From positions 39,025,787 to 39,089,786 of the forward strand of contig OY720346.1 in the NCBI GenBank assembly GCA_963082975.1: a stretch of 64,000 nt of DNA, read 5' to 3'. Below, piece after piece: positions 1 through 64,000 of the stretch. The stretch's first letter is position 1. Every line of letters starts with the position of its first letter. The position numbers and the translations under genes were made by a program. The notes below the pieces were generated by a model, which did no database searches, was not told where the DNA came from, and worked only from the letters and a program-made list of their open reading frames with translations. The stretch comes from Labia minor. Lineage: Eukaryota > Arthropoda > Insecta > Dermaptera > Spongiphoridae.

Positions 1-599
1 TTAATTTAACATTGATAGTCGCTTGATAACGATTGCGAAACGTGCATTTTTTGTGTTTTTGAATAAATTTACAATAAAATATCAATATATGGTTTTATTC
101 ACAAAATTCCCTCATAAATAAAAACAACCACCAAAGCTTTAACAATTTAATAGAAATTATATTGATAGAAAATAAAATTTCGTTTTTTATATCATAAGGT
201 TCAGTTGTTTAGTCAGAATATAAAACAAACAAAATTTATACTAATAATGAAGTCATTATCACAATTAGAAATATCTACTACTCCTACATTAATTCATAGG
301 ATTTATTTCAAAATATTTCTACGCATATTTCTATAAGCCAATATAATTCAGATTATTTCTACTTATCTTTTTAATTTCTTAATTGTTTAATATTCAGAAG
401 ATGAAATATGGTAAAACTAATTTTATTCTCCCTATGCTAGGAGTTAATATTATAACTTGGTAAACTCTTATACCTCTACCATTAAATATTAAAGATTTCA
501 ATTAAGATTATGTTCTTATTCTCTTCTATTCCATTTGTATATAACTATAAATAAAATGCGAAGGAAATTATATTTTGAAAGAAAAAATAAAAACTAAAC
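1..599. other. AT-rich sequence, nothing recognised
   Basis: Low-complexity A/T with short homopolymer runs. No frame above noise on either strand and no repeat shared with the rest of the window. Confidence 0.6.
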
Positions 600-900
600 T
601 AAATGCAAGCGTGATATTTTGATCAAAATAACATGCTAGCATAATCATTATACTACATTTACTTTAATGCAAATCATTAATGTTATTCGGATGACTAGAC
701 ATGTAAAAGAACATCTTGCTTCCTGTTTGTATTATATATTAGATTTAAAAAAAATACTATTTGATGGCTTAATAAACAGTGCAAACTACACGTTGTCAAA
801 ACGAAATCAATATTTGAATAGAACATTCGGTATTTATTAAATGAAAATATGGGAACATATCTTGCATATTAATTGAGTAGGTATATCAAAACGTCACCCT
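600..900. promoter_or_regulatory. Candidate non-coding element with an octamer site
   Basis: More complex than its AT-rich surroundings. ATGCAAAT (POU octamer) at 667-674 is followed closely by CATTAATG (homeodomain core). No reading frame. The regulatory role is inferred. Confidence 0.25.
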
Positions 901-2324
901 AGATTTCAAAATTGTTGATTTAATCTTTTTTTAAATTATATATAATATATTCAATATATCAATATATATTCATTCTTTTTTTCAAGTTTTGTTGTTAACT
1001 TCATTCATGTCAAATGATTTTTTTTTCTCTCCCTAGTTTAGAAACTTAAATATTTATTAACGGTTTGGAGGTTTAAATCTTTTACACACAACTGAAAGAG
1101 GAAACATTTTTACAAATAAATAATAAAACAATCTCAGTAATTATAGATTTCTAGATAATTCGAAAAACAATGTTTTTTATATTATTAACAAAAAAAAAGA
1201 AAAAAAAATGAAGACCCTGACATTATCCTCCTTCTCATTTTATATTCAATTATCCATTACACTCATTTTTATATTCAATTCAATTTTTTTCTTTTTTTCT
1301 TTTTTTAATAATAAAAAAATCCACAATTTTATTCTATTTTATTTTTAATAAGTGTGAAGTTAGTAATTGGTTGTTTTGTTTTTTTTATTTCCTAAAATAG
1401 CTTCATTAAAACATTCTATTTTAATTTTATTCCTGTTTCTGGAACAAATTACCTAATTATATATACAATTTCGATCATTAATTTATAATGAATTTATTCA
1501 ATTAACTACTTAGTGATGATAATTACGGGTTTAATTTAATAATTTGAATTTAAAGATATATATTCTTCTTTTAGATTTAAAATAATCTATTTACTTTTAT
1601 TTGAATGATATGAAATTTTTTTAAAAAAGAATATTTTATCATAAGTTTTCCTTATTTTAGATTATTTTGATTACAATTTATTTTGTGGAAATGGCTATTC
1701 TGGAAACATCTCTTTCATCCAAAGAAATTTTTATATGTACAATTTTGCACAATAACAAAAATTCGGCATTTATTTATTTGATTAACCATGATTTAACACT
1801 AAAGTTAATAAAGACGATTTTTCTTTTAATTTCTAAAACTGATTATTATACATTTAACTTTTAAACAAATTAATTTATATAATTTTACGAAAATCTGATT
1901 TGATATTCTTGCTAAAAAGTTAATTTTTCTAAAGTTGCAGGTTGTTTTAGTTTTTTAGATTGTATCTCCTACTTTTTCTTTTGAATGAAATTTTGATTGA
2001 AAAATATTTAACCAATGAATGAAATCAATCAATTAATTTATAATAGATAATTTAAAATTATTAAAATCAGAATATTATTTTTTACATTCCGAGATATTTT
2101 CAATTGAATAATCTAATTATATTTTATGAATGATCGAACAAGAACTTTGCTTGAAATGAATTAATATTCCAATTAACTTCTATTTAACTTGAACAGATAT
2201 TTCAGACATAAATTATAATCATACTGGTTAAATCAATCATGGGTTTTCAATTAATTTTCTATATATTTATATTTTGTTTGTTTTGTTTTTTTTTAATTTA
2301 TGGATGTTAATCTATCTTTTTGGG
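901..2324. other. AT-rich sequence, nothing recognised
   Basis: Poly-A and poly-T runs (for example 1188-1208 and 1286-1306). The 65-codon frame at 1667-1864 is chance low-complexity sequence. Confidence 0.6.
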
Positions 2325-2790
2325 TATTACCGTGTGACGTATTTGTGTTCCCTTATCGGTTTCGTATAAATTCCTGGCTGATTTGCGACTAATCTTAATC
2401 CAAAAGCTTTTACTTCCCCATCCCATTGATGTTCAATACTCTCAATAAATAGTTTAACCGTCGAGTTGTGTTGGAACTATTGGCTTTTAGGCTTGTCGCG
2501 TTGGCCACGCATTTACCCAATTGGAAGGGTGGAAAACCGGTGGTAATGGGGGGAGAGCAAGGGGCAAACCCACATTGTATCGATCGGGAACCGCCTCGGC
2601 ACTCATCCCCATTCCCCTTCTCTTCCTGAAAATACCACCTCAATTCACCCCAAACCGACTCAACCTCTCCCTTCATCCTCCCTCCCGAGCTGACACTTCA
2701 CTTGAAACATTAGCCAGGGCTTGCACAACCAAAGCCCAACCGCTAGGGAAAGTGATCCGGCCCTAATGTATAGCTGGATGCTTTAACACT
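2325..2790. promoter_or_regulatory. GC-balanced island, candidate conserved non-coding element
   Basis: A sharp rise in GC and complexity against both flanks. Overlapping open frames of 81 and 88 codons on opposite strands share no protein character and arise from the absence of AT-rich stops. It contains GTGACGTA near 2334 (CRE-like). Confidence 0.4.
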
Positions 2791-3541
2791 TAATTGACTT
2801 AACATAACATATTGATATCCCTTTTTGAAAATAAAACAAATTCTAATTCAAATCCGTTTTCCTCTTGACAGTACAAATTATTACTGAGAGTTTAGTCACA
2901 CTGTAGTCAAATAATAAAGTTCAACTTCTTGGAGATAATCTTCCTCGAGGGATCCAAACAGTGTCTGTACTCAATAATCACAACGAATCTCTTTTTTTTT
3001 CTTTTTCCAAATGATTCACAGGAAAACATATCCCTGGATAATACTTGTGGCTGTTGAGTTGTGCTTCCACTCTCTTCTCCCATGAGTACTATATTTAATT
3101 CTAAAACATTCATGGAACTCTCAAATATTCATTGTTTCACTCGTCAGTTCATAATTGAATCACTCTTAATAAAATTATATAAAATAAATCCTTCTGATCT
3201 TTAGTCTTTTTTCTTCCTCCTCCTCCTTCTTCTTCTTCTTCTCTTCTTATTGTTATTATTAGTACATGGAACTTCGAGCTAGATCCTTTAACAAATTTAT
3301 ACAATTTATTATTATAAACTTTAAAAATTTTACAATTTTTTAATTATTTATTACAATTAAATGGGTTTTCTAAAAATGACCCATCCAAAATTTGTTTTCT
3401 AAAATGGTACAAATTAATTAAAGTTTGACTTGATTTTCATTTCAAGATGAAAATATATTCAAATTTACTTGATAAAATATTTGATACTATATTATATATT
3501 TAATTATACATGTTGTTATATTTAGATGACTTCAGCTTTAT
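2791..3541. other. Mixed unique and AT-rich DNA with a pyrimidine triplet tract
   Basis: 2880-3080 is moderately complex. 3200-3250 is an imperfect (TCC)/(TTC) run. No gene found. Confidence 0.5.
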
Positions 3542-3662
3542 TACTATCTCGCCAGAGATAGTATTGCGATCACGAAAATTTTCGATGTTGAGATTTTGAT
3601 GTTTTTATACGTTTTGAAGGTTCCTGAATCATTTTCACTAAGGTTGAGAAAAATGTCTGTCT

Positions 3663-3714
<52 letters not shown>

Positions 3715-4176
3715 AGGCAAGATTACGCAAAAACGATTTGAGCTAGAATGATGAAATTTGGTACATGGACATTATTCAAAATTCATAGTTTTCTATCAAC
3801 TTTTGAGAAATGTAGCTCAACCGGAAGAGGGTCATTACCTACAACGTTTTGATTTTTTTTCCTCTAAAGTGACCGTAAAAATAAAGATATATGTTTGATA
3901 ATTTTTCACATGATTAATAATTGTATAAAACTGCTATATATAGAATTTCAGCTTGATTGATTCGCTGAAATTACCAGAATTAATTTTTTAACACTGCAAA
4001 TCTCACGCGCCAACACGTGACGTGGTGCCATCAACAAAAAGCCAAACATGCGCTGGTTTAATATTTATTATTTATTATTTATAATTTATAATTAATTAAA
4101 TTTAATTTAAATATAATATATCATGTTATTTAATCCAATTCAAATTGCGAGATAGTCGAGTGGAGACACTCCAGCT
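3542..4176 (+). mobile_element. Microsatellite-carrying element, copy 1
   Basis: The unit begins ACTATCTCGCCAGAGATAGT (a near-palindrome) and ends GCGAGATAGTCGAGTGGAGA followed by CACTCCAGCT, with a GAGTG/CACTC hairpin. ACTATCTCGC occurs inverted near both ends. Internal landmarks shared by all copies are CGAAAATTTTCGATG, GATGTTTTTATACG, a microsatellite (here (GT)n at 3668-3710), GAGCTAGAATGATGAAATTT and GGTGCCATCAAC. It has no coding capacity. The family is unknown to me; the terminal hairpin recalls Helitrons, but the CTRR end is not consistent between copies. Confidence 0.85.
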
Positions 4177-5849
4177 AATATTTTTCAATGTAGCAATAGC
4201 TTATAGACTGTTTCGGCCTAAGATTACTACTGATAATATAAATTCTTAAATTATATTGACACTTGTCTATATTTTAATTAAGAAAGGAGGTTATATTTTT
4301 TTCTTAAAAAAATACTAATAAATTTGATTTTTCTCGAGGCTGAAACCAATTTTTCTTTATAAATATTATCTATGGTGTAAATTTTTAAAAAATCCTCCGA
4401 ACGGTTTAATATCTCAAAAATATACAAATATATATATATAATTTTCGCAAGTATAATAAGATAAGATAAGATATTATATATTAAATAAAAAAATAAATAA
4501 AAGTAAAAGATGATTTAAATTTATTTGATTAGTGAAGTTTCCAATTAATTTATTTGTTTGTTTAATGTTTATTTCAGTAGTTACTCCATGCCTTTCATTC
4601 CAAATTGAATATAATATATTTAGCCAATTATCAGAAATTTCCATAATTTTATTTATATTATATTATAATTTTTTTTTTTAATTGAAATTTAAATGCTTTC
4701 AAATTTCAATGCATAATTGAAAGGTAATAGAATATAATAGAATCAAATAAATTAAAATTCGATATAGACAAAAAAAATGTTCAATTAATTATTTGAACTG
4801 TCACATTTTATATTATGCTAATTTGCATGGCTTGTCAAAAAACACATTACTACCTATAAATTAAAAACGAAATATGAAATAAATAAATAAAAATGAGTGA
4901 GAAAGTTTATAGAGAATAAAAATAAAATGTGAATAAATATGAAATAAAAAAAAACAGGAAAAAATCAAATAAATCTTCTTAATTGAGGCCAAAAACATAA
5001 ATACAATGAAGGATTGATTATCTGGGAAAATTTCATAATATATCTCAAGGAATAATAATAATAATAATAAAATTAAGGACTGTGCAATTTTGTTAAAACC
5101 ATATCATATATATTATTTATATTTATTTACCAATTATTTATTTATTAGAATCGATATGAAAGAGAGTGGGAAATAAAGAAAAAGGGAGAATTAATTTCCT
5201 TTAGTCACCTTTGATTAATTAGTAATGAATTTCAGCAACCTTGAGTTTTTTCATTTTTTGTATATATATATATCCTTTCTTACATAAAATGAAAAAGAGA
5301 TCAATAAATATGTATTATGAATAGATATTAATAAAACAATTTGATCACTTAATTATTCATTGGATATGTCTTTTGGATTACATTTAGTACTCCTTAAAAT
5401 GAATAAATAACTCTGTTAACTACAGGATGAAATATTCCACACTTTTCTGCAATATTTCCGTCTTCTTTGCTAATATCTTTTTTCCTGTAAATTTGTTTTT
5501 TTTAATTACTTTCATTTAATTTTTTAGCTTGATTTTAATTTCATATTATTTTTTATCTCATGTTATAATTTTTTTTTATTTTAATTTATATATTTTTAAT
5601 ACAGTACTTATTTTATTTAATCAATATGAATTATTAAAGAATAAAATAAAAATTATTAGTTTTTCATAAAAATAGTTGCTAAATTCATTATTATTATTGA
5701 TTAAATTCTCAATTTATTTAATAAATTTTTAGAAACTTAACAAATATACTTTAAAAATTTCTTATCATTAATTTAATTCTTTTTAAATAATTTATATTTC
5801 AATCATATATCAGGTATATTATTTTCTAAATTTAATAGATTTTTTTTTT
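4177..5849. other. AT-rich sequence, nothing recognised
   Basis: Includes short (TA)n near 4425 and an (ATA) run at 5050-5069. No frame or larger repeat. Confidence 0.6.
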
Positions 5850-6170
5850 AATTGTTGGCGACATTTACGGATGAACGCTATCATCCTAATGATAGGACTC
5901 CCACTGTTTGAAATTTTTCCGTCGACGACCGCCCACATGGATGTGCCCTCATTCTTCAGTTCTTCACAGTCCCTCCCTACCCTTAAAAAAAAGATCTCAT
6001 CACGAAGCAAACAGATGGGCCGCCCGAGGGGTCCTTAGCAGAGGACCCTTTTTAAAAAGCATCCTCCTTTTCGATTTCCCAAATGGTTTATTCTGCCCTT
6101 TTCCCCTCTCCTCCCACACCATGATTGGTCGTCTGGGGTGTAGAGAGGGGCTCTTTTAAATTCAAAACTA
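5850..6170. promoter_or_regulatory. GC-balanced island, candidate conserved non-coding element
   Basis: Complex sequence with GGGTCCTTAGCAGAGGACCC (a GGTCC/GGACC hairpin) around 6030-6050 and TGATTGGTCG (inverted CCAAT) at about 6122. The small frames on both strands look incidental. Confidence 0.4.
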
Positions 6171-6514
6171 TGACAAACGATCAATTAATTCACTTCTAAG
6201 CAGAAATAAATTTAAATTTTATCAACATGCAAATAATTTCTCATAATTTATTCAATTAATTGCTGTTCAACTCACTGATGTAAATTATTTTAATTAGAAA
6301 ACGAGGGGGTTAGGTGGGGTTAGCGGAACATTATTAACATTATTTACATATAATTCTATCATCAAAATCCTGTTATTTTATAAATTGGAAAATAAACAGA
6401 TTTATATATTAAATTATACTATTCCCAAGCTTTAGAATGCATGTCAAACTCGTTTGATATTATTGGTCACATAATCTATTTGGTATATTATATCAGGGGT
6501 GGCATGTTCGAAAA

Positions 6515-6553
<39 letters not shown>

Positions 6554-7279
6554 ATTTTTAAATTAAAAAAATATCCATAATTATTCCTAACAGAAATTGG
6601 AAAGTTTAAATTGAATATTCGAATTTTCAATCTTTTGGTCTCGTACTTTTTGTAATTTATAAATCTAAAATTATTTAGTTGAAAAATTCTTACTTGCTGT
6701 ACTAAACTAAACTAAAATATTCTTTAAAATAATTAATCATTAAACTAGAATATAATTATATTAATTCTTTTTAAAAACATTAAATTCTTATTAATAGTTA
6801 AATCATTTAAAGTTAATATCTAAAATCTTTTATTTTTATTTATTATAAATAGATCAAACTTCATTTTAATACGATTGGAATAATAATTATTTAATCCACT
6901 ATTTAATATTGTAATAATTCATTAATAATAATTTAATTCATTAAATCATAATATATAAAACTAGTATGCTTTATTTTGAAGTATCATGTTGCCCAAGCTC
7001 ATTAAAAGCAATGTTTGTGTTTAATAAAAATTTATAATTATTTAAAAGAAATATACAAACTTTATTACAATCATCAAAACTGATAGGAGAGGAGAATATC
7101 TTTTTTTAATTGGACTATTGGATATCTATCGGTTGAATAGTCACGAATTTATAAAAATTTCCAATAGGATAACTTTGAAATATTATTCTATCAGAATGTG
7201 ATTGTCCCTTTTTCATTTTATTTATATATTTCTCTCACTATTAATTTGACACAACTATCATGTAACTGACTTGAAAAAC
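6171..7279. other. AT-rich sequence with a (TA)n microsatellite
   Basis: The (AT)n tract spans 6518-6550. GGGGGTTAGGTGGGGTTAGCGG at 6305-6325 is a short G-rich island. Otherwise nothing is recognised. Confidence 0.6.
6518..6550. repeat. (AT)n microsatellite
   Basis: Uninterrupted AT dinucleotide run of about 33 bases. Confidence 0.95.
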
Positions 7280-7680
7280 TATTTTAAAGCGACGGGTGGG
7301 GGTGTCTTCACAAGCGTTAACATCTAATACAAAAAATAAAATAAAACAACCACCCTTGGACCCTTTCTAAAAGGGTCCCACTAGAGATGGAGGGGTGCAT
7401 GTGCAAGCCCCAAACTATACATCGATTTAGTAATAAACCCGGAGCTCAAACGAACAGCCGGCCCTTGAAGGGTGACAGAGCAGTAGGACATTAATTCGAT
7501 TAGCTCCCCTCCCCCTGTCTTCCCCCTCTCATGAAATTGGAGTCGTAGGGTCGGTCCTCACCTGGCTATTTGACATCCAAATAGTATTTTAGACAAAGAC
7601 ACCCTTCGTAGCAGTTTGTCAAAAGAGAGGGTGGTTTATCAGTCAAGATTAAGAGGGCACTTAATAAATTTTGAGATATT
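7280..7680. promoter_or_regulatory. GC-balanced island, candidate conserved non-coding element
   Basis: Contains the hairpin GGACCCTTT-CTA-AAAGGGTCC at about 7358-7378, a C-rich run near 7508 and complex sequence throughout. No credible frame. Confidence 0.4.
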
Positions 7681-8279
7681 ATTTAGAAAATGCACATCCC
7701 TTAATCTAAAAAGCCACAATAACTTCGATTAAAATATTACCTTTTATTTAATCATTTATAAATTTCATCTAATTCATAATAATATACTACAAATTGTAAT
7801 AGAGAAAATATCAATAATAATTTTTTGTAGATTGTTAATATATAACTGACTTTATTGTTAAAATCAATACGCAGCTAACTTCAAATAAAACTAATATCAT
7901 CAAGTTATAATGTTGCCTAATCTCATATTAAAATCATGGCATTACGCGTTTATTACAATTTATACCTAATTTCATTCGTTTGCAAATTATAACCTCTTAC
8001 ATTTACATACGATTAAAAAAGCAGCAGATATAAATTATAAAATGAAAATTTAATAAAAAAAAAATTGAAATTGTTTATTCATATATTCTGCTTATCAATT
8101 GCTAATATACTTTCAATCAAATGCTGATATATATAAAAATGGTATCATATATTTTTATACTTGACTCTCAATAATCGACTTTATATAAAATAAACATTCA
8201 ACTTTAAAAATTATCAGTGATATTTAATTAATATATGGTAATGAATTTTTTTTAAAAAAGCTGAATGTTTGATTGAGAT
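7681..8279. other. AT-rich sequence, nothing recognised
   Basis: No frame, repeat or motif cluster stands out. Confidence 0.6.
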
Positions 8280-8560
8280 GAGATCAGCAACAAAATCAAT
8301 ATTGTGGCTGCAAAAACATGAGTGCACAAATCAATTTTTAATTAAAACTACCTGGTTTTTCATGTCCCTCCCAAGCCAATCGTTCCATTATGAGTAAACA
8401 TATTTATTTTCTGGTGTTGTACTCTCTTCTTCTCCCTCCTCTCTATCCTAAACATAGAACACTAATTCATTCCCTTTTGGGTCGTTTACAAAATGACGCC
8501 ATATTGGACAAATGGAAAAACGACACAATCATTTCCTGATAATGATATCAAATATCGATA
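8280..8560. promoter_or_regulatory. Candidate non-coding element
   Basis: A moderately complex stretch including AAAATGACGCCATATTGG (CRE-half and YY1-like GCCATATT) near 8490-8508 and a pyrimidine-rich tract at 8420-8450. Confidence 0.3.
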
Positions 8561-11498
8561 TAAAAGATATACGAAGAGTAGGGATGATATTAATAATAAA
8601 AATTGATGATAATTGTTAGACTAATTTGCGTCAACTGTATAACTATCACTCAACTTAATCTCTCATTAGATTGGAAGATTATAATCATATTAATTGGAAA
8701 ACAAAATATCTAACTGGAAAATATTTTAACCATAATATTTTTATTATTAATTTTATATTATTAAAAATAATTTCTTTTAATTAATCATGTAATATAAAGT
8801 AGGAAAATTTTAAACATTTTAATATTATTATATTTTTAAATTAGCCATTAAAAGCGAAATTAGTGAAAATAATTTTACTTAAATATTACCTGTTTTATCT
8901 ATAATTATCTATTCATTCATTTTTGTATATATATATATTCTAAGTAAAAGTGAAACTTTATATATAATTAGCATTTAATAGGAAAAAAATAAATGAAGTA
9001 TACATATAATTATATTTATCTCGTAATAACAAATTTAAGAAGAGACAGCAGAGATAACAAAATATTTTTTAAAAGTGTGAAGATAGCAATATGTTTGTTT
9101 ATTCTTTTTTAATTAAAATAAAAACAATTTAATCATTGGATCTTTGTTAATAAATAATCAACTTCCTGTAAAATACAAACGTAAATTTGATGATAATTCG
9201 TTCATGTGCATCATCCTGTTTCTTTTTAGATCTATTGTATTTTTTTTTGCAAATTCGTAATTTAATTTAGTTTCCCACGGACGTTTCCATTTTACCTACA
9301 CTATCCTCGACTTTCTTATTTGAACATGAAATTCCAACAAATTATGGTAAATAAATACAAAATTTATCGATATCATTAAAATTTTTTTTAGAAAATTATA
9401 TTTTAATATATTACCATATTTTTAAGTGATGAAAAACATCAAAGATCAAATTTCATGAAATAAATATTTAGTCTATAAACCAGATTTCCATAATAATAAT
9501 AATAATAATACAAGAAACTAGGGATATAAATAAATGGAAAAGAGGATAAAAGTATCAAAATTTTTAAAGTAATTTATTACTTAGGGGAAGGTTTATTTAT
9601 AAAAAGAGTATGACAAATTAGTATTAGTATATAGTAAGAAAACTGTCAATTACTATGAATATTAGATACTATCTAAAAACAATTATATAGTTTTCCATTT
9701 TCTTTGAATTTTATATCTAATTTTCTTTTTATATACAATTTTCGTTGGTGTTCAGTATATAAAATTTTTTATTGTAAAATTTCATTAAATATAGGTACTT
9801 CTAACAAAATATTTTAAACAATAAATCATCATTTCTCTACTATAAATTTTTACTTTATAATTTGTTAAATTTTATAAATCTTGATATTCCATTTTTCTTC
9901 CTCAAAATATATTGTTTTGTTTTTAATTAATACATAATTAAAATTATTAAAATTTTAAAATAAAAGTAATTAACATTTAAATTTAATTAAGGATATCTTT
10001 ATACCAAAAAGATTTTTATATTTTATTTTTTTTTATATTGATAATCAAACAGGTAATAAAAATAAAAATTCCTTTAATAAATTATATGTTTTTTTTATTT
10101 ATTTATTATTAATTCAATATTTTATAATTTGAATTAGGATATTTTTTAATATCATTACTATAAGAATATATATATAATAAGAAATAATTAACATGTAAAG
10201 AGAAAATTGTTAATTAAAGGAACATAATAATTAAACCCTTAAGTCACATATTATCTTTTTTCATACCTAAAGATACGCTAGTAAATTATTCAACTACTGC
10301 GAAAGGATGATTCATAAAGCGTGGAGAGCATTTTTATTATTTCACTGTACCCGTTAAATTAAAATGATAAACTCTTGAAGAGAGTAAGAGGAGGGGAACC
10401 CCGTGAGATTTTATTAGAATACATTAATTTTTTTTAATGAAATTAAATTACATTTCTCTAATAGAAATACCACAAAAAACTGTTGAATGTTTCAATTATT
10501 GTTAGGTTAGCGTTATTGATTTTCATTTAACTTATAGCTAGTTTCATTCTTAATATTTATATACATATATTTTTTTCCTTTTGTTTTTCGAGTTTTAATG
10601 AAATTACATTTAACAAACTTCTAACTTTTTAGATAATATAATTTATCTAGACAATCATTTTCTATTATACTTCATTTATTTCAGCTTTTTAGTAGCCAAC
10701 CCTTTCGTTCCATTATCATTATTAGTTTAAGATTTTCGTTAACTTAATTAAAAAGCAATCATTAAGTTAAATATTTATCAACGTATTTTTATATAAAAGA
10801 ATTTTTCATCCCCATAATAAATATTAATTCTCTACTTTTATAAAATACTCCCTCATATTTTCTTTAATCATTTATTTATACTATTATCATCCCTTCGTGA
10901 ACATCATTCAAACGAACTGTCACAAAAACACATACACCCCTAGAATACGAACATACTCGTTCAGGCCTTTGATCAAATGTAATAAATTTTGAAAAGATCT
11001 CTCGCTACAAGAGTCAAAGCAAAAACTTTAGAACTCGTCATATATATTTTATTAAATGCGTTGCCTGTCTGGTGAATTCCCTTTTTTGTGCTTACACTCA
11101 ATATTATTAAACGAAAGATAACAAAAAAAACAAAATATTATTATATTCAAAAGAAGCTTTTAATAGCATTCATTCATATATTTTTTTATATAGATTAATA
11201 TTTTTATTGAGAAACCGTTTAATATTTCTCACTTGATTTTAAACAAAAGTACTCTTCCTGAAATTAGCAGTTTAAACATAAAATTAATCAAATTTAATTT
11301 AATTTTTTAAAAAGATGTCTAAATCACTATTATTTTTTTTTATATTATATTAAACAATTTTTTTAGAAAGTGTTAAACATACTTATGTTAATATAATTTT
11401 GTCTAATCAAAAGAAAATAAATTACGTACGCGACAGTTTTAATAAATAAATAAATAAATTTTGAAGATTATAAATTTTTATTTGTTATTAGAAGAAAA
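8561..11498. other. AT-rich sequence, with two slightly more complex patches
   Basis: Patches at 10260-10410 and 10890-11080 are more complex but have no frame or known motif cluster. The rest is A/T-rich with short (TAA), (TA) and (AAAT) runs (9495-9510, 11446-11459). Confidence 0.55.
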
Positions 11499-11777
11499 GG
11501 GCGCCACTGGGTGGGAAGTAGCGAAGCTGCCTCACATTCTCGTGGTCCCTAGTTCAGCCTGGCAAGGTAATTTTTCTAGTTGGGGACTATGGGGCGAAGT
11601 CAACCCAGCCTCGGGATCAACATTGGGAAAGCTACTTGATAGCGCCTCCGATCAAGAAAATCAAGATAAAGGTTGATAGGACCCGTTCTACTGATTATAG
11701 GACGCCTAATTGATATAACCAACTTGATAGGCGTTGTCCTTGCGTAGGACGTACAAAAGTCAGAGGTTATTAAAAGA
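11499..11777 (+). mobile_element. tRNA-derived SINE, family 1, copy a
   Basis: The head GGGCGCCACTGGGTGGGAAG...GTGGTCCCTAGTTCAGCC has an RNA polymerase III A/B-box-like layout. The body contains CAAGAAAATCAAGATAAAGG, then ATAGGACCCGTTC, and the tail GTACAAAAGTCAGAGGTTAT. The head and body match the copy at 47155-47430. Confidence 0.75.
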
Positions 11778-12065
11778 AAACAACTCACATAAAGTTAGCA
11801 ATTAAAATTTTATGAAATTTAAATCAATCATCAAAATAAAAAAATCACATTTATGATTCTTTTCTTTAAATATATTTAAAATTCAAAAGTTTAAACAATC
11901 AAATTCTATTTCATTTTATTCTTTTCAAGTTTGTTTTCCTTTTTACCGACCGACGATAGTAAGGGAGGTATTGTTTTCACACCAAATTTCACATGTGGAG
12001 ATTTTTATATATCTCCACGAATCATGCATTTTCTAAACAGAAAAAAGTATTTTTAGCATGATGTT

Positions 12066-12111
12066 TGTCCGTCCGTCTGTCCGTCTGTCCGTCTGTCCGT
12101 CTGTCCGTCCG
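12066..12111 (+). repeat. Tandem GTCC/GTCT array inside the left arm
   Basis: About six alternating GTCC/GTCT steps lie at the internal tandem position of the repeat unit. The right arm keeps only one or two steps, and the copy near 30870 two or three, so the array length varies between copies. Confidence 0.85.
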
Positions 12112-12595
12112 TATAGATGTGTACAGCTTGAACGGCTCAACCGATTTTGATGAAATTTGGTATATTTACTTAATGCATCAGTGGGATGAATTGATCAACT
12201 TTTGGTGTATATCCGGAAACCGGAAGTGGTAGTATTAGCGATCGACGATAGGAAGGGAAGGGTTATTTTCACACCAAATTTCACATGAGGAGATTTTTTT
12301 ATATATCACCACGAATCATGCACTTTGTATTGGTTTTATCCTCGGGAAAATCATATTTATTAGTTTTTTCTTGATTTAAAATTATATGACGTCATCCAGC
12401 CATTCATGACGTCACAGCCTGGTCTTACATATATATTATAAATAAAATAAAATTAAAAATATTTATGTTATATTCATATCTGTTTTTTATTACATTAATA
12501 GATATATTAAAATTATTTGAAATTGTTTCTGTAGCTGAAAATTAATTTACTTCAAACCGTCGGTCGGTTCGGACCTGGCCACAGGTCAACTTATT

Positions 12596-13301
12596 GTTTT
12601 TGTTTTACACATCGGAAAATAATCTTTTAACGTAACTAAAAATAAAATGAACTCAACGGTGTATAATCTTTGAAATCTTCTTAAAGGAGATTTCATTATT
12701 GAATTGGTCATGTATATTTCTCTCTCTCTCTCTCTCTGTTAATTCAATTTATCGCTTTTACTTTCCAACTGTTTAATACGTGAACAGGGGGATGAATTTA
12801 AATAAAGGAGGTGGGATTTAATTGCACTCTTAATTTTTATTTCCAAGTGAGTGTTTGCCTCACAAACACAGTCCATTAATAATGAGTCTCAAGTTCAATT
12901 AAAGATGGCCGTCTAAATGTTACTAAAGGATGAAAAAAGGGCGTTGGCGGTAGTACAAATCTCTACTTAGGGAGAGGATCAAACCCGGCAACTGAATTCC
13001 TTTCATTGGTTTCGTGCTTAACTCTCAATCAGCCCCACCTGACATGTTCGGTTTCGTATTCGACATTGAATTTATTGCATGCTCCTCTTTTTTATATTTA
13101 TATTGTTCCTCTGGCTAGTTTAAAGAGAATTTAATTGAATCAAAACAAGATTGTTTCTTTTGATTAAACCAACACCAGATTAAAAGCGTCGATTATATTT
13201 TGCAATAAATATATTTCCTTTGAAAGAAAACACAAAGGGTGATTTAAAAAAAAAACATTTAATATTTAGATGAATATTTTATTTATTTTTTTTTTAAATT
13301 A
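12596..13301. other. Unique spacer inside the inverted repeat, candidate non-coding element
   Basis: After a (CT)n tract (12719-12738), 12775-13090 is complex and GC-balanced. It includes an inverted repeat GTGTTTG/CAAACAC around 12850-12868 and GATGGCCGTC. No convincing frame. It may be ordinary unique DNA trapped between two independent insertions. Confidence 0.4.
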
Positions 13302-13920
13302 AATAAGTTGACCTGTGGCCAGGTCCGAATCGACCGACGGTTTGAAGTAAATTAATTTCCAGCTACAGAAACAATTTCAAATAATTTTAATATATCTATT
13401 AATGTAATAAAAAACAGATATGGATATAACATAAATATTTTTAATTTTATTTTATTTAAATATAATATATATGTAAGACCAGGCTGTGACGTCATGAATG
13501 GCTGGATGACGTCATATAATTTTAAATTAAGAAAAAACTAATAAAGATGATTTTTCTCGAGGCTAAAATCAATACAAAGTGCATGATTCGTGGTGATATG
13601 TAAAAAATCTCCTTATGTGAAATTTTGTGTGTAAATAACCCTTCCCTTCCTATCGTCGATCGCTAATACTACCACTTCCGGTTTCCGGATTTGCACCAAA
13701 AGTTGATCAATTCATCATACTGATGCATTAAGTAAATATACCAAATTTCATCAATATCCGTTGAGCCATTCAAGCTGTACACATCTATACGGACGGACAG
13801 ACATCATGCTAAAAATACTTATTTCTGTTAAGAAAATGCATGATTCGTGGAGCTATGTAAAAATCCCCACATGTGAAATTTGGTGTGAAAACAATACCTC
13901 CCTTACTATCGTCGGTCGGT

Positions 13921-16584
13921 AAAAAAAACTAAGAAAAAGAAGTTAAATATAAAATACTTATTTAAACTTAAAATAAATATAAATTAAATAATATTAAGAA
14001 TTATAAAAAAAAATAATTAAATTTTTTTTTCCTAATATGTTTGTTATATAACAGGGGATGCCTGTGACACAAAATGGTCATGATTTTGTTTCTTTACCAC
14101 CTGTACCCCTTTTAGGTTGAATATATAATCGATTACTTTTGTATAACTTCTAACTATCCTGTATAAAAGTGTTATAATTTAAAATATTAAACTTTATACC
14201 AAAAAAGTAATATGATTATTAAAAAATTTTGGAATTTATTTGTGGTAAAAATATTTCTTTTCTAAAAATTGACTATTAATTTTTTCTTTATTTTTATTGT
14301 ATAGAAATCCTTTAATTGATTTTAGATTGTAGTTTTTAGTTGTAGATAATGACCAAAAAGCAAAATTTATATCTAATGAATCACTTACAATTTCTTGTTT
14401 TGACAATGGTGTGTTAAATTCTAGCAAAAGATTGTTAACCTATTCTAGTTCTCTAGTTTATTAAGTTTGATATAAATTTTAAAAAATTAATTTTTCTTTT
14501 ATTTTTTTAATAAATATTGATAAAATTTACAGCATATATTTAAATAAGAGAATATTCTTATAATATATTATTTCATTGTAATCGACCCAATAAATTTTGA
14601 GTTTATAACTTAACAATTTCAAACAAACAGACAGATAAAATAACATTACCGTTTTAATCTACTAAGAAGGATAAATAAATATTCAATATTTCAAATTTCA
14701 TATATTGTAATTATAATGTACAATGTTCAATTTATATTCTTTTCAGAAAAAGGTTATAATTATTAAAAAAATAATTTTGTTTTTATACGTGCTTTTGCTT
14801 TTATACATCCCTGTTATATAAGATCAAAAATTTAGTTTTATTTAACATCTTTTTTTTATTGTCATTTTTAAATAAATAAATCTAAACTTAATTTTCAATT
14901 TATTTAAATATATATAAACATTAAATGTGTTTGTTTTAATTTTTAGAAATGTTTTTTTCCGTTTTATTTATACCTTATTTTTTCATTACGATAGCAAAGA
15001 ATATAAATTTACTCAATGCGATTAAATGTTATTTAAACAAATTTCAAGTATTGTTTTTTTCATACAAATGTTGTTTGTTTCAAACACAGTTAATTATGCT
15101 ATAATTTAAAAAACGAAAAGCGTTTTAATATAAATATTTACTTCTTTTCCTTTCTAACATTATGTATATATATATATATATATATATATAAGAATATATA
15201 GATGATGTCAAGAGCCTGGTAGGGAAGACAAAAGAGGCCATTAAAAAGAATGCTTTAAATGTGTTTAAAACGCGACTAAGGATAATGTTATTTGTTCACA
15301 CTCTATTAAGATATTTTTCGTATTATATCGTCGTTTAACTGGGATAATAGGAAACTTTTATTCTTTTTTTTCTTTTTTATAGTGAAAATAAAGTTTTTCT
15401 GTCCATAAAGAAATAAAATATGAATCACTCTTTTTATAAAAGGGGTAGAAATAAATTCATTCTTAAAAGTTCAATTTTTATTTGGATTTAAAACTTTTAT
15501 TTAAAAAACATGCAAGAGTTTATTGATTAACGATTTGGGATAGAGAAAGAATCCTCTCAATCCTCTCTATTCATAAAAGAGCTTTGATATAATTAAAATA
15601 GAAAAATATGAATTTATTCAATTATTTAAATTATTATCTTTTTTTTACACTCTGGAATAGAAAATTTTCCAAATAATATTAATATTTAAAAGCATTAATT
15701 ATTATCAAAATTATTTATATATATTTATTTATTGTATGTAAAGTGCAATAGAATAAAAACATTAATAATAATATCATCTAAATATTTAATCAAATTCATA
15801 AAATATTTAGACAAAAGATTCAAATGTTATTTTTTTATTATAATTGAATTATGTTCAAACACATTAAAATATTCCCTCTCTCATCTCCCATATTAAATAT
15901 AATGCTAAGCAGGCCATTTATTATTGACGATATCCCCATTCTCGTCATCATTTTATCAATAATGATTAATATGCAAACATTATAATATATTATATATATA
16001 TATATAATCTCTTTGGAATTTGAAATATTATCCTATCATTATCAATAAATATCTGTTTAATGATATTCATACAAATAATGCAAATGCATAATTTTTTGAT
16101 TAAATGAATTTGATTAGGTGAAATTTAAATTGGTTTATATATATTATAAACAGTAACTTCCAACATTTGATATCAAAGAGCCCTTCAATAAATGATTAAA
16201 ATTAATTTTAAAATGGTAAATATAAAAAAATAGTAGAAAACTATTAAATATTAAAATTAGATTTATATGTATAAACTATTGATGATAATGCAGTGTAAAA
16301 GGGAAAAATTAGAAATTTGAAAACATGATTATCATTTTTTTCTTTTATAATATTGAAAAATAACTTACCATAAAATTTATAAATATATATATATCCATTT
16401 AATAATATATACTATGTCTATAATGTATATATATAGTTTTTCAAGTAAATATATATATATAGTTGAAAAACACTTCGGTATATAATTTAAGAACTAACAA
16501 AAAAAAGAGTTGTGTAGTGTAAAATGTAATGGATTTCCAAAAGAGTGATATTCTTTCTTTTTTTTAACAAAAACGATAGCTTGG
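13921..16584. other. AT-rich sequence with (TA)n tracts
   Basis: (TA)n at 15165-15190 and about 15992-16008. A perfect inverted repeat GTTTTTCAA/TTGAAAAAC spans about 16436-16471 around a (TA)n loop. The 63-codon frame at 14236-14427 shows no family character. Confidence 0.55.
15165..15190. repeat. (TA)n microsatellite
   Basis: Uninterrupted TA run of about 26 bases. Confidence 0.95.
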
Positions 16585-16760
16585 ATATTTTTTAAGGGTA
16601 AGCGTTTGCTCCTTTGGCAACTTGAATTTGAGCCAAAAACCCACCTCCGCCCTCCGGCCTCTCCTAAGAAAGACAGGGATTGATTGTTTCCAAGGGGGAA
16701 CCACTAACTAGAGTTCGAGGAAACATCATTTATCTTGGATTGTGCCTGGAAGGGAAAAAG
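16585..16760. promoter_or_regulatory. GC-balanced island, candidate conserved non-coding element
   Basis: A short complex block (CCACCTCCGCCCTCCGGCCT near 16640) in an AT-rich setting. No frame. Confidence 0.35.
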
Positions 16761-17078
16761 AATTGCCATGATAAATGTGTTGTTTTAATTGAAATTTTAT
16801 GTTGAAATTTACATTGAGAATAAAAACGACACTTTAGTGAAACGAAAACAGCTTCTTTTCTTTTATAGATATAAATCGTTAGTTTTATTATTTCAATTAT
16901 ATAAAAAAAAATACTTTTTATAATTCTTGTTTTATATAAGAGTAAATATATAATATTATATATAATATCAAAGAATATAATATTGATATCTTATTTAAAT
17001 ATTTTTCTTCACCTTCTATATAGGAGTATGCCTCTCATATGTTAAGTAAAAAGAAAAAAAAAATACATTTTGAGTGTA

Positions 17079-17199
17079 TAGTGACGAACAAAGTAAACGC
17101 AGGGTGGCGCTGTTGTCGGACAATCAACCGGTTGGGAAGCCACATTGTCATTGCCCGATATCAGCGCCACTGGTGATTACTTTTTTTACGCCACTGTAT
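17079..17199. mobile_element. About 120-bp palindromic Tc1/mariner-type MITE
   Basis: The left end reads TATAGTGACGAACAAAGTAA and the right end, on the - strand, TATACAGTGGCGTAAAAAAA. The arms continue to pair imperfectly (GGTGGCGCTGTTGTCGG against AGTGGCGCTGATATCGG) towards a centre with AACCGGTT. Flanking TA fits a Tc1/mariner target. It has no coding capacity. Confidence 0.7.
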
Positions 17200-18849
17200 A
17201 GATATTTTTGACACACCAAATTTTGACTAACAAAACTTCTTGATGAGATAAGCCAATCTGCGTTTGAGAGGTCCATTTCTTTGTTTCTTATAAAAATATG
17301 AAAATCGTATATAATAAATATTATATTCTTTGAAGATTGAAATGATCTTGTCTGTTTTACATGATAATTTATATTTTATAATTTAAATAAATATTTCCTA
17401 ATAAGAGGTAAAATATGGTACGTATACTATGTTAAATCATTTTTGCATTGCATAAATTTACAATGTTTTCTTAATTAAATATTAATTAATGAATTTTAAA
17501 AGGTGGAAGATGAATCCACCATTAGGGATGATTTCCCACTTCAAATTCAATGACTTTTAATGTTACATTATATATATTATAACAATATCATTAAATTCGT
17601 TATTTTTTAATAATTTTATTAGAAATGAATCATTGCATTAATTCGACTTTTATTTGGTAAATTTATTTCAAATTCTATATTAGAAACACGCTTCACTAAT
17701 TGAAAAGAAATTATTGTAATGTTAATTGAATAAATGATAAGTAAATATTTGAAATATTATTTAATTCAATAACACACATTTTTGGGTTATTCCATTATAA
17801 AAATATATATCTTTCTATATTTTTGACATGAAATTCAATAATTATTCAATTTTATTCTACTCATATTTCAGGAATATTTATACTAGATATTAATTCGATT
17901 TAAAATTGAAATCGATTCAATCAAAAAAAAAAAAAAAAATCAACGCTCAAATTGAAATAAAGTTATTTATATAAATTTACATATAATCTATATTTTTTAT
18001 ATTTATTTATTTTAATAACTGTTATTGAAATTTAATCATTTCTTCTCTTTTAAAAATTTATTAATTAAATATTTAATTCAAAACTTATATATATATTAAA
18101 TATATAAAGATATACATAAATTATAAATCCTCTCTACGCTACTTGTTGATACAAATAAGTTAGAAATAATTAATTTAAAAAAAAGATTAAAGATTTAAAT
18201 AAATGCCTTTATAAAATTTTAAATAATTTTGATATTTTTCTTTTAATTTTTTTTAAATATCTATTTTGTGATTTAATTAGTTATTACAATATTTAAAGTA
18301 ATTTTCTAATTATTTCTATAGAGATAAATTTAAATCTATTTTTTTAAGCTATATCTCTAAATCAATCACTATTATTTAATAATTATAGAAATTATTAGTA
18401 TTTAGAAAGGAAATACGGTAGCCATTAATATTTACCTCTGGCTTTTAACAAGCCCTGAGTGAAGTAGATTATAATTTATGACCTTATTGATTTTTTTTTC
18501 AGAGTATAATATAAAGTATAATACAAGAAAGATATATTGCCAATAAATCTCTCTCTCGATAAATATTTGTTTTGCATTATTGGCTGGTGAATGAATGGTC
18601 CTTATCGAACTTCAGTTAAAAAAAAAAAAAACAAAACAAAGTTTTGTGCTTCGTTTCATTTCTTTTTCTCCACTAATTTTTTAAAAAGCATAATTCAATA
18701 TTTTTTTAATTAAAATGTTTGACATATTATAGGAAATCATTTATGCTTTTTATTAATTTTAGTAGACAATTGTTACTTTTTCATTTTAATCTTGAAATGC
18801 ATAATTATTTATTTATCAAACAAATTTTATGGAATATTTTTTGTTTTAA
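17200..18849. other. AT-rich sequence, nothing recognised
   Basis: Includes a poly-A run at 17923-17939. No frame or larger repeat. Confidence 0.6.
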
Positions 18850-19000
18850 GGTGCCACGCAGCTTGGGGGTTAACAGCGTTAACTAACATCGTGGTAGTTC
18901 CGGGTTAAAATCCCGGCCATGCAAAGGAATTTTTCTAGCTGGGTCTATGGTACAGAGTCAACACATCCCTCTAAGATATACAAAAGTCTGAGGTTTTTTG
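18850..19000 (+). mobile_element. tRNA-derived SINE, family 1, copy c (internally deleted)
   Basis: The head GGTGCCACGCAGCTTGGGGG with the B-box-like GTTCCGGGTTAAAATCCCGG is followed by TTTTTCTAGCTGGGTCTATG and then, directly, the tail ATACAAAAGTCTGAGGTTTT. The middle body seen in copies a and b is missing. Confidence 0.72.
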
Positions 19001-19139
19001 TTTTGTTTTAATTTTAGTATAGTTCCACCAATATTGATAGAAATTATTTTCTCCAAACCACTACTATAAGTGTTTAAGTTAATTCATTCATATATATATA
19101 TTAAATTCAATACATTTATTTACTTTTTCTGAAAATATT

Positions 19140-19630
19140 TCACTTCCTTAACTCTCTCCCTGGAAAAAATTATAAATATATTGTCTTATGGAAATTTTGG
19201 AATTTTGCTTGTAATACACCCTTTCATTCCGTTTAAAGAAAATCAACAAAATTGCAATTGTGTCTTGATCGGAAGCTTTATTCCTTTCATTCTTTTCTCT
19301 CTTCACTCGCCTTTCTTTTATGTGTTTTCAGAGACAATCTTATTCGGTAAGCGTTGCCCGCATAACAAGAGGAGACCAATTGGCTCCGGGAAAGAAAGTC
19401 CCACCAATTTGGGGCTTAAAAAAATGTTACGTGGGGAATATCAAACAGCTGGGCGAATAGGAAGAAAAAAAAACTTTTAAGACAAGATTCCTCCAGGGAG
19501 AAATTGTATTCTATATCATCTTTGCTCGGCTTTAGAATTCATTTTCACTTTTTACATTGTTCCTGTTTTGAGTAAAAAGACACCATGATTAATGGAAAGA
19601 ATCCATTCTTGGTTTCGCCACGTAGTAAAT
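19140..19630 (+). promoter_or_regulatory. GC-balanced island with a possible 15-nt microexon
   Basis: A complex stretch without protein character (the 99-codon frame at 19181-19480 is of mixed quality). Inside it, TTTATGTGTTTTCAG (ending 19331) and GTAAGC (starting 19347) bracket AGACAATCTTATTCG, a 15-nt candidate microexon. Seen only as a motif pair. Confidence 0.3.
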
Positions 19631-20001
19631 TGAAAAACACCATCCATACTTGGAAGCTCCTCATTTTCTTTCTTTGTTCTTTTGAATCTATTCATCTCAT
19701 CCTTTCATTTATTTAAATACGAATTCCTTATTAATCCCTTATCATTTAGAATATGTTGATAGTGTTTTATTGATCACTCCCACATACATTAATAAAAAAT
19801 ATCTTCTTAAAAAAAATTTTATTATTAATATCAATGATAAACACAAATAATATAGTTTTTACTTTTTTTTAAATAATAGTTGATTCATTATAAAAATATA
19901 ACTAAAGCAAAATGTTTTTCAGGCCAATTCAATTTTGAACCTTCATTCTTCAAAAAACAAACAAATTGTTATGCCCCTGTTATCTTTGATAATGTTTCTA
20001 T

Positions 20002-20112
20002 TATCTAGCTATCTAACTATCTATGGCGACTCTGAATTTGAAAGTTCCTATCCAAATACCACATTTCTCCAACTGTTGAGCCAATTTCATCCTGTATCTA
20101 TTCGACTTTATT
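20002..20112 (-). mobile_element. Degenerate non-LTR tail, downstream copy
   Basis: Only the last part is left: TATCTATGGCGACTCTGAAT, then TTGAAAGTTCCTATC and CCACATTTCTCCAACTGTT. It is parallel to the end of the copy at 20178-20484, again next to TATC repeats (20002-20024). This makes three tandem remnants. Confidence 0.6.
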
Positions 20113-20177
20113 TTTTCATAAATTATTTTATATAATTTCCTAAATCATTCTTGGTTTAGAAGATGTCTTTTCCCTTA

Positions 20178-20484
20178 CTATCTATCTATCTATATCTGTG
20201 GCTCTACGGAACTCGAAAGTTCTTGGCAGCAGCAGCAGCCACATTTCTCCAAGTGTTCCTATTCTGAGCCACAACCCTTCAATTCCTACCTACCCTCTCC
20301 CATCTCTCTCTCGTCCCTTCCTACATTATCCACCCACCGCGTCCTTGGCCTTCCAAGCGGACGTTTCCACTCGGTCTCCCCACCATTATATTTTTCGCCA
20401 TTTTTTCCTCTCCCATTCTAGCCACGTGTCCTGCCCACCTCAGTCTTCTCGATTTTATAATTCTAACTATATCTGGAGATGCTT
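20178..20484 (-). mobile_element. 3' tail of a non-LTR retrotransposon, middle copy of three
   Basis: On the - strand, with frame breaks, it encodes the C-terminal end of a non-LTR reverse transcriptase: IIKSRRLRWAGHVARMGEE, then GRPSG/PLGRPRTRW-like remnants, then RNTWRNVAAAAAKNFRV and a stop. Directly after the stop is (GATA)n (TATC on the + strand, 20179-20195). A microsatellite 3' end is usual in CR1/L2/RTE-like clades. The + strand open frame here (20198-20545) is an antisense shadow. Confidence 0.82.
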
Positions 20485-20552
20485 AGAGGCCATTTTCATT
20501 AAAATTCAGTCTTATATTAAAAAAAACAATTATAAAGTTGAATAAAATTTGG

Positions 20553-20762
20553 TCTGTGCCCTATCCTGAGCCACAACCATCCAACCCATACCCTTTTCCA
20601 TCTCCCTCACTTCCCTTCCTATATTGGTCTTCAAAGTGGGAATTTCCCAATCGGCATCCTCACCAATATATTTTTCTCCATTCTTTCCTCTCCAATTCTA
20701 GCCACGTGTCCTGTCCATCGCAGCCTTCTCGATTTTATAACCCTAACTATGTTGGAAGTTTC
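20553..20762 (-). mobile_element. 3' tail of the same non-LTR retrotransposon, upstream copy
   Basis: The - strand encodes NIVRVIKSRRLRWTGHVARI followed by GEERMEKNILVRMPIGKFPL, matching the neighbouring copy. Its end is cut off near the (missing) RNTWRN region. It lies in tandem with 20178-20484, in the same orientation. Confidence 0.75.
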
Positions 20763-21289
20763 ATAGAAGTAATTCAATTTCTCGCTATGCACCATCTTTT
20801 TTCTTACTTCAGAATTATATTTATTTATTTAATTATTTAATATAATATATTTTATTTTATATTACACACATGTTTTATTAAATATACAAATCACTTTTTT
20901 TAGAATTTGACCTTAATAAAATTACAATAACAATATGTTAAATATCTATTTAAATTTATATAAATACTATATTCAAAAAAAGAAAAACAAATTTACCACT
21001 TAATACATTTTATTAATCTAAAATAAGAATTTCTTTATTTTTAAAAAAAGAATAAATTTTATTTCATATATAAATATTTATATAATTTTATATATTTACC
21101 TTACAACTAACGATATTATAAAAAAAGAATAAAAAAAAAATACTTGCAAAATTTGATTACAAAAAAAAATTGATTTAAAATGAAATTCATAGAAATATGA
21201 GGAATTTTTTTTTTCAATTATTTACTTCTGTATTTATATAGTTTCTAAATATATAAAAATAATAACTGAGAAAGGAGAAGAGAGATAAC
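20763..21289. other. AT-rich sequence, nothing recognised
   Basis: Homopolymer A and T runs only. Confidence 0.6.
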
Positions 21290-21560
21290 TGAGAATGATA
21301 AGAAGGTGGCTGTCCCTTAAAGGGGGCGATTTGTCCTTTGAGCTCAAAGTTAGATGGCCAACTCAGTCCACTAGTTGAGTGTCTTGCAACGTGCAAGCAT
21401 TCAATTTATATTTCGCTTAGATCGATTTTAGTGATTGTGCAAATATATATATATATATATACATTAGAAATATTGGTGAAAGTGTGTTATAATGTATTTA
21501 GTAAATGGTGTGTGGGTGCCACGAAGAAGTAAAAACCCATTTGTGACCCCGAAAAGGCGT
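21290..21560. promoter_or_regulatory. Candidate non-coding element
   Basis: Complex sequence with the palindromic TTGCAACGTGCAA at about 21384-21396, TGGCCAACTCAGTCCACTAG and a (TA)n run at 21441-21461. Confidence 0.3.
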
Positions 21561-23924
21561 AAAACAAAAAATGTACAAGAAACCACAATTACTATCAAGG
21601 TAATCTTAACATCTTTTCCATTTATATTCTTGAATAATTTATAATTAAAAATCAATAAATTCATTTAATTATAAATGAAATCTCGTTATTATTAAAATAA
21701 AAAGTTTTAATTTATCTATAAATAATATATATATATGCCTTATATAAAAAAAATTATATAGTTATATTTATAATATTTATATTTTAAGAATATTATTCAT
21801 ATTAATTCTGAATAATAAATTTTTTGATTATAAATAATCTCTTTTTTTATTATAAATAAACTCTTTTTTTTGTAAATTTCTCTTCAATGAATAAATATAT
21901 TTTTAAAATATGAAAAATAATTTCTTTAACAAATTATACAATTTTTCTATTAATTTAAAAAAAAATATTTGTTATAATATAATAATTTTATTATATTTTA
22001 TATACAATGTGTGTGTGTGACTTCATATATAAGAATAAGAGATATATAAAAGTATTTATAATATTGAATACCTATTTAGTAACTAAACCTCTAATTTATT
22101 AATTTATAAACTAAATATTAATAATTCGAAAAACTATACTTAAATTAAAATTAATAATAAATGAATTAATTATTTTATAAAATACTTAATATTTTTTTTG
22201 TGATTATTATGCAATTAATTAAATTTAAAATGCAATCAAATTGCTTAAGTAACAAAATATGCTTATTTACCAATCATTTTTGCAGCAAATTGCTATATTC
22301 AGTTCAAAAAAAAATATATCTAAATACATAGTTTCTCTTTTTATATTAAAAAATCTTATTATTTTGCTCTTTCTACTTCCATTGAAAAATAGGTACTTGA
22401 ATTATAAAATAAAATTTAAAGAAAAATTTGATTTTTCTCTTCTGCTCAAGGATTTTTTTTTTGTACATTTATTTAAAAATAATAATTGATCTTTTTTAAT
22501 ATTGATATAACTGAATAAACCCTGAAAATCACTTTTACAGAAAATAGATTATTTATCAGTGAGTGATTCACAATACTTTTATTCATTATAAACTAAATAT
22601 AAATATATATATAAATATATATATATATATTCTATATTCTATAAAACCAAATAAACAAATTAAATTTCTCTTGATTTTTAATTTTGATTTTGAATAATTA
22701 TAAATTGATCTAATAGATATTCTTAGAATGACTGATTATAATTATTATTTATATATTATCAATAATGTGATATTTTTTTTTTAAATTAAATTTTATTTAT
22801 CTTACTCGGTAATCCTTAGTTATATGATATTTCATATATGAAAGCATTAAAAATACTACTAAAGCAGGTTTTATATGCAGTTCTTGTCTTGTTCACTTCT
22901 CAATGCTTATTTATTTATTTTTATCTTTTATAACGCGAGTTTATATTTATACAATTACTCAACTTAAAAGTTTTACTTATAAAAACTATTGATTCCTCTT
23001 TGAGTAGAGAAGAAAAGAATTCACATCAATCTCGTTTTGTGGGGCTGTATTTTTATATTTTTTTTCTTCTCTTTATCTTCATATTTGGTATGTATCATTA
23101 TGATAAATCCATGTTGACATAGGACTTAAAAAAGGATTTTATGATAATTCATTGAACTTGTTTTCATAGACTTTACTGTACGCTGTTTAAAGAGAATTAA
23201 TTATATTTTTAGTAATCCGTTTATTGACCATTAATTACTTAAATGTATATTACTTATACATTTATCATTAGAACTTTAGGAAGAATTCAAAGAAACAAAT
23301 TACTATTTTTATTGATTTTTTTTTAAACCAAATTTTATAATAGAAATTAGTTTAGTATTTTACATTTTCTTAATGATTGATTTTATCCTTTAAAAACACA
23401 TAACTTTTATTTATTTATTTTTTTATTAATTAAAGTAATAATTTATTAAATTCATATCGAAAACAAATTATATTATTATATATTGAATAAAAATAACATG
23501 TATTAGTCCTTTAAAGTGTAATCAATAATAATTAAATGTTAATAAAAATATAAAACTCGATTATATATATATAAATATAAAGATAAAAACGGAATTTTAA
23601 AATGGCTTTAAAATTGTTATTTGGTCCAAACTTATTCTGATCCATCGTGGGAAAATGCAGAGCAAAATTATTGATCTTAATAATTAGATATTAAAAATAT
23701 ATATATTTCATATTATCTGATCATACTGATATAAATAATAATATCAATTTCCTCAAAATATTTTTGGTTTTGGATTCTCAATCTGTTTTGTTGTCAAATT
23801 TCAAATTTTTTCTTTACATATTTTTCATCTACTTTCTGGGAAAGAAGTCAAATAAAAGTTAATAAGAATTTTGGTTGCAAATGTGTCATTTTTTCGCTTT
23901 TTTTTTTTTTTTTGTTATTTATCC
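21561..23924. other. AT-rich sequence, nothing recognised
   Basis: Long A/T-rich stretch with (TA)n near 22600-22630 and a T-run at 23900-23914. The 76-codon frame at 22259-22489 is low-complexity hydrophobic and not convincing. Confidence 0.6.
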
Positions 23925-24330
23925 TATCACTTTGATCTCCGTTCATCCGCCCTTATTATATATATAAAAATTCTAATTCCCCGAGACGTTGTTTTTTTTA
24001 ATTGGATCGATTTTCTCCCATTTTGAGTGCCAACGGCAATGTATACCCCTTCTTCATTCATCCCCAATCTCTCACTCTTTCTCTCATCTGGTTCGTCTAA
24101 TGGAGCGGAAATGCTCCGGGTCGTTTCGCACTCAAACATAAGCACATCGACATCCGGATTTACACATACAAACACAACCTACACCAGACGCTTCGACGAC
24201 TATTAATTCCCATAAAGTTTTCCCCTTGGCATCCCTCGGTATTTTGAAGTTCTACTCTACAGTAGAAGCAAAAACAGCAGCAACACCAATAAAGACGAGT
24301 CACTCGGAAGATTCTTTGCCTTTATTTTGT
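23925..24330. promoter_or_regulatory. GC-balanced island, candidate conserved non-coding element
   Basis: Complex throughout, with hairpins GGAGCGGAAATGCTCC at about 24101-24116 and CTACTCTACAGTAG near 24252. The 82-codon - strand frame across it has no recognised family. Confidence 0.4.
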
Positions 24331-25379
24331 TCCAGTCTTAATATTTAATAGAAAATCTCTTATTTGAATTTTTTATTCATTTAAAATGAAGAATCCATCA
24401 GTGTTAATTAAAGTAATTTCTACTTTTTTCAAAAACAATTTTTAATTATTTCTTTTATTTTCACATTATTTATATAAAAAATATATAAATATTTAATAAA
24501 TTAACATATTTCTCTATTAAATTTATATAATTACATATTTAAATATTTCTTTTTTGTTATTTTTAAATAAACATTTTGTCACAGATAATGATCATTTTGT
24601 ACAAACCCAATTTGTTTAAATATCTACCAATGTACATAAATAAATGAAGCTTTCGTTTACATAATGGATGCCTTGATAATATAATCCGCAATTGTGTATT
24701 TATTTATATTTGTTCTTTTCTTTTTAAACAACCAACCCCTGAACATTCAACCCTCTATACACGCAGGCATATTAATTCAATATTCAGTACATTTTTCTCA
24801 TTTAATAAATGAATTATTATTCTACGTATAATATCAACGTATTTTATTTTTTTTTTGTTTCTATTTAGGATTGAGATTTATTTGATTTATTCGTATAACT
24901 CTATAATAAAACGAATTAAATTTCAAACAATGCATAACCTATAAACCTGCAAATATAATAAATAATATAAAATGCTGAAAATAAAATCTAGAGAATATGA
25001 AAAAATTATAATTTATAAATATATTATTATTTATTAAACAAAAGTGTCATTTATTAATATTTTTTTTAATAATGATAATTAATTCAATATCAATATTAGT
25101 GGTTATCTTATTCTTAAAGAAATAGAATATCATTTTAATTATTATATTCATTTTTATTTTTCAATCTGATTTAAGTTTCTTTACTTAATATATATATATT
25201 GTATGCATTTAGATAAAACATTATATAACAAATAAATATATTAGATAATTAAAAAATTGTTTTTTATTTCACTTTTTCTAGCACTCTTTCTTTTTCTCTT
25301 GCCATGGTATTTAATCATTGTTCTTCATTTCATGTCTTATCGATTCTTTTAATAAGTGTTATAAAAGAGGGAGTTAAAA
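24331..25379. other. AT-rich sequence, nothing recognised
   Basis: No frame or repeat. A slightly more complex patch lies at 24720-24780. Confidence 0.6.
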
Positions 25380-25790
25380 TAGAATGTGCAGTTCAATATA
25401 TTTTAATTAGTAGGTGTATTTCCGGGCGGGCAGGGGGCTAATAGTATATTTTTATTATCACCCGCAGGGCTTAAATGATAATTTATTATCCCGGGCCTTG
25501 AAGTCTCTCTTTTGAATGCATTCAAAGCTAATGCCTTATTTAAATTAGCTGCACAATCAATCATCTGTGTTTAAAGCGAGGATTCATTCTCTGATTACAA
25601 GTAAGCCTTTGTCATTTGGACCGGAGCTATTTAAGACCTGATGAATATTGATCCTCCTAGCTAAATATAATATTTCTTGCCCAGTAAATAATAAATCCGA
25701 CCTCGACTGTGAAATTGATAAACTATTCATACCGCTTTCCTAGTTGTGATAATGGATATGTTGTTTCATTCACTCAATGAATATAACTCA
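25380..25790. promoter_or_regulatory. Candidate conserved non-coding element (enhancer-like)
   Basis: The most enhancer-like island by eye. TTTCCGGGCGGGCAGGGGGC is followed by AATGATAATTTATTATCCCG (a GATAAT/ATTATC inverted pair), AAATTAGCTGCACAATCAAT and CCGGAGCTATTTAAGACCTG. It has many homeodomain- and GATA-type cores and no open frame on either strand. Confidence 0.45.
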
Positions 25791-26100
25791 ATTAAGAGAT
25801 AAATCTAGCGAAACTAGTCAGTAAATTATTGAAACATTTGAAAACAGTCCAATATTAGTTTCAATTGAAATATTTCATTTAGATTTTTACTTATCAATTA
25901 GTGATAGATATATCAATTATTACTTTAATATTATTGTTTTTAAATAATTATTACAAAATTTGAATAATTTAAATAATAAAAATAGATAACAGGGTCATTG
26001 TTTAGTTAGAATCTTAAAAGAGTATTAAAAAAGTTTAGAAACATATTTATTTATTTTTTCTGACAAGAATTTCTTTATAATTAATTGCTTGATAAATAAG

Positions 26101-26551
26101 CTGGAGTGTCTCCACTCGACTATCTCGCAATTTGAATTGGATTAAATAACATAATATATTATATTTAAATTAAATTTAATTAATTATAAATTATAAATAA
26201 TAAATATTAAACCAGCACATGTTTGGCTTTTTATTGATGGCACCATGGCACGTGTTGGCGCGTGAGATTTGCAGTGTTAAAAAATTAATTCTGGTACTTT
26301 CAGCAATTCAATCAAGCTGAAATTCTATATATAGCAGTTTTATACAATTATTAATCATGTGAAAAATTATCAAACATATATTTTTATTTTTACTTTAGAG
26401 GAAAAAAAATCAAAACGTTGTAGGTAATGACCCTCTTCCGGTTGAGCTACATTTCTTAAAAGTTGATAGAAAACTATGAATTTTGAATAATGTCCATGTA
26501 CCAAATTTCATCATTCTAGCTCAAACCGTTTTTGCGTAATCTTGTCTACAT

Positions 26552-26638
<87 letters not shown>

Positions 26639-26750
26639 TTTTTCTCAACCTTAGTGAAAATGATTCAGGAACCTTCAAAACGTATAAAAACATCAAAATC
26701 TCAACATCGAAAATTTTCGTGATCGCAATACTATCTCTTATGAGATAGTA
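26101..26750 (-). mobile_element. Microsatellite-carrying element, copy 2
   Basis: An inverted copy of the unit at 3542-4176, full length on both sides: from CTGGAGTGTCTCCACTCGAC to ACTATCTCTTATGAGATAGT. The internal microsatellite is a compound (CA)n(TA)n(CA)n tract at 26554-26638, much longer than in the other copies. Confidence 0.88.
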
Positions 26751-27739
26751 AAAAAAGAATTAAATTTAAGTATAAATATATATTTTTTATTAATATTTAA
26801 TAATTTTTTTTTCTTTTGAGGCAATTTAAAATATTAGTATAACACACACATTGTTAAGTTTTTAAATTTTATAAAGACATTTTTTTTAAAAAAAATTAAT
26901 CTTATTATCAAATATTAAAATGAAAAAAAAACAATTTTATTTGAATTTTATTGATATATTTTGTATTATTTGTTCTTTTTTATATTTATTTTTCTTTATA
27001 TTGTATATAAATTTCCTGAAATATTACATATTTACATATTCCTAGTATATTTCGAAATATTAAAAAGTAAATACACATTCTTAACTATACAAAGTTATGC
27101 TTACTTATAAAGTTTTAATTTTGTTTATTTCTACTTGAAATTTGCTATTAATATAAAAGGTAAATTATCTACAAATCTTTTTTTTTAATTTATATTTGAT
27201 AATATTAAATATCATCAATCATAATTTCAATAATTTGTCCTTTATATTAATCAATGAAAAAATAATAAATTTGATTCTATACTATTATATTTATATGAAA
27301 AAGGATATATTTTTTTTGATAAAATGTATCTATTTAATGAAATATGATTTATTATGTATATTATTGTAGTATTGAATTTCTATCTATCAAAAAATATAAT
27401 ATATGAAATATGAATGTTTAATTTAGATGATGTATCATTTTCATTGAGTGCATGCATGAATCCGATTAATTAATGTTCTCTTTTTTTTGTTGTTTATTTT
27501 AGATTTATTCATACAATCGATGAATTCTAATTTGAACTTGATTATTATTCTAAATGTATATATGGATCTCTGGTAGGATATTTTTGAATATTTATAGTAG
27601 GTAGTATATAACTTATATTATTAGATCCTTGATAGGACGGGTATCTAAAATATTTTCTATGATTAATATTAAAAATAAATATTTGACAATTTATCTGAGA
27701 ATAATTTAAATATAAACAAGTAAAGTTTTTAACTAAAAT
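26751..27739. other. AT-rich sequence, nothing recognised
   Basis: No gene or repeat seen. Confidence 0.6.
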
Positions 27740-28190
27740 GAATATTAAAGGTATATGTCTGTCTTTCTCCCCCTGAGATTTATTTCAATTTATTGGCCGG
27801 AAGGTATTCAAGTGGGGCTCTTGTTCCCCTTCCAACTGTCATTCTAATATCTTGTTTCAATAAACCTGCCACCCATCTATTTTAGGATTGATAATTGAAA
27901 AACTATCACGAAAGACCTTTTCCAATCATAGTAAATTATTTTCGAAAGCGGAAAAACGACCTCAACAGGTTCTTTTGCAGGTAAATGTCATGTTCAACCA
28001 TTTTGGAACTTGTTCCATCTCTCTTATGATTGTTTTGAGCTACAAGACCCTAAACAACATTCCTCTTTTACTAAAAATGTCATTTACTCTCGTGTTTCTA
28101 TTACTATTATTTGTCTGTCCAAATATTGCGACCTGGTTTAACTTTTTATATAGGAGTATTTTTATACTTTGGAATCTCAAAGAATATTGA
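27740..28190 (+). promoter_or_regulatory. Candidate non-coding element around the weak ratchet-like site
   Basis: GC-balanced around 27760-28060. The 100-codon frame at 27888-28190 crosses the splice-like motif at 27980 and ends in a hydrophobic run. It has no recognisable domain and is considered accidental. Confidence 0.3.
27965..27990 (+). promoter_or_regulatory. Second, weaker recursive-splice-like motif
   Basis: GGTTCTTTTGCAG ends at 27980 and GTAAAT follows at once. The pyrimidine tract is short (about 8 nt) and the donor is less ideal than at 31205. The site lies in a more complex, island-like stretch. It could be a chance motif. Confidence 0.25.
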
Positions 28191-29346
28191 TTTATTTTAA
28201 GGCATCCATACACGAACGGAATTTTTTCCAAGGTTTGCTCTGTTCAAACTTTTATTTTTTTTATAAATATTTTATTTGAACTATTTAGAGCAAACATTGA
28301 AAAAATCCCACTCATAGATATCAGATTAATCAACAAAACAATTTTAAAAGACAAAAAAAAATATTATTTATATAAAGGAAAATATTCTGTTTTTGATTGT
28401 TAAATATTAAAGCTATAATATTTTAATAAATGAATAAACGTATTTTCAAGTTTAAAAACAAAAAAAATAACAAAATAAAAAGTAAAAAGATTCTTAAAAA
28501 ACACGGGATATACACATAATTTACAAAATGTGTTTTTTTTATTATTATTTAGTTTTTAGATAAATTTAATTAAATCTGATAAATTAAACCTTAAGGTATT
28601 TGTTTAACTTTCAAAAGACCCTTTATCAATTTTTTTCTTTCATTCTTCCACTCCCACACTTATTAACAACATTTGCTTATCTCCTACCATTTATTATTCT
28701 TATATATAATTTTTCTTTTTAGAAATTAAATCCTTGCTTTTGTGTTTTTGTTTTTATATTCATTGTACAATTAATTACCGGTTTTAGCAAGTGATAAAAT
28801 ATAATATTTTTTTTTTGTATAGAGACATATTTTTATTACTTGCGGTGTCGTTCTCTCCCCTCCCTCTTTTCATTCTTTTTAATACTTCATAAAATATATT
28901 TTATATTCATTTAATGAAAATTTAAAGGATTTTATTAAGAGAAACACAATTGTTGAGAAAAAATAAATTTAAAATGTATTTTTTTTTTAATTATTATATA
29001 CTTATTTCAGGCATTTAATTTAAGATTATACATTTTTTTAAATTAAACATTTACTTATATAATATATAAAGATTTAAAATCATAATTATTTTATATCCCT
29101 TATTTTTAAATTTTTATTTCTAAAATTTGTAAAAAAAAATTATATGGATAATAGTAATAAATTTATTATAATCTAAAATAAATGTTAATCATTATTTTAA
29201 TTATTATATTATGTTTTGATAATTATTCACAAAAATCATGTTATATTCTATCATATTACGCGTCACATGATCTTGTTGATATCCGATATGGGCCGTATTA
29301 ACAAATGGATACATCCGTGACCTAATTAATATTTTGTCTTATATAC

Positions 29347-29379
<33 letters not shown>

Positions 29380-29442
29380 TATCACTAATGCTATAATATT
29401 TATTTTAAAAAATTTTAATTTAATAAATTAATTAAATTGACC
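28191..29442. other. AT-rich sequence with a (TAA)n microsatellite
   Basis: The (ATA)n tract spans 29346-29380. The stretch before it (29230-29330) is slightly more complex. No gene. Confidence 0.6.
29346..29380. repeat. (AAT)n microsatellite
   Basis: About 11 uninterrupted ATA/TAA triplets. Confidence 0.95.
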
Positions 29443-29600
29443 AGTAGGGCAGCCGCGCGGTTATAGTCCTGGTCCGCCGATTTGAGTTCGAGGGATTGAA
29501 CCTCGCCAAGTGCATCGATATTTAAAAATAAAAATAATAAACAATTCTGAGAAAGCTGGCTAAAATGGAGATATATTCCAAAAAAGCAAAAAAAAAATTA
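29443..29600 (+). mobile_element. tRNA-derived SINE-like element, family 2
   Basis: AGGGCAGCCGCGCGGTTATA then GTCCTGGTCCGCCGATTTGA and GTTCGAGGGATTGAACCTCG resembles a tRNA A-box/B-box pair (GCGCGGTTATAG and GAGTTCGAGGGATTG). The acceptor ends do not pair, so it is not a working tRNA. A short body and an A-rich tail with TTTAAAAATAAAAATAATAA follow. Only one copy is in the window. Confidence 0.6.
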
Positions 29601-29789
29601 ATTAAATTATTAATTTTATTAATTTAGACTGGTTCTAAATTATATTCAAGATTAAAAAACCATTCAAGACGATGTAGAACCCTTTATTTCTCTATAATTT
29701 ATATTTTCTTTTAAATTTTATTATTTACATATTGAGTGAGCAAAAAACAAAAAAAAAATATTAATAATAAAAAATAAACATATTTTATA

Positions 29790-30140
29790 TTAATATTATT
29801 ATTATTTGAGGAAGAGGAGAGGAAAGATCAAAAGAAGCATTTTACTTTAATCCTACTCATCTCAACTCTTGAAACTCGAATAGAATAAAGAGTTTGATGT
29901 TGCATATAAGTAAATGAAATTGGTATTGTGGTGGGGGTTGGATGAAGAAGAAAACGAAAGAGTGTGGGTGGATATTAAAATTCAAGCGACATCATTCCAT
30001 ATCATGTTGAATCCTCGAAATGATATTCAGGGGGTGGTTGGTTGGTTGGCTGGTGGAAAGCAAAAAAAAGAGTTCAATCATAAAATCATTTTTCTTGAAT
30101 GTGACCTCATCATTCAAACTTATATCCACCCCATTAGACT
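29790..30140. other. Purine-rich stretch, role unknown
   Basis: GAGGAAGAGGAGAGGAAAGA at about 29809 and GTTGGTTGGTTGGCTGG near 30037. The 77-codon frame at 29914-30147 has no recognisable family. Confidence 0.3.
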
Positions 30141-30744
30141 AACTTAAAAACATTTTTATTTATATCCAATATTTTTTTTTCTCAAAAAAATAAAATCATT
30201 TTATATTAAATAATTTATTTCATAATAATACAGTAATTATATAGATAAAAACTAAAGTACCTAGAGCTAGATATAAATAGGACTTTGTATTTTATTGATG
30301 TATATCGTGTAGTATAAAATAGAAACAGAACGAATCAATTTAATTTGATCCATAAAAAACAAACTTAGAACAACTGATCTAAAACAAATTTAAACAATAA
30401 ATGAAATGGATATTATTAGTGATATAATCATAATAATTATTAAGGCAGATACTGGCTAAATCTTTAATGCCAAAAACCATTAAAAAAAATTATAAATTCA
30501 AAAGGTAATTTTTTGTAAAAGTTCTTTGATGTTTTAAAATATATTTTTAGTCATGTAAATAATAAGTCTTTGATATCATGTAGGAATATAAATAAATATA
30601 TATATATATATATTTATATCCCTAAATATTGCAATTATATTATAAAAGAAAAAACAAAAAATATTTATATTGAAAGGCTATATATAAAATTAAAAATAAT
30701 TTATATATATATACTTTGTAATCTATCATTTGAGTTATAATTTT

Positions 30745-31141
30745 TACCGATCAAAGATTGGAAGGGAAGGTATTGTTTTCACACTAAATTTCACATGTGA
30801 AGTCTTTTACATATCTCCTCGAATTTTGCATTTTGTTAACAGAAAAAAGTATTTTTAGCATGATGTCTGTCCGTCTGTCCATTGTGTGTCCATGTACAGC
30901 TTGAACGGCTCAATGGATTTTGATAAAATTAGGTATATTTACTTAATGCATCAGTAGCATGAATTCATCAACTTTTGGTGTATATCCGGAAACTGGAAGT
31001 AGTAGTTTACAAATTATTAATTTTATATTCATTGTCGGATATTTTTTATTACATTAAACTAACTGGTGAAATAATATATATAATGTTTTTTTTTAATTAT
31101 TTTTAAATCGTCGGTCGGTTCTGTGCCTGGCCAAAGCTCAT
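30745..31141 (+). mobile_element. Degenerate third copy of the GTCCGTCT-type repeat unit
   Basis: It runs from TTTTTACCGATCAAAGATTG through TTTCACATGTGAAG, GTCTGTCCGTCTGTCC, CAGCTTGAACGGCTCAA and GGAAACTGGAAGTAGTAGT to CGTCGGTCGGTTCTGTGCC and TGGCCAAAGCTCA. It is shorter than the arms at 11945-13920: the GACGTCA segment is missing. It ends about 60 bp before the recursive-splice-like site. Confidence 0.8.
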
Positions 31142-31175
31142 TTTTTTTTTAATATGAAAATAAATATTTTATTTT

Positions 31176-31212
31176 AATGTTCTTGTATTTTTCTTTTGTT
31201 ACAGGTAAGAGT
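31176..31212 (+). promoter_or_regulatory. Candidate recursive-splicing (ratchet) site
   Basis: A nearly pure pyrimidine run at about 31180-31201 ends in ACAG (31201-31204) and is directly followed by GTAAGA (31205-31210). A strong 3' splice site fused to a strong 5' splice site, with no exon between, is the known form of ratchet points in long Drosophila introns. It is on the same strand as the brakeless exon and 19.5 kb upstream of it, in what appears to be a very long intron. Use of the site is inferred; only the motif is seen. Confidence 0.6.
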
Positions 31213-32643
31213 GCTGAAGAATGCTCAGTAATAGATCTTCGAGCCTACTTTTTTTTTCATTTTTTTTCTTTTATGAGTGAGCCCATCAGTGAGTTGCAAG
31301 TATTTTTTTTATTTCGTTATAAAGCCCTGTTTATGGCTTCATCAAAAATACAATTACCTTTCTGCTATGTAATAATCATCTAACTATCCTTCCATTTTGT
31401 TTTGTGTGGTATTTTTTCTATTAAAAAAATAATAATTTTCCAACGTTTTTTTTTTCTATTTTTATTTTATTTTATTTTTTTTTTTTAAATTAATAAATTT
31501 TTTATTTATACTACAAAACGATTTTATATAAATCTATTAATTTTTATACAGAAAATAATTATGAAAACAAAAACAAAAAATACAATAGTGCAAAACGTTT
31601 TCAAAACATACTAATTTTTTTTTAATTTAATAAAATTATTTTATCATTAAATTATTATACCAATTATTTACAATGGTTGATAATATAATGGAAAAAATCA
31701 AACATTCAATTCCCCCCTACCGGCTTCTTTGAAGAATTTTCTAATTTGAATGAGAAAATTATTTTTTTTTGTTAAATAATTTCAATTAAAAAAAATATTA
31801 CAAAATATTAAAATTAATTGATTATTAAACTAATCCATTTCATTATAATTGATTTTTTTTAAATTAACTAAAATCAAATATCTTCTTTCTTCATAAAAAC
31901 TTATTTACCATAAAAAAAATAATTTTGTAAATTTGTTAAAAAATTATATCATTTTTTTTTCTATAAAAAAAAATGAATGAATAACGTTTCCGTAAGGTTG
32001 AAAAAACTTGATTAATGTTTGTTTCGTTGGAAATCATTATTATTTTTTTTTTTTGTTATTCTGCTCTCATTTAACCGTCCCACCTGGATGTTAAATAACA
32101 CACCAAACACCCGTTATATTCTAATAGAAAGAACCTAAAACGATAAAAATTATAGTAATAAAAAAAAATCATTTAGAATAAACTTATTTTTGATTATAGC
32201 TACGGCTGTCACTAAAACATCAATCAATTATTCATTTTCGTTTGATAAATTTCCATCCCAATTTTCGATTAAATATTTGATAAACTTTTACTTTCTATCA
32301 TCCGTATTCATGTATAGCTTATTATAAAATTCTTTTGAAACTATTCATGAACTATTTATTTTCTGTTGAAAACTTCTAACCAATATCTCTGTCAGCTTGT
32401 TCAACCTCACCCATCCCCTCCCCTTCCATATTGACTTCATACCTTTTCACATTCTTATCACAAAGATTTCTTGGTTCCTGCTCAGTAAGCATTCACCACT
32501 TCTTGCTGTCTTAAGATTAGCATCTTTTTTTTCTTTTTTCATCCCCTATCACTTTTCGATTTAATTCTTTCGATGGTGCTTTGTCAAATCATTCTAGATT
32601 AGGTGAAAGAAACAATTCAATTTCTTCTTAGATGTTATATATA
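31213..32643. other. AT-rich sequence downstream of the ratchet-like site
   Basis: Mostly A/T. 32370-32560 is more complex (CCTCACCCATCCCCTCCCC near 32404). No clear exon: no acceptor/donor pair encloses a credible frame. Confidence 0.55.
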
Positions 32644-33123
32644 CTAGGTTGTTCAATAAGTTCGAGGAACGGAAACGAAGAAACCAATTTTTATTTGTAA
32701 AAATTTGTAAAATTGATTCAAAATAATTAATACAATAATAATCCGAATTGTTTGTTTTGCCGGTTTGGAGGTAATTTATAAACAATATTCCTGTTGTATC
32801 CCAAAAAACTGATGCTAACTCCTTCTTGACTGATTTTTACACACGAACTCGCTTCGCAGCCGAAGAGGCGGGTTCACACCACTCCTTAGCCTCCTGTTTT
32901 GATTCAGGATGATGATGGTAGACCCAAGTCTCATCCATTGAGATCAATCGACGGATAAAGTCACTTTTATTCTTCTTGAAACGCTCCAAATGATGATCCG
33001 AATGTGTTTTTGCTCCATCGTTAGAGAATGCGGCATCCATTTTGCACATAGTTTTTTGAAACCGAAATTAACACTCAAAATATTCCTGAAATGCCTAAAG
33101 CCTGAATTTATTGAACAACATAG
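32644..33123 (-). mobile_element. Internally deleted mariner element
   Basis: Terminal inverted repeats are CTAGGTTGTTCAATAAGTTC at the left and, read inward on the - strand, CTATGTTGTTCAATAAATTC at the right. TA dinucleotides lie just outside both ends (32642-32643 and 33124-33125), as expected of mariner. At 480 bp it is far shorter than a complete 1.3-kb mariner. Transposase remnants lie inside on the - strand. Confidence 0.85.
32690..33049 (-). pseudogene. Mariner transposase remnant (D,D34D type)
   Basis: On the - strand, 33049-32837 encodes 70 residues including KNKSDFIRRLISMDETWVYH and HHPESKQEAKEW. This is the mariner segment around the first catalytic Asp (the D of MDETW). It ends at a stop; a shifted frame continues with ASVFWDTTGILFINYLQTG followed by KTNNSDYY, the next conserved mariner block. 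The sequence then decays into the 3' end of the element. The N-terminal HTH part and the second and third catalytic Asp regions are missing, so no active enzyme can be made. Confidence 0.85.
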
Positions 33124-33131
33124 TATTTATA

Positions 33132-33898
33132 TATAGGGTGACCCAGCCAGTAGTTGAACAAATAAAGCCAGTTTACCACGGATCCTGTTGTAAGTTCTAT
33201 ACTATTAAAATTATGATTAATTTCGGGCTCTTTTTCAATACACTCAGACAAAAGGCCATTTGTCTGAGTTTCATTAAGACATTTGCTCCGAAGCCTTTTC
33301 CAAAACTGAAACAGTTCACGGGCCTCAATATTACCCTCCCACTCTTCCCCTGCACTTTTCTAAATTCTTCAGGCCTACCCTTGGGGAAGAGGGATTCAAG
33401 GTATAAAAGGGATTGAACATTCACAGTCTGGTGATCTTCGATGGCGGGCAACGTTCACCACTGTTCAATTACTGGAATTTGTGCATTTTAACAGTGCCAT
33501 TAGTTGAACAGTCTGTTTAGAGCTCTAAAAAATAAAAAATATCTATACCTTAATATCATGCTTCAAAATGTAGTCCTTTAGCTTTAATTTAAGACCAATT
33601 CGGTAAAAATATCTCTAAAAATGACTAGGATGCACGTGGATTACTTTTACTTACCGTATTTTCAGTAGACTAGTCGTGAATGTAAAAACAAGCATTTCAT
33701 TTGAGAAAAAAAATAATATCTCTGAGTACTTAAGTCACGTGCAGCAGACGATAGGTGTTTCAGTTGTGACAACATAACAACTTAAAAATAAAATAAAATT
33801 TCACGTTCCAAGCATGTTTCCTCTTGAGATTTTGGCGGATTTTTGGTAATTTGTTCAACTACTGGAAGGGGTTCAACTACTGGCTGGGTCACCCTATA
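33132..33898. mobile_element. 0.77-kb non-autonomous element with TIR TATAGGGTGACCC...
   Basis: The ends are perfect inverted copies of TATAGGGTGACCCAGCCAGT followed by AGTTGAAC. With the flanking TA-rich bases the symmetry reaches 33129-33901. The insertion lies in TATA, so a TA target duplication (Tc1/mariner-like) is plausible. At the right end the motif TTCAACTACTGG is duplicated. The core (33240-33450) is much more GC-balanced than the flanks. It holds a perfect 10-bp stem, CTCAGACAAA/TTTGTCTGAG with a 6-nt loop at 33243-33268, and an 84-codon open frame on the - strand (33451-33197) that I do not recognise. Confidence 0.8.
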
Positions 33899-34379
33899 TA
33901 TTGTAATATTGCAGTTTAGTGAAAAGCTTTTAAATTTTAGAATACTTTTAAAAATACTCTCGCCTCTATTCAAATAAGAATCCATATATTTTTTCTAAAA
34001 TTTCAAATTTCGACAATTAAAAACTGAAATTTTTAATAGCATTTGAATTCAATAAATATTAAATATCCATATTAGGTATTCATTTTAATATAATTACATT
34101 TTATTCCACAAAACTTTTAGAGAAAAATTTATTTATTGCAAAATTGAATCTGTCTCGAATTTTCAATATATAAACACCACTTTCCTAGTATGTTTTTCTA
34201 ACCTCCAAGTTTACATGGAGTCTTAATTAAAGTATGTGATAGAAAGTTATATAAATATAACTTAACTTTCAAAAACAACTGAAACTATAATTAGGCCCAC
34301 CCATCAAGACTTATATTAGTATTATTTATTCTGTTAGTATTAGTATTATTAGCATATATCAATAATTATAAGTGCTTGT
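33899..34379. other. AT-rich sequence, nothing recognised
   Basis: No frame or repeat seen. Confidence 0.6.
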
Positions 34380-34820
34380 TTCGTTTTTTTTCTCTTTTTT
34401 CCCATATCAATTGATTTAATCTCCCATGGGCCTTTAAATTAATAGTCCCGATGAAAGAACTAATTAGAGCCGAGTTAATAGCAGGGCATTGATTGTCCCG
34501 GGAAGGGGGAGGGTGATAAGGAAGCTCCTACTGTGGCCAATGGGCTGACGATGACCCAGCAAGCAGATTACTCGCCAGCCAATTACTCGCTAATTTGGTT
34601 TCCGCTTGTCTACTGGTCGATACTTAGAGAACCACAAGAAACTTGCTTGGAATCCAAGAGACATACTCGCCCACGCGCAACATGCTTCCCGATCTAAAGT
34701 ACTCAACCAATATCGATATCCAATTTGATCTAGAAGGGCCCAATAGATGATAATTAGTCAAAAGTGCTGCATCGTTTTTCTTCTCTTTTGATCTCTATCT
34801 AGAATCCCTGGTCTCATAAT
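34380..34820. promoter_or_regulatory. GC-balanced island, candidate conserved non-coding element
   Basis: Complex for about 400 bp, with a direct repeat ATTACTCGC (34568 and 34582), CCATGGGCC, TAATTAGAGC and GATTGTCCCGGGA. There are many homeodomain-type TAAT cores and no open frame. Confidence 0.45.
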
Positions 34821-35242
34821 ATATATTCATACACTTACTAAATTTATGATAACTAACAAACTCAACAGTTTTTTTATATTAATCATATAATGATGTGCAA
34901 ATCATATTAATTTAAAGATTTGCATCGTAATCAAAGGTGTATATATATATATATATATATATCAAAGAATATGAATAATATTAGTTAGCTTCTAAGATTT
35001 TAAAAGATTTATAACCATTTATAATGCATATTTTTATCATTCATATTATTAGAATATTTTTCATTTCAAACTGGTTTAATGTGGTTTGTTTTTTTTTATC
35101 ACATTCAGTATTCTTAATAATTTAATAAATCAATTAATTTTGTTATGTAGCTTCTTGAATTTTAGAATTTAAATAAACATATGACTGGCTAAAAGTCATA
35201 AGGTATAAAATAAGTCATAAGGTAAAATAAAATAAATAAAGT
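34821..35242. other. AT-rich sequence with a (TA)n microsatellite
   Basis: The (TA)n tract spans 34940-34962. Nothing else is recognised. Confidence 0.6.
34940..34962. repeat. (TA)n microsatellite
   Basis: Uninterrupted TA run of about 23 bases. Confidence 0.95.
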
Positions 35243-35740
35243 AAATTTGAATTGGATTAAAGAACATATATTATATTTAAATTAAATTTAATTAATTAAA
35301 TTATAAATTAAAATTAATAAATAAGATTTATTAAACCAGCGCATCTTTGGCTCTGTTAATGGCACCACGTCACGTGCTGGCGCGTGATTGCCAGTAAACG
35401 TGTTGAAAAATTAATTACGGTACTTTGTGCTATTCAATCAAGCTGAAATTCAACAAATAGCTGTTTTATACAATTTTTAATAATGTGAAAAACTATCAAA
35501 TATATATCTTTATTTTTACGGTCAGTTTAGAGGAAAAAAAAATGAAAACGTGGTAGGTAATGACCATCTTTCGGATGAGCTACATTTCTCAAAAGTTGAT
35601 AGAAAACTACGTATTTTGAATAATGCCCCTGACCAAATTTCATTATTCTAGCTCAAACCGTTTTTGCTTAATCTTGTACACATACACACACATACAGAGA
35701 CATTTTTTTCAACTCAGGGATGGACCTTAAGAGATAGTAA
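35243..35740 (-). mobile_element. Microsatellite-carrying element, copy 3 (degenerate)
   Basis: Matches copy 2 from TTTGAATTGGATTAAAGAAC to AAGAGATAGTAA. It lacks the CTATCTCGC end on the left and part of the right end. The microsatellite is reduced to a short CACATACACACACATACAG stretch. It keeps GGCACCACGTCACGTG and CAAAAGTTGATAGAAAACTA. Confidence 0.85.
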
Positions 35741-37799
35741 AAAACAATTAAAAATAACATAACTTAAATTGGAAATAATTTTATTGTTAAGTTAACTATG
35801 ATAAAAGTAAAAGTTAATTCACTAATTAATAAGTTAATTAATAAATAAATAATTAAAGTGAATAAATGTATTATCATTTGTGGATATGAGTGTAATTTAT
35901 GATAGTGTTTATAATCGATGTGTCTGTTGATTGTTTTCTATAGGCAGAGCGACAAAGAGAGAAATGAACGGGTAATGGCGTTAAGATAATGAGAGCAATT
36001 CGAAATTAAATATCTCAATTACCTCCTTCTATCTCTGCCAACATATTTATTATCCCTCCAACCAAAATTGTTTAATTATTCTCAACCCCTTTCAAGTCCA
36101 ATGAACCAAATGGGAATTCCTTGCATTTAAAATTTATTTACTCAGATAAAATTACCTAATATATAAATATATATACACTCACAAAACATTTCCTACCATC
36201 ATACATAAAAATAGTTGTTTCAATGAATTAATTAAAGAAATAAAACGGAAGGCATTAATTATTTAAAAAAAAGCAAATAATAATTGATATTTATTTTCAT
36301 TTATTAAATACAAATGAGATAAAAAAGATTTATTTCTATTAATAAAAATCTCATTTATTGAAATTAGAATCCATGTTATTATATTAATAAATAAATTTAA
36401 TGATTTCTAATCTTTCATATTATAATAAAATGTAAATATGATAATTTGTTTATTTAATAAAAATGCAATCGTAACTAAATATTCAAAATATTAATATTAT
36501 TTATTAATTTAAAAGCTATTCCTTTTACATTTTATTTCAATTATATATGAGATATTTAAATTGTATTTTAACTTTATTTGTTAATTAGTTAATTTAACTA
36601 TTCATTTATTACTGTTTGATCAGAATGATATTAGACACGTGTTTGACCTATCACACTCGATTGACGTTCGCTTAATACTGATTAAAAAGGGTGTAGATTG
36701 TAATATTTAGAACAACTAAATCAGGTATAAAATAGGTAACGTTTTCGATTAGACAATCCATAAATCGTGCTTTAACAAATGGGATTACAACACGAGCTTG
36801 TTGATTCAAACACCAAAACAAAACAAGAACAACAATACACGATTGAGAGAATATTGCTAATTTTACGTTGATTTATTTTCATCTATAGCGTTTATGTCTC
36901 TCTTTTTATTTTATTGATTGTTTTAGGTTTTATATATAAGAACCATTTTTATTGAATTATCACCTCTTATTTATTTATTTGTGAGGTATATTATTTGATT
37001 ATTCTTTGGAAACATTATCTTCTGGTTAATTATTTATTTTATTTTATTCCAATTTTAATTTATTTGATTTAAATTTAATTAATTATTTAATTTAAGTGTA
37101 ATTGTAATATTTAATTATTTATTTAACAGGTATAATTCAATTTTTCAATTCTATCTAACAAATATTACTAATTAGTCTGTATTACAGCGAATTATTATTA
37201 TTATTATTTTTCTGTTGAACCAATCTTTCTGTTGATGAAGAAAAACGATACGCGTGAATAAGAAGCGTGTGGTATTGCCAAAATGCTTTTTCAGCACGAT
37301 TGATTTAATTGAATTTAATTTGGTAATAATAACTAAATTAGTTGAGATGCCTTGCATAAGCGGTTTGCTTGTTTTCTAATAAGATTACTATTACTAAGCA
37401 GTTTCTTTGTCTATTTGTTCACCACCTTTTATAAAGTGAAAGAAATTTTAAGATGAAGATGATGACTATATCATTATTGTTGATAATAATAACAAATCTT
37501 TAAATCTGACTAATATCTTATATCATAATAATTGAATTTAGTCTTTTATTTATGTAAATGTGAATTTCCAACATCTTTTTTATCTTTATATTTATTCTAT
37601 ATATATATTTATTTATTTTTCAATTTAATATTATATTCAATAATATATATCTTATCATATAATCTGTTGAAAAAAAACACTAACAATACAAATGATGTTG
37701 GTTTATATTTACAGGTTTAAATAATAATATTTATTCTGTCTATAAATATGAATTTATAATTATTTGGAGAGTTATTTATTTAAAAATAAAATAGGATGA
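35741..37799. other. AT-rich DNA with three moderately complex patches
   Basis: Patches at 35935-36120, 36610-36860 (with the E-box-like GACACGTGTTTGACC near 36632) and 37170-37420 (GATACGCGTGAATAAG near 37248) may be regulatory. The rest is A/T-rich. Confidence 0.35.
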
Positions 37800-37954
37800 G
37801 AGAGTTGTTATTTTTTTAATGAGCAAACACCAAAGTCAGAGGGTGTTTAGAGAGTGGGGTCAATTATGACCCATTGGCCTTTGCATGTGTTCGTGGTTTG
37901 TTGCACACGTTGCTCTGTATATATATATATATACCTATGACTATGTATATAAAG

Positions 37955-37985
<31 letters not shown>

Positions 37986-38290
37986 ATGAGAGAGAGGGCG
38001 TGCTTGAGCTTGGTTTAATCGGATCGGCGGTGGTGGGGTCACGTGATGGGTGGGGCCCCCGCGCCAGACCGCAGTATTGATTTCCGCCGTCACGTGATCT
38101 GACCCACCCCCACCCATCATGAAAACCCGGTTCAAAAGCCCCGAGCCCCTTTTTCCCAGCCGACTGCGATCATCCAACTCACCCTATCAGATCCCTCACG
38201 CTCGCGCCAAACCACCCCTCGGTTCACTACATGTCTATGCTTCAACCCTCGCACTTTGTCACTGACAAAGCCACACGAAAAAGTGCAAAA
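37800..38290. promoter_or_regulatory. GC-rich island with two TCACGTGAT E-boxes
   Basis: One of the most GC-rich stretches of the window. TCACGTGAT occurs at 38039-38047 and 38090-38098, 51 bp apart, flanked by GGGTGGGG and by CCACCCCCACCC in opposite orientation, so the whole forms an imperfect inverted repeat. TCACGTGA is the core bound by MITF/TFE and USF-type bHLH factors. A (TA)n/(GA)n tract lies at 37918-37990, and the palindromic CTTTGTCACTGACAAAG at about 38255. No convincing coding frame. Confidence 0.45.
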
Positions 38291-39219
38291 AAAAAATTCG
38301 TTTAGGTGGTTGGGGGTAACGGGTGAAAAAGAGGTGGAAAGAGAAAAAAATAATAAATTAAAAAAAAAATTCTTGTATTGGTCAGTTGTTGTTTTTTTTT
38401 GTTTTTTGTTTAATACTAATGTTATTTATTTGATGTTATTCCTTGAAATAATTGAACATAACAAAAAAAAACTTAATAAATAAATAAATATAAATCAATC
38501 AAGAGTATGTATATAATATCTGCTATGTTTTTTCAATTTTTATATTAACCCCTTTTTATCTTATAAATTCTTTTTCCTATGATAAATAATTTATTTATTT
38601 TTCTTTTTACATTTTAAATACAAAGAATTAAATAAAACTATTATTCAGATTATATATCAATTTATAAATGTTTTTTTATAATAATAATAATAATAGTAAT
38701 TTTCTAATTTATTAAATAAGATTGATATATTTTTAAAATAATTTATTATTATTTCTTTTATTAAATTTAATTGGAATTTTTTTTTAATATTACATTTATT
38801 ATAATTATATAAAAAAAATTAAATTAATTTAATAATTGTGGCATTTAATAGGAAAATTGAAATCTTTTAATTTAATTGAATTTTTCATAGCCATGTTATT
38901 AACTAATTATTCGACAAGGAAAACTTCTAAGCAATTTTATTCTTGTTTATTCACTTTTTATTTCTTCTTGAGTTTGTATTCTAACCCTTTGGATTATACT
39001 ACGAATCCTTTTTGTTGTAAGTGAAAATGATAAAAGAGAAAAACTTTGTTACGTTTTCTTGATGCTCTTCAACAAACAATAATGGCTATTAACATGATTC
39101 TTACTCATATATATTTATATATATACTTGGTTATGTTTTACATTTGATGCCTAATTATATATTTTATTATCATTCTAATGATGATAATAAATTGTAGGTT
39201 AGCTTAATTGTTTTTCTTC
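38291..39219. other. AT-rich sequence, nothing recognised
   Basis: Homopolymer and (TAA) runs. The 75-codon frame at 38256-38483 becomes low-complexity after its first third. Confidence 0.55.
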
Positions 39220-39390
39220 AACTTGGTAATTTGTTGAAACAGCTCATTATGGAATTATGAAGGGAAATGACCCGGGAAACCTCAAGGGGTCAAAGTCGGT
39301 ATGAGGGGGGGGGGGGGGTTTAGCTAAATGGGCTCTTAATTCAGAAAGCCTCTCATTGGTGTGTTTTTGCTCCAGATACTTTTCCTAGCA
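39220..39390. promoter_or_regulatory. Small island with a 14-base G run
   Basis: GGGAAATGACCCGGGAAACC then CAAGGGGTCAAAGTCGG and an uninterrupted run of 14 G at 39305-39318. Long G runs are rare in DNA this AT-rich. It could form a G-quadruplex with the nearby GGG and GGGG tracts, or it could be a sequencing or assembly artefact. Confidence 0.4.
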
Positions 39391-41659
39391 TAATAAAATA
39401 TAAAGTAGAGTATAAAATATAAAATAGACTTATTGAGATACTATATATATATATAGAACCCTCTTTTGTTTATTATATAATATTAAATGAGAAGCGCGAA
39501 GCATTTTAATTTATTCCATTCACGTTTTAAAATAAACATAACCTTCAAATTTACACACTTTTTATTTTGATTAAATTTATAAGTGAAATATTTTCTTGGA
39601 ATATTTATTTTCTAACTATAAAATATTGTTTTTTACTCTCTTATTAAACATATAGCCAACTTTTATTATTTCAATTTAATATATATTTTAAAGATAATAA
39701 GAAATATTAATCTCTCAAAGACGCGTATATACATTATTATAATTTTAATTTGTCCTTTAATTTATAATTTAACAAAAGAGTAAATTATATTTTAATCTTT
39801 TATTTTTTATTTTTATCTTTATCCCGAGATATCAAAACATAAACTAAAATATGGCATTTTAAAGGGAGTTCAATTGATAACAATTTTTTTTTATAAGATA
39901 ACATAAAATTCAGTTTGTTAATGTAAAGATTATTAATTTAATTTTAGATTGATCATTTTTTAAAGAATTGATTCTAATATCATATTAATCTTTTGATTCG
40001 ATGATTCGATATTATTTGTGCATTTAAAAAGAACATTCATGGAAAATTTTATCTTATTTAAAATAGATATAAGTGAATTTAGTATATTTTGCTCTTAGAA
40101 TTTAAAACAGATGCTATAAATTAGTTTAATTAAATTAATATGAGATACGGATGGAATACATTTGAAAGTAATAAAAGGACAGACTCCTGTAAAATTTATA
40201 GGATATAATCCCCTAAAAGTGTGGGTTGAGGTGAATGGGGATAGGGGTGATTTGTTGAGTACAAATTAGAAGATAAGCCGATCGTTAAGGTTTAAATACC
40301 CAAATAAACCCGTCCTTAATTAATTGATTGATTGAATCCATTGCAATAAGAATAAATGGGTAATTTATGAAGAGAATACAAATAAAATAAATAAATCATG
40401 CATTAGATTTATACACATTGATTGTGGGAATTTTAATTTTTTTTTTGTCTATTTTCCAAATGTTTTAATCAAATCATATGCAAGCCAACATGAGTTTTCA
40501 ATTAAATAATTGCCCAAGGCAACCAGAAGCAAATTACAAAGCGCGCTATTAACAAATATAAATGCTATAGCAATGGAATGAATGAATGCAAAATGGAAAA
40601 GGAAATTCGTATTTGTATATTAAACGATTGTTAAATGAATATATATTTATATAAATAAAATATATATTTTTTAATAATACATTATTTATTAATAAAACCA
40701 GATCATTTTAATCCTTTTTAATTGAATGTTAGATTAATTATTAAAAATCCCATCTATATTTAAGTATAAGAAGATATTTTATCTTTTAGAACATAATATA
40801 AACTTTCATTCGTTTCATTTAACTTGTTACTATCTTCATGAAATATGGGGTTAGAAATTATCAAAGAACATAGATAATAATAATGATAATTTCTCTTTGG
40901 TTAATTTTAAAAATTTAAAATTTAACTCTTTTTAGTGCATTGGTATATCACCAAAATAATGAAATTCCATAATTGGTTTTAATTTAGTTTGATTTAATAT
41001 AACATAATATGTATTATATTATAATTTATTATATACATTAATAAAATATAATTTAATTCATGATTTTATTGAATTATAATATTAAAAAAAGATTTTCATT
41101 TACTCAAATATTATTACTATGATTAAATATATATATTCGTTAATGAATAATAAAAATGTTACATTTAATTTAAAATAAATACTTGTAATTATAATTTTAA
41201 AATATAGGTAATGATATAATAAATTCAATATTGATCATGAATAAACAATATCTGAACATTTTTCTATAAATGCATAAATATGAAATGAGATTGGTAGAAT
41301 GTTATTGAATACTATTATTTTTTTATATAAATGTTGAATTCATTAATATAATTAATAATTGTGTTGATTGAGAGTTTTATTTTACCTAACTAATATATAT
41401 AAATTTATATAATATATAAAAAAAATAAATAAATATTAGAACTATATGAGATAGATTTATGTAAAATGGGCAACAATGAATAAATATATAACTTATAAAG
41501 AAATTTAAATTGTAAAAGTGATTTAATTAAAATATTATAATTTTGTTATAATAACTCTAATTCTCTGATTTAGTTGATTTTTTTTTAAGATGACTAATAA
41601 TAATTTAACCCTTATCTCTTTTTTCATAATTCATTATCTCACTACACAGAGCTAAAGAA
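39391..41659. other. AT-rich DNA with two moderately complex patches
   Basis: Patches at 40140-40330 and 40480-40600 are more complex (for example GCCAACATGAGTTTTCAATT). No frames or repeats. Confidence 0.4.
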
Positions 41660-42120
41660 TTTATATTAAAAACTTTTCAAGTGCCAATTTCGGCGCTGTC
41701 TTGATTCTTCGACTACGGGTGAATGCTGGTGGTTCTCTTCCCCCTCCTCCTTTTTCTCCCCATTTGCTCTTTTCGTCAACTACCATCCTTTAAATTCACA
41801 CTCCTTCTCTCCGTTAGCGTTAATCCGTTAATTCGCCAGTGGGCCGTATTAAAGCTGTGATAGCTCACGCCTGGGTCGGTGGGAGAGAAGGAAGGGGTGT
41901 TTGGGGAAGGAAGGAAGACAAGCTCTGGTGAAAATGGCAACCGGAAAGGGATGACGAAGAAGGGATGAAGAGCTGAAGGGTGGTTGTGAGTAGCAAAGAC
42001 CTCCGGGCCTGGCGTTTTATTTTATTTTCTCTCCAGTTGATCCTATATATATATTCTTGTATGAACAGGAGGGGGCGTTAGAGAAAGGCGGAATAGTAGA
42101 GAGATGTGAGAGTAACATTA
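41660..42120. promoter_or_regulatory. GC-balanced island, candidate conserved non-coding or promoter element
   Basis: A complex stretch with GTTAATCCGTTAATTCGCC near 41818 (TAATCC, an Otx/Bicoid-type core), the YY1-like AAAATGGC at about 41930, and a purine-rich run at 41880-41920 facing a pyrimidine-rich run at 41738-41762. No credible open frame. Confidence 0.42.
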
Positions 42121-42439
42121 CACTCGTAAAGTCACTCAAAAAATATCTGTTACAAATAAATTGATTTTTTTTTTCCTTTTTATTTGGTTTTCTCCATTAA
42201 AGTAAATAAACACAATCGAATATTAAATTAATCATTAAACTTAAACCAGAATTTATTTAAAAATGAATTTCATTTTTGCTAAATTAATTTTATATTATAT
42301 TTTCTTTTTTTCTTAAAAGTATATATATACTTTTAATTTTAATTAAAATTTGGTTGTTTTAGAAATTTCAAAAAGAAAATAATCGACAAAAATCTAGTTA
42401 ATAAAATTAAACCTTTATTTACACGATTTTTTCTACTCA

Positions 42440-42790
42440 TTTTGAATGGGTTTAGAGGGGATGGGAGGTTGATCTAACAGCGAACGACCAATCAGCCTGC
42501 ACGAATTCACCCTCTGAGTACCGACCAAAGTACAAGGGTAGAAAATTCGCGCATGCGTTTGGCATTGCGTTGTCAGCCATGTTGCCAATTCACTTCTCTC
42601 GGTGTTGGAATTAACGACACACCCCCACCATCTTATCCTCTTTTACCTTCCACCATTTCTAACTCAACCTCACTCCCTTTCTTCCTCCCTTACTGGAATT
42701 TGACAAATTCCAACCTTTCGAATCTTCTTAACCCATTCAACATCCCCTTCCAGCTAGGTAATGCATAGCCAATAAATGGGTCTGGATATT
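42440..42790 (+). promoter_or_regulatory. Promoter-like cluster with possible short 5' exon
   Basis: A GC-balanced island with CCAAT at 42488, NRF1-like GCGCATGCG at 42549-42557, YY1-like GCCATGTT at 42576-42583 and a second CCAAT at 42585. This combination marks TATA-less promoters in animals. TAG|GTAATG at 42757/42758 could be the donor of a first exon. The 71-codon open frame across it (42553-42768) has no recognisable protein character, so any such exon is more likely 5' untranslated. It lies 8 kb upstream of the brakeless exon on the same strand. Confidence 0.4.
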
Positions 42791-43167
42791 ATATATAGTA
42801 GTACCAAAGAACTATGTTTTTACTTAGGAATAATAATTCTCCAACATAATTATTTAAAAAAAAATATTTTTATAATAAGTAAATCTTATAATTGAATTTT
42901 TTCATATTATATGTTTAATTGAAGAATTAAAAAAAGGAAAGCTTTATACTAATTTATTATATTGTTTGATTCATCTCCAACAAATTTATACATTTTCTAA
43001 TAATAATAACTCAACACTCATTGCCAGTGATATATATATACTATTAATTGTAAAATATTCTAAATAATTTTTTTTTTTAATACAAATCAATATAATGGTT
43101 TATAAGTAAATATCAGCAGATTACAAAAATTGTTTGTTTTTTTTAATTATTAGATAATAATTTAGAG
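42791..43167. other. AT-rich sequence, nothing recognised
   Basis: No gene or repeat up to the hAT MITE. Confidence 0.6.
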
Positions 43168-43414
43168 CAGGACTTCTTAAACTTTTTTTATTCGCGACCC
43201 CATTTATGATTGCGAGTTTCATGGCGACCCCGTATAAATATAAAAGAAAGATATATAAATATTTTTTGATGATTTTATAAAATTTATTTATATTATAAAT
43301 TTATATTATATTTTTATTTATATTTATACTATAAATCTAAAATTAAAATTAAATATTTGACATTAAAATCTCTCGCGACCCCAGAATTTTGCTACGGGAC
43401 CCCCTTCGGGCCTG
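43168..43414. mobile_element. Short non-autonomous hAT MITE with 8-bp target duplication
   Basis: The element starts CAGGACTTCTTAAACTTTTT followed by CGCGACCCC, and ends CGGGACCCCCTTCGGGCCTG. The 8 bases before it (atttagag, 43160-43167) and after it (atttagat, 43415-43422) match at 7 of 8, the size expected of a hAT target duplication. The interior is AT-rich with extra GCGACCCC blocks and no coding capacity. The terminus resembles that of the hAT element at 62828, so a related transposase could have moved it. Confidence 0.75.
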
Positions 43415-43829
43415 ATTTAGATTTTTTTAGAAAACAAAAGTTATTGTTATATATAACTAATGTATGTATATTCATTACTAACAACTAAAAAATTATGTTT
43501 AAATTTTATTAATTTAATTAATTTTTTTTTTCTAAAAAGAAGCCTTGATGAACAATATTATTATTTTATATTTTAAAAGTTTATTGTTCTTATACAATTT
43601 TAAAAGTAAAGTACTGATAATGTAACAAACACCCTATCCATTCGTGGGTTCTGGTATCTCGGCTGTTTACATTGAGGAACCATGCCTTAATTACTCTATT
43701 CCTTAATTCTTACACAGTAAATTTATGATTTTATATATATTTGGATTCAAATTCTTTGAAAAAAATTAATTTTACTTTTATCCGGTTATATATATAAATC
43801 TTCTAATAATCCACAGATTTAATGTAAAT
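43415..43829. other. AT-rich DNA with one short complex patch
   Basis: 43620-43710 is more complex (ACACCCTATCCATTCGTGGG). No frame. Confidence 0.4.
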
Positions 43830-44290
43830 ATATTTTCTGGGTAGTGATTCAAAAATGGCTTTGCTAAAATCATTTAGGGTAGATATCTCTAATCTACTGG
43901 AACCCTCACTCACTCATGCCTAGCGTCTAAATAAATATTCGGATAGTAACCCTTTTGTTCATTAGAGTCTCATTTTCTACCACATATCATTTATATATTT
44001 AAGGTCAAAGGATTACAAATAATCGTGACCCGATTCTCCGGGTCAGTTCGGAGATAAATCTTCTGCCCAATCTTGGAGGCTGACGCTCCCTCGGGATCTG
44101 ACCCGTCCCTATTCCATGGAGAACAATGGAACCCTCCTGGCCAAATAACAGGGAAACATTCCCCCTCTGGATATGGCAGCAGGGAGCTTTCATCCCCCAT
44201 TACATTGATGCTTTTCACAAACTCCGGACTGCGAAATTAACCTCCCCATTTTATTCATCAGTTCACTATTAGTTAGGAAAAAAGAACTAA
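43830..44290. promoter_or_regulatory. GC-balanced island, candidate conserved non-coding element
   Basis: Contains TTTAAGGTCAAAGGATTA at about 43999-44016 (nuclear-receptor half-site AAGGTCA followed by an AGGATTA half) and dense complex sequence to 44240. Two - strand frames overlap here in different phases (75 and 62 codons). Neither shows a domain, and such overlap is expected when stops are few. Confidence 0.42.
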
Positions 44291-45078
44291 TTTACAAAAT
44301 TACAATTACAATAAACCATCCAGACAAAATGAATTTGTTTAACAAGGGAGGAGAGAAATTTGAAAAACTTTGTTTTTTTTTTTTTGTTAGTCTCTAATTA
44401 AATATTAAAAAAAATCATCCGTGTGTAATAATTATTCCAAAAAATATTTCAACGCATTTTCATTTTATATGTGATTAGCAATTTTTTTCTTTTCTCTCAC
44501 TAAAAGACATCGAATCTCTTTTTATTTTATTTTATTTTATTTTATCCAAAGCTACTGAAATCAATATAAAAGTATAAAATAAAATATTAAATCCATTGAA
44601 AAATATTCAAAATTGATTTTTTTTTCCTCTCTGAATATGCCTTCTTTCTTTAGATATATTGTTTCATTTTATGAATCAGTTGGGCATGTACTGAACTTTA
44701 TGGCATACTAAAACATAAATAAAAGAATATTTTATCTAGTTTTATTAAATATTGAATATATAAAAAGCTGTATTAAAATAGACTCATATTTTACTATACT
44801 TAATGAGAATAAAGAAATGTTTATTTCTTATTTTATTTATAATAAAAAATGTAATCATCATTTTGTATTTATATTATATATAATAACAATTAGCGTTAAC
44901 TAAAATCTATTTTTCAGCTAAATGATTGTATATTATTCTCATATTAATATAGTACCATCTGTCAACCTTAAAAATCACTAGAATATATTACTTTGTCAAA
45001 ATATCAAATTGTTTTATTAAGATTAACTTTCAATTTCTTGCTTTTAATTCTATACTTAGTATGTGTAATATAAATTTT
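44291..45078. other. AT-rich sequence, with a TTTTA-type pentamer repeat
   Basis: A (TTTTA)n run lies at 44521-44544. Nothing else seen. Confidence 0.6.
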
Positions 45079-45644
45079 TACTATCTCGCCAGAGATAGTA
45101 TTGCTATCACGAAAATTTTCGATGTCGAGATTTTGATGTTTTTATACGTTTTGAAGGCCCCTGAGTCATTTTTACTAAGGTTGAGAAAAATGTCTTTCTC
45201 TCTGTGTGTATGTGTATGTAGACAGGATTACGCAAAAACAGTTTGAGCTAGAATAATGAAATTTGGTACATGGGCATTATTCAAACTTCGTAGTTTTCTA
45301 TCATCTTTTGATCTTTCGGAAGAGGGTCATTACCTACCACGTTTTCATTTTTTTTCCTTTAAACTGACCATAAAAATAAAGATATTTGTTTGATAGTTTT
45401 TCACATGATTAAAAATTGTATAAAACTGCTATATATAATTCAGCTTGATTGAATAGCTGAAAGTACTGGAATTAATTTTTTAACTGCTAATCACACGCCA
45501 GCACATGACGTGGTGCCATCGACAAAGATCATAACACACGCTGGTTTAATAAATATTATTTATTAATTTTAATTTATAATTTAATTAATTAAATTTAATT
45601 TAAATATACTATATGTTAATTAATCCTATTCAAATTTGCGAGAC
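45079..45644 (+). mobile_element. Microsatellite-carrying element, copy 4
   Basis: Runs from ACTATCTCGCCAGAGATAGT to CAAATTTGCGAGA, in the same orientation as copy 1. The microsatellite position holds only TCTGTGTGTATGTGTATG. Small deletions occur in the part after ATCATCTTTTGATC. Confidence 0.87.
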
Positions 45645-47154
45645 ACACCAGATTTATTTATTTAAGATTCTAATGGTTTAAATTTGACAATTTAAATGTT
45701 CTATTTTTTCTTTCAATCTTTGCAATTTAGGAAGATTTAAATTTATTATTTTATAAATAAGATCATTTAATGGATTATTTATTATTATTATTTTTTTATA
45801 TTTAATATCAATTTCTATTTTATAAATAATTAATGATTTTCTTAAAGAAATCTTATATATAGATTGGTTTTCATACCAAAGATTCATAATAAAAATGCAT
45901 GTGAGCAATAAAATCCTTTTTGATATTTATAAATTTCATAATTAAATAATCATTCTAGTCAGAAAAGGCAAATTCTAGCTACTAAAAATATCTCTGGTCT
46001 GGCTGATATGCGATCATCCAGTCAGCAAACGAGTTTATTAACTTGAGTCAGATCGTGTGACCTGAGAAACTTTATTTTATTTATAGAACACGAACACCAT
46101 GAAACCTACACCTATTTAGAAAATTTACAAGCAGCATATTTATTTGATAATTGTTCTGGTTAAGCATTGCATATTTATTTTTATTTTTTTTTCATTTTAA
46201 CTTTTAATTTTATTGTTTGAATTTGTCTTATTTCTACAGTGGTTTTTGGTTTATTTATTAATTTTGCTTTCTTTCACTGTTTTAATGAATTTTAACAATT
46301 ATTACTTTAATTTACAAAGAAATATAACAAAATACAAACTTATGATAATAATAAGTATAATAATAATAATAATATCATGAATCTCAATTTCTTTTTATGA
46401 TTGAGAATGAAAATCGAAGCTTTCGAAAAAAACCGAGTTTTTTTTATGTGATTTGTGAAGAATAAACGCAATGTCAAATAAATTTGATAGATGTCTTAAA
46501 TCGATGACTGGAAATCTAAATCGGAAAAGAAAAAAGAGAAAAAAAGAAAAATAACAATTTAACATTAAAAGATTTCTACATCTCCTTGAATATATTGACT
46601 TACTAACAATAAATAGTAATATTATTATTTTATTAAAAAATGATTGTCTGAAATTTTATAAATTATATTATAATTATATTATTGGGTATATTTAGTTCTT
46701 TAATTTAAACAACAAAAAAAAGTTTACCACTTTAGAAACTTTTAAAGAATAAAAGAAAAATTAATTTTTTTAATAAAAAATCTCATTTATCAATTCATAT
46801 ATTATTTTGATGTCCATATAAACAGTTTTATCACTTTTCATTATATCTATTTATTAGATTTAATTTTTTTACATTTTATATTTCAATATTTCCATTTTTA
46901 AATCTTTTAATCAAATGTCAGTAAATAACTATAAATAGTTTTTGCCCATTATTTATGATTAATAATTGCAAAGAGCTTGACAAAAATATTTTTTCCAAAT
47001 TCTATCTATTCCAAAATTATATTAAAATTGTTCTGAATTTTATTCATTTATTATAAAAATATAAAAAAACTTTAAATCTTATAAAATGACAATTTATTCT
47101 CCTTTCTAATGTTCTCTTAACTATCTATTTTATAATAAAAAAAAAAAAAAGAAA
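45645..47154. other. AT-rich DNA with one complex patch
   Basis: 45955-46080 is more complex (GCTGATATGCGATCATCCAG). The 76-codon frame at 45678-45908 is AT-driven. No gene. Confidence 0.45.
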
Positions 47155-47430
47155 AATCCTCAGACTTTTGTACATCCTACGCAATGACAGCGCCTATCAA
47201 GTCGGTTAAATAAATGATGTGTCCTATGATCAGTGGAACGGGTCCTATCAACCTTTACCTTGATTTTCTTGATCGGGGGCGCTACTTTTTATCAAGTATC
47301 TTCCCAATTTGGATTCCGGAGGCTTTGTTGACTCCCTCCCATAGACCTCAGCTAGAGAAATTCCCTTGGCAGGCCCGGGACCACGAGAATGTGAGCCAGC
47401 TACGCTAACCTCTCACCCTGTAGCGCCTTT
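47155..47430 (-). mobile_element. tRNA-derived SINE, family 1, copy b
   Basis: On the - strand the head GGCGCTACAGGGTGAGAGGT then TAGCGTAGCTGGCTCACATT has a clear A-box-like segment. It is followed by the same body (TTGATAGGACCCGTTCCACT) and tail (TGTACAAAAGTCTGAGGATT) as copy a. The poly-A-like tail is the T-run at about 47140-47155 on the + strand. Confidence 0.78.
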
Positions 47431-47619
47431 TACTTTATAATAAAGCCAAAGTTAATTAATAATATATAATAACGTTTGTTTGTGAAGAGTTGTAATTATT
47501 TTGATATACAAATTGAATCCATCAGTATTTTCAAATAATAAAAGCTTTCATTCAAGCAGCCTTTTAAAGTTTATGATTAAGAAAAGATTGTAAGAGAAAG
47601 GAATGTTTATTTCTTTATC
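47431..47619. other. AT-rich sequence, nothing recognised
   Basis: A short stretch between the SINE and the following island. Confidence 0.5.
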
Positions 47620-47960
47620 TACGGTATAATATCAATCAGATGATTATCACCGTTTGCTATTTTGTAGTTATTGAAGGTTAAATGGTTCCATAACTATATT
47701 ACGGTTGAATTGATCGACCTTATTATGAGGTTGCAGCAGAGCTGATTGACGTGTGGTTAAACTCTCTATTAGGATTCGACTATGCTAATTATCCATGGCT
47801 GTCATATTTATAGACCACCACTGTCTGTCTGTGTATGTTAATGACCTGGTGCCATGCAACACGCCTAGCCAACTCTGATTAATTCTAGTCCGACATGAAT
47901 CGAGAAGACAGATGCTTGCTTTGTACAAAGGATCGATCAATGCGAAGAAAAGAAACAAGA
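47620..47960. promoter_or_regulatory. Candidate conserved non-coding element
   Basis: A complex block with GCAGCAGAGCTGATTGACGTG, CTATGCTAATTATCCATGGC and TGACCTGGTGCCATGCAACA. It has several homeodomain-type cores and no frame. It is bounded on the right by a (GAT)n run at 47961-47980. Confidence 0.42.
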
Positions 47961-50644
47961 TGATGATGATGATGATGATTCTATCTCAAAAAAAAGAATC
48001 AAAATCATGTTAAAAACTTAAAACAAATTATCTCTCTAAAATTATTTCCTTTTTTCTTAAATAATAAAAATTTCATCCAAAGCAATAATACAAATAGCAT
48101 TCAAAATGCATATGACTTCAAAAGTTAACATTTTATTGAAAATAAATAAGAAAGATATAATATTTTACAAAAGAAAAATAATATTAGGAAAAAATATGAG
48201 ATTTAAAATTGAAAACAAAAATAGAACGGATATACCTCTTTTGATTTGTATAAATCCAAGAAATATCTCTTACATAACCTCACTCTTTATGTATATATTT
48301 ATTTATATAAATTCTTATTCAATAAATAAATGCTGGCTGGATGCTGGATTCCATTACTTGTAAAATATAAAAAATTTTAACTAAAAAAATATCTATTAAT
48401 ATGAATAACAAAGTCTATTATTATATAATGAATATCAAAAACTCAATTAGCTATTTACTATATTAGTAAAGTTATATTTAATATAAAAGATTTTTCTCTT
48501 AAATAGTAATTATACAAATTAGCAATTGTAATTTTTTAAATTTACTTTTTGTTTCTCTCAATTCTCTAATGTTCTAGAATTTAGTATTTAATCGATATTA
48601 TTATCTAAAGAGCATTCTGAACAGCAACGCATTTAATCATAAACTCCAAATGCTTACAAAGCCCTCACCCACTCTCGTTACAACAAACCTCTCAAGTCCT
48701 TTATACCCTTTAGAACCCAGAGATAAACCACATAAAAGCCAGATCTAGGTTGAATTCAATCTCTCATTTAAGATTTTGAAATAAAAACAAATACTCCATT
48801 ATATATCTTTTAACTTAATCATTCATATAAATACTTTACTTAATTAATTTAGTATAAATTGGTTCATTTATTTGGATTTATTTAAACATCTAATTAAAAT
48901 CTTATATTTAAATAATAACATAATTATTATGGTTAATTTTAATTAAAAGTAGGAACAAATTTAACAATTACAGTTTGTTAATTAAAATAATGATTTTATT
49001 TATATTTATTTTTAGTATAATTATTATATTATTATTTATAAATATTAAATATTTATTTATAAAAAATGATTGTTTTATTGTAATATATTAAATTTATATT
49101 CAAAAAATAAATTGTATTTTGTTATATTTTAAATATAAATTCAAAACAATTTCTATATAATTTCTCACTTCATGTTGTCTTTTTCTCTTGTTAATTTGAT
49201 TCAGATTTGATATTAAATTAATAAATGTCTTGGGATCATCTAATGAATATTAATAGCACAATTGAATAATTTGATATAGATGATATTAAGGAAATTGGGT
49301 ATGTCGAAGAGTTAATTACATAGGGTTTCTCCCTTTCTGTCGCTTTTATAATGGAATTTGTAAATTGGCCATTTTCTCATTGTCAATTCACGCCACATCT
49401 TGGTTGTCAATTGGTATTTTTTCATGCTTGATAAACGAATTGACTGAAAACAGATTTCCTTCTGATTTCACAGATGGTTGTCTTTATTCTTTTTTTATAG
49501 TTACACAATTTTTTATCGTATTATTTTTTTTTTTTATATAACATTTTGACATTTATTTTTCAGTTCCATTTAATGTTATTTATCTTGAATACTTTAATAA
49601 ATAGAAAGAATAATAGATTATATTATACATTGAAATAAATAATAAATGTATTAGAATTGAAACGATGACATTTATCACTGATTTATTTGGAAATTCAGAA
49701 AGATTTTCTTATTAATTTTATTATTATTGCAAATTAGGGATTTTACAAGACTAGAATTTATGAAAATTGTTTTTCCTTTCTTTTGATAATAAATTGAATA
49801 TTTTAAATGGGAAAAATATACAATGAAGAGAGAATTATTCTTAAAGTTAAATTTTAATTTCATTTGATATTTTTTAAACTAAGGTACTTTTTCTTTTGTT
49901 ATTGTCAACCTTGATATTTCAGCTCAAATTCTTTCCACCTTTTACCGTTCTCAGTTTTCTAAATGATATCCATTTTCATTCAAAGAAATTTGAATCATTT
50001 CCTTTTCCACTTCGATACAATTGAGAAATCGAAATTAAATATATTTTTTTCTTTTCTCTCTCTCTCTCTCTCTCTCTTTTCATACTTTTCTTGTTTAATA
50101 AACACATCTAAAAAAACGAAAAAAAACTCATGGTTTGTTTGTTTAATTTAATTTTCCTCTTATCAATATTTGATTTTAATAACTTTTTAAAACTTTTCAA
50201 TTAGATTAAAATTTAGAAAAAAAAAAAAATAAAATAAAAAACTTCTTAAACTTGAGTTGTTTTTTTTTATTCTTTATTAAATACATAGTTCAAAAAAGAA
50301 GCAAAAATTATAAATTATAAAATAATTTTTGGTCGATATACTTCGGTTGAAAATTTATCCAAACAGACTAATGTTTGGTGACATTCCCGAGGTCTCTTTT
50401 CTCTTTCTGACTTGGCATCTTGACAAAACCCCTCTTAAAGTAAATATTTCAGTTAGAAAAACAAAAACAAAACTTTCCCTTCAATACACTCGATGAACCA
50501 GTTAAATAACTCATCATATTTTTTAGAAAAGATTTTCTTTATTTAAAAATCTTTTTGAAATATCTAATATAATTTAATTTAAGAGAACCATTGTTTTTTT
50601 TCTACCCTTGTTATTGATCCACGATTTTTTTTTATTTTTGTATA
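47961..50644. other. AT-rich intron upstream of the brakeless exon
   Basis: Contains (GAT)n at 47961-47980, (CT)n at 50055-50077 and moderately complex patches at 48640-48760, 49160-49480 and 50340-50440. No second exon with a family match was found. Confidence 0.5.
50055..50077. repeat. (CT)n microsatellite
   Basis: CT run of about 23 bases, 600 bp upstream of the brakeless exon. Confidence 0.93.
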
Positions 50645-50675
50645 TTTTAACTAATTAATTTTTTTTCTGTTTCAG
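50645..50675 (+). promoter_or_regulatory. Splice acceptor of the brakeless exon
   Basis: A CTAAT branch-point-like motif at 50651-50655 is followed by a T-rich pyrimidine tract and CAG ending at 50675. The distance of about 20 nt from branch point to AG is typical of animal introns. It fixes the 5' edge of the exon and its + orientation. Confidence 0.85.
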
Positions 50676-50799
50676 GACATGCTGGATGTATGCGTAGGAA
50701 CAAGTGTCGGTACCATTACGGAACCCGACTGTTTGGGACCTTGTGAACCCGGAACGAGTGTCACCCTGGAAGGCATCGTCTGGCATGAAACAGAAGGTG
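50676..50799 (+). CDS. sbb: Internal coding exon of brakeless/scribbler (ZNF608/ZNF609 family)
   Basis: Read in frame from the acceptor, the exon gives 41 codons starting [10 protein letters not shown] and containing CLGPCEPG followed by [15 protein letters not shown]. From memory of the family, this is the conserved N-terminal block of insect brakeless/scribbler and vertebrate ZNF608/ZNF609, nuclear zinc-finger co-regulators acting in transcriptional repression and neural and eye development. Seen: CTAAT at 50651-50655 is a possible branch point, then a T-rich tract and TTTCAG at 50670-50675. Two donors are possible. GTCAGT at 50800 ends the exon at 50799; GTGGTC at 50797 ends it at 50796; both leave phase 1. 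The first is preferred because it keeps the family's spacing HETE-x-G-V. The frame stays open to 50936 but becomes low-complexity after 50799, which fits intron. No C2H2 finger is present; it should lie in a later exon outside the window. The exon stands out from its flanks in GC content and codon-like composition. Confidence 0.88.
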
Positions 50800-53700
50800 G
50801 TCAGTACACCCCAACCTGCATGCCGCTTTCACCACCATTTGAGATTTTTTTTTTTTTTTTTTTTTATTTAAATTTCACCCTAGATTATCCTGTAGTTAGT
50901 TGCTATATTTTGTGTCGCATTAGAACATCAAAATAATATCAATGCTTTATTTGAAATTAATTTCTATTTTCATAATGTTTTTAAATTATATTTAAAATAT
51001 TTCAATTAAAATTAAAAATATTAAATTATATAATACAATATAATATCATAATCATTACATTTTAAATATATATAAAAATACTTTTAATTAATATCATGAT
51101 AATCATTATTTAATATATTTGAATACAAAGATACAAACAAATTAAAATCTCAAGTTTATTAATGCTATTTTTGTTTGTCTTTTAGGTTAAATTTATATAT
51201 ATATATATATATATAAAACAAAATTAATTAATGATTACACATTTTGATCTATAAATATATATACATATATTAGAATATTAATGTTAAACTGATAAGAAGT
51301 ACATCATCGAAACTAATCTTATTTGATCTTTTTTCAACATTTTATTTAAATTCTTGATAAATTTTACGATATTAAAATTTCATTGTTTTCCCAATGGATT
51401 AAATTTTAAATTTAATATATTTTTTTTTTAATTTAACCACACTTAAACATATTCTTTTAAATAAATTTTTCGTTTAATTTTTATTAAACGTCATTGTTCA
51501 TCTTTAAAAAGTATTTATCCTTTATATTAGTAATTTGATAAATTTGGCATAAAATTTGATTGCAAAACTTCTCAACGATTTTTATAGATGGAACTTTTTC
51601 CATAAAATATACGAGCTAATGACTCGGAACGATTCTAAATTGTGAAAATGTGACATACATATTATGCGCAATTGATTTCAAACATCATTAGAGTCAAGAG
51701 AAACTTTGTGATAAGCGTAAATATTTCCAACATACTTTATTTATCATAATAATAAATGTCAACATTTATTTTTCTAATTTATATTCAGTAAAAAAAAAAA
51801 TATTTCAAATTCTTTTAAAACAATTTAGTGAAAAAAATGAAATTGTCTAAATTAAATAATATATAGATTATATTAAAAAAAATTATTTACTGCATAAAGT
51901 AATTAAACTTTTTTAGTAAACAAATCTCTAAAAATAATCAAATAAAGTTTCTCCATAAAAAATATATTGACACCAGACCATAAGCCTATATTTATTTATT
52001 TATTTTATGTTTGTCATTAAAAATATTATTTCTTTTTAATGAATAAAATTTAATTAGATATCTAGTAAAACTAAATTAATAAAATCAGTTTTAAGTATAT
52101 CTTCTTTTTATTTATCAACTTGAACTAATATCCATTTGAATACAAAAATTTCCATTAACTTTCTAATATAAAATGTATACCTCTAATAATATTATTATAG
52201 ATAAATATTTAAAGAGAAAAATAATTATATATTCATTTATTTATTTCATATCTTATGTCATTACCATAGCATTAAAATTTTTTCTAACTATCATGAATAT
52301 TTTCATATAAAATTAAACTGTATTATGGGTATATATGTACATACTTTTTTAATTTTATTTTTTTATACAAATTTTGCCTCTAGCTTTTATTAAATGTTAA
52401 TGTTTACAAGTGAATGCACTGTAAATAAACGTCCGTCAGATAATATATTCCGTCAACAACAAAACTGACAAATACAACATTTTATTATTCAACCATTGAC
52501 ATTTCGACCAATTTATTGGCATATGAATGTTTTATATTTAATTTAATCGAAAATATTTATTATTTAACTTTTTATAAATAGAAAATGATGATAATAATAA
52601 TAAAATAATGTTAAAGAGCCGATATATTTAATATTCTATTTTACTATTCGTTAAAATTTGATTAATTACATATTTCAATATCGTATAATAATAGTAACAG
52701 TAATAATTTATCTTTATTAAAGATTTAAATCTTTCTTGAGACTAATGAAACTTAATAAAAGAGTATTAGTTTGATAATTTTTTTTTAAAAGATAATTAAA
52801 ATTTAAAGAAAATAATTTTAATCATATATATGGTATATATAAATATAATTAGTGATATTTTTGGAAAATTTAAATTATTAATTGAAATGGTTATTTTTAT
52901 ATTTAATTCATTTCTTATATATATTATATAATTATATAATATATATATATATTTCTTAATTAATTAAGAAATTTGCTTTATTTTAATCACAAATAAATCA
53001 CAAATAAAAACATCTTTTTTTTCTGATATATTTTTAAAAAGATATTTTTGCATCTTGTTGATAAATAATATTTAATCAAAATATAAAATCTCCCTCATTA
53101 ATAGCATTTATTTTTTTGGTATTTATCTCCCTTCATTAATTATGTATAAAATTTGAAAAATAATTTTATTGATTTATGAATTTATAATTTTCACTTCACA
53201 ACCTGATCTTTTCGAATCTTTTTTTTTAAACATCTTTGAGGTTGTCAAAAGATATTCTTTAATTTTATTTGCATATATATATATATATAATAGTAATGTA
53301 AATATTAAATAGATCCTTTTGAATACGAGAAGAAGCTCGTTAATTTCTTAAATACACGAATAGCTAAAATCTTTAAAGTTAAATAAACAATTGATAAAAA
53401 AATGAATATCTTGATCAAATAAGAGCTTGTCGTTCTCAATTGACGTCACCTTCAAGATATTTGATTGTCATTCATTCATGAGCTCTTGACATTAAAACCA
53501 TTTATATATATATAATCATTTTTCAAAAATCGTAGATTTGCATTACGTTGACATCATTTTCTAAACGGTGGATGTATTTATAATCTACATCATGAATAAA
53601 ACGAGGTGTTCACTCTCGTTAACATTTCAACTAATTATTCAGTTAAAGGATTATTTCACACAAAGCAATCAGATTAACGGCAACCATTCCATTAGTTTAC

Positions 53701-54099
53701 ATTTGTAGGACAAAAAAAAACTAAGCTGTTCAACTAATCAACTGTATTCGGTACATTAATTCTAACAAAACACATTTTCCGGTTAGTTTTAAAATTATAA
53801 CGACCTTTGAATGCAATGAGTTTTAACCTAAATAGATTGGGAAACAGAAATCCTTTCCTTATTCTCATTCGATTTATAAAAAAGACCCAGTTAAAATGAA
53901 AATCAAGAAGGAATTGATTATTTGAAACAAAATGAGTTTGAGGAAAATTTAAAGAAAATGATCAATATATATATTTATTACAGTTGATGAAGATAATTTC
54001 TCCCAATTTACCAGTTATTAACACTCTAAATGGGATTAAATAAATAATTGTGTTATTGCTATTTCAATTCCATTTACTCTTCTATTTATTGTATCTATG
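50800..54099. other. AT-rich intron downstream of the brakeless exon
   Basis: Begins with the donor GTCAGT. A T-run follows at 50845-50864. Patches at 51580-51740, 52390-52540, 53320-53480 and 53560-53800 are more complex and may be regulatory. A strong acceptor-like tract ends TTTGTCTTTTAG at 51184, but no credible exon follows. (TA)n occurs at 51198-51215 and 53274-53289. Confidence 0.5.
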
Positions 54100-54296
54100 A
54101 TGAGGTGGGGAGACCGATAGGGGAAACGTCCGCTTGGAAGACCAAGGATGCGGTTTGTGGACAATGTAGGAAGAGACATGAGAGAGATAGGAGAGGGTAG
54201 GGATTAGATAGTTGTTGGTCGGGATAGGAACACTTGGAGAAATGTGGTTGCTGAGGCCAAGAACTTTCGAGTTCTGCAGAGCCACAGAGATCAATA
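54100..54296 (+). mobile_element. Non-LTR retrotransposon reverse transcriptase C-terminal fragment
   Basis: In frame it reads KRPLGRPRMRFVDNVGRDMR then EIGEGRD, one stop, IVVGRD and RNTWRNVVAEAKNFRVLQSH, ending in a stop at about 54296. This is the best preserved copy of the tail seen at 20178-20484, and it shows the family's normal C-terminus. It is 5'-truncated, as is usual for LINE insertions. Confidence 0.85.
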
Positions 54297-54299
54297 GAT

Positions 54300-55070
54300 T
54301 TATTCTATCTAATTTTCTTTAAATCGAAGTATCTTTTAATTAGCAACCTGTTTACTAAACCATTATTCAATATTGTTAGTAAAAAATAAATTTTCATCTT
54401 AAAGTGAAGAAGAGCAATTTTTTTTTTATTTTGTAACTTTCTTTCGGGACATTCTTTCTCTTGTCTTGTTCTTATTCGTTATCCCTTCTGGGGACCATTT
54501 CATCTCTTAAGACTTAAACTTTTCAATTCCCTTTGGATTTCCACCATTTCTTTCCGATGTATTCTCCCTCTTAACATGGCTAAGATTTTTTTTATTTCTT
54601 TTTCTTTCCTCTCCTTGTTCTGCAAACCCTCTTTCCCAATCAACCCCGATCGAAGGGTTCTCTTCCCTTCACCCATCTCTACCCATCTTTTATTTTATTT
54701 TTTTTTTTTATCTTAGAACGAGGGTCTTATACTCTGAACCGATTGCTTACGGTCGATTTATCTGCCTGTCTCTTGAAATATTGTCTTTGTCTTGTTTTTT
54801 AATAAACCACCATCACCATATCCATCAGCCATATTGGTTCGAAGGCACATTTTCGTCCCCCTCAAACATTTTTAGCGATTCAATCTTCAATTTGACAAGA
54901 GGGCGATTGCCTTGCTCCCTTTTGATTTTATCAGTATTATTTGAACATTTTCACGAATATCTAAAGAGAAAATATATAAAAACATTTTCTTCGATTCAAT
55001 TCACAATAAAAACATTTCTTTTTCCTCCTATATTGTCGATTTTTTTATACACTTATACTTAATCTATTTT
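54300..55070. promoter_or_regulatory. Pyrimidine-rich island, role unknown
   Basis: Long C/T-biased stretch on the + strand (54430-54720), more complex at 54720-54930. The 93-codon frame at 54781-55062 has no recognisable domain. Pyrimidine bias can mark splicing-regulatory or GAGA-type chromatin elements, but nothing specific is shown. Confidence 0.3.
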
Positions 55071-55789
55071 CACTGGTATAATGTAAGGAATTATTAATCA
55101 TTTTAAAGAGAAATTTATTTCTAATATCAAAATTGTATATTTATTTATTCTTTTTTTAAAATTATATTATTATTTATAAAATAGAAAGAAAGAAATTATC
55201 TTTTATAATACTAATTTAAAATTTAGATATTATATTGTAATATGGTGTAGAAATGACTTTTATTGAACCACAAAAATTGTAAGAGTTTTTGATGAAAGAA
55301 ACTATTCTACTTTGTCGAGAATTTCAATCAATGTCACCCAACAACATACATAAATTATATAAATTTCTAGACAAGATTATTTTTATGATTTTTTTTTGTC
55401 GACACTCTAGAACCATTAAATAAAATTACAAATTGAAATTGATCTTAAGTGATTGGAATCACGTGCTACTTAAATTTTCTGTCTGTGATCAAAATCGATT
55501 TAGTTATCAAATGAATGATGATTGATACTTAATCGAAGATTCCCCTTTATCCTTATCCGTTCAAAAGGTTTCTAGTCACGAATACCGGCAACTTTTATTG
55601 TCAATTTTCTATGAATGACATTTTAATTTAATTCCAATCATAAAGAATTGTTTGATATTTTTGAATGGATTAATATAAATAATAGATTTTAATAATAGTA
55701 ATGTAGTAATGATGGATTGAGATTTATTATTTTTTATTTATTTAAATTTATCAGAAAATGAATTTGAATTTTTGATTGATTTTGTTGTT
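55071..55789. other. AT-rich DNA, moderately complex in 55240-55620
   Basis: No frame, repeat or motif cluster recognised. Confidence 0.45.
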
Positions 55790-56070
55790 TTGTCCATATT
55801 TCTATTCCTATTGAGTTGTATATCTTTGCAGATAATTGATCAATGATAACGGTTCGTTGATCAAACAGGCGTGGCATATTGCATTGGCATGCAGCTGACC
55901 CGATGGTCGTCGCTCTTTGTAAATGCTGTAAATACAAACGTGCAAGCACATTGCCCCCTCCTTTAGTCACTCACACTATCCATCGTAGACTATACCAGCC
56001 ACAATTAATATGATTTATGTCCGTTAAATGATCTTTCATGCCAGCAAATTACCTTTTCTTTTACTCCTCG
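55790..56070. promoter_or_regulatory. Candidate conserved non-coding element (enhancer-like)
   Basis: Dense complex sequence: GATAATTGATCAATGATAAC then GTTCGTTGATCAAACAGGCG, GCATTGGCATGCAGCTGACC, and GTCCGTTAAATGATCTTTC. TTGATCA appears twice, with GATA and CAGCTG E-box cores. The - strand 78-codon frame across it shows no domain. Confidence 0.45.
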
Positions 56071-56574
56071 TTTCAGGGTGTAACCAATGAATTTCTTGAT
56101 ATGGTAATTAATTATAAAATCGTGATCTCAATCATGAATAATAATAATAATAACACAGAAGGAATTGATTCTATTTGTATGTGAGTTGATGGTGTGCTTC
56201 CTCTCCTTCTATTTCCCCTTGACGATGACTTGCCCTTTTAGAAAATTCAACGTCATTTTCTCAAAATAAACCACTGTTTTCAAAAATACATATTCTTTTT
56301 AAATTAGATTTTAATTATTTTTAAACATAAATATAAATAAATGTATGTGTACATAAAACAAACAAAAAAAAGAAAGAAAATTTTAACTTTTTTAATTAAA
56401 ATAAAGTAGTATATTTGACCACGACTGCAGAATTATCAAAGAGATTAAAAAATAACCTGGGAAATCAATGCTTTTGTTTACATTTCAATCTAGACATTGA
56501 ATTTGCATATATATAATACAATCTGTAGATATATTTGATAGGATGACCATATCAAAGGAGATGGGAGAAAATAG
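56071..56574. other. AT-rich sequence, nothing recognised
   Basis: Short (AAT) run at about 56138-56155. No gene. Confidence 0.5.
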
Positions 56575-56660
56575 AAATTGGATGGAGCTGGGTCAGGAAA
56601 GGAAGGAATGGAGGAATGTGGCTGCTGCGACCAAAAACTTTCAAGTTTAATAACGTGACA
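56575..56660 (+). mobile_element. Short non-LTR retrotransposon tail
   Basis: It encodes NWMELGQERKEWRNVAAATK followed by NFQV and two stops, equivalent to the last 25 residues of the fragment at 54100-54296. A GATCAGATA-like tail follows. Confidence 0.65.
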
Positions 56661-56869
56661 GGAATAGAAAGATCAGATATTTAAATCAAAGTGTTTTAGA
56701 TTTATCATTTATATAAAAATAAAATTTTATTTACAAAATATATTTATTTATAACATTCCTATTTTTTGTCCTAAATATTTTAATATTTATCATTTATTCA
56801 ATTTATGTTTAATTATTTTATTTTCATTTGCTCTTTTACTTTTCCGTTTATTTCAATTAAAGGAAATGA

Positions 56870-57230
56870 AGCGAGAGCGGATCGAATTGCAAGGTAAATT
56901 GGCTTAAATTAATTCAAAACTATCACACCTCTCTCTCTCTCTCTCTTTCTTCTTTCCCTTCTCAAAGAAATTACATGAAATTTTCAATTAAGTTGGAATG
57001 GCCGAGGGAAAGAGAGAATGACTTGCCCAGTAATTGACAGCTACTCCTCCGATCCCCGCTGGAAATTTAAATAGAACGCCACTTTATTTTCAGGCATAAA
57101 CCATCTAGACATGGAACGTTGTAATAACTAATTTGCATAGAGCTGTGAAATCACATGATCTTCAACATGCATGCGCACGATCTATTTGTTCGAACGGAAT
57201 TCTTGTGGTACTCGATACAAGATTAACCCA
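56870..57230. promoter_or_regulatory. Candidate conserved non-coding element
   Basis: A complex block after a (CT)n run (56931-56946), with GATCCCCGCTGGAAATTTAA, AACTAATTTGCATAGAGC (octamer-like ATTTGCATA) at about 57127 and CATGCATGCGCACGATC. No frame. Confidence 0.42.
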
Positions 57231-57831
57231 AACATTATCATTTGACCTTTTATTACTTTTTTTTCTATATCAAACATTTTTTTTTACATGTTCTTTATTA
57301 GTAATGTATGTACCAATAGAGAGAATATTTTACTATTAATTATTTTCATTCAAGAATTGATCGATAAAATAAATTTAACTACTATACTAATTATATAAAT
57401 ATGAGTGTTCCCAACTGGATTTTCGATGATCTATATTTCTTTTAGATCTTGTATTTAAAATAATATTCTTTGGGGTTAAAACACATTTATAATAACATAT
57501 GTTGTTATTTAAAAAATGAGAAGAGGAAAGGGTAGGAATAAAACTGTGACATTTAAAAGTCGAGACTTTATATAATAAAATTTTTATTTATCTTTCTAAA
57601 TCCTTTAATCCGATTTAAAATATATATATATAAAACAAACATTTGTATGCATTTATAAAATGGAGTGTAAGAAGGATTGTTCTGGTAATTGTCGACCAGT
57701 CCTTGAATTAGTATATCTGATTAGTATTTTACTTGTTTCATTTGTTATTTTACTTTGCTTGGAATATTTATTACATTCAATACTAATACTTTCATTTTTG
57801 GTCAAGTCTCTAACATTCAACAAAAGTTGTA
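57231..57831. other. AT-rich sequence, nothing recognised
   Basis: The 79-codon frame at 57660-57899 runs into the mariner end and is rejected as a gene. Confidence 0.55.
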
Positions 57832-58296
57832 CTAGGGCAGGTGACTTTTTGAATGAAACACAGGATTTGGATAAAGAATTATTTTATTTTTCAACGTAGT
57901 CTCCTTTGAGCTCTATACATTTCTCCAATTATTTTATTCCTTCCAAAAAATAAGATTTATCGAGGACATCAAAATAGGTATTTGTTTGATGGAGTCTAAT
58001 CTCTTTCTTCCGAGCTATTTCTTCAGGATTGGAAACAAGAAATAGTCAATCGGGGCTAAATCCGGAGAATAGGGCGGATGAGGGAGCAATTCGTATCCCA
58101 ATTCATGGATTTTCATGGAAATTCACTTTTTTACTTTTTCTTCTCCAATCACGAGAGTCTGCTATGGATGTCAAACAAAAAATAAAAGACCCAGCTGGTT
58201 CAAATTTCGACAGGAGTCAGGTGACAGGAGCAGTGTTGCCATTTCATTTAAGAGATGGAAAATTCAAAAAATCATGGACTTATTGACCTGCCCTCG
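57832..58296 (-). mobile_element. Internally deleted mariner element (TIR CGAGGGCAGGTCAATAAG type)
   Basis: The left end is CTAGGGCAGGTGACTTTTTG; the right end, read inward on the - strand, is CGAGGGCAGGTCAATAAGTC. TA dinucleotides flank both ends (57830-57831 and 58297-58298). The element is only 465 bp. It joins a 5' untranslated segment directly to the C-terminal part of a transposase, so the middle of the gene has been lost. Confidence 0.85.
57860..58120 (-). pseudogene. Mariner transposase C-terminal remnant
   Basis: Reading the - strand from about 58112, LGYELLPHPPYSPDLAP is followed by IDYFLFPILKK. This is the mariner block with the last catalytic Asp (PIDYFLF). After about 50 further residues comes YFLEGIK, an in-frame stop, then LEKCIELKGDYVEK, the usual C-terminal tail. 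Stops and loss of the N-terminal two-thirds make it a dead fragment. Another possible reading would be part of a domesticated transposase, but the stops argue against it. Confidence 0.85.
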
Positions 58297-58997
58297 TAAA
58301 TAAATATATCTAGATCTTCTTCCATTTTTTTTTTAATAAATATTGAATATATTTATTGTATATAGATAGAAAATATATCTTAAGAATTTAAAAAGAATAA
58401 AAAAGTGAAAATTTCCCTAGAGGAGTAAAGGAGAATATTGCATTTTCTTTACATTCAAGGGAAGCTGACATGGCTTGTTTTTCAAAGACTTGCCACCCTC
58501 CTGCTTCTACCCTTAATCAACATGGAAACGAAAATATAATCATTCTGAATCCGACGCTTTTAAATTAACTATTCTTCTCTTTTTTTATTCGCCATTTCCT
58601 CTCTTCATTTTTTTTTATTTCTTTACTTCTTTTTCAAACAATAATTTAAATTCAGCCATTTAGTTTTTCTCTCCCTCTCTTTTATTACTTTTTTATACCT
58701 CTTCGATTAAATATAATACTCCCTTATTATAATTTTTTTTTGTTTTGTTTTAAGCTGCTAATAAAATCCTTTTTGTTATCCGAAAATTTAATCCTGAATT
58801 GTATGTTGAGTTTGTGTATGGGTTTTTAACAAATATTGAAAAATATAAAGAGATTATTTATTTATTTGAAATTGTATGGCATAAACTCACCCCCTTCAAT
58901 CCATTAATTCTGTCAATAGAATTGCATGACCGAACCAAGTCACGAAACAACGCCCTTTTTGATATATTGACCATTTTCATATGGCAAATTATAGAAA
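58297..58997. other. AT-rich DNA with one short complex patch
   Basis: 58420-58560 is more complex (GGGAAGCTGACATGGCTTG). The frames at 58799-59109 on both strands overlap the foldback arm and are not convincing. Confidence 0.4.
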
Positions 58998-59860
58998 GAA
59001 ATAATACTTTATATAAAAAAAAAACTTTTTTAAAAAACCACGTTTTTAACGCACTAAAAAGAAGAAAATAATTTTTCTGAAACCCCATAGGTACTGACAT
59101 TACAAACAAGAGATATGATTTGAAGAAAATTTTCTATAACGTAAAACGTGGGGCGCAAATAATAATAAATTTTTTAAATGCAATATAATTTCTTTGATTA
59201 ATTTATTTCAATATCCATGGATTTATATTTTAAGTTTTATATTTTTTACCAGACTTTTTGTAAAAGGGAATATTATTAGTAATCCAACAGAATACTTTTA
59301 TTAATGTAAATTTTTTTTGGAAAATTAATTCCTTAATATTAAATAAACATCTTCAATTTACACTTTAGAAATTTTATTAACATAAATATTAAATATTTGC
59401 TAGAAGTTTTGCAGTAGCAAAATTTAGTTTTAGATTTCTTCAAGTTAAATTTCTTATATTATTTACCAGAATATTGTTAGGATGTCATTTTTTATCAGAA
59501 TTTTTTAAAAGTGAATATTATTAGTAATCTAAAGGTAATCTTTTCATAAATTAAATTTACCTCTTTTAAAAATTTCGATAAGTTATAAGCTTTACTTTTT
59601 GAAGCTAATTAAAATATGAATTCATTTATCCTATTAATTTGTACCTAATAACATTTATTTATAAATTTTTATACGATACAGAATATTTTAGCCATAGTTG
59701 CGCCCCACGTTTTACGTTATAGAAAATTTTCTTCAAATCATATCTCTTGTTTGTAATGTCAGTACCTATGGGGTTTCAGAAAAATTATTTTCTTCTTTTT
59801 AGTGCGTTAAAAACGTGGTTTTTTAAAAAAGTTTTTTTTTTATATAAAGTATTATTTTCT
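58998..59860. mobile_element. Foldback/MITE with about 160-bp inverted arms
   Basis: The left arm 58998-59158 and right arm 59698-59860 are almost perfect inverted copies. The inner ends carry ACGTAAAACGTGGGGCGCAA; the outer ends carry AATAATACTTTATATAAAA. The 540-bp AT-rich centre holds a diverged direct repeat (GGAATATTATTAGTAATCCA near 59268 and GTGAATATTATTAGTAATCT near 59510). No transposase. The open frames across the left arm are incidental. Confidence 0.82.
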
Positions 59861-60211
59861 ACTTTTTAGTCTTCATATATTGCAATCGATTTCACTTGAC
59901 CTATACTACTTTTAAGTTTTTTGATTGACTTTAATAGTCATGAAATACTATTATCCTGAAAGTAATAAATTTAAATTGAATTATAAAGAGAAATTTTTAA
60001 ATTTGTCATATTTTAATTCTTTATTGCCTAAAACTCATAAATTTAAATTTTGTTTTCTAAATTACAGTACAAAACATTAATATACCTTCTTTCAAATTTA
60101 TTTACATTTTAAATATTATACATATTATATTATTCTTTTAACGGGTTTTTAACGGTTTTTTTCAAATTTAAATATTTACACTTTTTGTTTTGATTTTCCC
60201 ATACAAAATTA

Positions 60212-60420
60212 TATTCATTAATTATGCTCTAATTAAACACTTGCAAGCTACGAATGTGTTATTTTATTGTATTGTCATCCAGAATACATAACTCTGAAAA
60301 GTTTCAGAGCGATTGGATGACTGGAAGTGGTCGAAATTTCGATTGCAAGATTTGACCCGAACAGATAAATAAACAAACAAACAAACAAGAAAGCAAGCTA
60401 AGAAAAACGTGGTAAAATAC
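60212..60420 (+). repeat. About 200-bp direct repeat, copy 1
   Basis: ATATTCATTAATTATGCTCT through ACGAATGTGTTATTTTATTG, GGAAGTGGTCGAAATTTCGA and CCCGAACAGATAAATAAACA to (ACAA)n and AAAAACGTGGTAAAATAC. It is nearly identical to 61533-61727. The CAAA-repeat end resembles a LINE 3' untranslated tail. Confidence 0.85.
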
Positions 60421-61532
60421 ACTCAGTTAGCAAGAGTGCTAATGATGACTTGGTGAGATGCAGAGAGCAAATGATAGCTGAAGGAAATTGAGGGTGGCGT
60501 TTAAGTCGAAAAAAGGTGTGTCGAAACAGGCAACCAATCAGAAGACCCGTTAAGTAAAAATAAGAAGAGGGGAGTTTGAACCTTTTTTCTACCTCCCTAT
60601 TATATTTTTTCAATATTTTGATTTTATTAATTTTTTATCTCTCTTTGTAAAGACGAAATTATAACTTTAAAATGATTTTAAATGTAATCAATCAAAAGTC
60701 AGAAATTATAATTTAAAAAAATCAAAATTCTTCATAAAAAAAAAATGGCTTTTTATTTTTTCTAATACATTTACCGTGTATATAATATATAGAGATTCTT
60801 TATTTCATTAGATTGAATATTATTTATTAGTAATTCATTTAATAAATATCTAATCGTTATTTGAAATTTATTTAATTATTATTTTAGAATTTATGATGCT
60901 TAATCCAAATTTAATTCGCAGCATGGAACATACGATCAGGACTGTCATTTAGTTGGAGGGGAGCGACCTGAACATTTTTTCAAACTTCTTATTTAAACGG
61001 ATTTTAATATTTTGATTATTATTATTAATTAATGTATTATATTTGCATCCCGCCTCGTTTTTGTATTAGATATTGTATCAATATTTTTTATATTTAAAAT
61101 ATTTTAAAATTTTTTAATTAATTTCGAAAGAAAATTAAAAATATATTTATACAATTTTTGCTAGTATAATAAAATAAGATCTAATGAAATATATTTATTT
61201 TTATCGTCAATTCACAATGTGTCATTTATTATATTATTAATTTGTGAAATGATTACAAATTTTATGTAAAATCCATTCTCTATTCGTTTAGATCAAAAAT
61301 AATATATTTAATATTTAATATATTGAATATATTTAATACATACTAGAATCAACTCTTGAATATTTTTTTAAACAAGCGGACTATGGACATCTGTATTATT
61401 TATTTTTAATGTTTTGACAAAGTCCCTTTTGTTGTTTTCTTCTTTTGTATTATGTATTGAGAAAGGTAAGTTTTGGAAAGGGCCTTTTGTTGTATTATTA
61501 TTGTTTCTCCTTTTTAAGTTAACAAAATACAA
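60421..61532. other. DNA between the two 200-bp direct repeats
   Basis: 60430-60600 is moderately complex and includes GGCAACCAATCAGAAG (CCAAT). The remainder is AT-rich. No transposase frame. Confidence 0.45.
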
Positions 61533-61727
61533 ATATTCATTAATTATGCTCTAATTAATCACTTGCAAGCTACGAATGTGTTATTTTATTGTATTGTCAT
61601 CCAGAATACATAACTCTGAAAAGTTTCAGAGCGATTGGATGACTGGAAGTGGTCGAAATTTCGATTGCAAGATTTGATCCGAACAGATAAACAAGAAAGC
61701 AAGCTAAGAAAAACGTGATAAAATACA
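61533..61727 (+). repeat. About 200-bp direct repeat, copy 2
   Basis: The same sequence as 60212-60420 in the same orientation, with a shorter (ACAA) run. The 1.1 kb between the copies shows no transposon gene, so these are two insertions, or a duplication, rather than LTRs of one element. Confidence 0.85.
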
Positions 61728-61992
61728 GAGTTGTTTAGAAAGTATATTTATAATATATTTTACTAATACTAATGCCATATTCATACATGTTTTTTAAGTA
61801 AATTAACTCGAATAATTAATAGGCCCTTTTACAAAAGATTATATATTTTTTTTTTATTTATTTACTAAAAATCCTTGAACTAATTCTTAAAGGATATTTG
61901 TTGTTATATAGTGTAAAAATATTTGTATTTCCAAGTGCCTTATATATCATTTATTTTATTTTGAATGTTTAATTTATATATTAAAAAATTTA

Positions 61993-62669
61993 GACTATCC
62001 CGTAAATTTGAATTGGATTAATTAACATATATTATATTTAAATTTAATTTAATTAAATTATAAATTAAGTATAATTAAATTGGATTATTTAATTCATTAA
62101 TTAAAAAAATAAATAAATTTACAGTATACTATTGCTATTCAATTAAATTAATTAACATATATTAAATTTAAAACCATTACCTTCATTTTTAAGTCAAAAT
62201 TTAAAAAATTAATTCGCGTGTTTGGCGCTTTGTTGATGACACCGTCACGTGGTGGCGCGTGATTGGCGGTCAACGTGTTAAAAAATTTAAAAAATTAATT
62301 CCTGTACTTTCAGCGATTCAATCAAGCTGAAATTCTATATATAGCAGTTTTATACAATTTTTAATCATGTGAAAAACTATCAAACATATATCTTTATTTT
62401 TACTGTCAGTTTAGAGGGAAAAAAATGAAATCGTGGTAGGGGATGACCCCCTTCCGGATGAGCTACATTTCTCAAAAGTTGATAGAAATTTTGAATAATG
62501 CCCATGTATCAAATTTCATTATTCTAACACAAACCGTTTTTGCGCAATCGATGTTGTCTACACACACATACACAGAGAGAGAGAGAGAGAGAGAGATTTT
62601 TCTCAACCTTGATGAACATGACTTCAAAAACATCAAAATCTCGACATCGAAAATTCTGACGAGATAGTA
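61993..62669 (-). mobile_element. Microsatellite-carrying element, copy 5
   Basis: Runs from ACTATCCCGTAAATTTGAAT to GACGAGATAGTA in the orientation of copy 2. The microsatellite position now holds (GA)n (about 62575-62596) after CACACACATACA. An internal AT-rich stretch is duplicated (AATTAACATATATTA occurs near 62020 and 62150). Confidence 0.85.
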
Positions 62670-62827
62670 AAAATTAAATATTTTATTTCATTAATTTATT
62701 AAAAATTAAATGTATATTCTTTGTAAAATAGATTCATTTATTATTATTATTAATAATACAAAAATTGCAAATTTTTATATCAAGATTATAGTTTTCTTTG
62801 TTTTTTCCCCGGTGGTTCATTCTAGTC

Positions 62828-64000
62828 CATAGGTTCTTAAACTTATGTACTCCACGGACCCCCACTTGAAAAAATTTTTTTTGACGGACCCCCATCACAA
62901 CTTTAGGTACTTTTCGTCATTTTATTAATTAATTTCTGGCTTACGATCTCATAAGGACAAGGATATATGATGAATATTTCTAACAGTGATTGGTGAATAA
63001 CGATTTTTTTGCATATTGTAGAACACATTTTATTAGAAATTATAATATTGAAGAAAGAAAATACAAACATTGTCATAGCAACAAATCTCACAAATTATAA
63101 TGGGTACTTACATTAAATTCATATAAATATTTTATAATTTTTTTCAGAAAATATTAAATAAGAAATATTTTAAAAAATAACTGCATCTATCTCATTAAAT
63201 ATAACTTACATATTTAATGAGATGTATGCAGTTGTTTTCTTGAAACAAGAATCTCAATATCTGGCTTAATATTGGAAACTTTTAATCTAAGATCCGGCTC
63301 TACATTTAATTTGTTTCTATATTTAGACTTAATATAAAATAGTACCGAAAAAGCTTGTTCGCATAAATATGTTGTGCAGAATGGAATCAAGTGTTGAAGT
63401 GCTTTATTTGCAAGCGCAGGATAATCTGACCTGAGAAGTAACCAAAAGTTGCTCAATTCAGTTTTGTTAAATTTTAGTTTATAAGTTGTATCACATGATA
63501 ATTCCACGAGAATATCTTGTTCAGGTGCAGATAAATGTTTAGCATTTGTAATTTCCATATTAAATGGATCTCTGATCCAGTTATTGCAAGGATCAGGAGT
63601 AGAAAAATACTTCCTGAAGTTGCTTTTCAAAGTAATTAAATGTTCAACAAATAATTGACGCGTTTGATTAAGCAATTTTTCACTGGAGCTTTCTATGAAA
63701 TCATTGAGAGTTGGAAAAGACTCATATACACCGTTCTGGATGCGTTTCGACCACAAGTCGATTTTTTTAATCATTGCTTCTATTTTATCTTCAACTTTAA
63801 ATATATTTACAACAGTACCTTGCAGGCTCAAATTAAGTTCGTTCAATTTTGTAAAAATATCAGTCAAGTAAGCCACCTTAGCTAACCAGATAAAATCATT
63901 GAAACATTCGGTCAGTTCAAAATGCGCATCTATTAAAAACAATCGTATTTCATCTCGAAGCTCAAAAAGGCGAATGAGTACTTTCCCGCGGGACAACCAA
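62828..64000 (-). mobile_element. hAT transposon, 3' portion (continues beyond the window)
   Basis: The element includes the transposase frame and about 390 bp of AT-rich 3' region. Its outer end at 62828 reads CATAGGTTCTTAAACTTATG followed by CTCCACGGACCCCC, close to the usual CAGTGGTTCTTAAAC...CGGACCCC terminus of ZBED5-like hAT elements. A second CGGACCCCC block follows at about 62885. The other terminus and the 8-bp target duplication lie outside the window. Confidence 0.75.
63214..64000 (-). CDS. hAT transposase, C-terminal part (ZBED5-like), truncated by window edge
   Basis: About 260 codons are open from the right edge to a stop at 63214. Just at the edge the protein reads WLSRGKVLIRLFELRDE, a block I recognise from ZBED5/GTF2IRD2-type hAT transposases. 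The visible part therefore starts inside the protein, and no start codon is present. Near the C-terminus is the hATC dimerisation region: FWLLLRSDYPALANKAL (about residues 184-200 of the visible part), then PFCTTYLCEQAFS (about 205-217), then RNKLNVEPDLRLKV. The Glu in CEQAFS lies where hAT enzymes have the last acidic residue of the catalytic triad (from memory). There is no stop or frameshift in the visible part, so the copy may be young. The C-terminal end KQLHTSH is typical of the family. Downstream (62828) lies a hAT-type terminal repeat. It is a transposon gene, not part of the host gene. Confidence 0.88.
   Translation of the reverse strand, partial: WLSRGKVLIRLFELRDEIRLFLIDAHFELTECFNDFIWLAKVAYLTDIFTKLNELNLSLQGTVVNIFKVEDKIEAMIKKIDLWSKRIQNGVYESFPTLNDFIESSSEKLLNQTRQLFVEHLITLKSNFRKYFSTPDPCNNWIRDPFNMEITNAKHLSAPEQDILVELSCDTTYKLKFNKTELSNFWLLLRSDYPALANKALQHLIPFCTTYLCEQAFSVLFYIKSKYRNKLNVEPDLRLKVSNIKPDIEILVSRKQLHTSH

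Follow-up and report, generated by a model that had tools for sequence, protein, structure and literature searches.

A scribbler/ZNF608-609-like gene of Labia minor with a probable ratchet point for recursive splicing in its 81-kb intron

Background

The closest described systems are the intronic ratchet points of Drosophila. In the excerpts of Joseph et al. (PMC8605326) on which we draw, fly ratchet points are recognised as cryptic exons of ~50 nt (RS-exons) that are 'generally out of frame' and have a donor of their own, which is outcompeted by the ratchet donor; for mammals the same excerpts describe expressed RS-exons in the thousands and no more than nine ratchet points with definitive suppression. 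Ratchet-point motifs (RP-sites) have also been counted in other animals, and the available portion of PMC2773006 reports that large introns are enriched in them relative to the complementary strand, 21.7-fold in the fruit fly, 8.0-fold in the beetle and 4.0-fold in the bee, with a density in the mosquito of 1.029 vs 0 per 100 kb for the same comparison, and little enrichment in mammals. The studies of recursive splicing at the RNA level that we found concern Drosophila and mammals; other insects are represented by motif enrichment. In the literature searched by insect name, part of it available as excerpts, we recognised no RNA-level ratchet-point study in a non-Drosophila insect, and such a study may exist; the text seen of PMC8553928 says of a bee exon that it is not a recursive substrate, and in that of PMC8797185 recursive splicing occurs only in the reference list. 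Within the literature searched, a set without Duff et al. 2015, nothing paired scribbler/sbb with recursive splicing.

Results

Host gene and intron

The window, that is the whole stretch of 64,000 nt that was analysed (C4:39025787-39089786), comes from a genome of 604 Mb in 71 contigs and was examined together with flanking sequence, 250 kb on its upstream and 20 kb on its downstream side. Negative coordinates run backwards along the contig from the first letter of the window, with C4:39025786 as coordinate 0. A coding exon on the + strand, which encodes ...NEWDIGIGDLIIDLDADIEK...SSHEAK, ends outside the window at -30466 with AAG|GTACAG, and the next coding exon on that strand (41 protein letters, single copy in the genome) lies at 50676-50796, where an end at 50796 or at 50799 fits the phase. 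The two exons fit each other in phase 0 and enclose an intron of 81,141 nt (-30465 to 50675) with a mean GC of 25%. Further downstream on the + strand follow an exon of 30 protein letters near 79533 and, from about 80045, a long exon with a C2H2-like finger. No further conserved exon was seen inside the intron among open frames of at least 90 codons, and short exons are possible.

By its conserved blocks the host gene looks like a member of the scribbler/ZNF608-609 family, and so presumably a developmental gene; an N-terminal block, a 29-letter block and a single C2H2 finger occur in order on one strand. Pfam gave no family for the host-gene pieces scanned, and neither a first exon nor a promoter was found among long open frames over 200 kb upstream or GC-rich windows over 250 kb upstream. 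Rfam at gathering scores returned no structured RNA, and ARAGORN (bacterial code) no tRNA.

Anatomy of the junction

Positions 31176-31212 read AATGTTCTTGTATTTTTCTTTTGTTACAG|GTAAGAGT on the + strand, and the junction can also be spelled TTGTATTTTTCTTTTGTTACAG|GTAAGAGT. An acceptor motif (pyrimidine tract, CAG) here adjoins a donor (GTRAG) directly, in sense orientation within a very long intron that separates coding exons of the + strand. The preliminary description had placed in a giant intron, on the gene's strand and 19.5 kb upstream of the exon, a pyrimidine tract that ends in ACAG at 31204 and is joined directly to GTAAGA at 31205. Each of these points holds: the sequence reads as described, the flanking coding exons are on the + strand, the intron between them has the length given above, and the distance to the exon start at 50676 measures 19,471 nt, which puts the site at 76.0% of the intron. 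To that description the present analysis adds the upstream exon, which lay outside the sequence it was based on, a possible cryptic exon downstream, sister sites upstream and the transposon end 65 nt upstream.

The junction AG occupies 31203-31204 and the GT 31205-31206. Upstream on the + strand, a TTAAT at 31174-31178 may serve, by its sequence, as the branch site, with its A at 31177, 27 nt 5' of the last base of the AG; it is followed by a T-rich polypyrimidine tract at 31179-31200, recognised by its pyrimidine count (14 of 19 positions in 31185-31203), and by the acceptor core ACAG at 31201-31204. The previous AG lies at 31135-31136, with none between. The ratchet donor GTAAGA (31205-31210, + strand) is one base away from the optimum GTAAGT, and after a first splice it would stand as AAG|GTAAGA, a rebuilt donor of 10.4 bits, whereas the donor AAG|GTACAG with which the intron itself starts scores 5.0 bits.

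An interspersed repeat with at least 41 other matches in the genome occupies about 30496-31139 (its start is approximate) and ends 65 nt upstream of the junction, as context outside the ratchet point. An origin of the site inside this transposon was considered and rejected, because the alignments of the seven copies compared end before the junction and none of these copies carries AG|GTAAG. Strict alignments of these seven copies stop at 31149-31178, in AT-rich tails; under looser scoring one copy (L004) aligns to 31200, as does a genome match at C4:37763303-37763604, and both stop before the junction. A search of the genome with 31150-31330 returned the query itself and one 49-nt match of 86% at C6:29212872-29212920. 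That match covers window 31159-31208, with tract and junction, and represents a repeat or else a further ratchet site. The region also holds near-identical open frames of up to 628 codons at 63217-63999 (- strand), -100701 to -98818 (+ strand) and -196080 to -194197 (- strand), which look like an intact or recent transposase, presumably of hAT type.

Local score of the site

Scoring was done with approximate insect splice matrices, used without training on this genome. At 17.6 bits the site at 31205 ranks first among the intron's 125 sense AG|GT junctions; of its 150 antisense junctions the highest-scoring one reaches 14.0 bits. One rival explanation is that, in an intron rich in A and T, a T-rich stretch ends by chance in CAG|GTAAG and is not used. 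Order-3 Markov sequences (1,561 simulations) give 0.088 expected sites of at least 17.5 bits in the intron, about 9 in 100, and sites of at least 17 bits across 334 kb, of which the sense strand has 5, also turn up in the antisense (1), reversed (2) and complemented (2) sequences, the simulated mean being 0.71 and the maximum 4; both figures leave room for chance.

When a donor of at least 6 bits was additionally required at +30 to +99, the 334 kb held 4 sense sites (-149309, -103233, -75100 and 31205), none in the antisense or reversed sequence and 1 in the complemented one, against a simulated mean of 0.127 and maximum of 2 (1,561 simulations; Poisson P(>=4) about 1e-5, for thresholds of 17 and 6 bits that were chosen after the sites had been seen). 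An earlier order-2 run over 284 kb with 60 simulations had given a mean of 0.083 and a maximum of 1. At a looser cut, at least 13 bits with a donor of at least 7, there were 4 sense sites and 1 antisense site for a simulated mean of 0.77 and maximum of 5; the local excess thus depends on the cut, because it shrinks as the thresholds are relaxed. Taken alone, the local score evidence is moderate: suggestive, and short of proof.

Genome-wide motif class

The site's own motif class was defined by the pattern TTTTNTTTTNTTNCAGGTAAG, which has 94 matches in the 604 Mb, 31205 among them; these are raw pattern matches in which any repeats or tandem duplications are counted with the rest. The reversed pattern matched 3 times, the pattern with its donor scrambled to GATAG once, and the pattern with its AG swapped to GA not at all. 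With 94 matches vs 0-3 in the controls, most members of the class cannot be chance.

Adjacent class matches also tend to share a strand. They did so in 10 of 10 pairs spaced 2-200 kb apart, 13 of 15 at 2-400 kb and 13 of 17 at 2-600 kb, and when 48 of the 50 cryptic-exon matches described below were added, in 20/20, 29/31 and 30/37 pairs over the same three ranges; at a spacing of 1-4 Mb only 14 of 45 pairs in the combined set lay on the same strand. Such coherence among near neighbours is expected of sites inside shared giant genes. Judged from these patterns in the genome sequence, the motif class and its strand coherence point to selection for ratchet points across the genome, and this genome-wide evidence is much stronger than the local evidence. 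Four class matches lie on one strand within 0.5 Mb at C5:18048125-18552583 (+), perhaps in one gene with giant introns.

The rejection of a chance origin rests mainly on these genome-wide controls, since local scoring alone leaves chance open; with the size of the class and the shared strand of near neighbours taken into account, we consider chance unlikely. The same controls bear on another reading, in which GTAAGA, strong in its intron half, works as a donor only, at the end of an alternative first exon that starts from a promoter just upstream. What lies upstream, however, is the transposon copy and 65 nt of T-rich sequence without AG, an acceptor-like layout, and the class requires its AG (0 vs 94 matches), so that we give donor-only use hardly any credence. 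The ratchet-point reading put forward in the preliminary description, in turn, gains support from the 81-kb intron, the correct strand, the genome-wide motif class and the strand coherence.

Cryptic exons downstream of ratchet points

The combined architecture of a ratchet point and a cryptic exon was searched for as TTTTNYAGGTRAG plus a downstream GTAAGT placed so as to give an exon of 46-66 nt. This pattern has 50 matches genome-wide and 14 when reversed, compared with 3 (reversed 4) when the AG was swapped, 1 (reversed 1) when the exon start was scrambled and 9 (reversed 5) when the downstream donor was scrambled. At a spacing of 71-91 nt there were 14 matches and 10 reversed, which is little or no enrichment. 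The fall from 50 matches to 1 on scrambling the exon start indicates that selection acts on the GT with which the exon begins. Exon lengths concentrate at 46-51 nt (26 of the 50 matches) and are spread over the three phases as 17/17/16. The downstream donor has a G at -1 in 7 of the 50, about the genome background, and it follows that only the intron half of the cryptic-exon donor appears to be selected. By these counts, this genome does have the architecture of ratchet point plus cryptic exon. Among the cryptic-exon matches, two pairs (C4:6095461/6115700 and C6:6919847/6941279) are near-identical, with members ~20 kb apart, and look like tandem duplications.

At 31205 itself, two downstream donors could close a cryptic exon on the + strand. 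The first, TCA|GTGAGT at +84 (31289-31294, 6.3 bits), would give a candidate RS-exon of 84 nt at 31205-31288 with an in-frame stop after 8 codons; the other, TGA|GTGAGC at +72 (31277-31282, 5.2 bits), would give, if this nearer donor were used, one of 72 nt at 31205-31276. Both are weaker than the rebuilt ratchet donor of 10.4 bits. Exon-like GC after the junction was rejected as a sign of this exon: the first 44 nt 3' of the junction have a GC of 43%, which 11.4% of intron windows reach and which is not beyond chance. Its length falls outside the enriched class of 46-66 nt, either length is divisible by three, unlike the generally out-of-frame RS-exons of the fly (although a stop is present), and the GC is unremarkable, so that we treat the cryptic exon at 31205 as a candidate.

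Downstream donors at +72 and +84 are also what an ordinary cassette or poison exon would have, one that starts with GTAAGA, uses a downstream donor and is included in some mRNAs; the stops inside are those of a poison exon, and fly genes such as Ubx express some RS-exons according to the excerpted text of PMC8605326. The donor TCA|GTGAGT is nevertheless outscored by the ratchet donor (6.3 vs 10.4 bits), and genome-wide the short exons all but vanish once their start is scrambled (1 vs 50), which makes an ordinary cassette or poison exon very improbable to us.

Other ratchet-like sites along the locus

The three remaining sites with both halves are strong ratchet sites on the + strand at -149309 (C4:38876477), -103233 (C4:38922553) and -75100 (C4:38950686), each with a downstream GTAAGT, at +54, +60 and +54 respectively. 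All three precede the first coding exon that was identified, by 43-118 kb, and they probably belong to a 5' intron of the host gene. A fifth sense site of at least 17 bits, at -202939, is without a good downstream donor.

A weaker ratchet-like site on the + strand, GTTTCAG|GTTGGT at -806 (C4:39024980), has GAT|GTAAGT at +50 and stands at 36.6% of the 81-kb intron; in fly introns with two ratchet sites the first is near 33%, according to the part of PMC6110457 available. If -806 and 31205 were both used, the intron would leave in pieces of 29.7, 32.0 and 19.5 kb. Because its first donor is poor, the site at -806 could alternatively mark a frame-shifting cassette exon of 50 nt. At window 12585 and again at -15762, the intron has on its sense strand an identical stretch of 25 nt surrounding an AG|GT, probably a repeat copy.

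Discussion

The junction at 31204/31205 is, with high probability, a genuine and working ratchet point in the 81-kb intron of a scribbler/ZNF608-609-like gene. In the mechanism that we propose, the upstream exon ending in AAG (...GAAGCTAAG) would first be spliced to 31205 (GTAAGAGTGCTG), and the joining of AAG to GTAAGA would rebuild a strong donor. This rebuilt donor would then be spliced to the exon at 50676, with the last 19.5 kb leaving separately, and the mRNA would keep no trace of the recursive step. The site would probably be recognised first through the short candidate cryptic exon of 84 or 72 nt, which has a weaker donor of its own; inclusion of that exon would bring an in-frame stop, and it would normally be discarded as the ratchet donor wins.

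A wider reading combines three things: that a series of recursive steps (-149309, -103233, -75100, the weak -806, and 31205) removes the entire giant gene; that a genome-wide code of recognising and then discarding, with cryptic-exon donors that have a strong intron half and a background-level exon half, operates in an AT-rich genome other than that of D. melanogaster; and that the site at 31205 persisted despite a transposon landing 65 nt upstream. We offer this joint claim tentatively, as a possibility about which we have more doubt than confidence.

The sequence evidence suggests that an architecture of ratchet point plus cryptic exon, at a spacing of about 50 nt, is used genome-wide, and about 140 listed sites are now open to a check by total RNA-seq. 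A class of lesion is also predicted: were the GT at 31205 lost, a developmental regulator should acquire an exon that contains a stop.

In vertebrate RS-exons, as Sibley and colleagues reportedly described them in 2015, a donor at the start of the exon competes with the exon's own donor, and the candidate exon here would resemble them in being a short exon with a donor at its start set against its own. The site is most like the intronic ratchet points of Drosophila, which in the parts of PMC8605326 and PMC6110457 available undergo zero-nucleotide recursive splicing and involve cryptic RS-exons (Ubx, kuz, Bx), and have acceptor and donor juxtaposed around AG|GT in the same way. It shares with them the gene's strand, a position deep in a very long intron of what appears to be a developmental gene, a donor about 50 nt downstream (here as a genome-wide feature) and a ratchet donor stronger than the downstream one. 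It differs from them in belonging to another, AT-rich genome, in being known from its sequence, in having a candidate cryptic exon of 84 or 72 nt, a multiple of three, and in the repeat that ends 65 nt upstream. The RP-sites of mosquito, honey bee, beetle and sea urchin, in the available portion of PMC2773006, show the same sense-strand excess in large introns outside Drosophila; there the RP motif is scored alone, whereas here the spacing of the cryptic-exon donor and strand coherence were tested too. Going by that portion, enrichment in other insects and in sea urchin is already published, and what the present sequence comparison adds is a candidate series along a whole locus and genome-wide evidence on cryptic-exon spacing.
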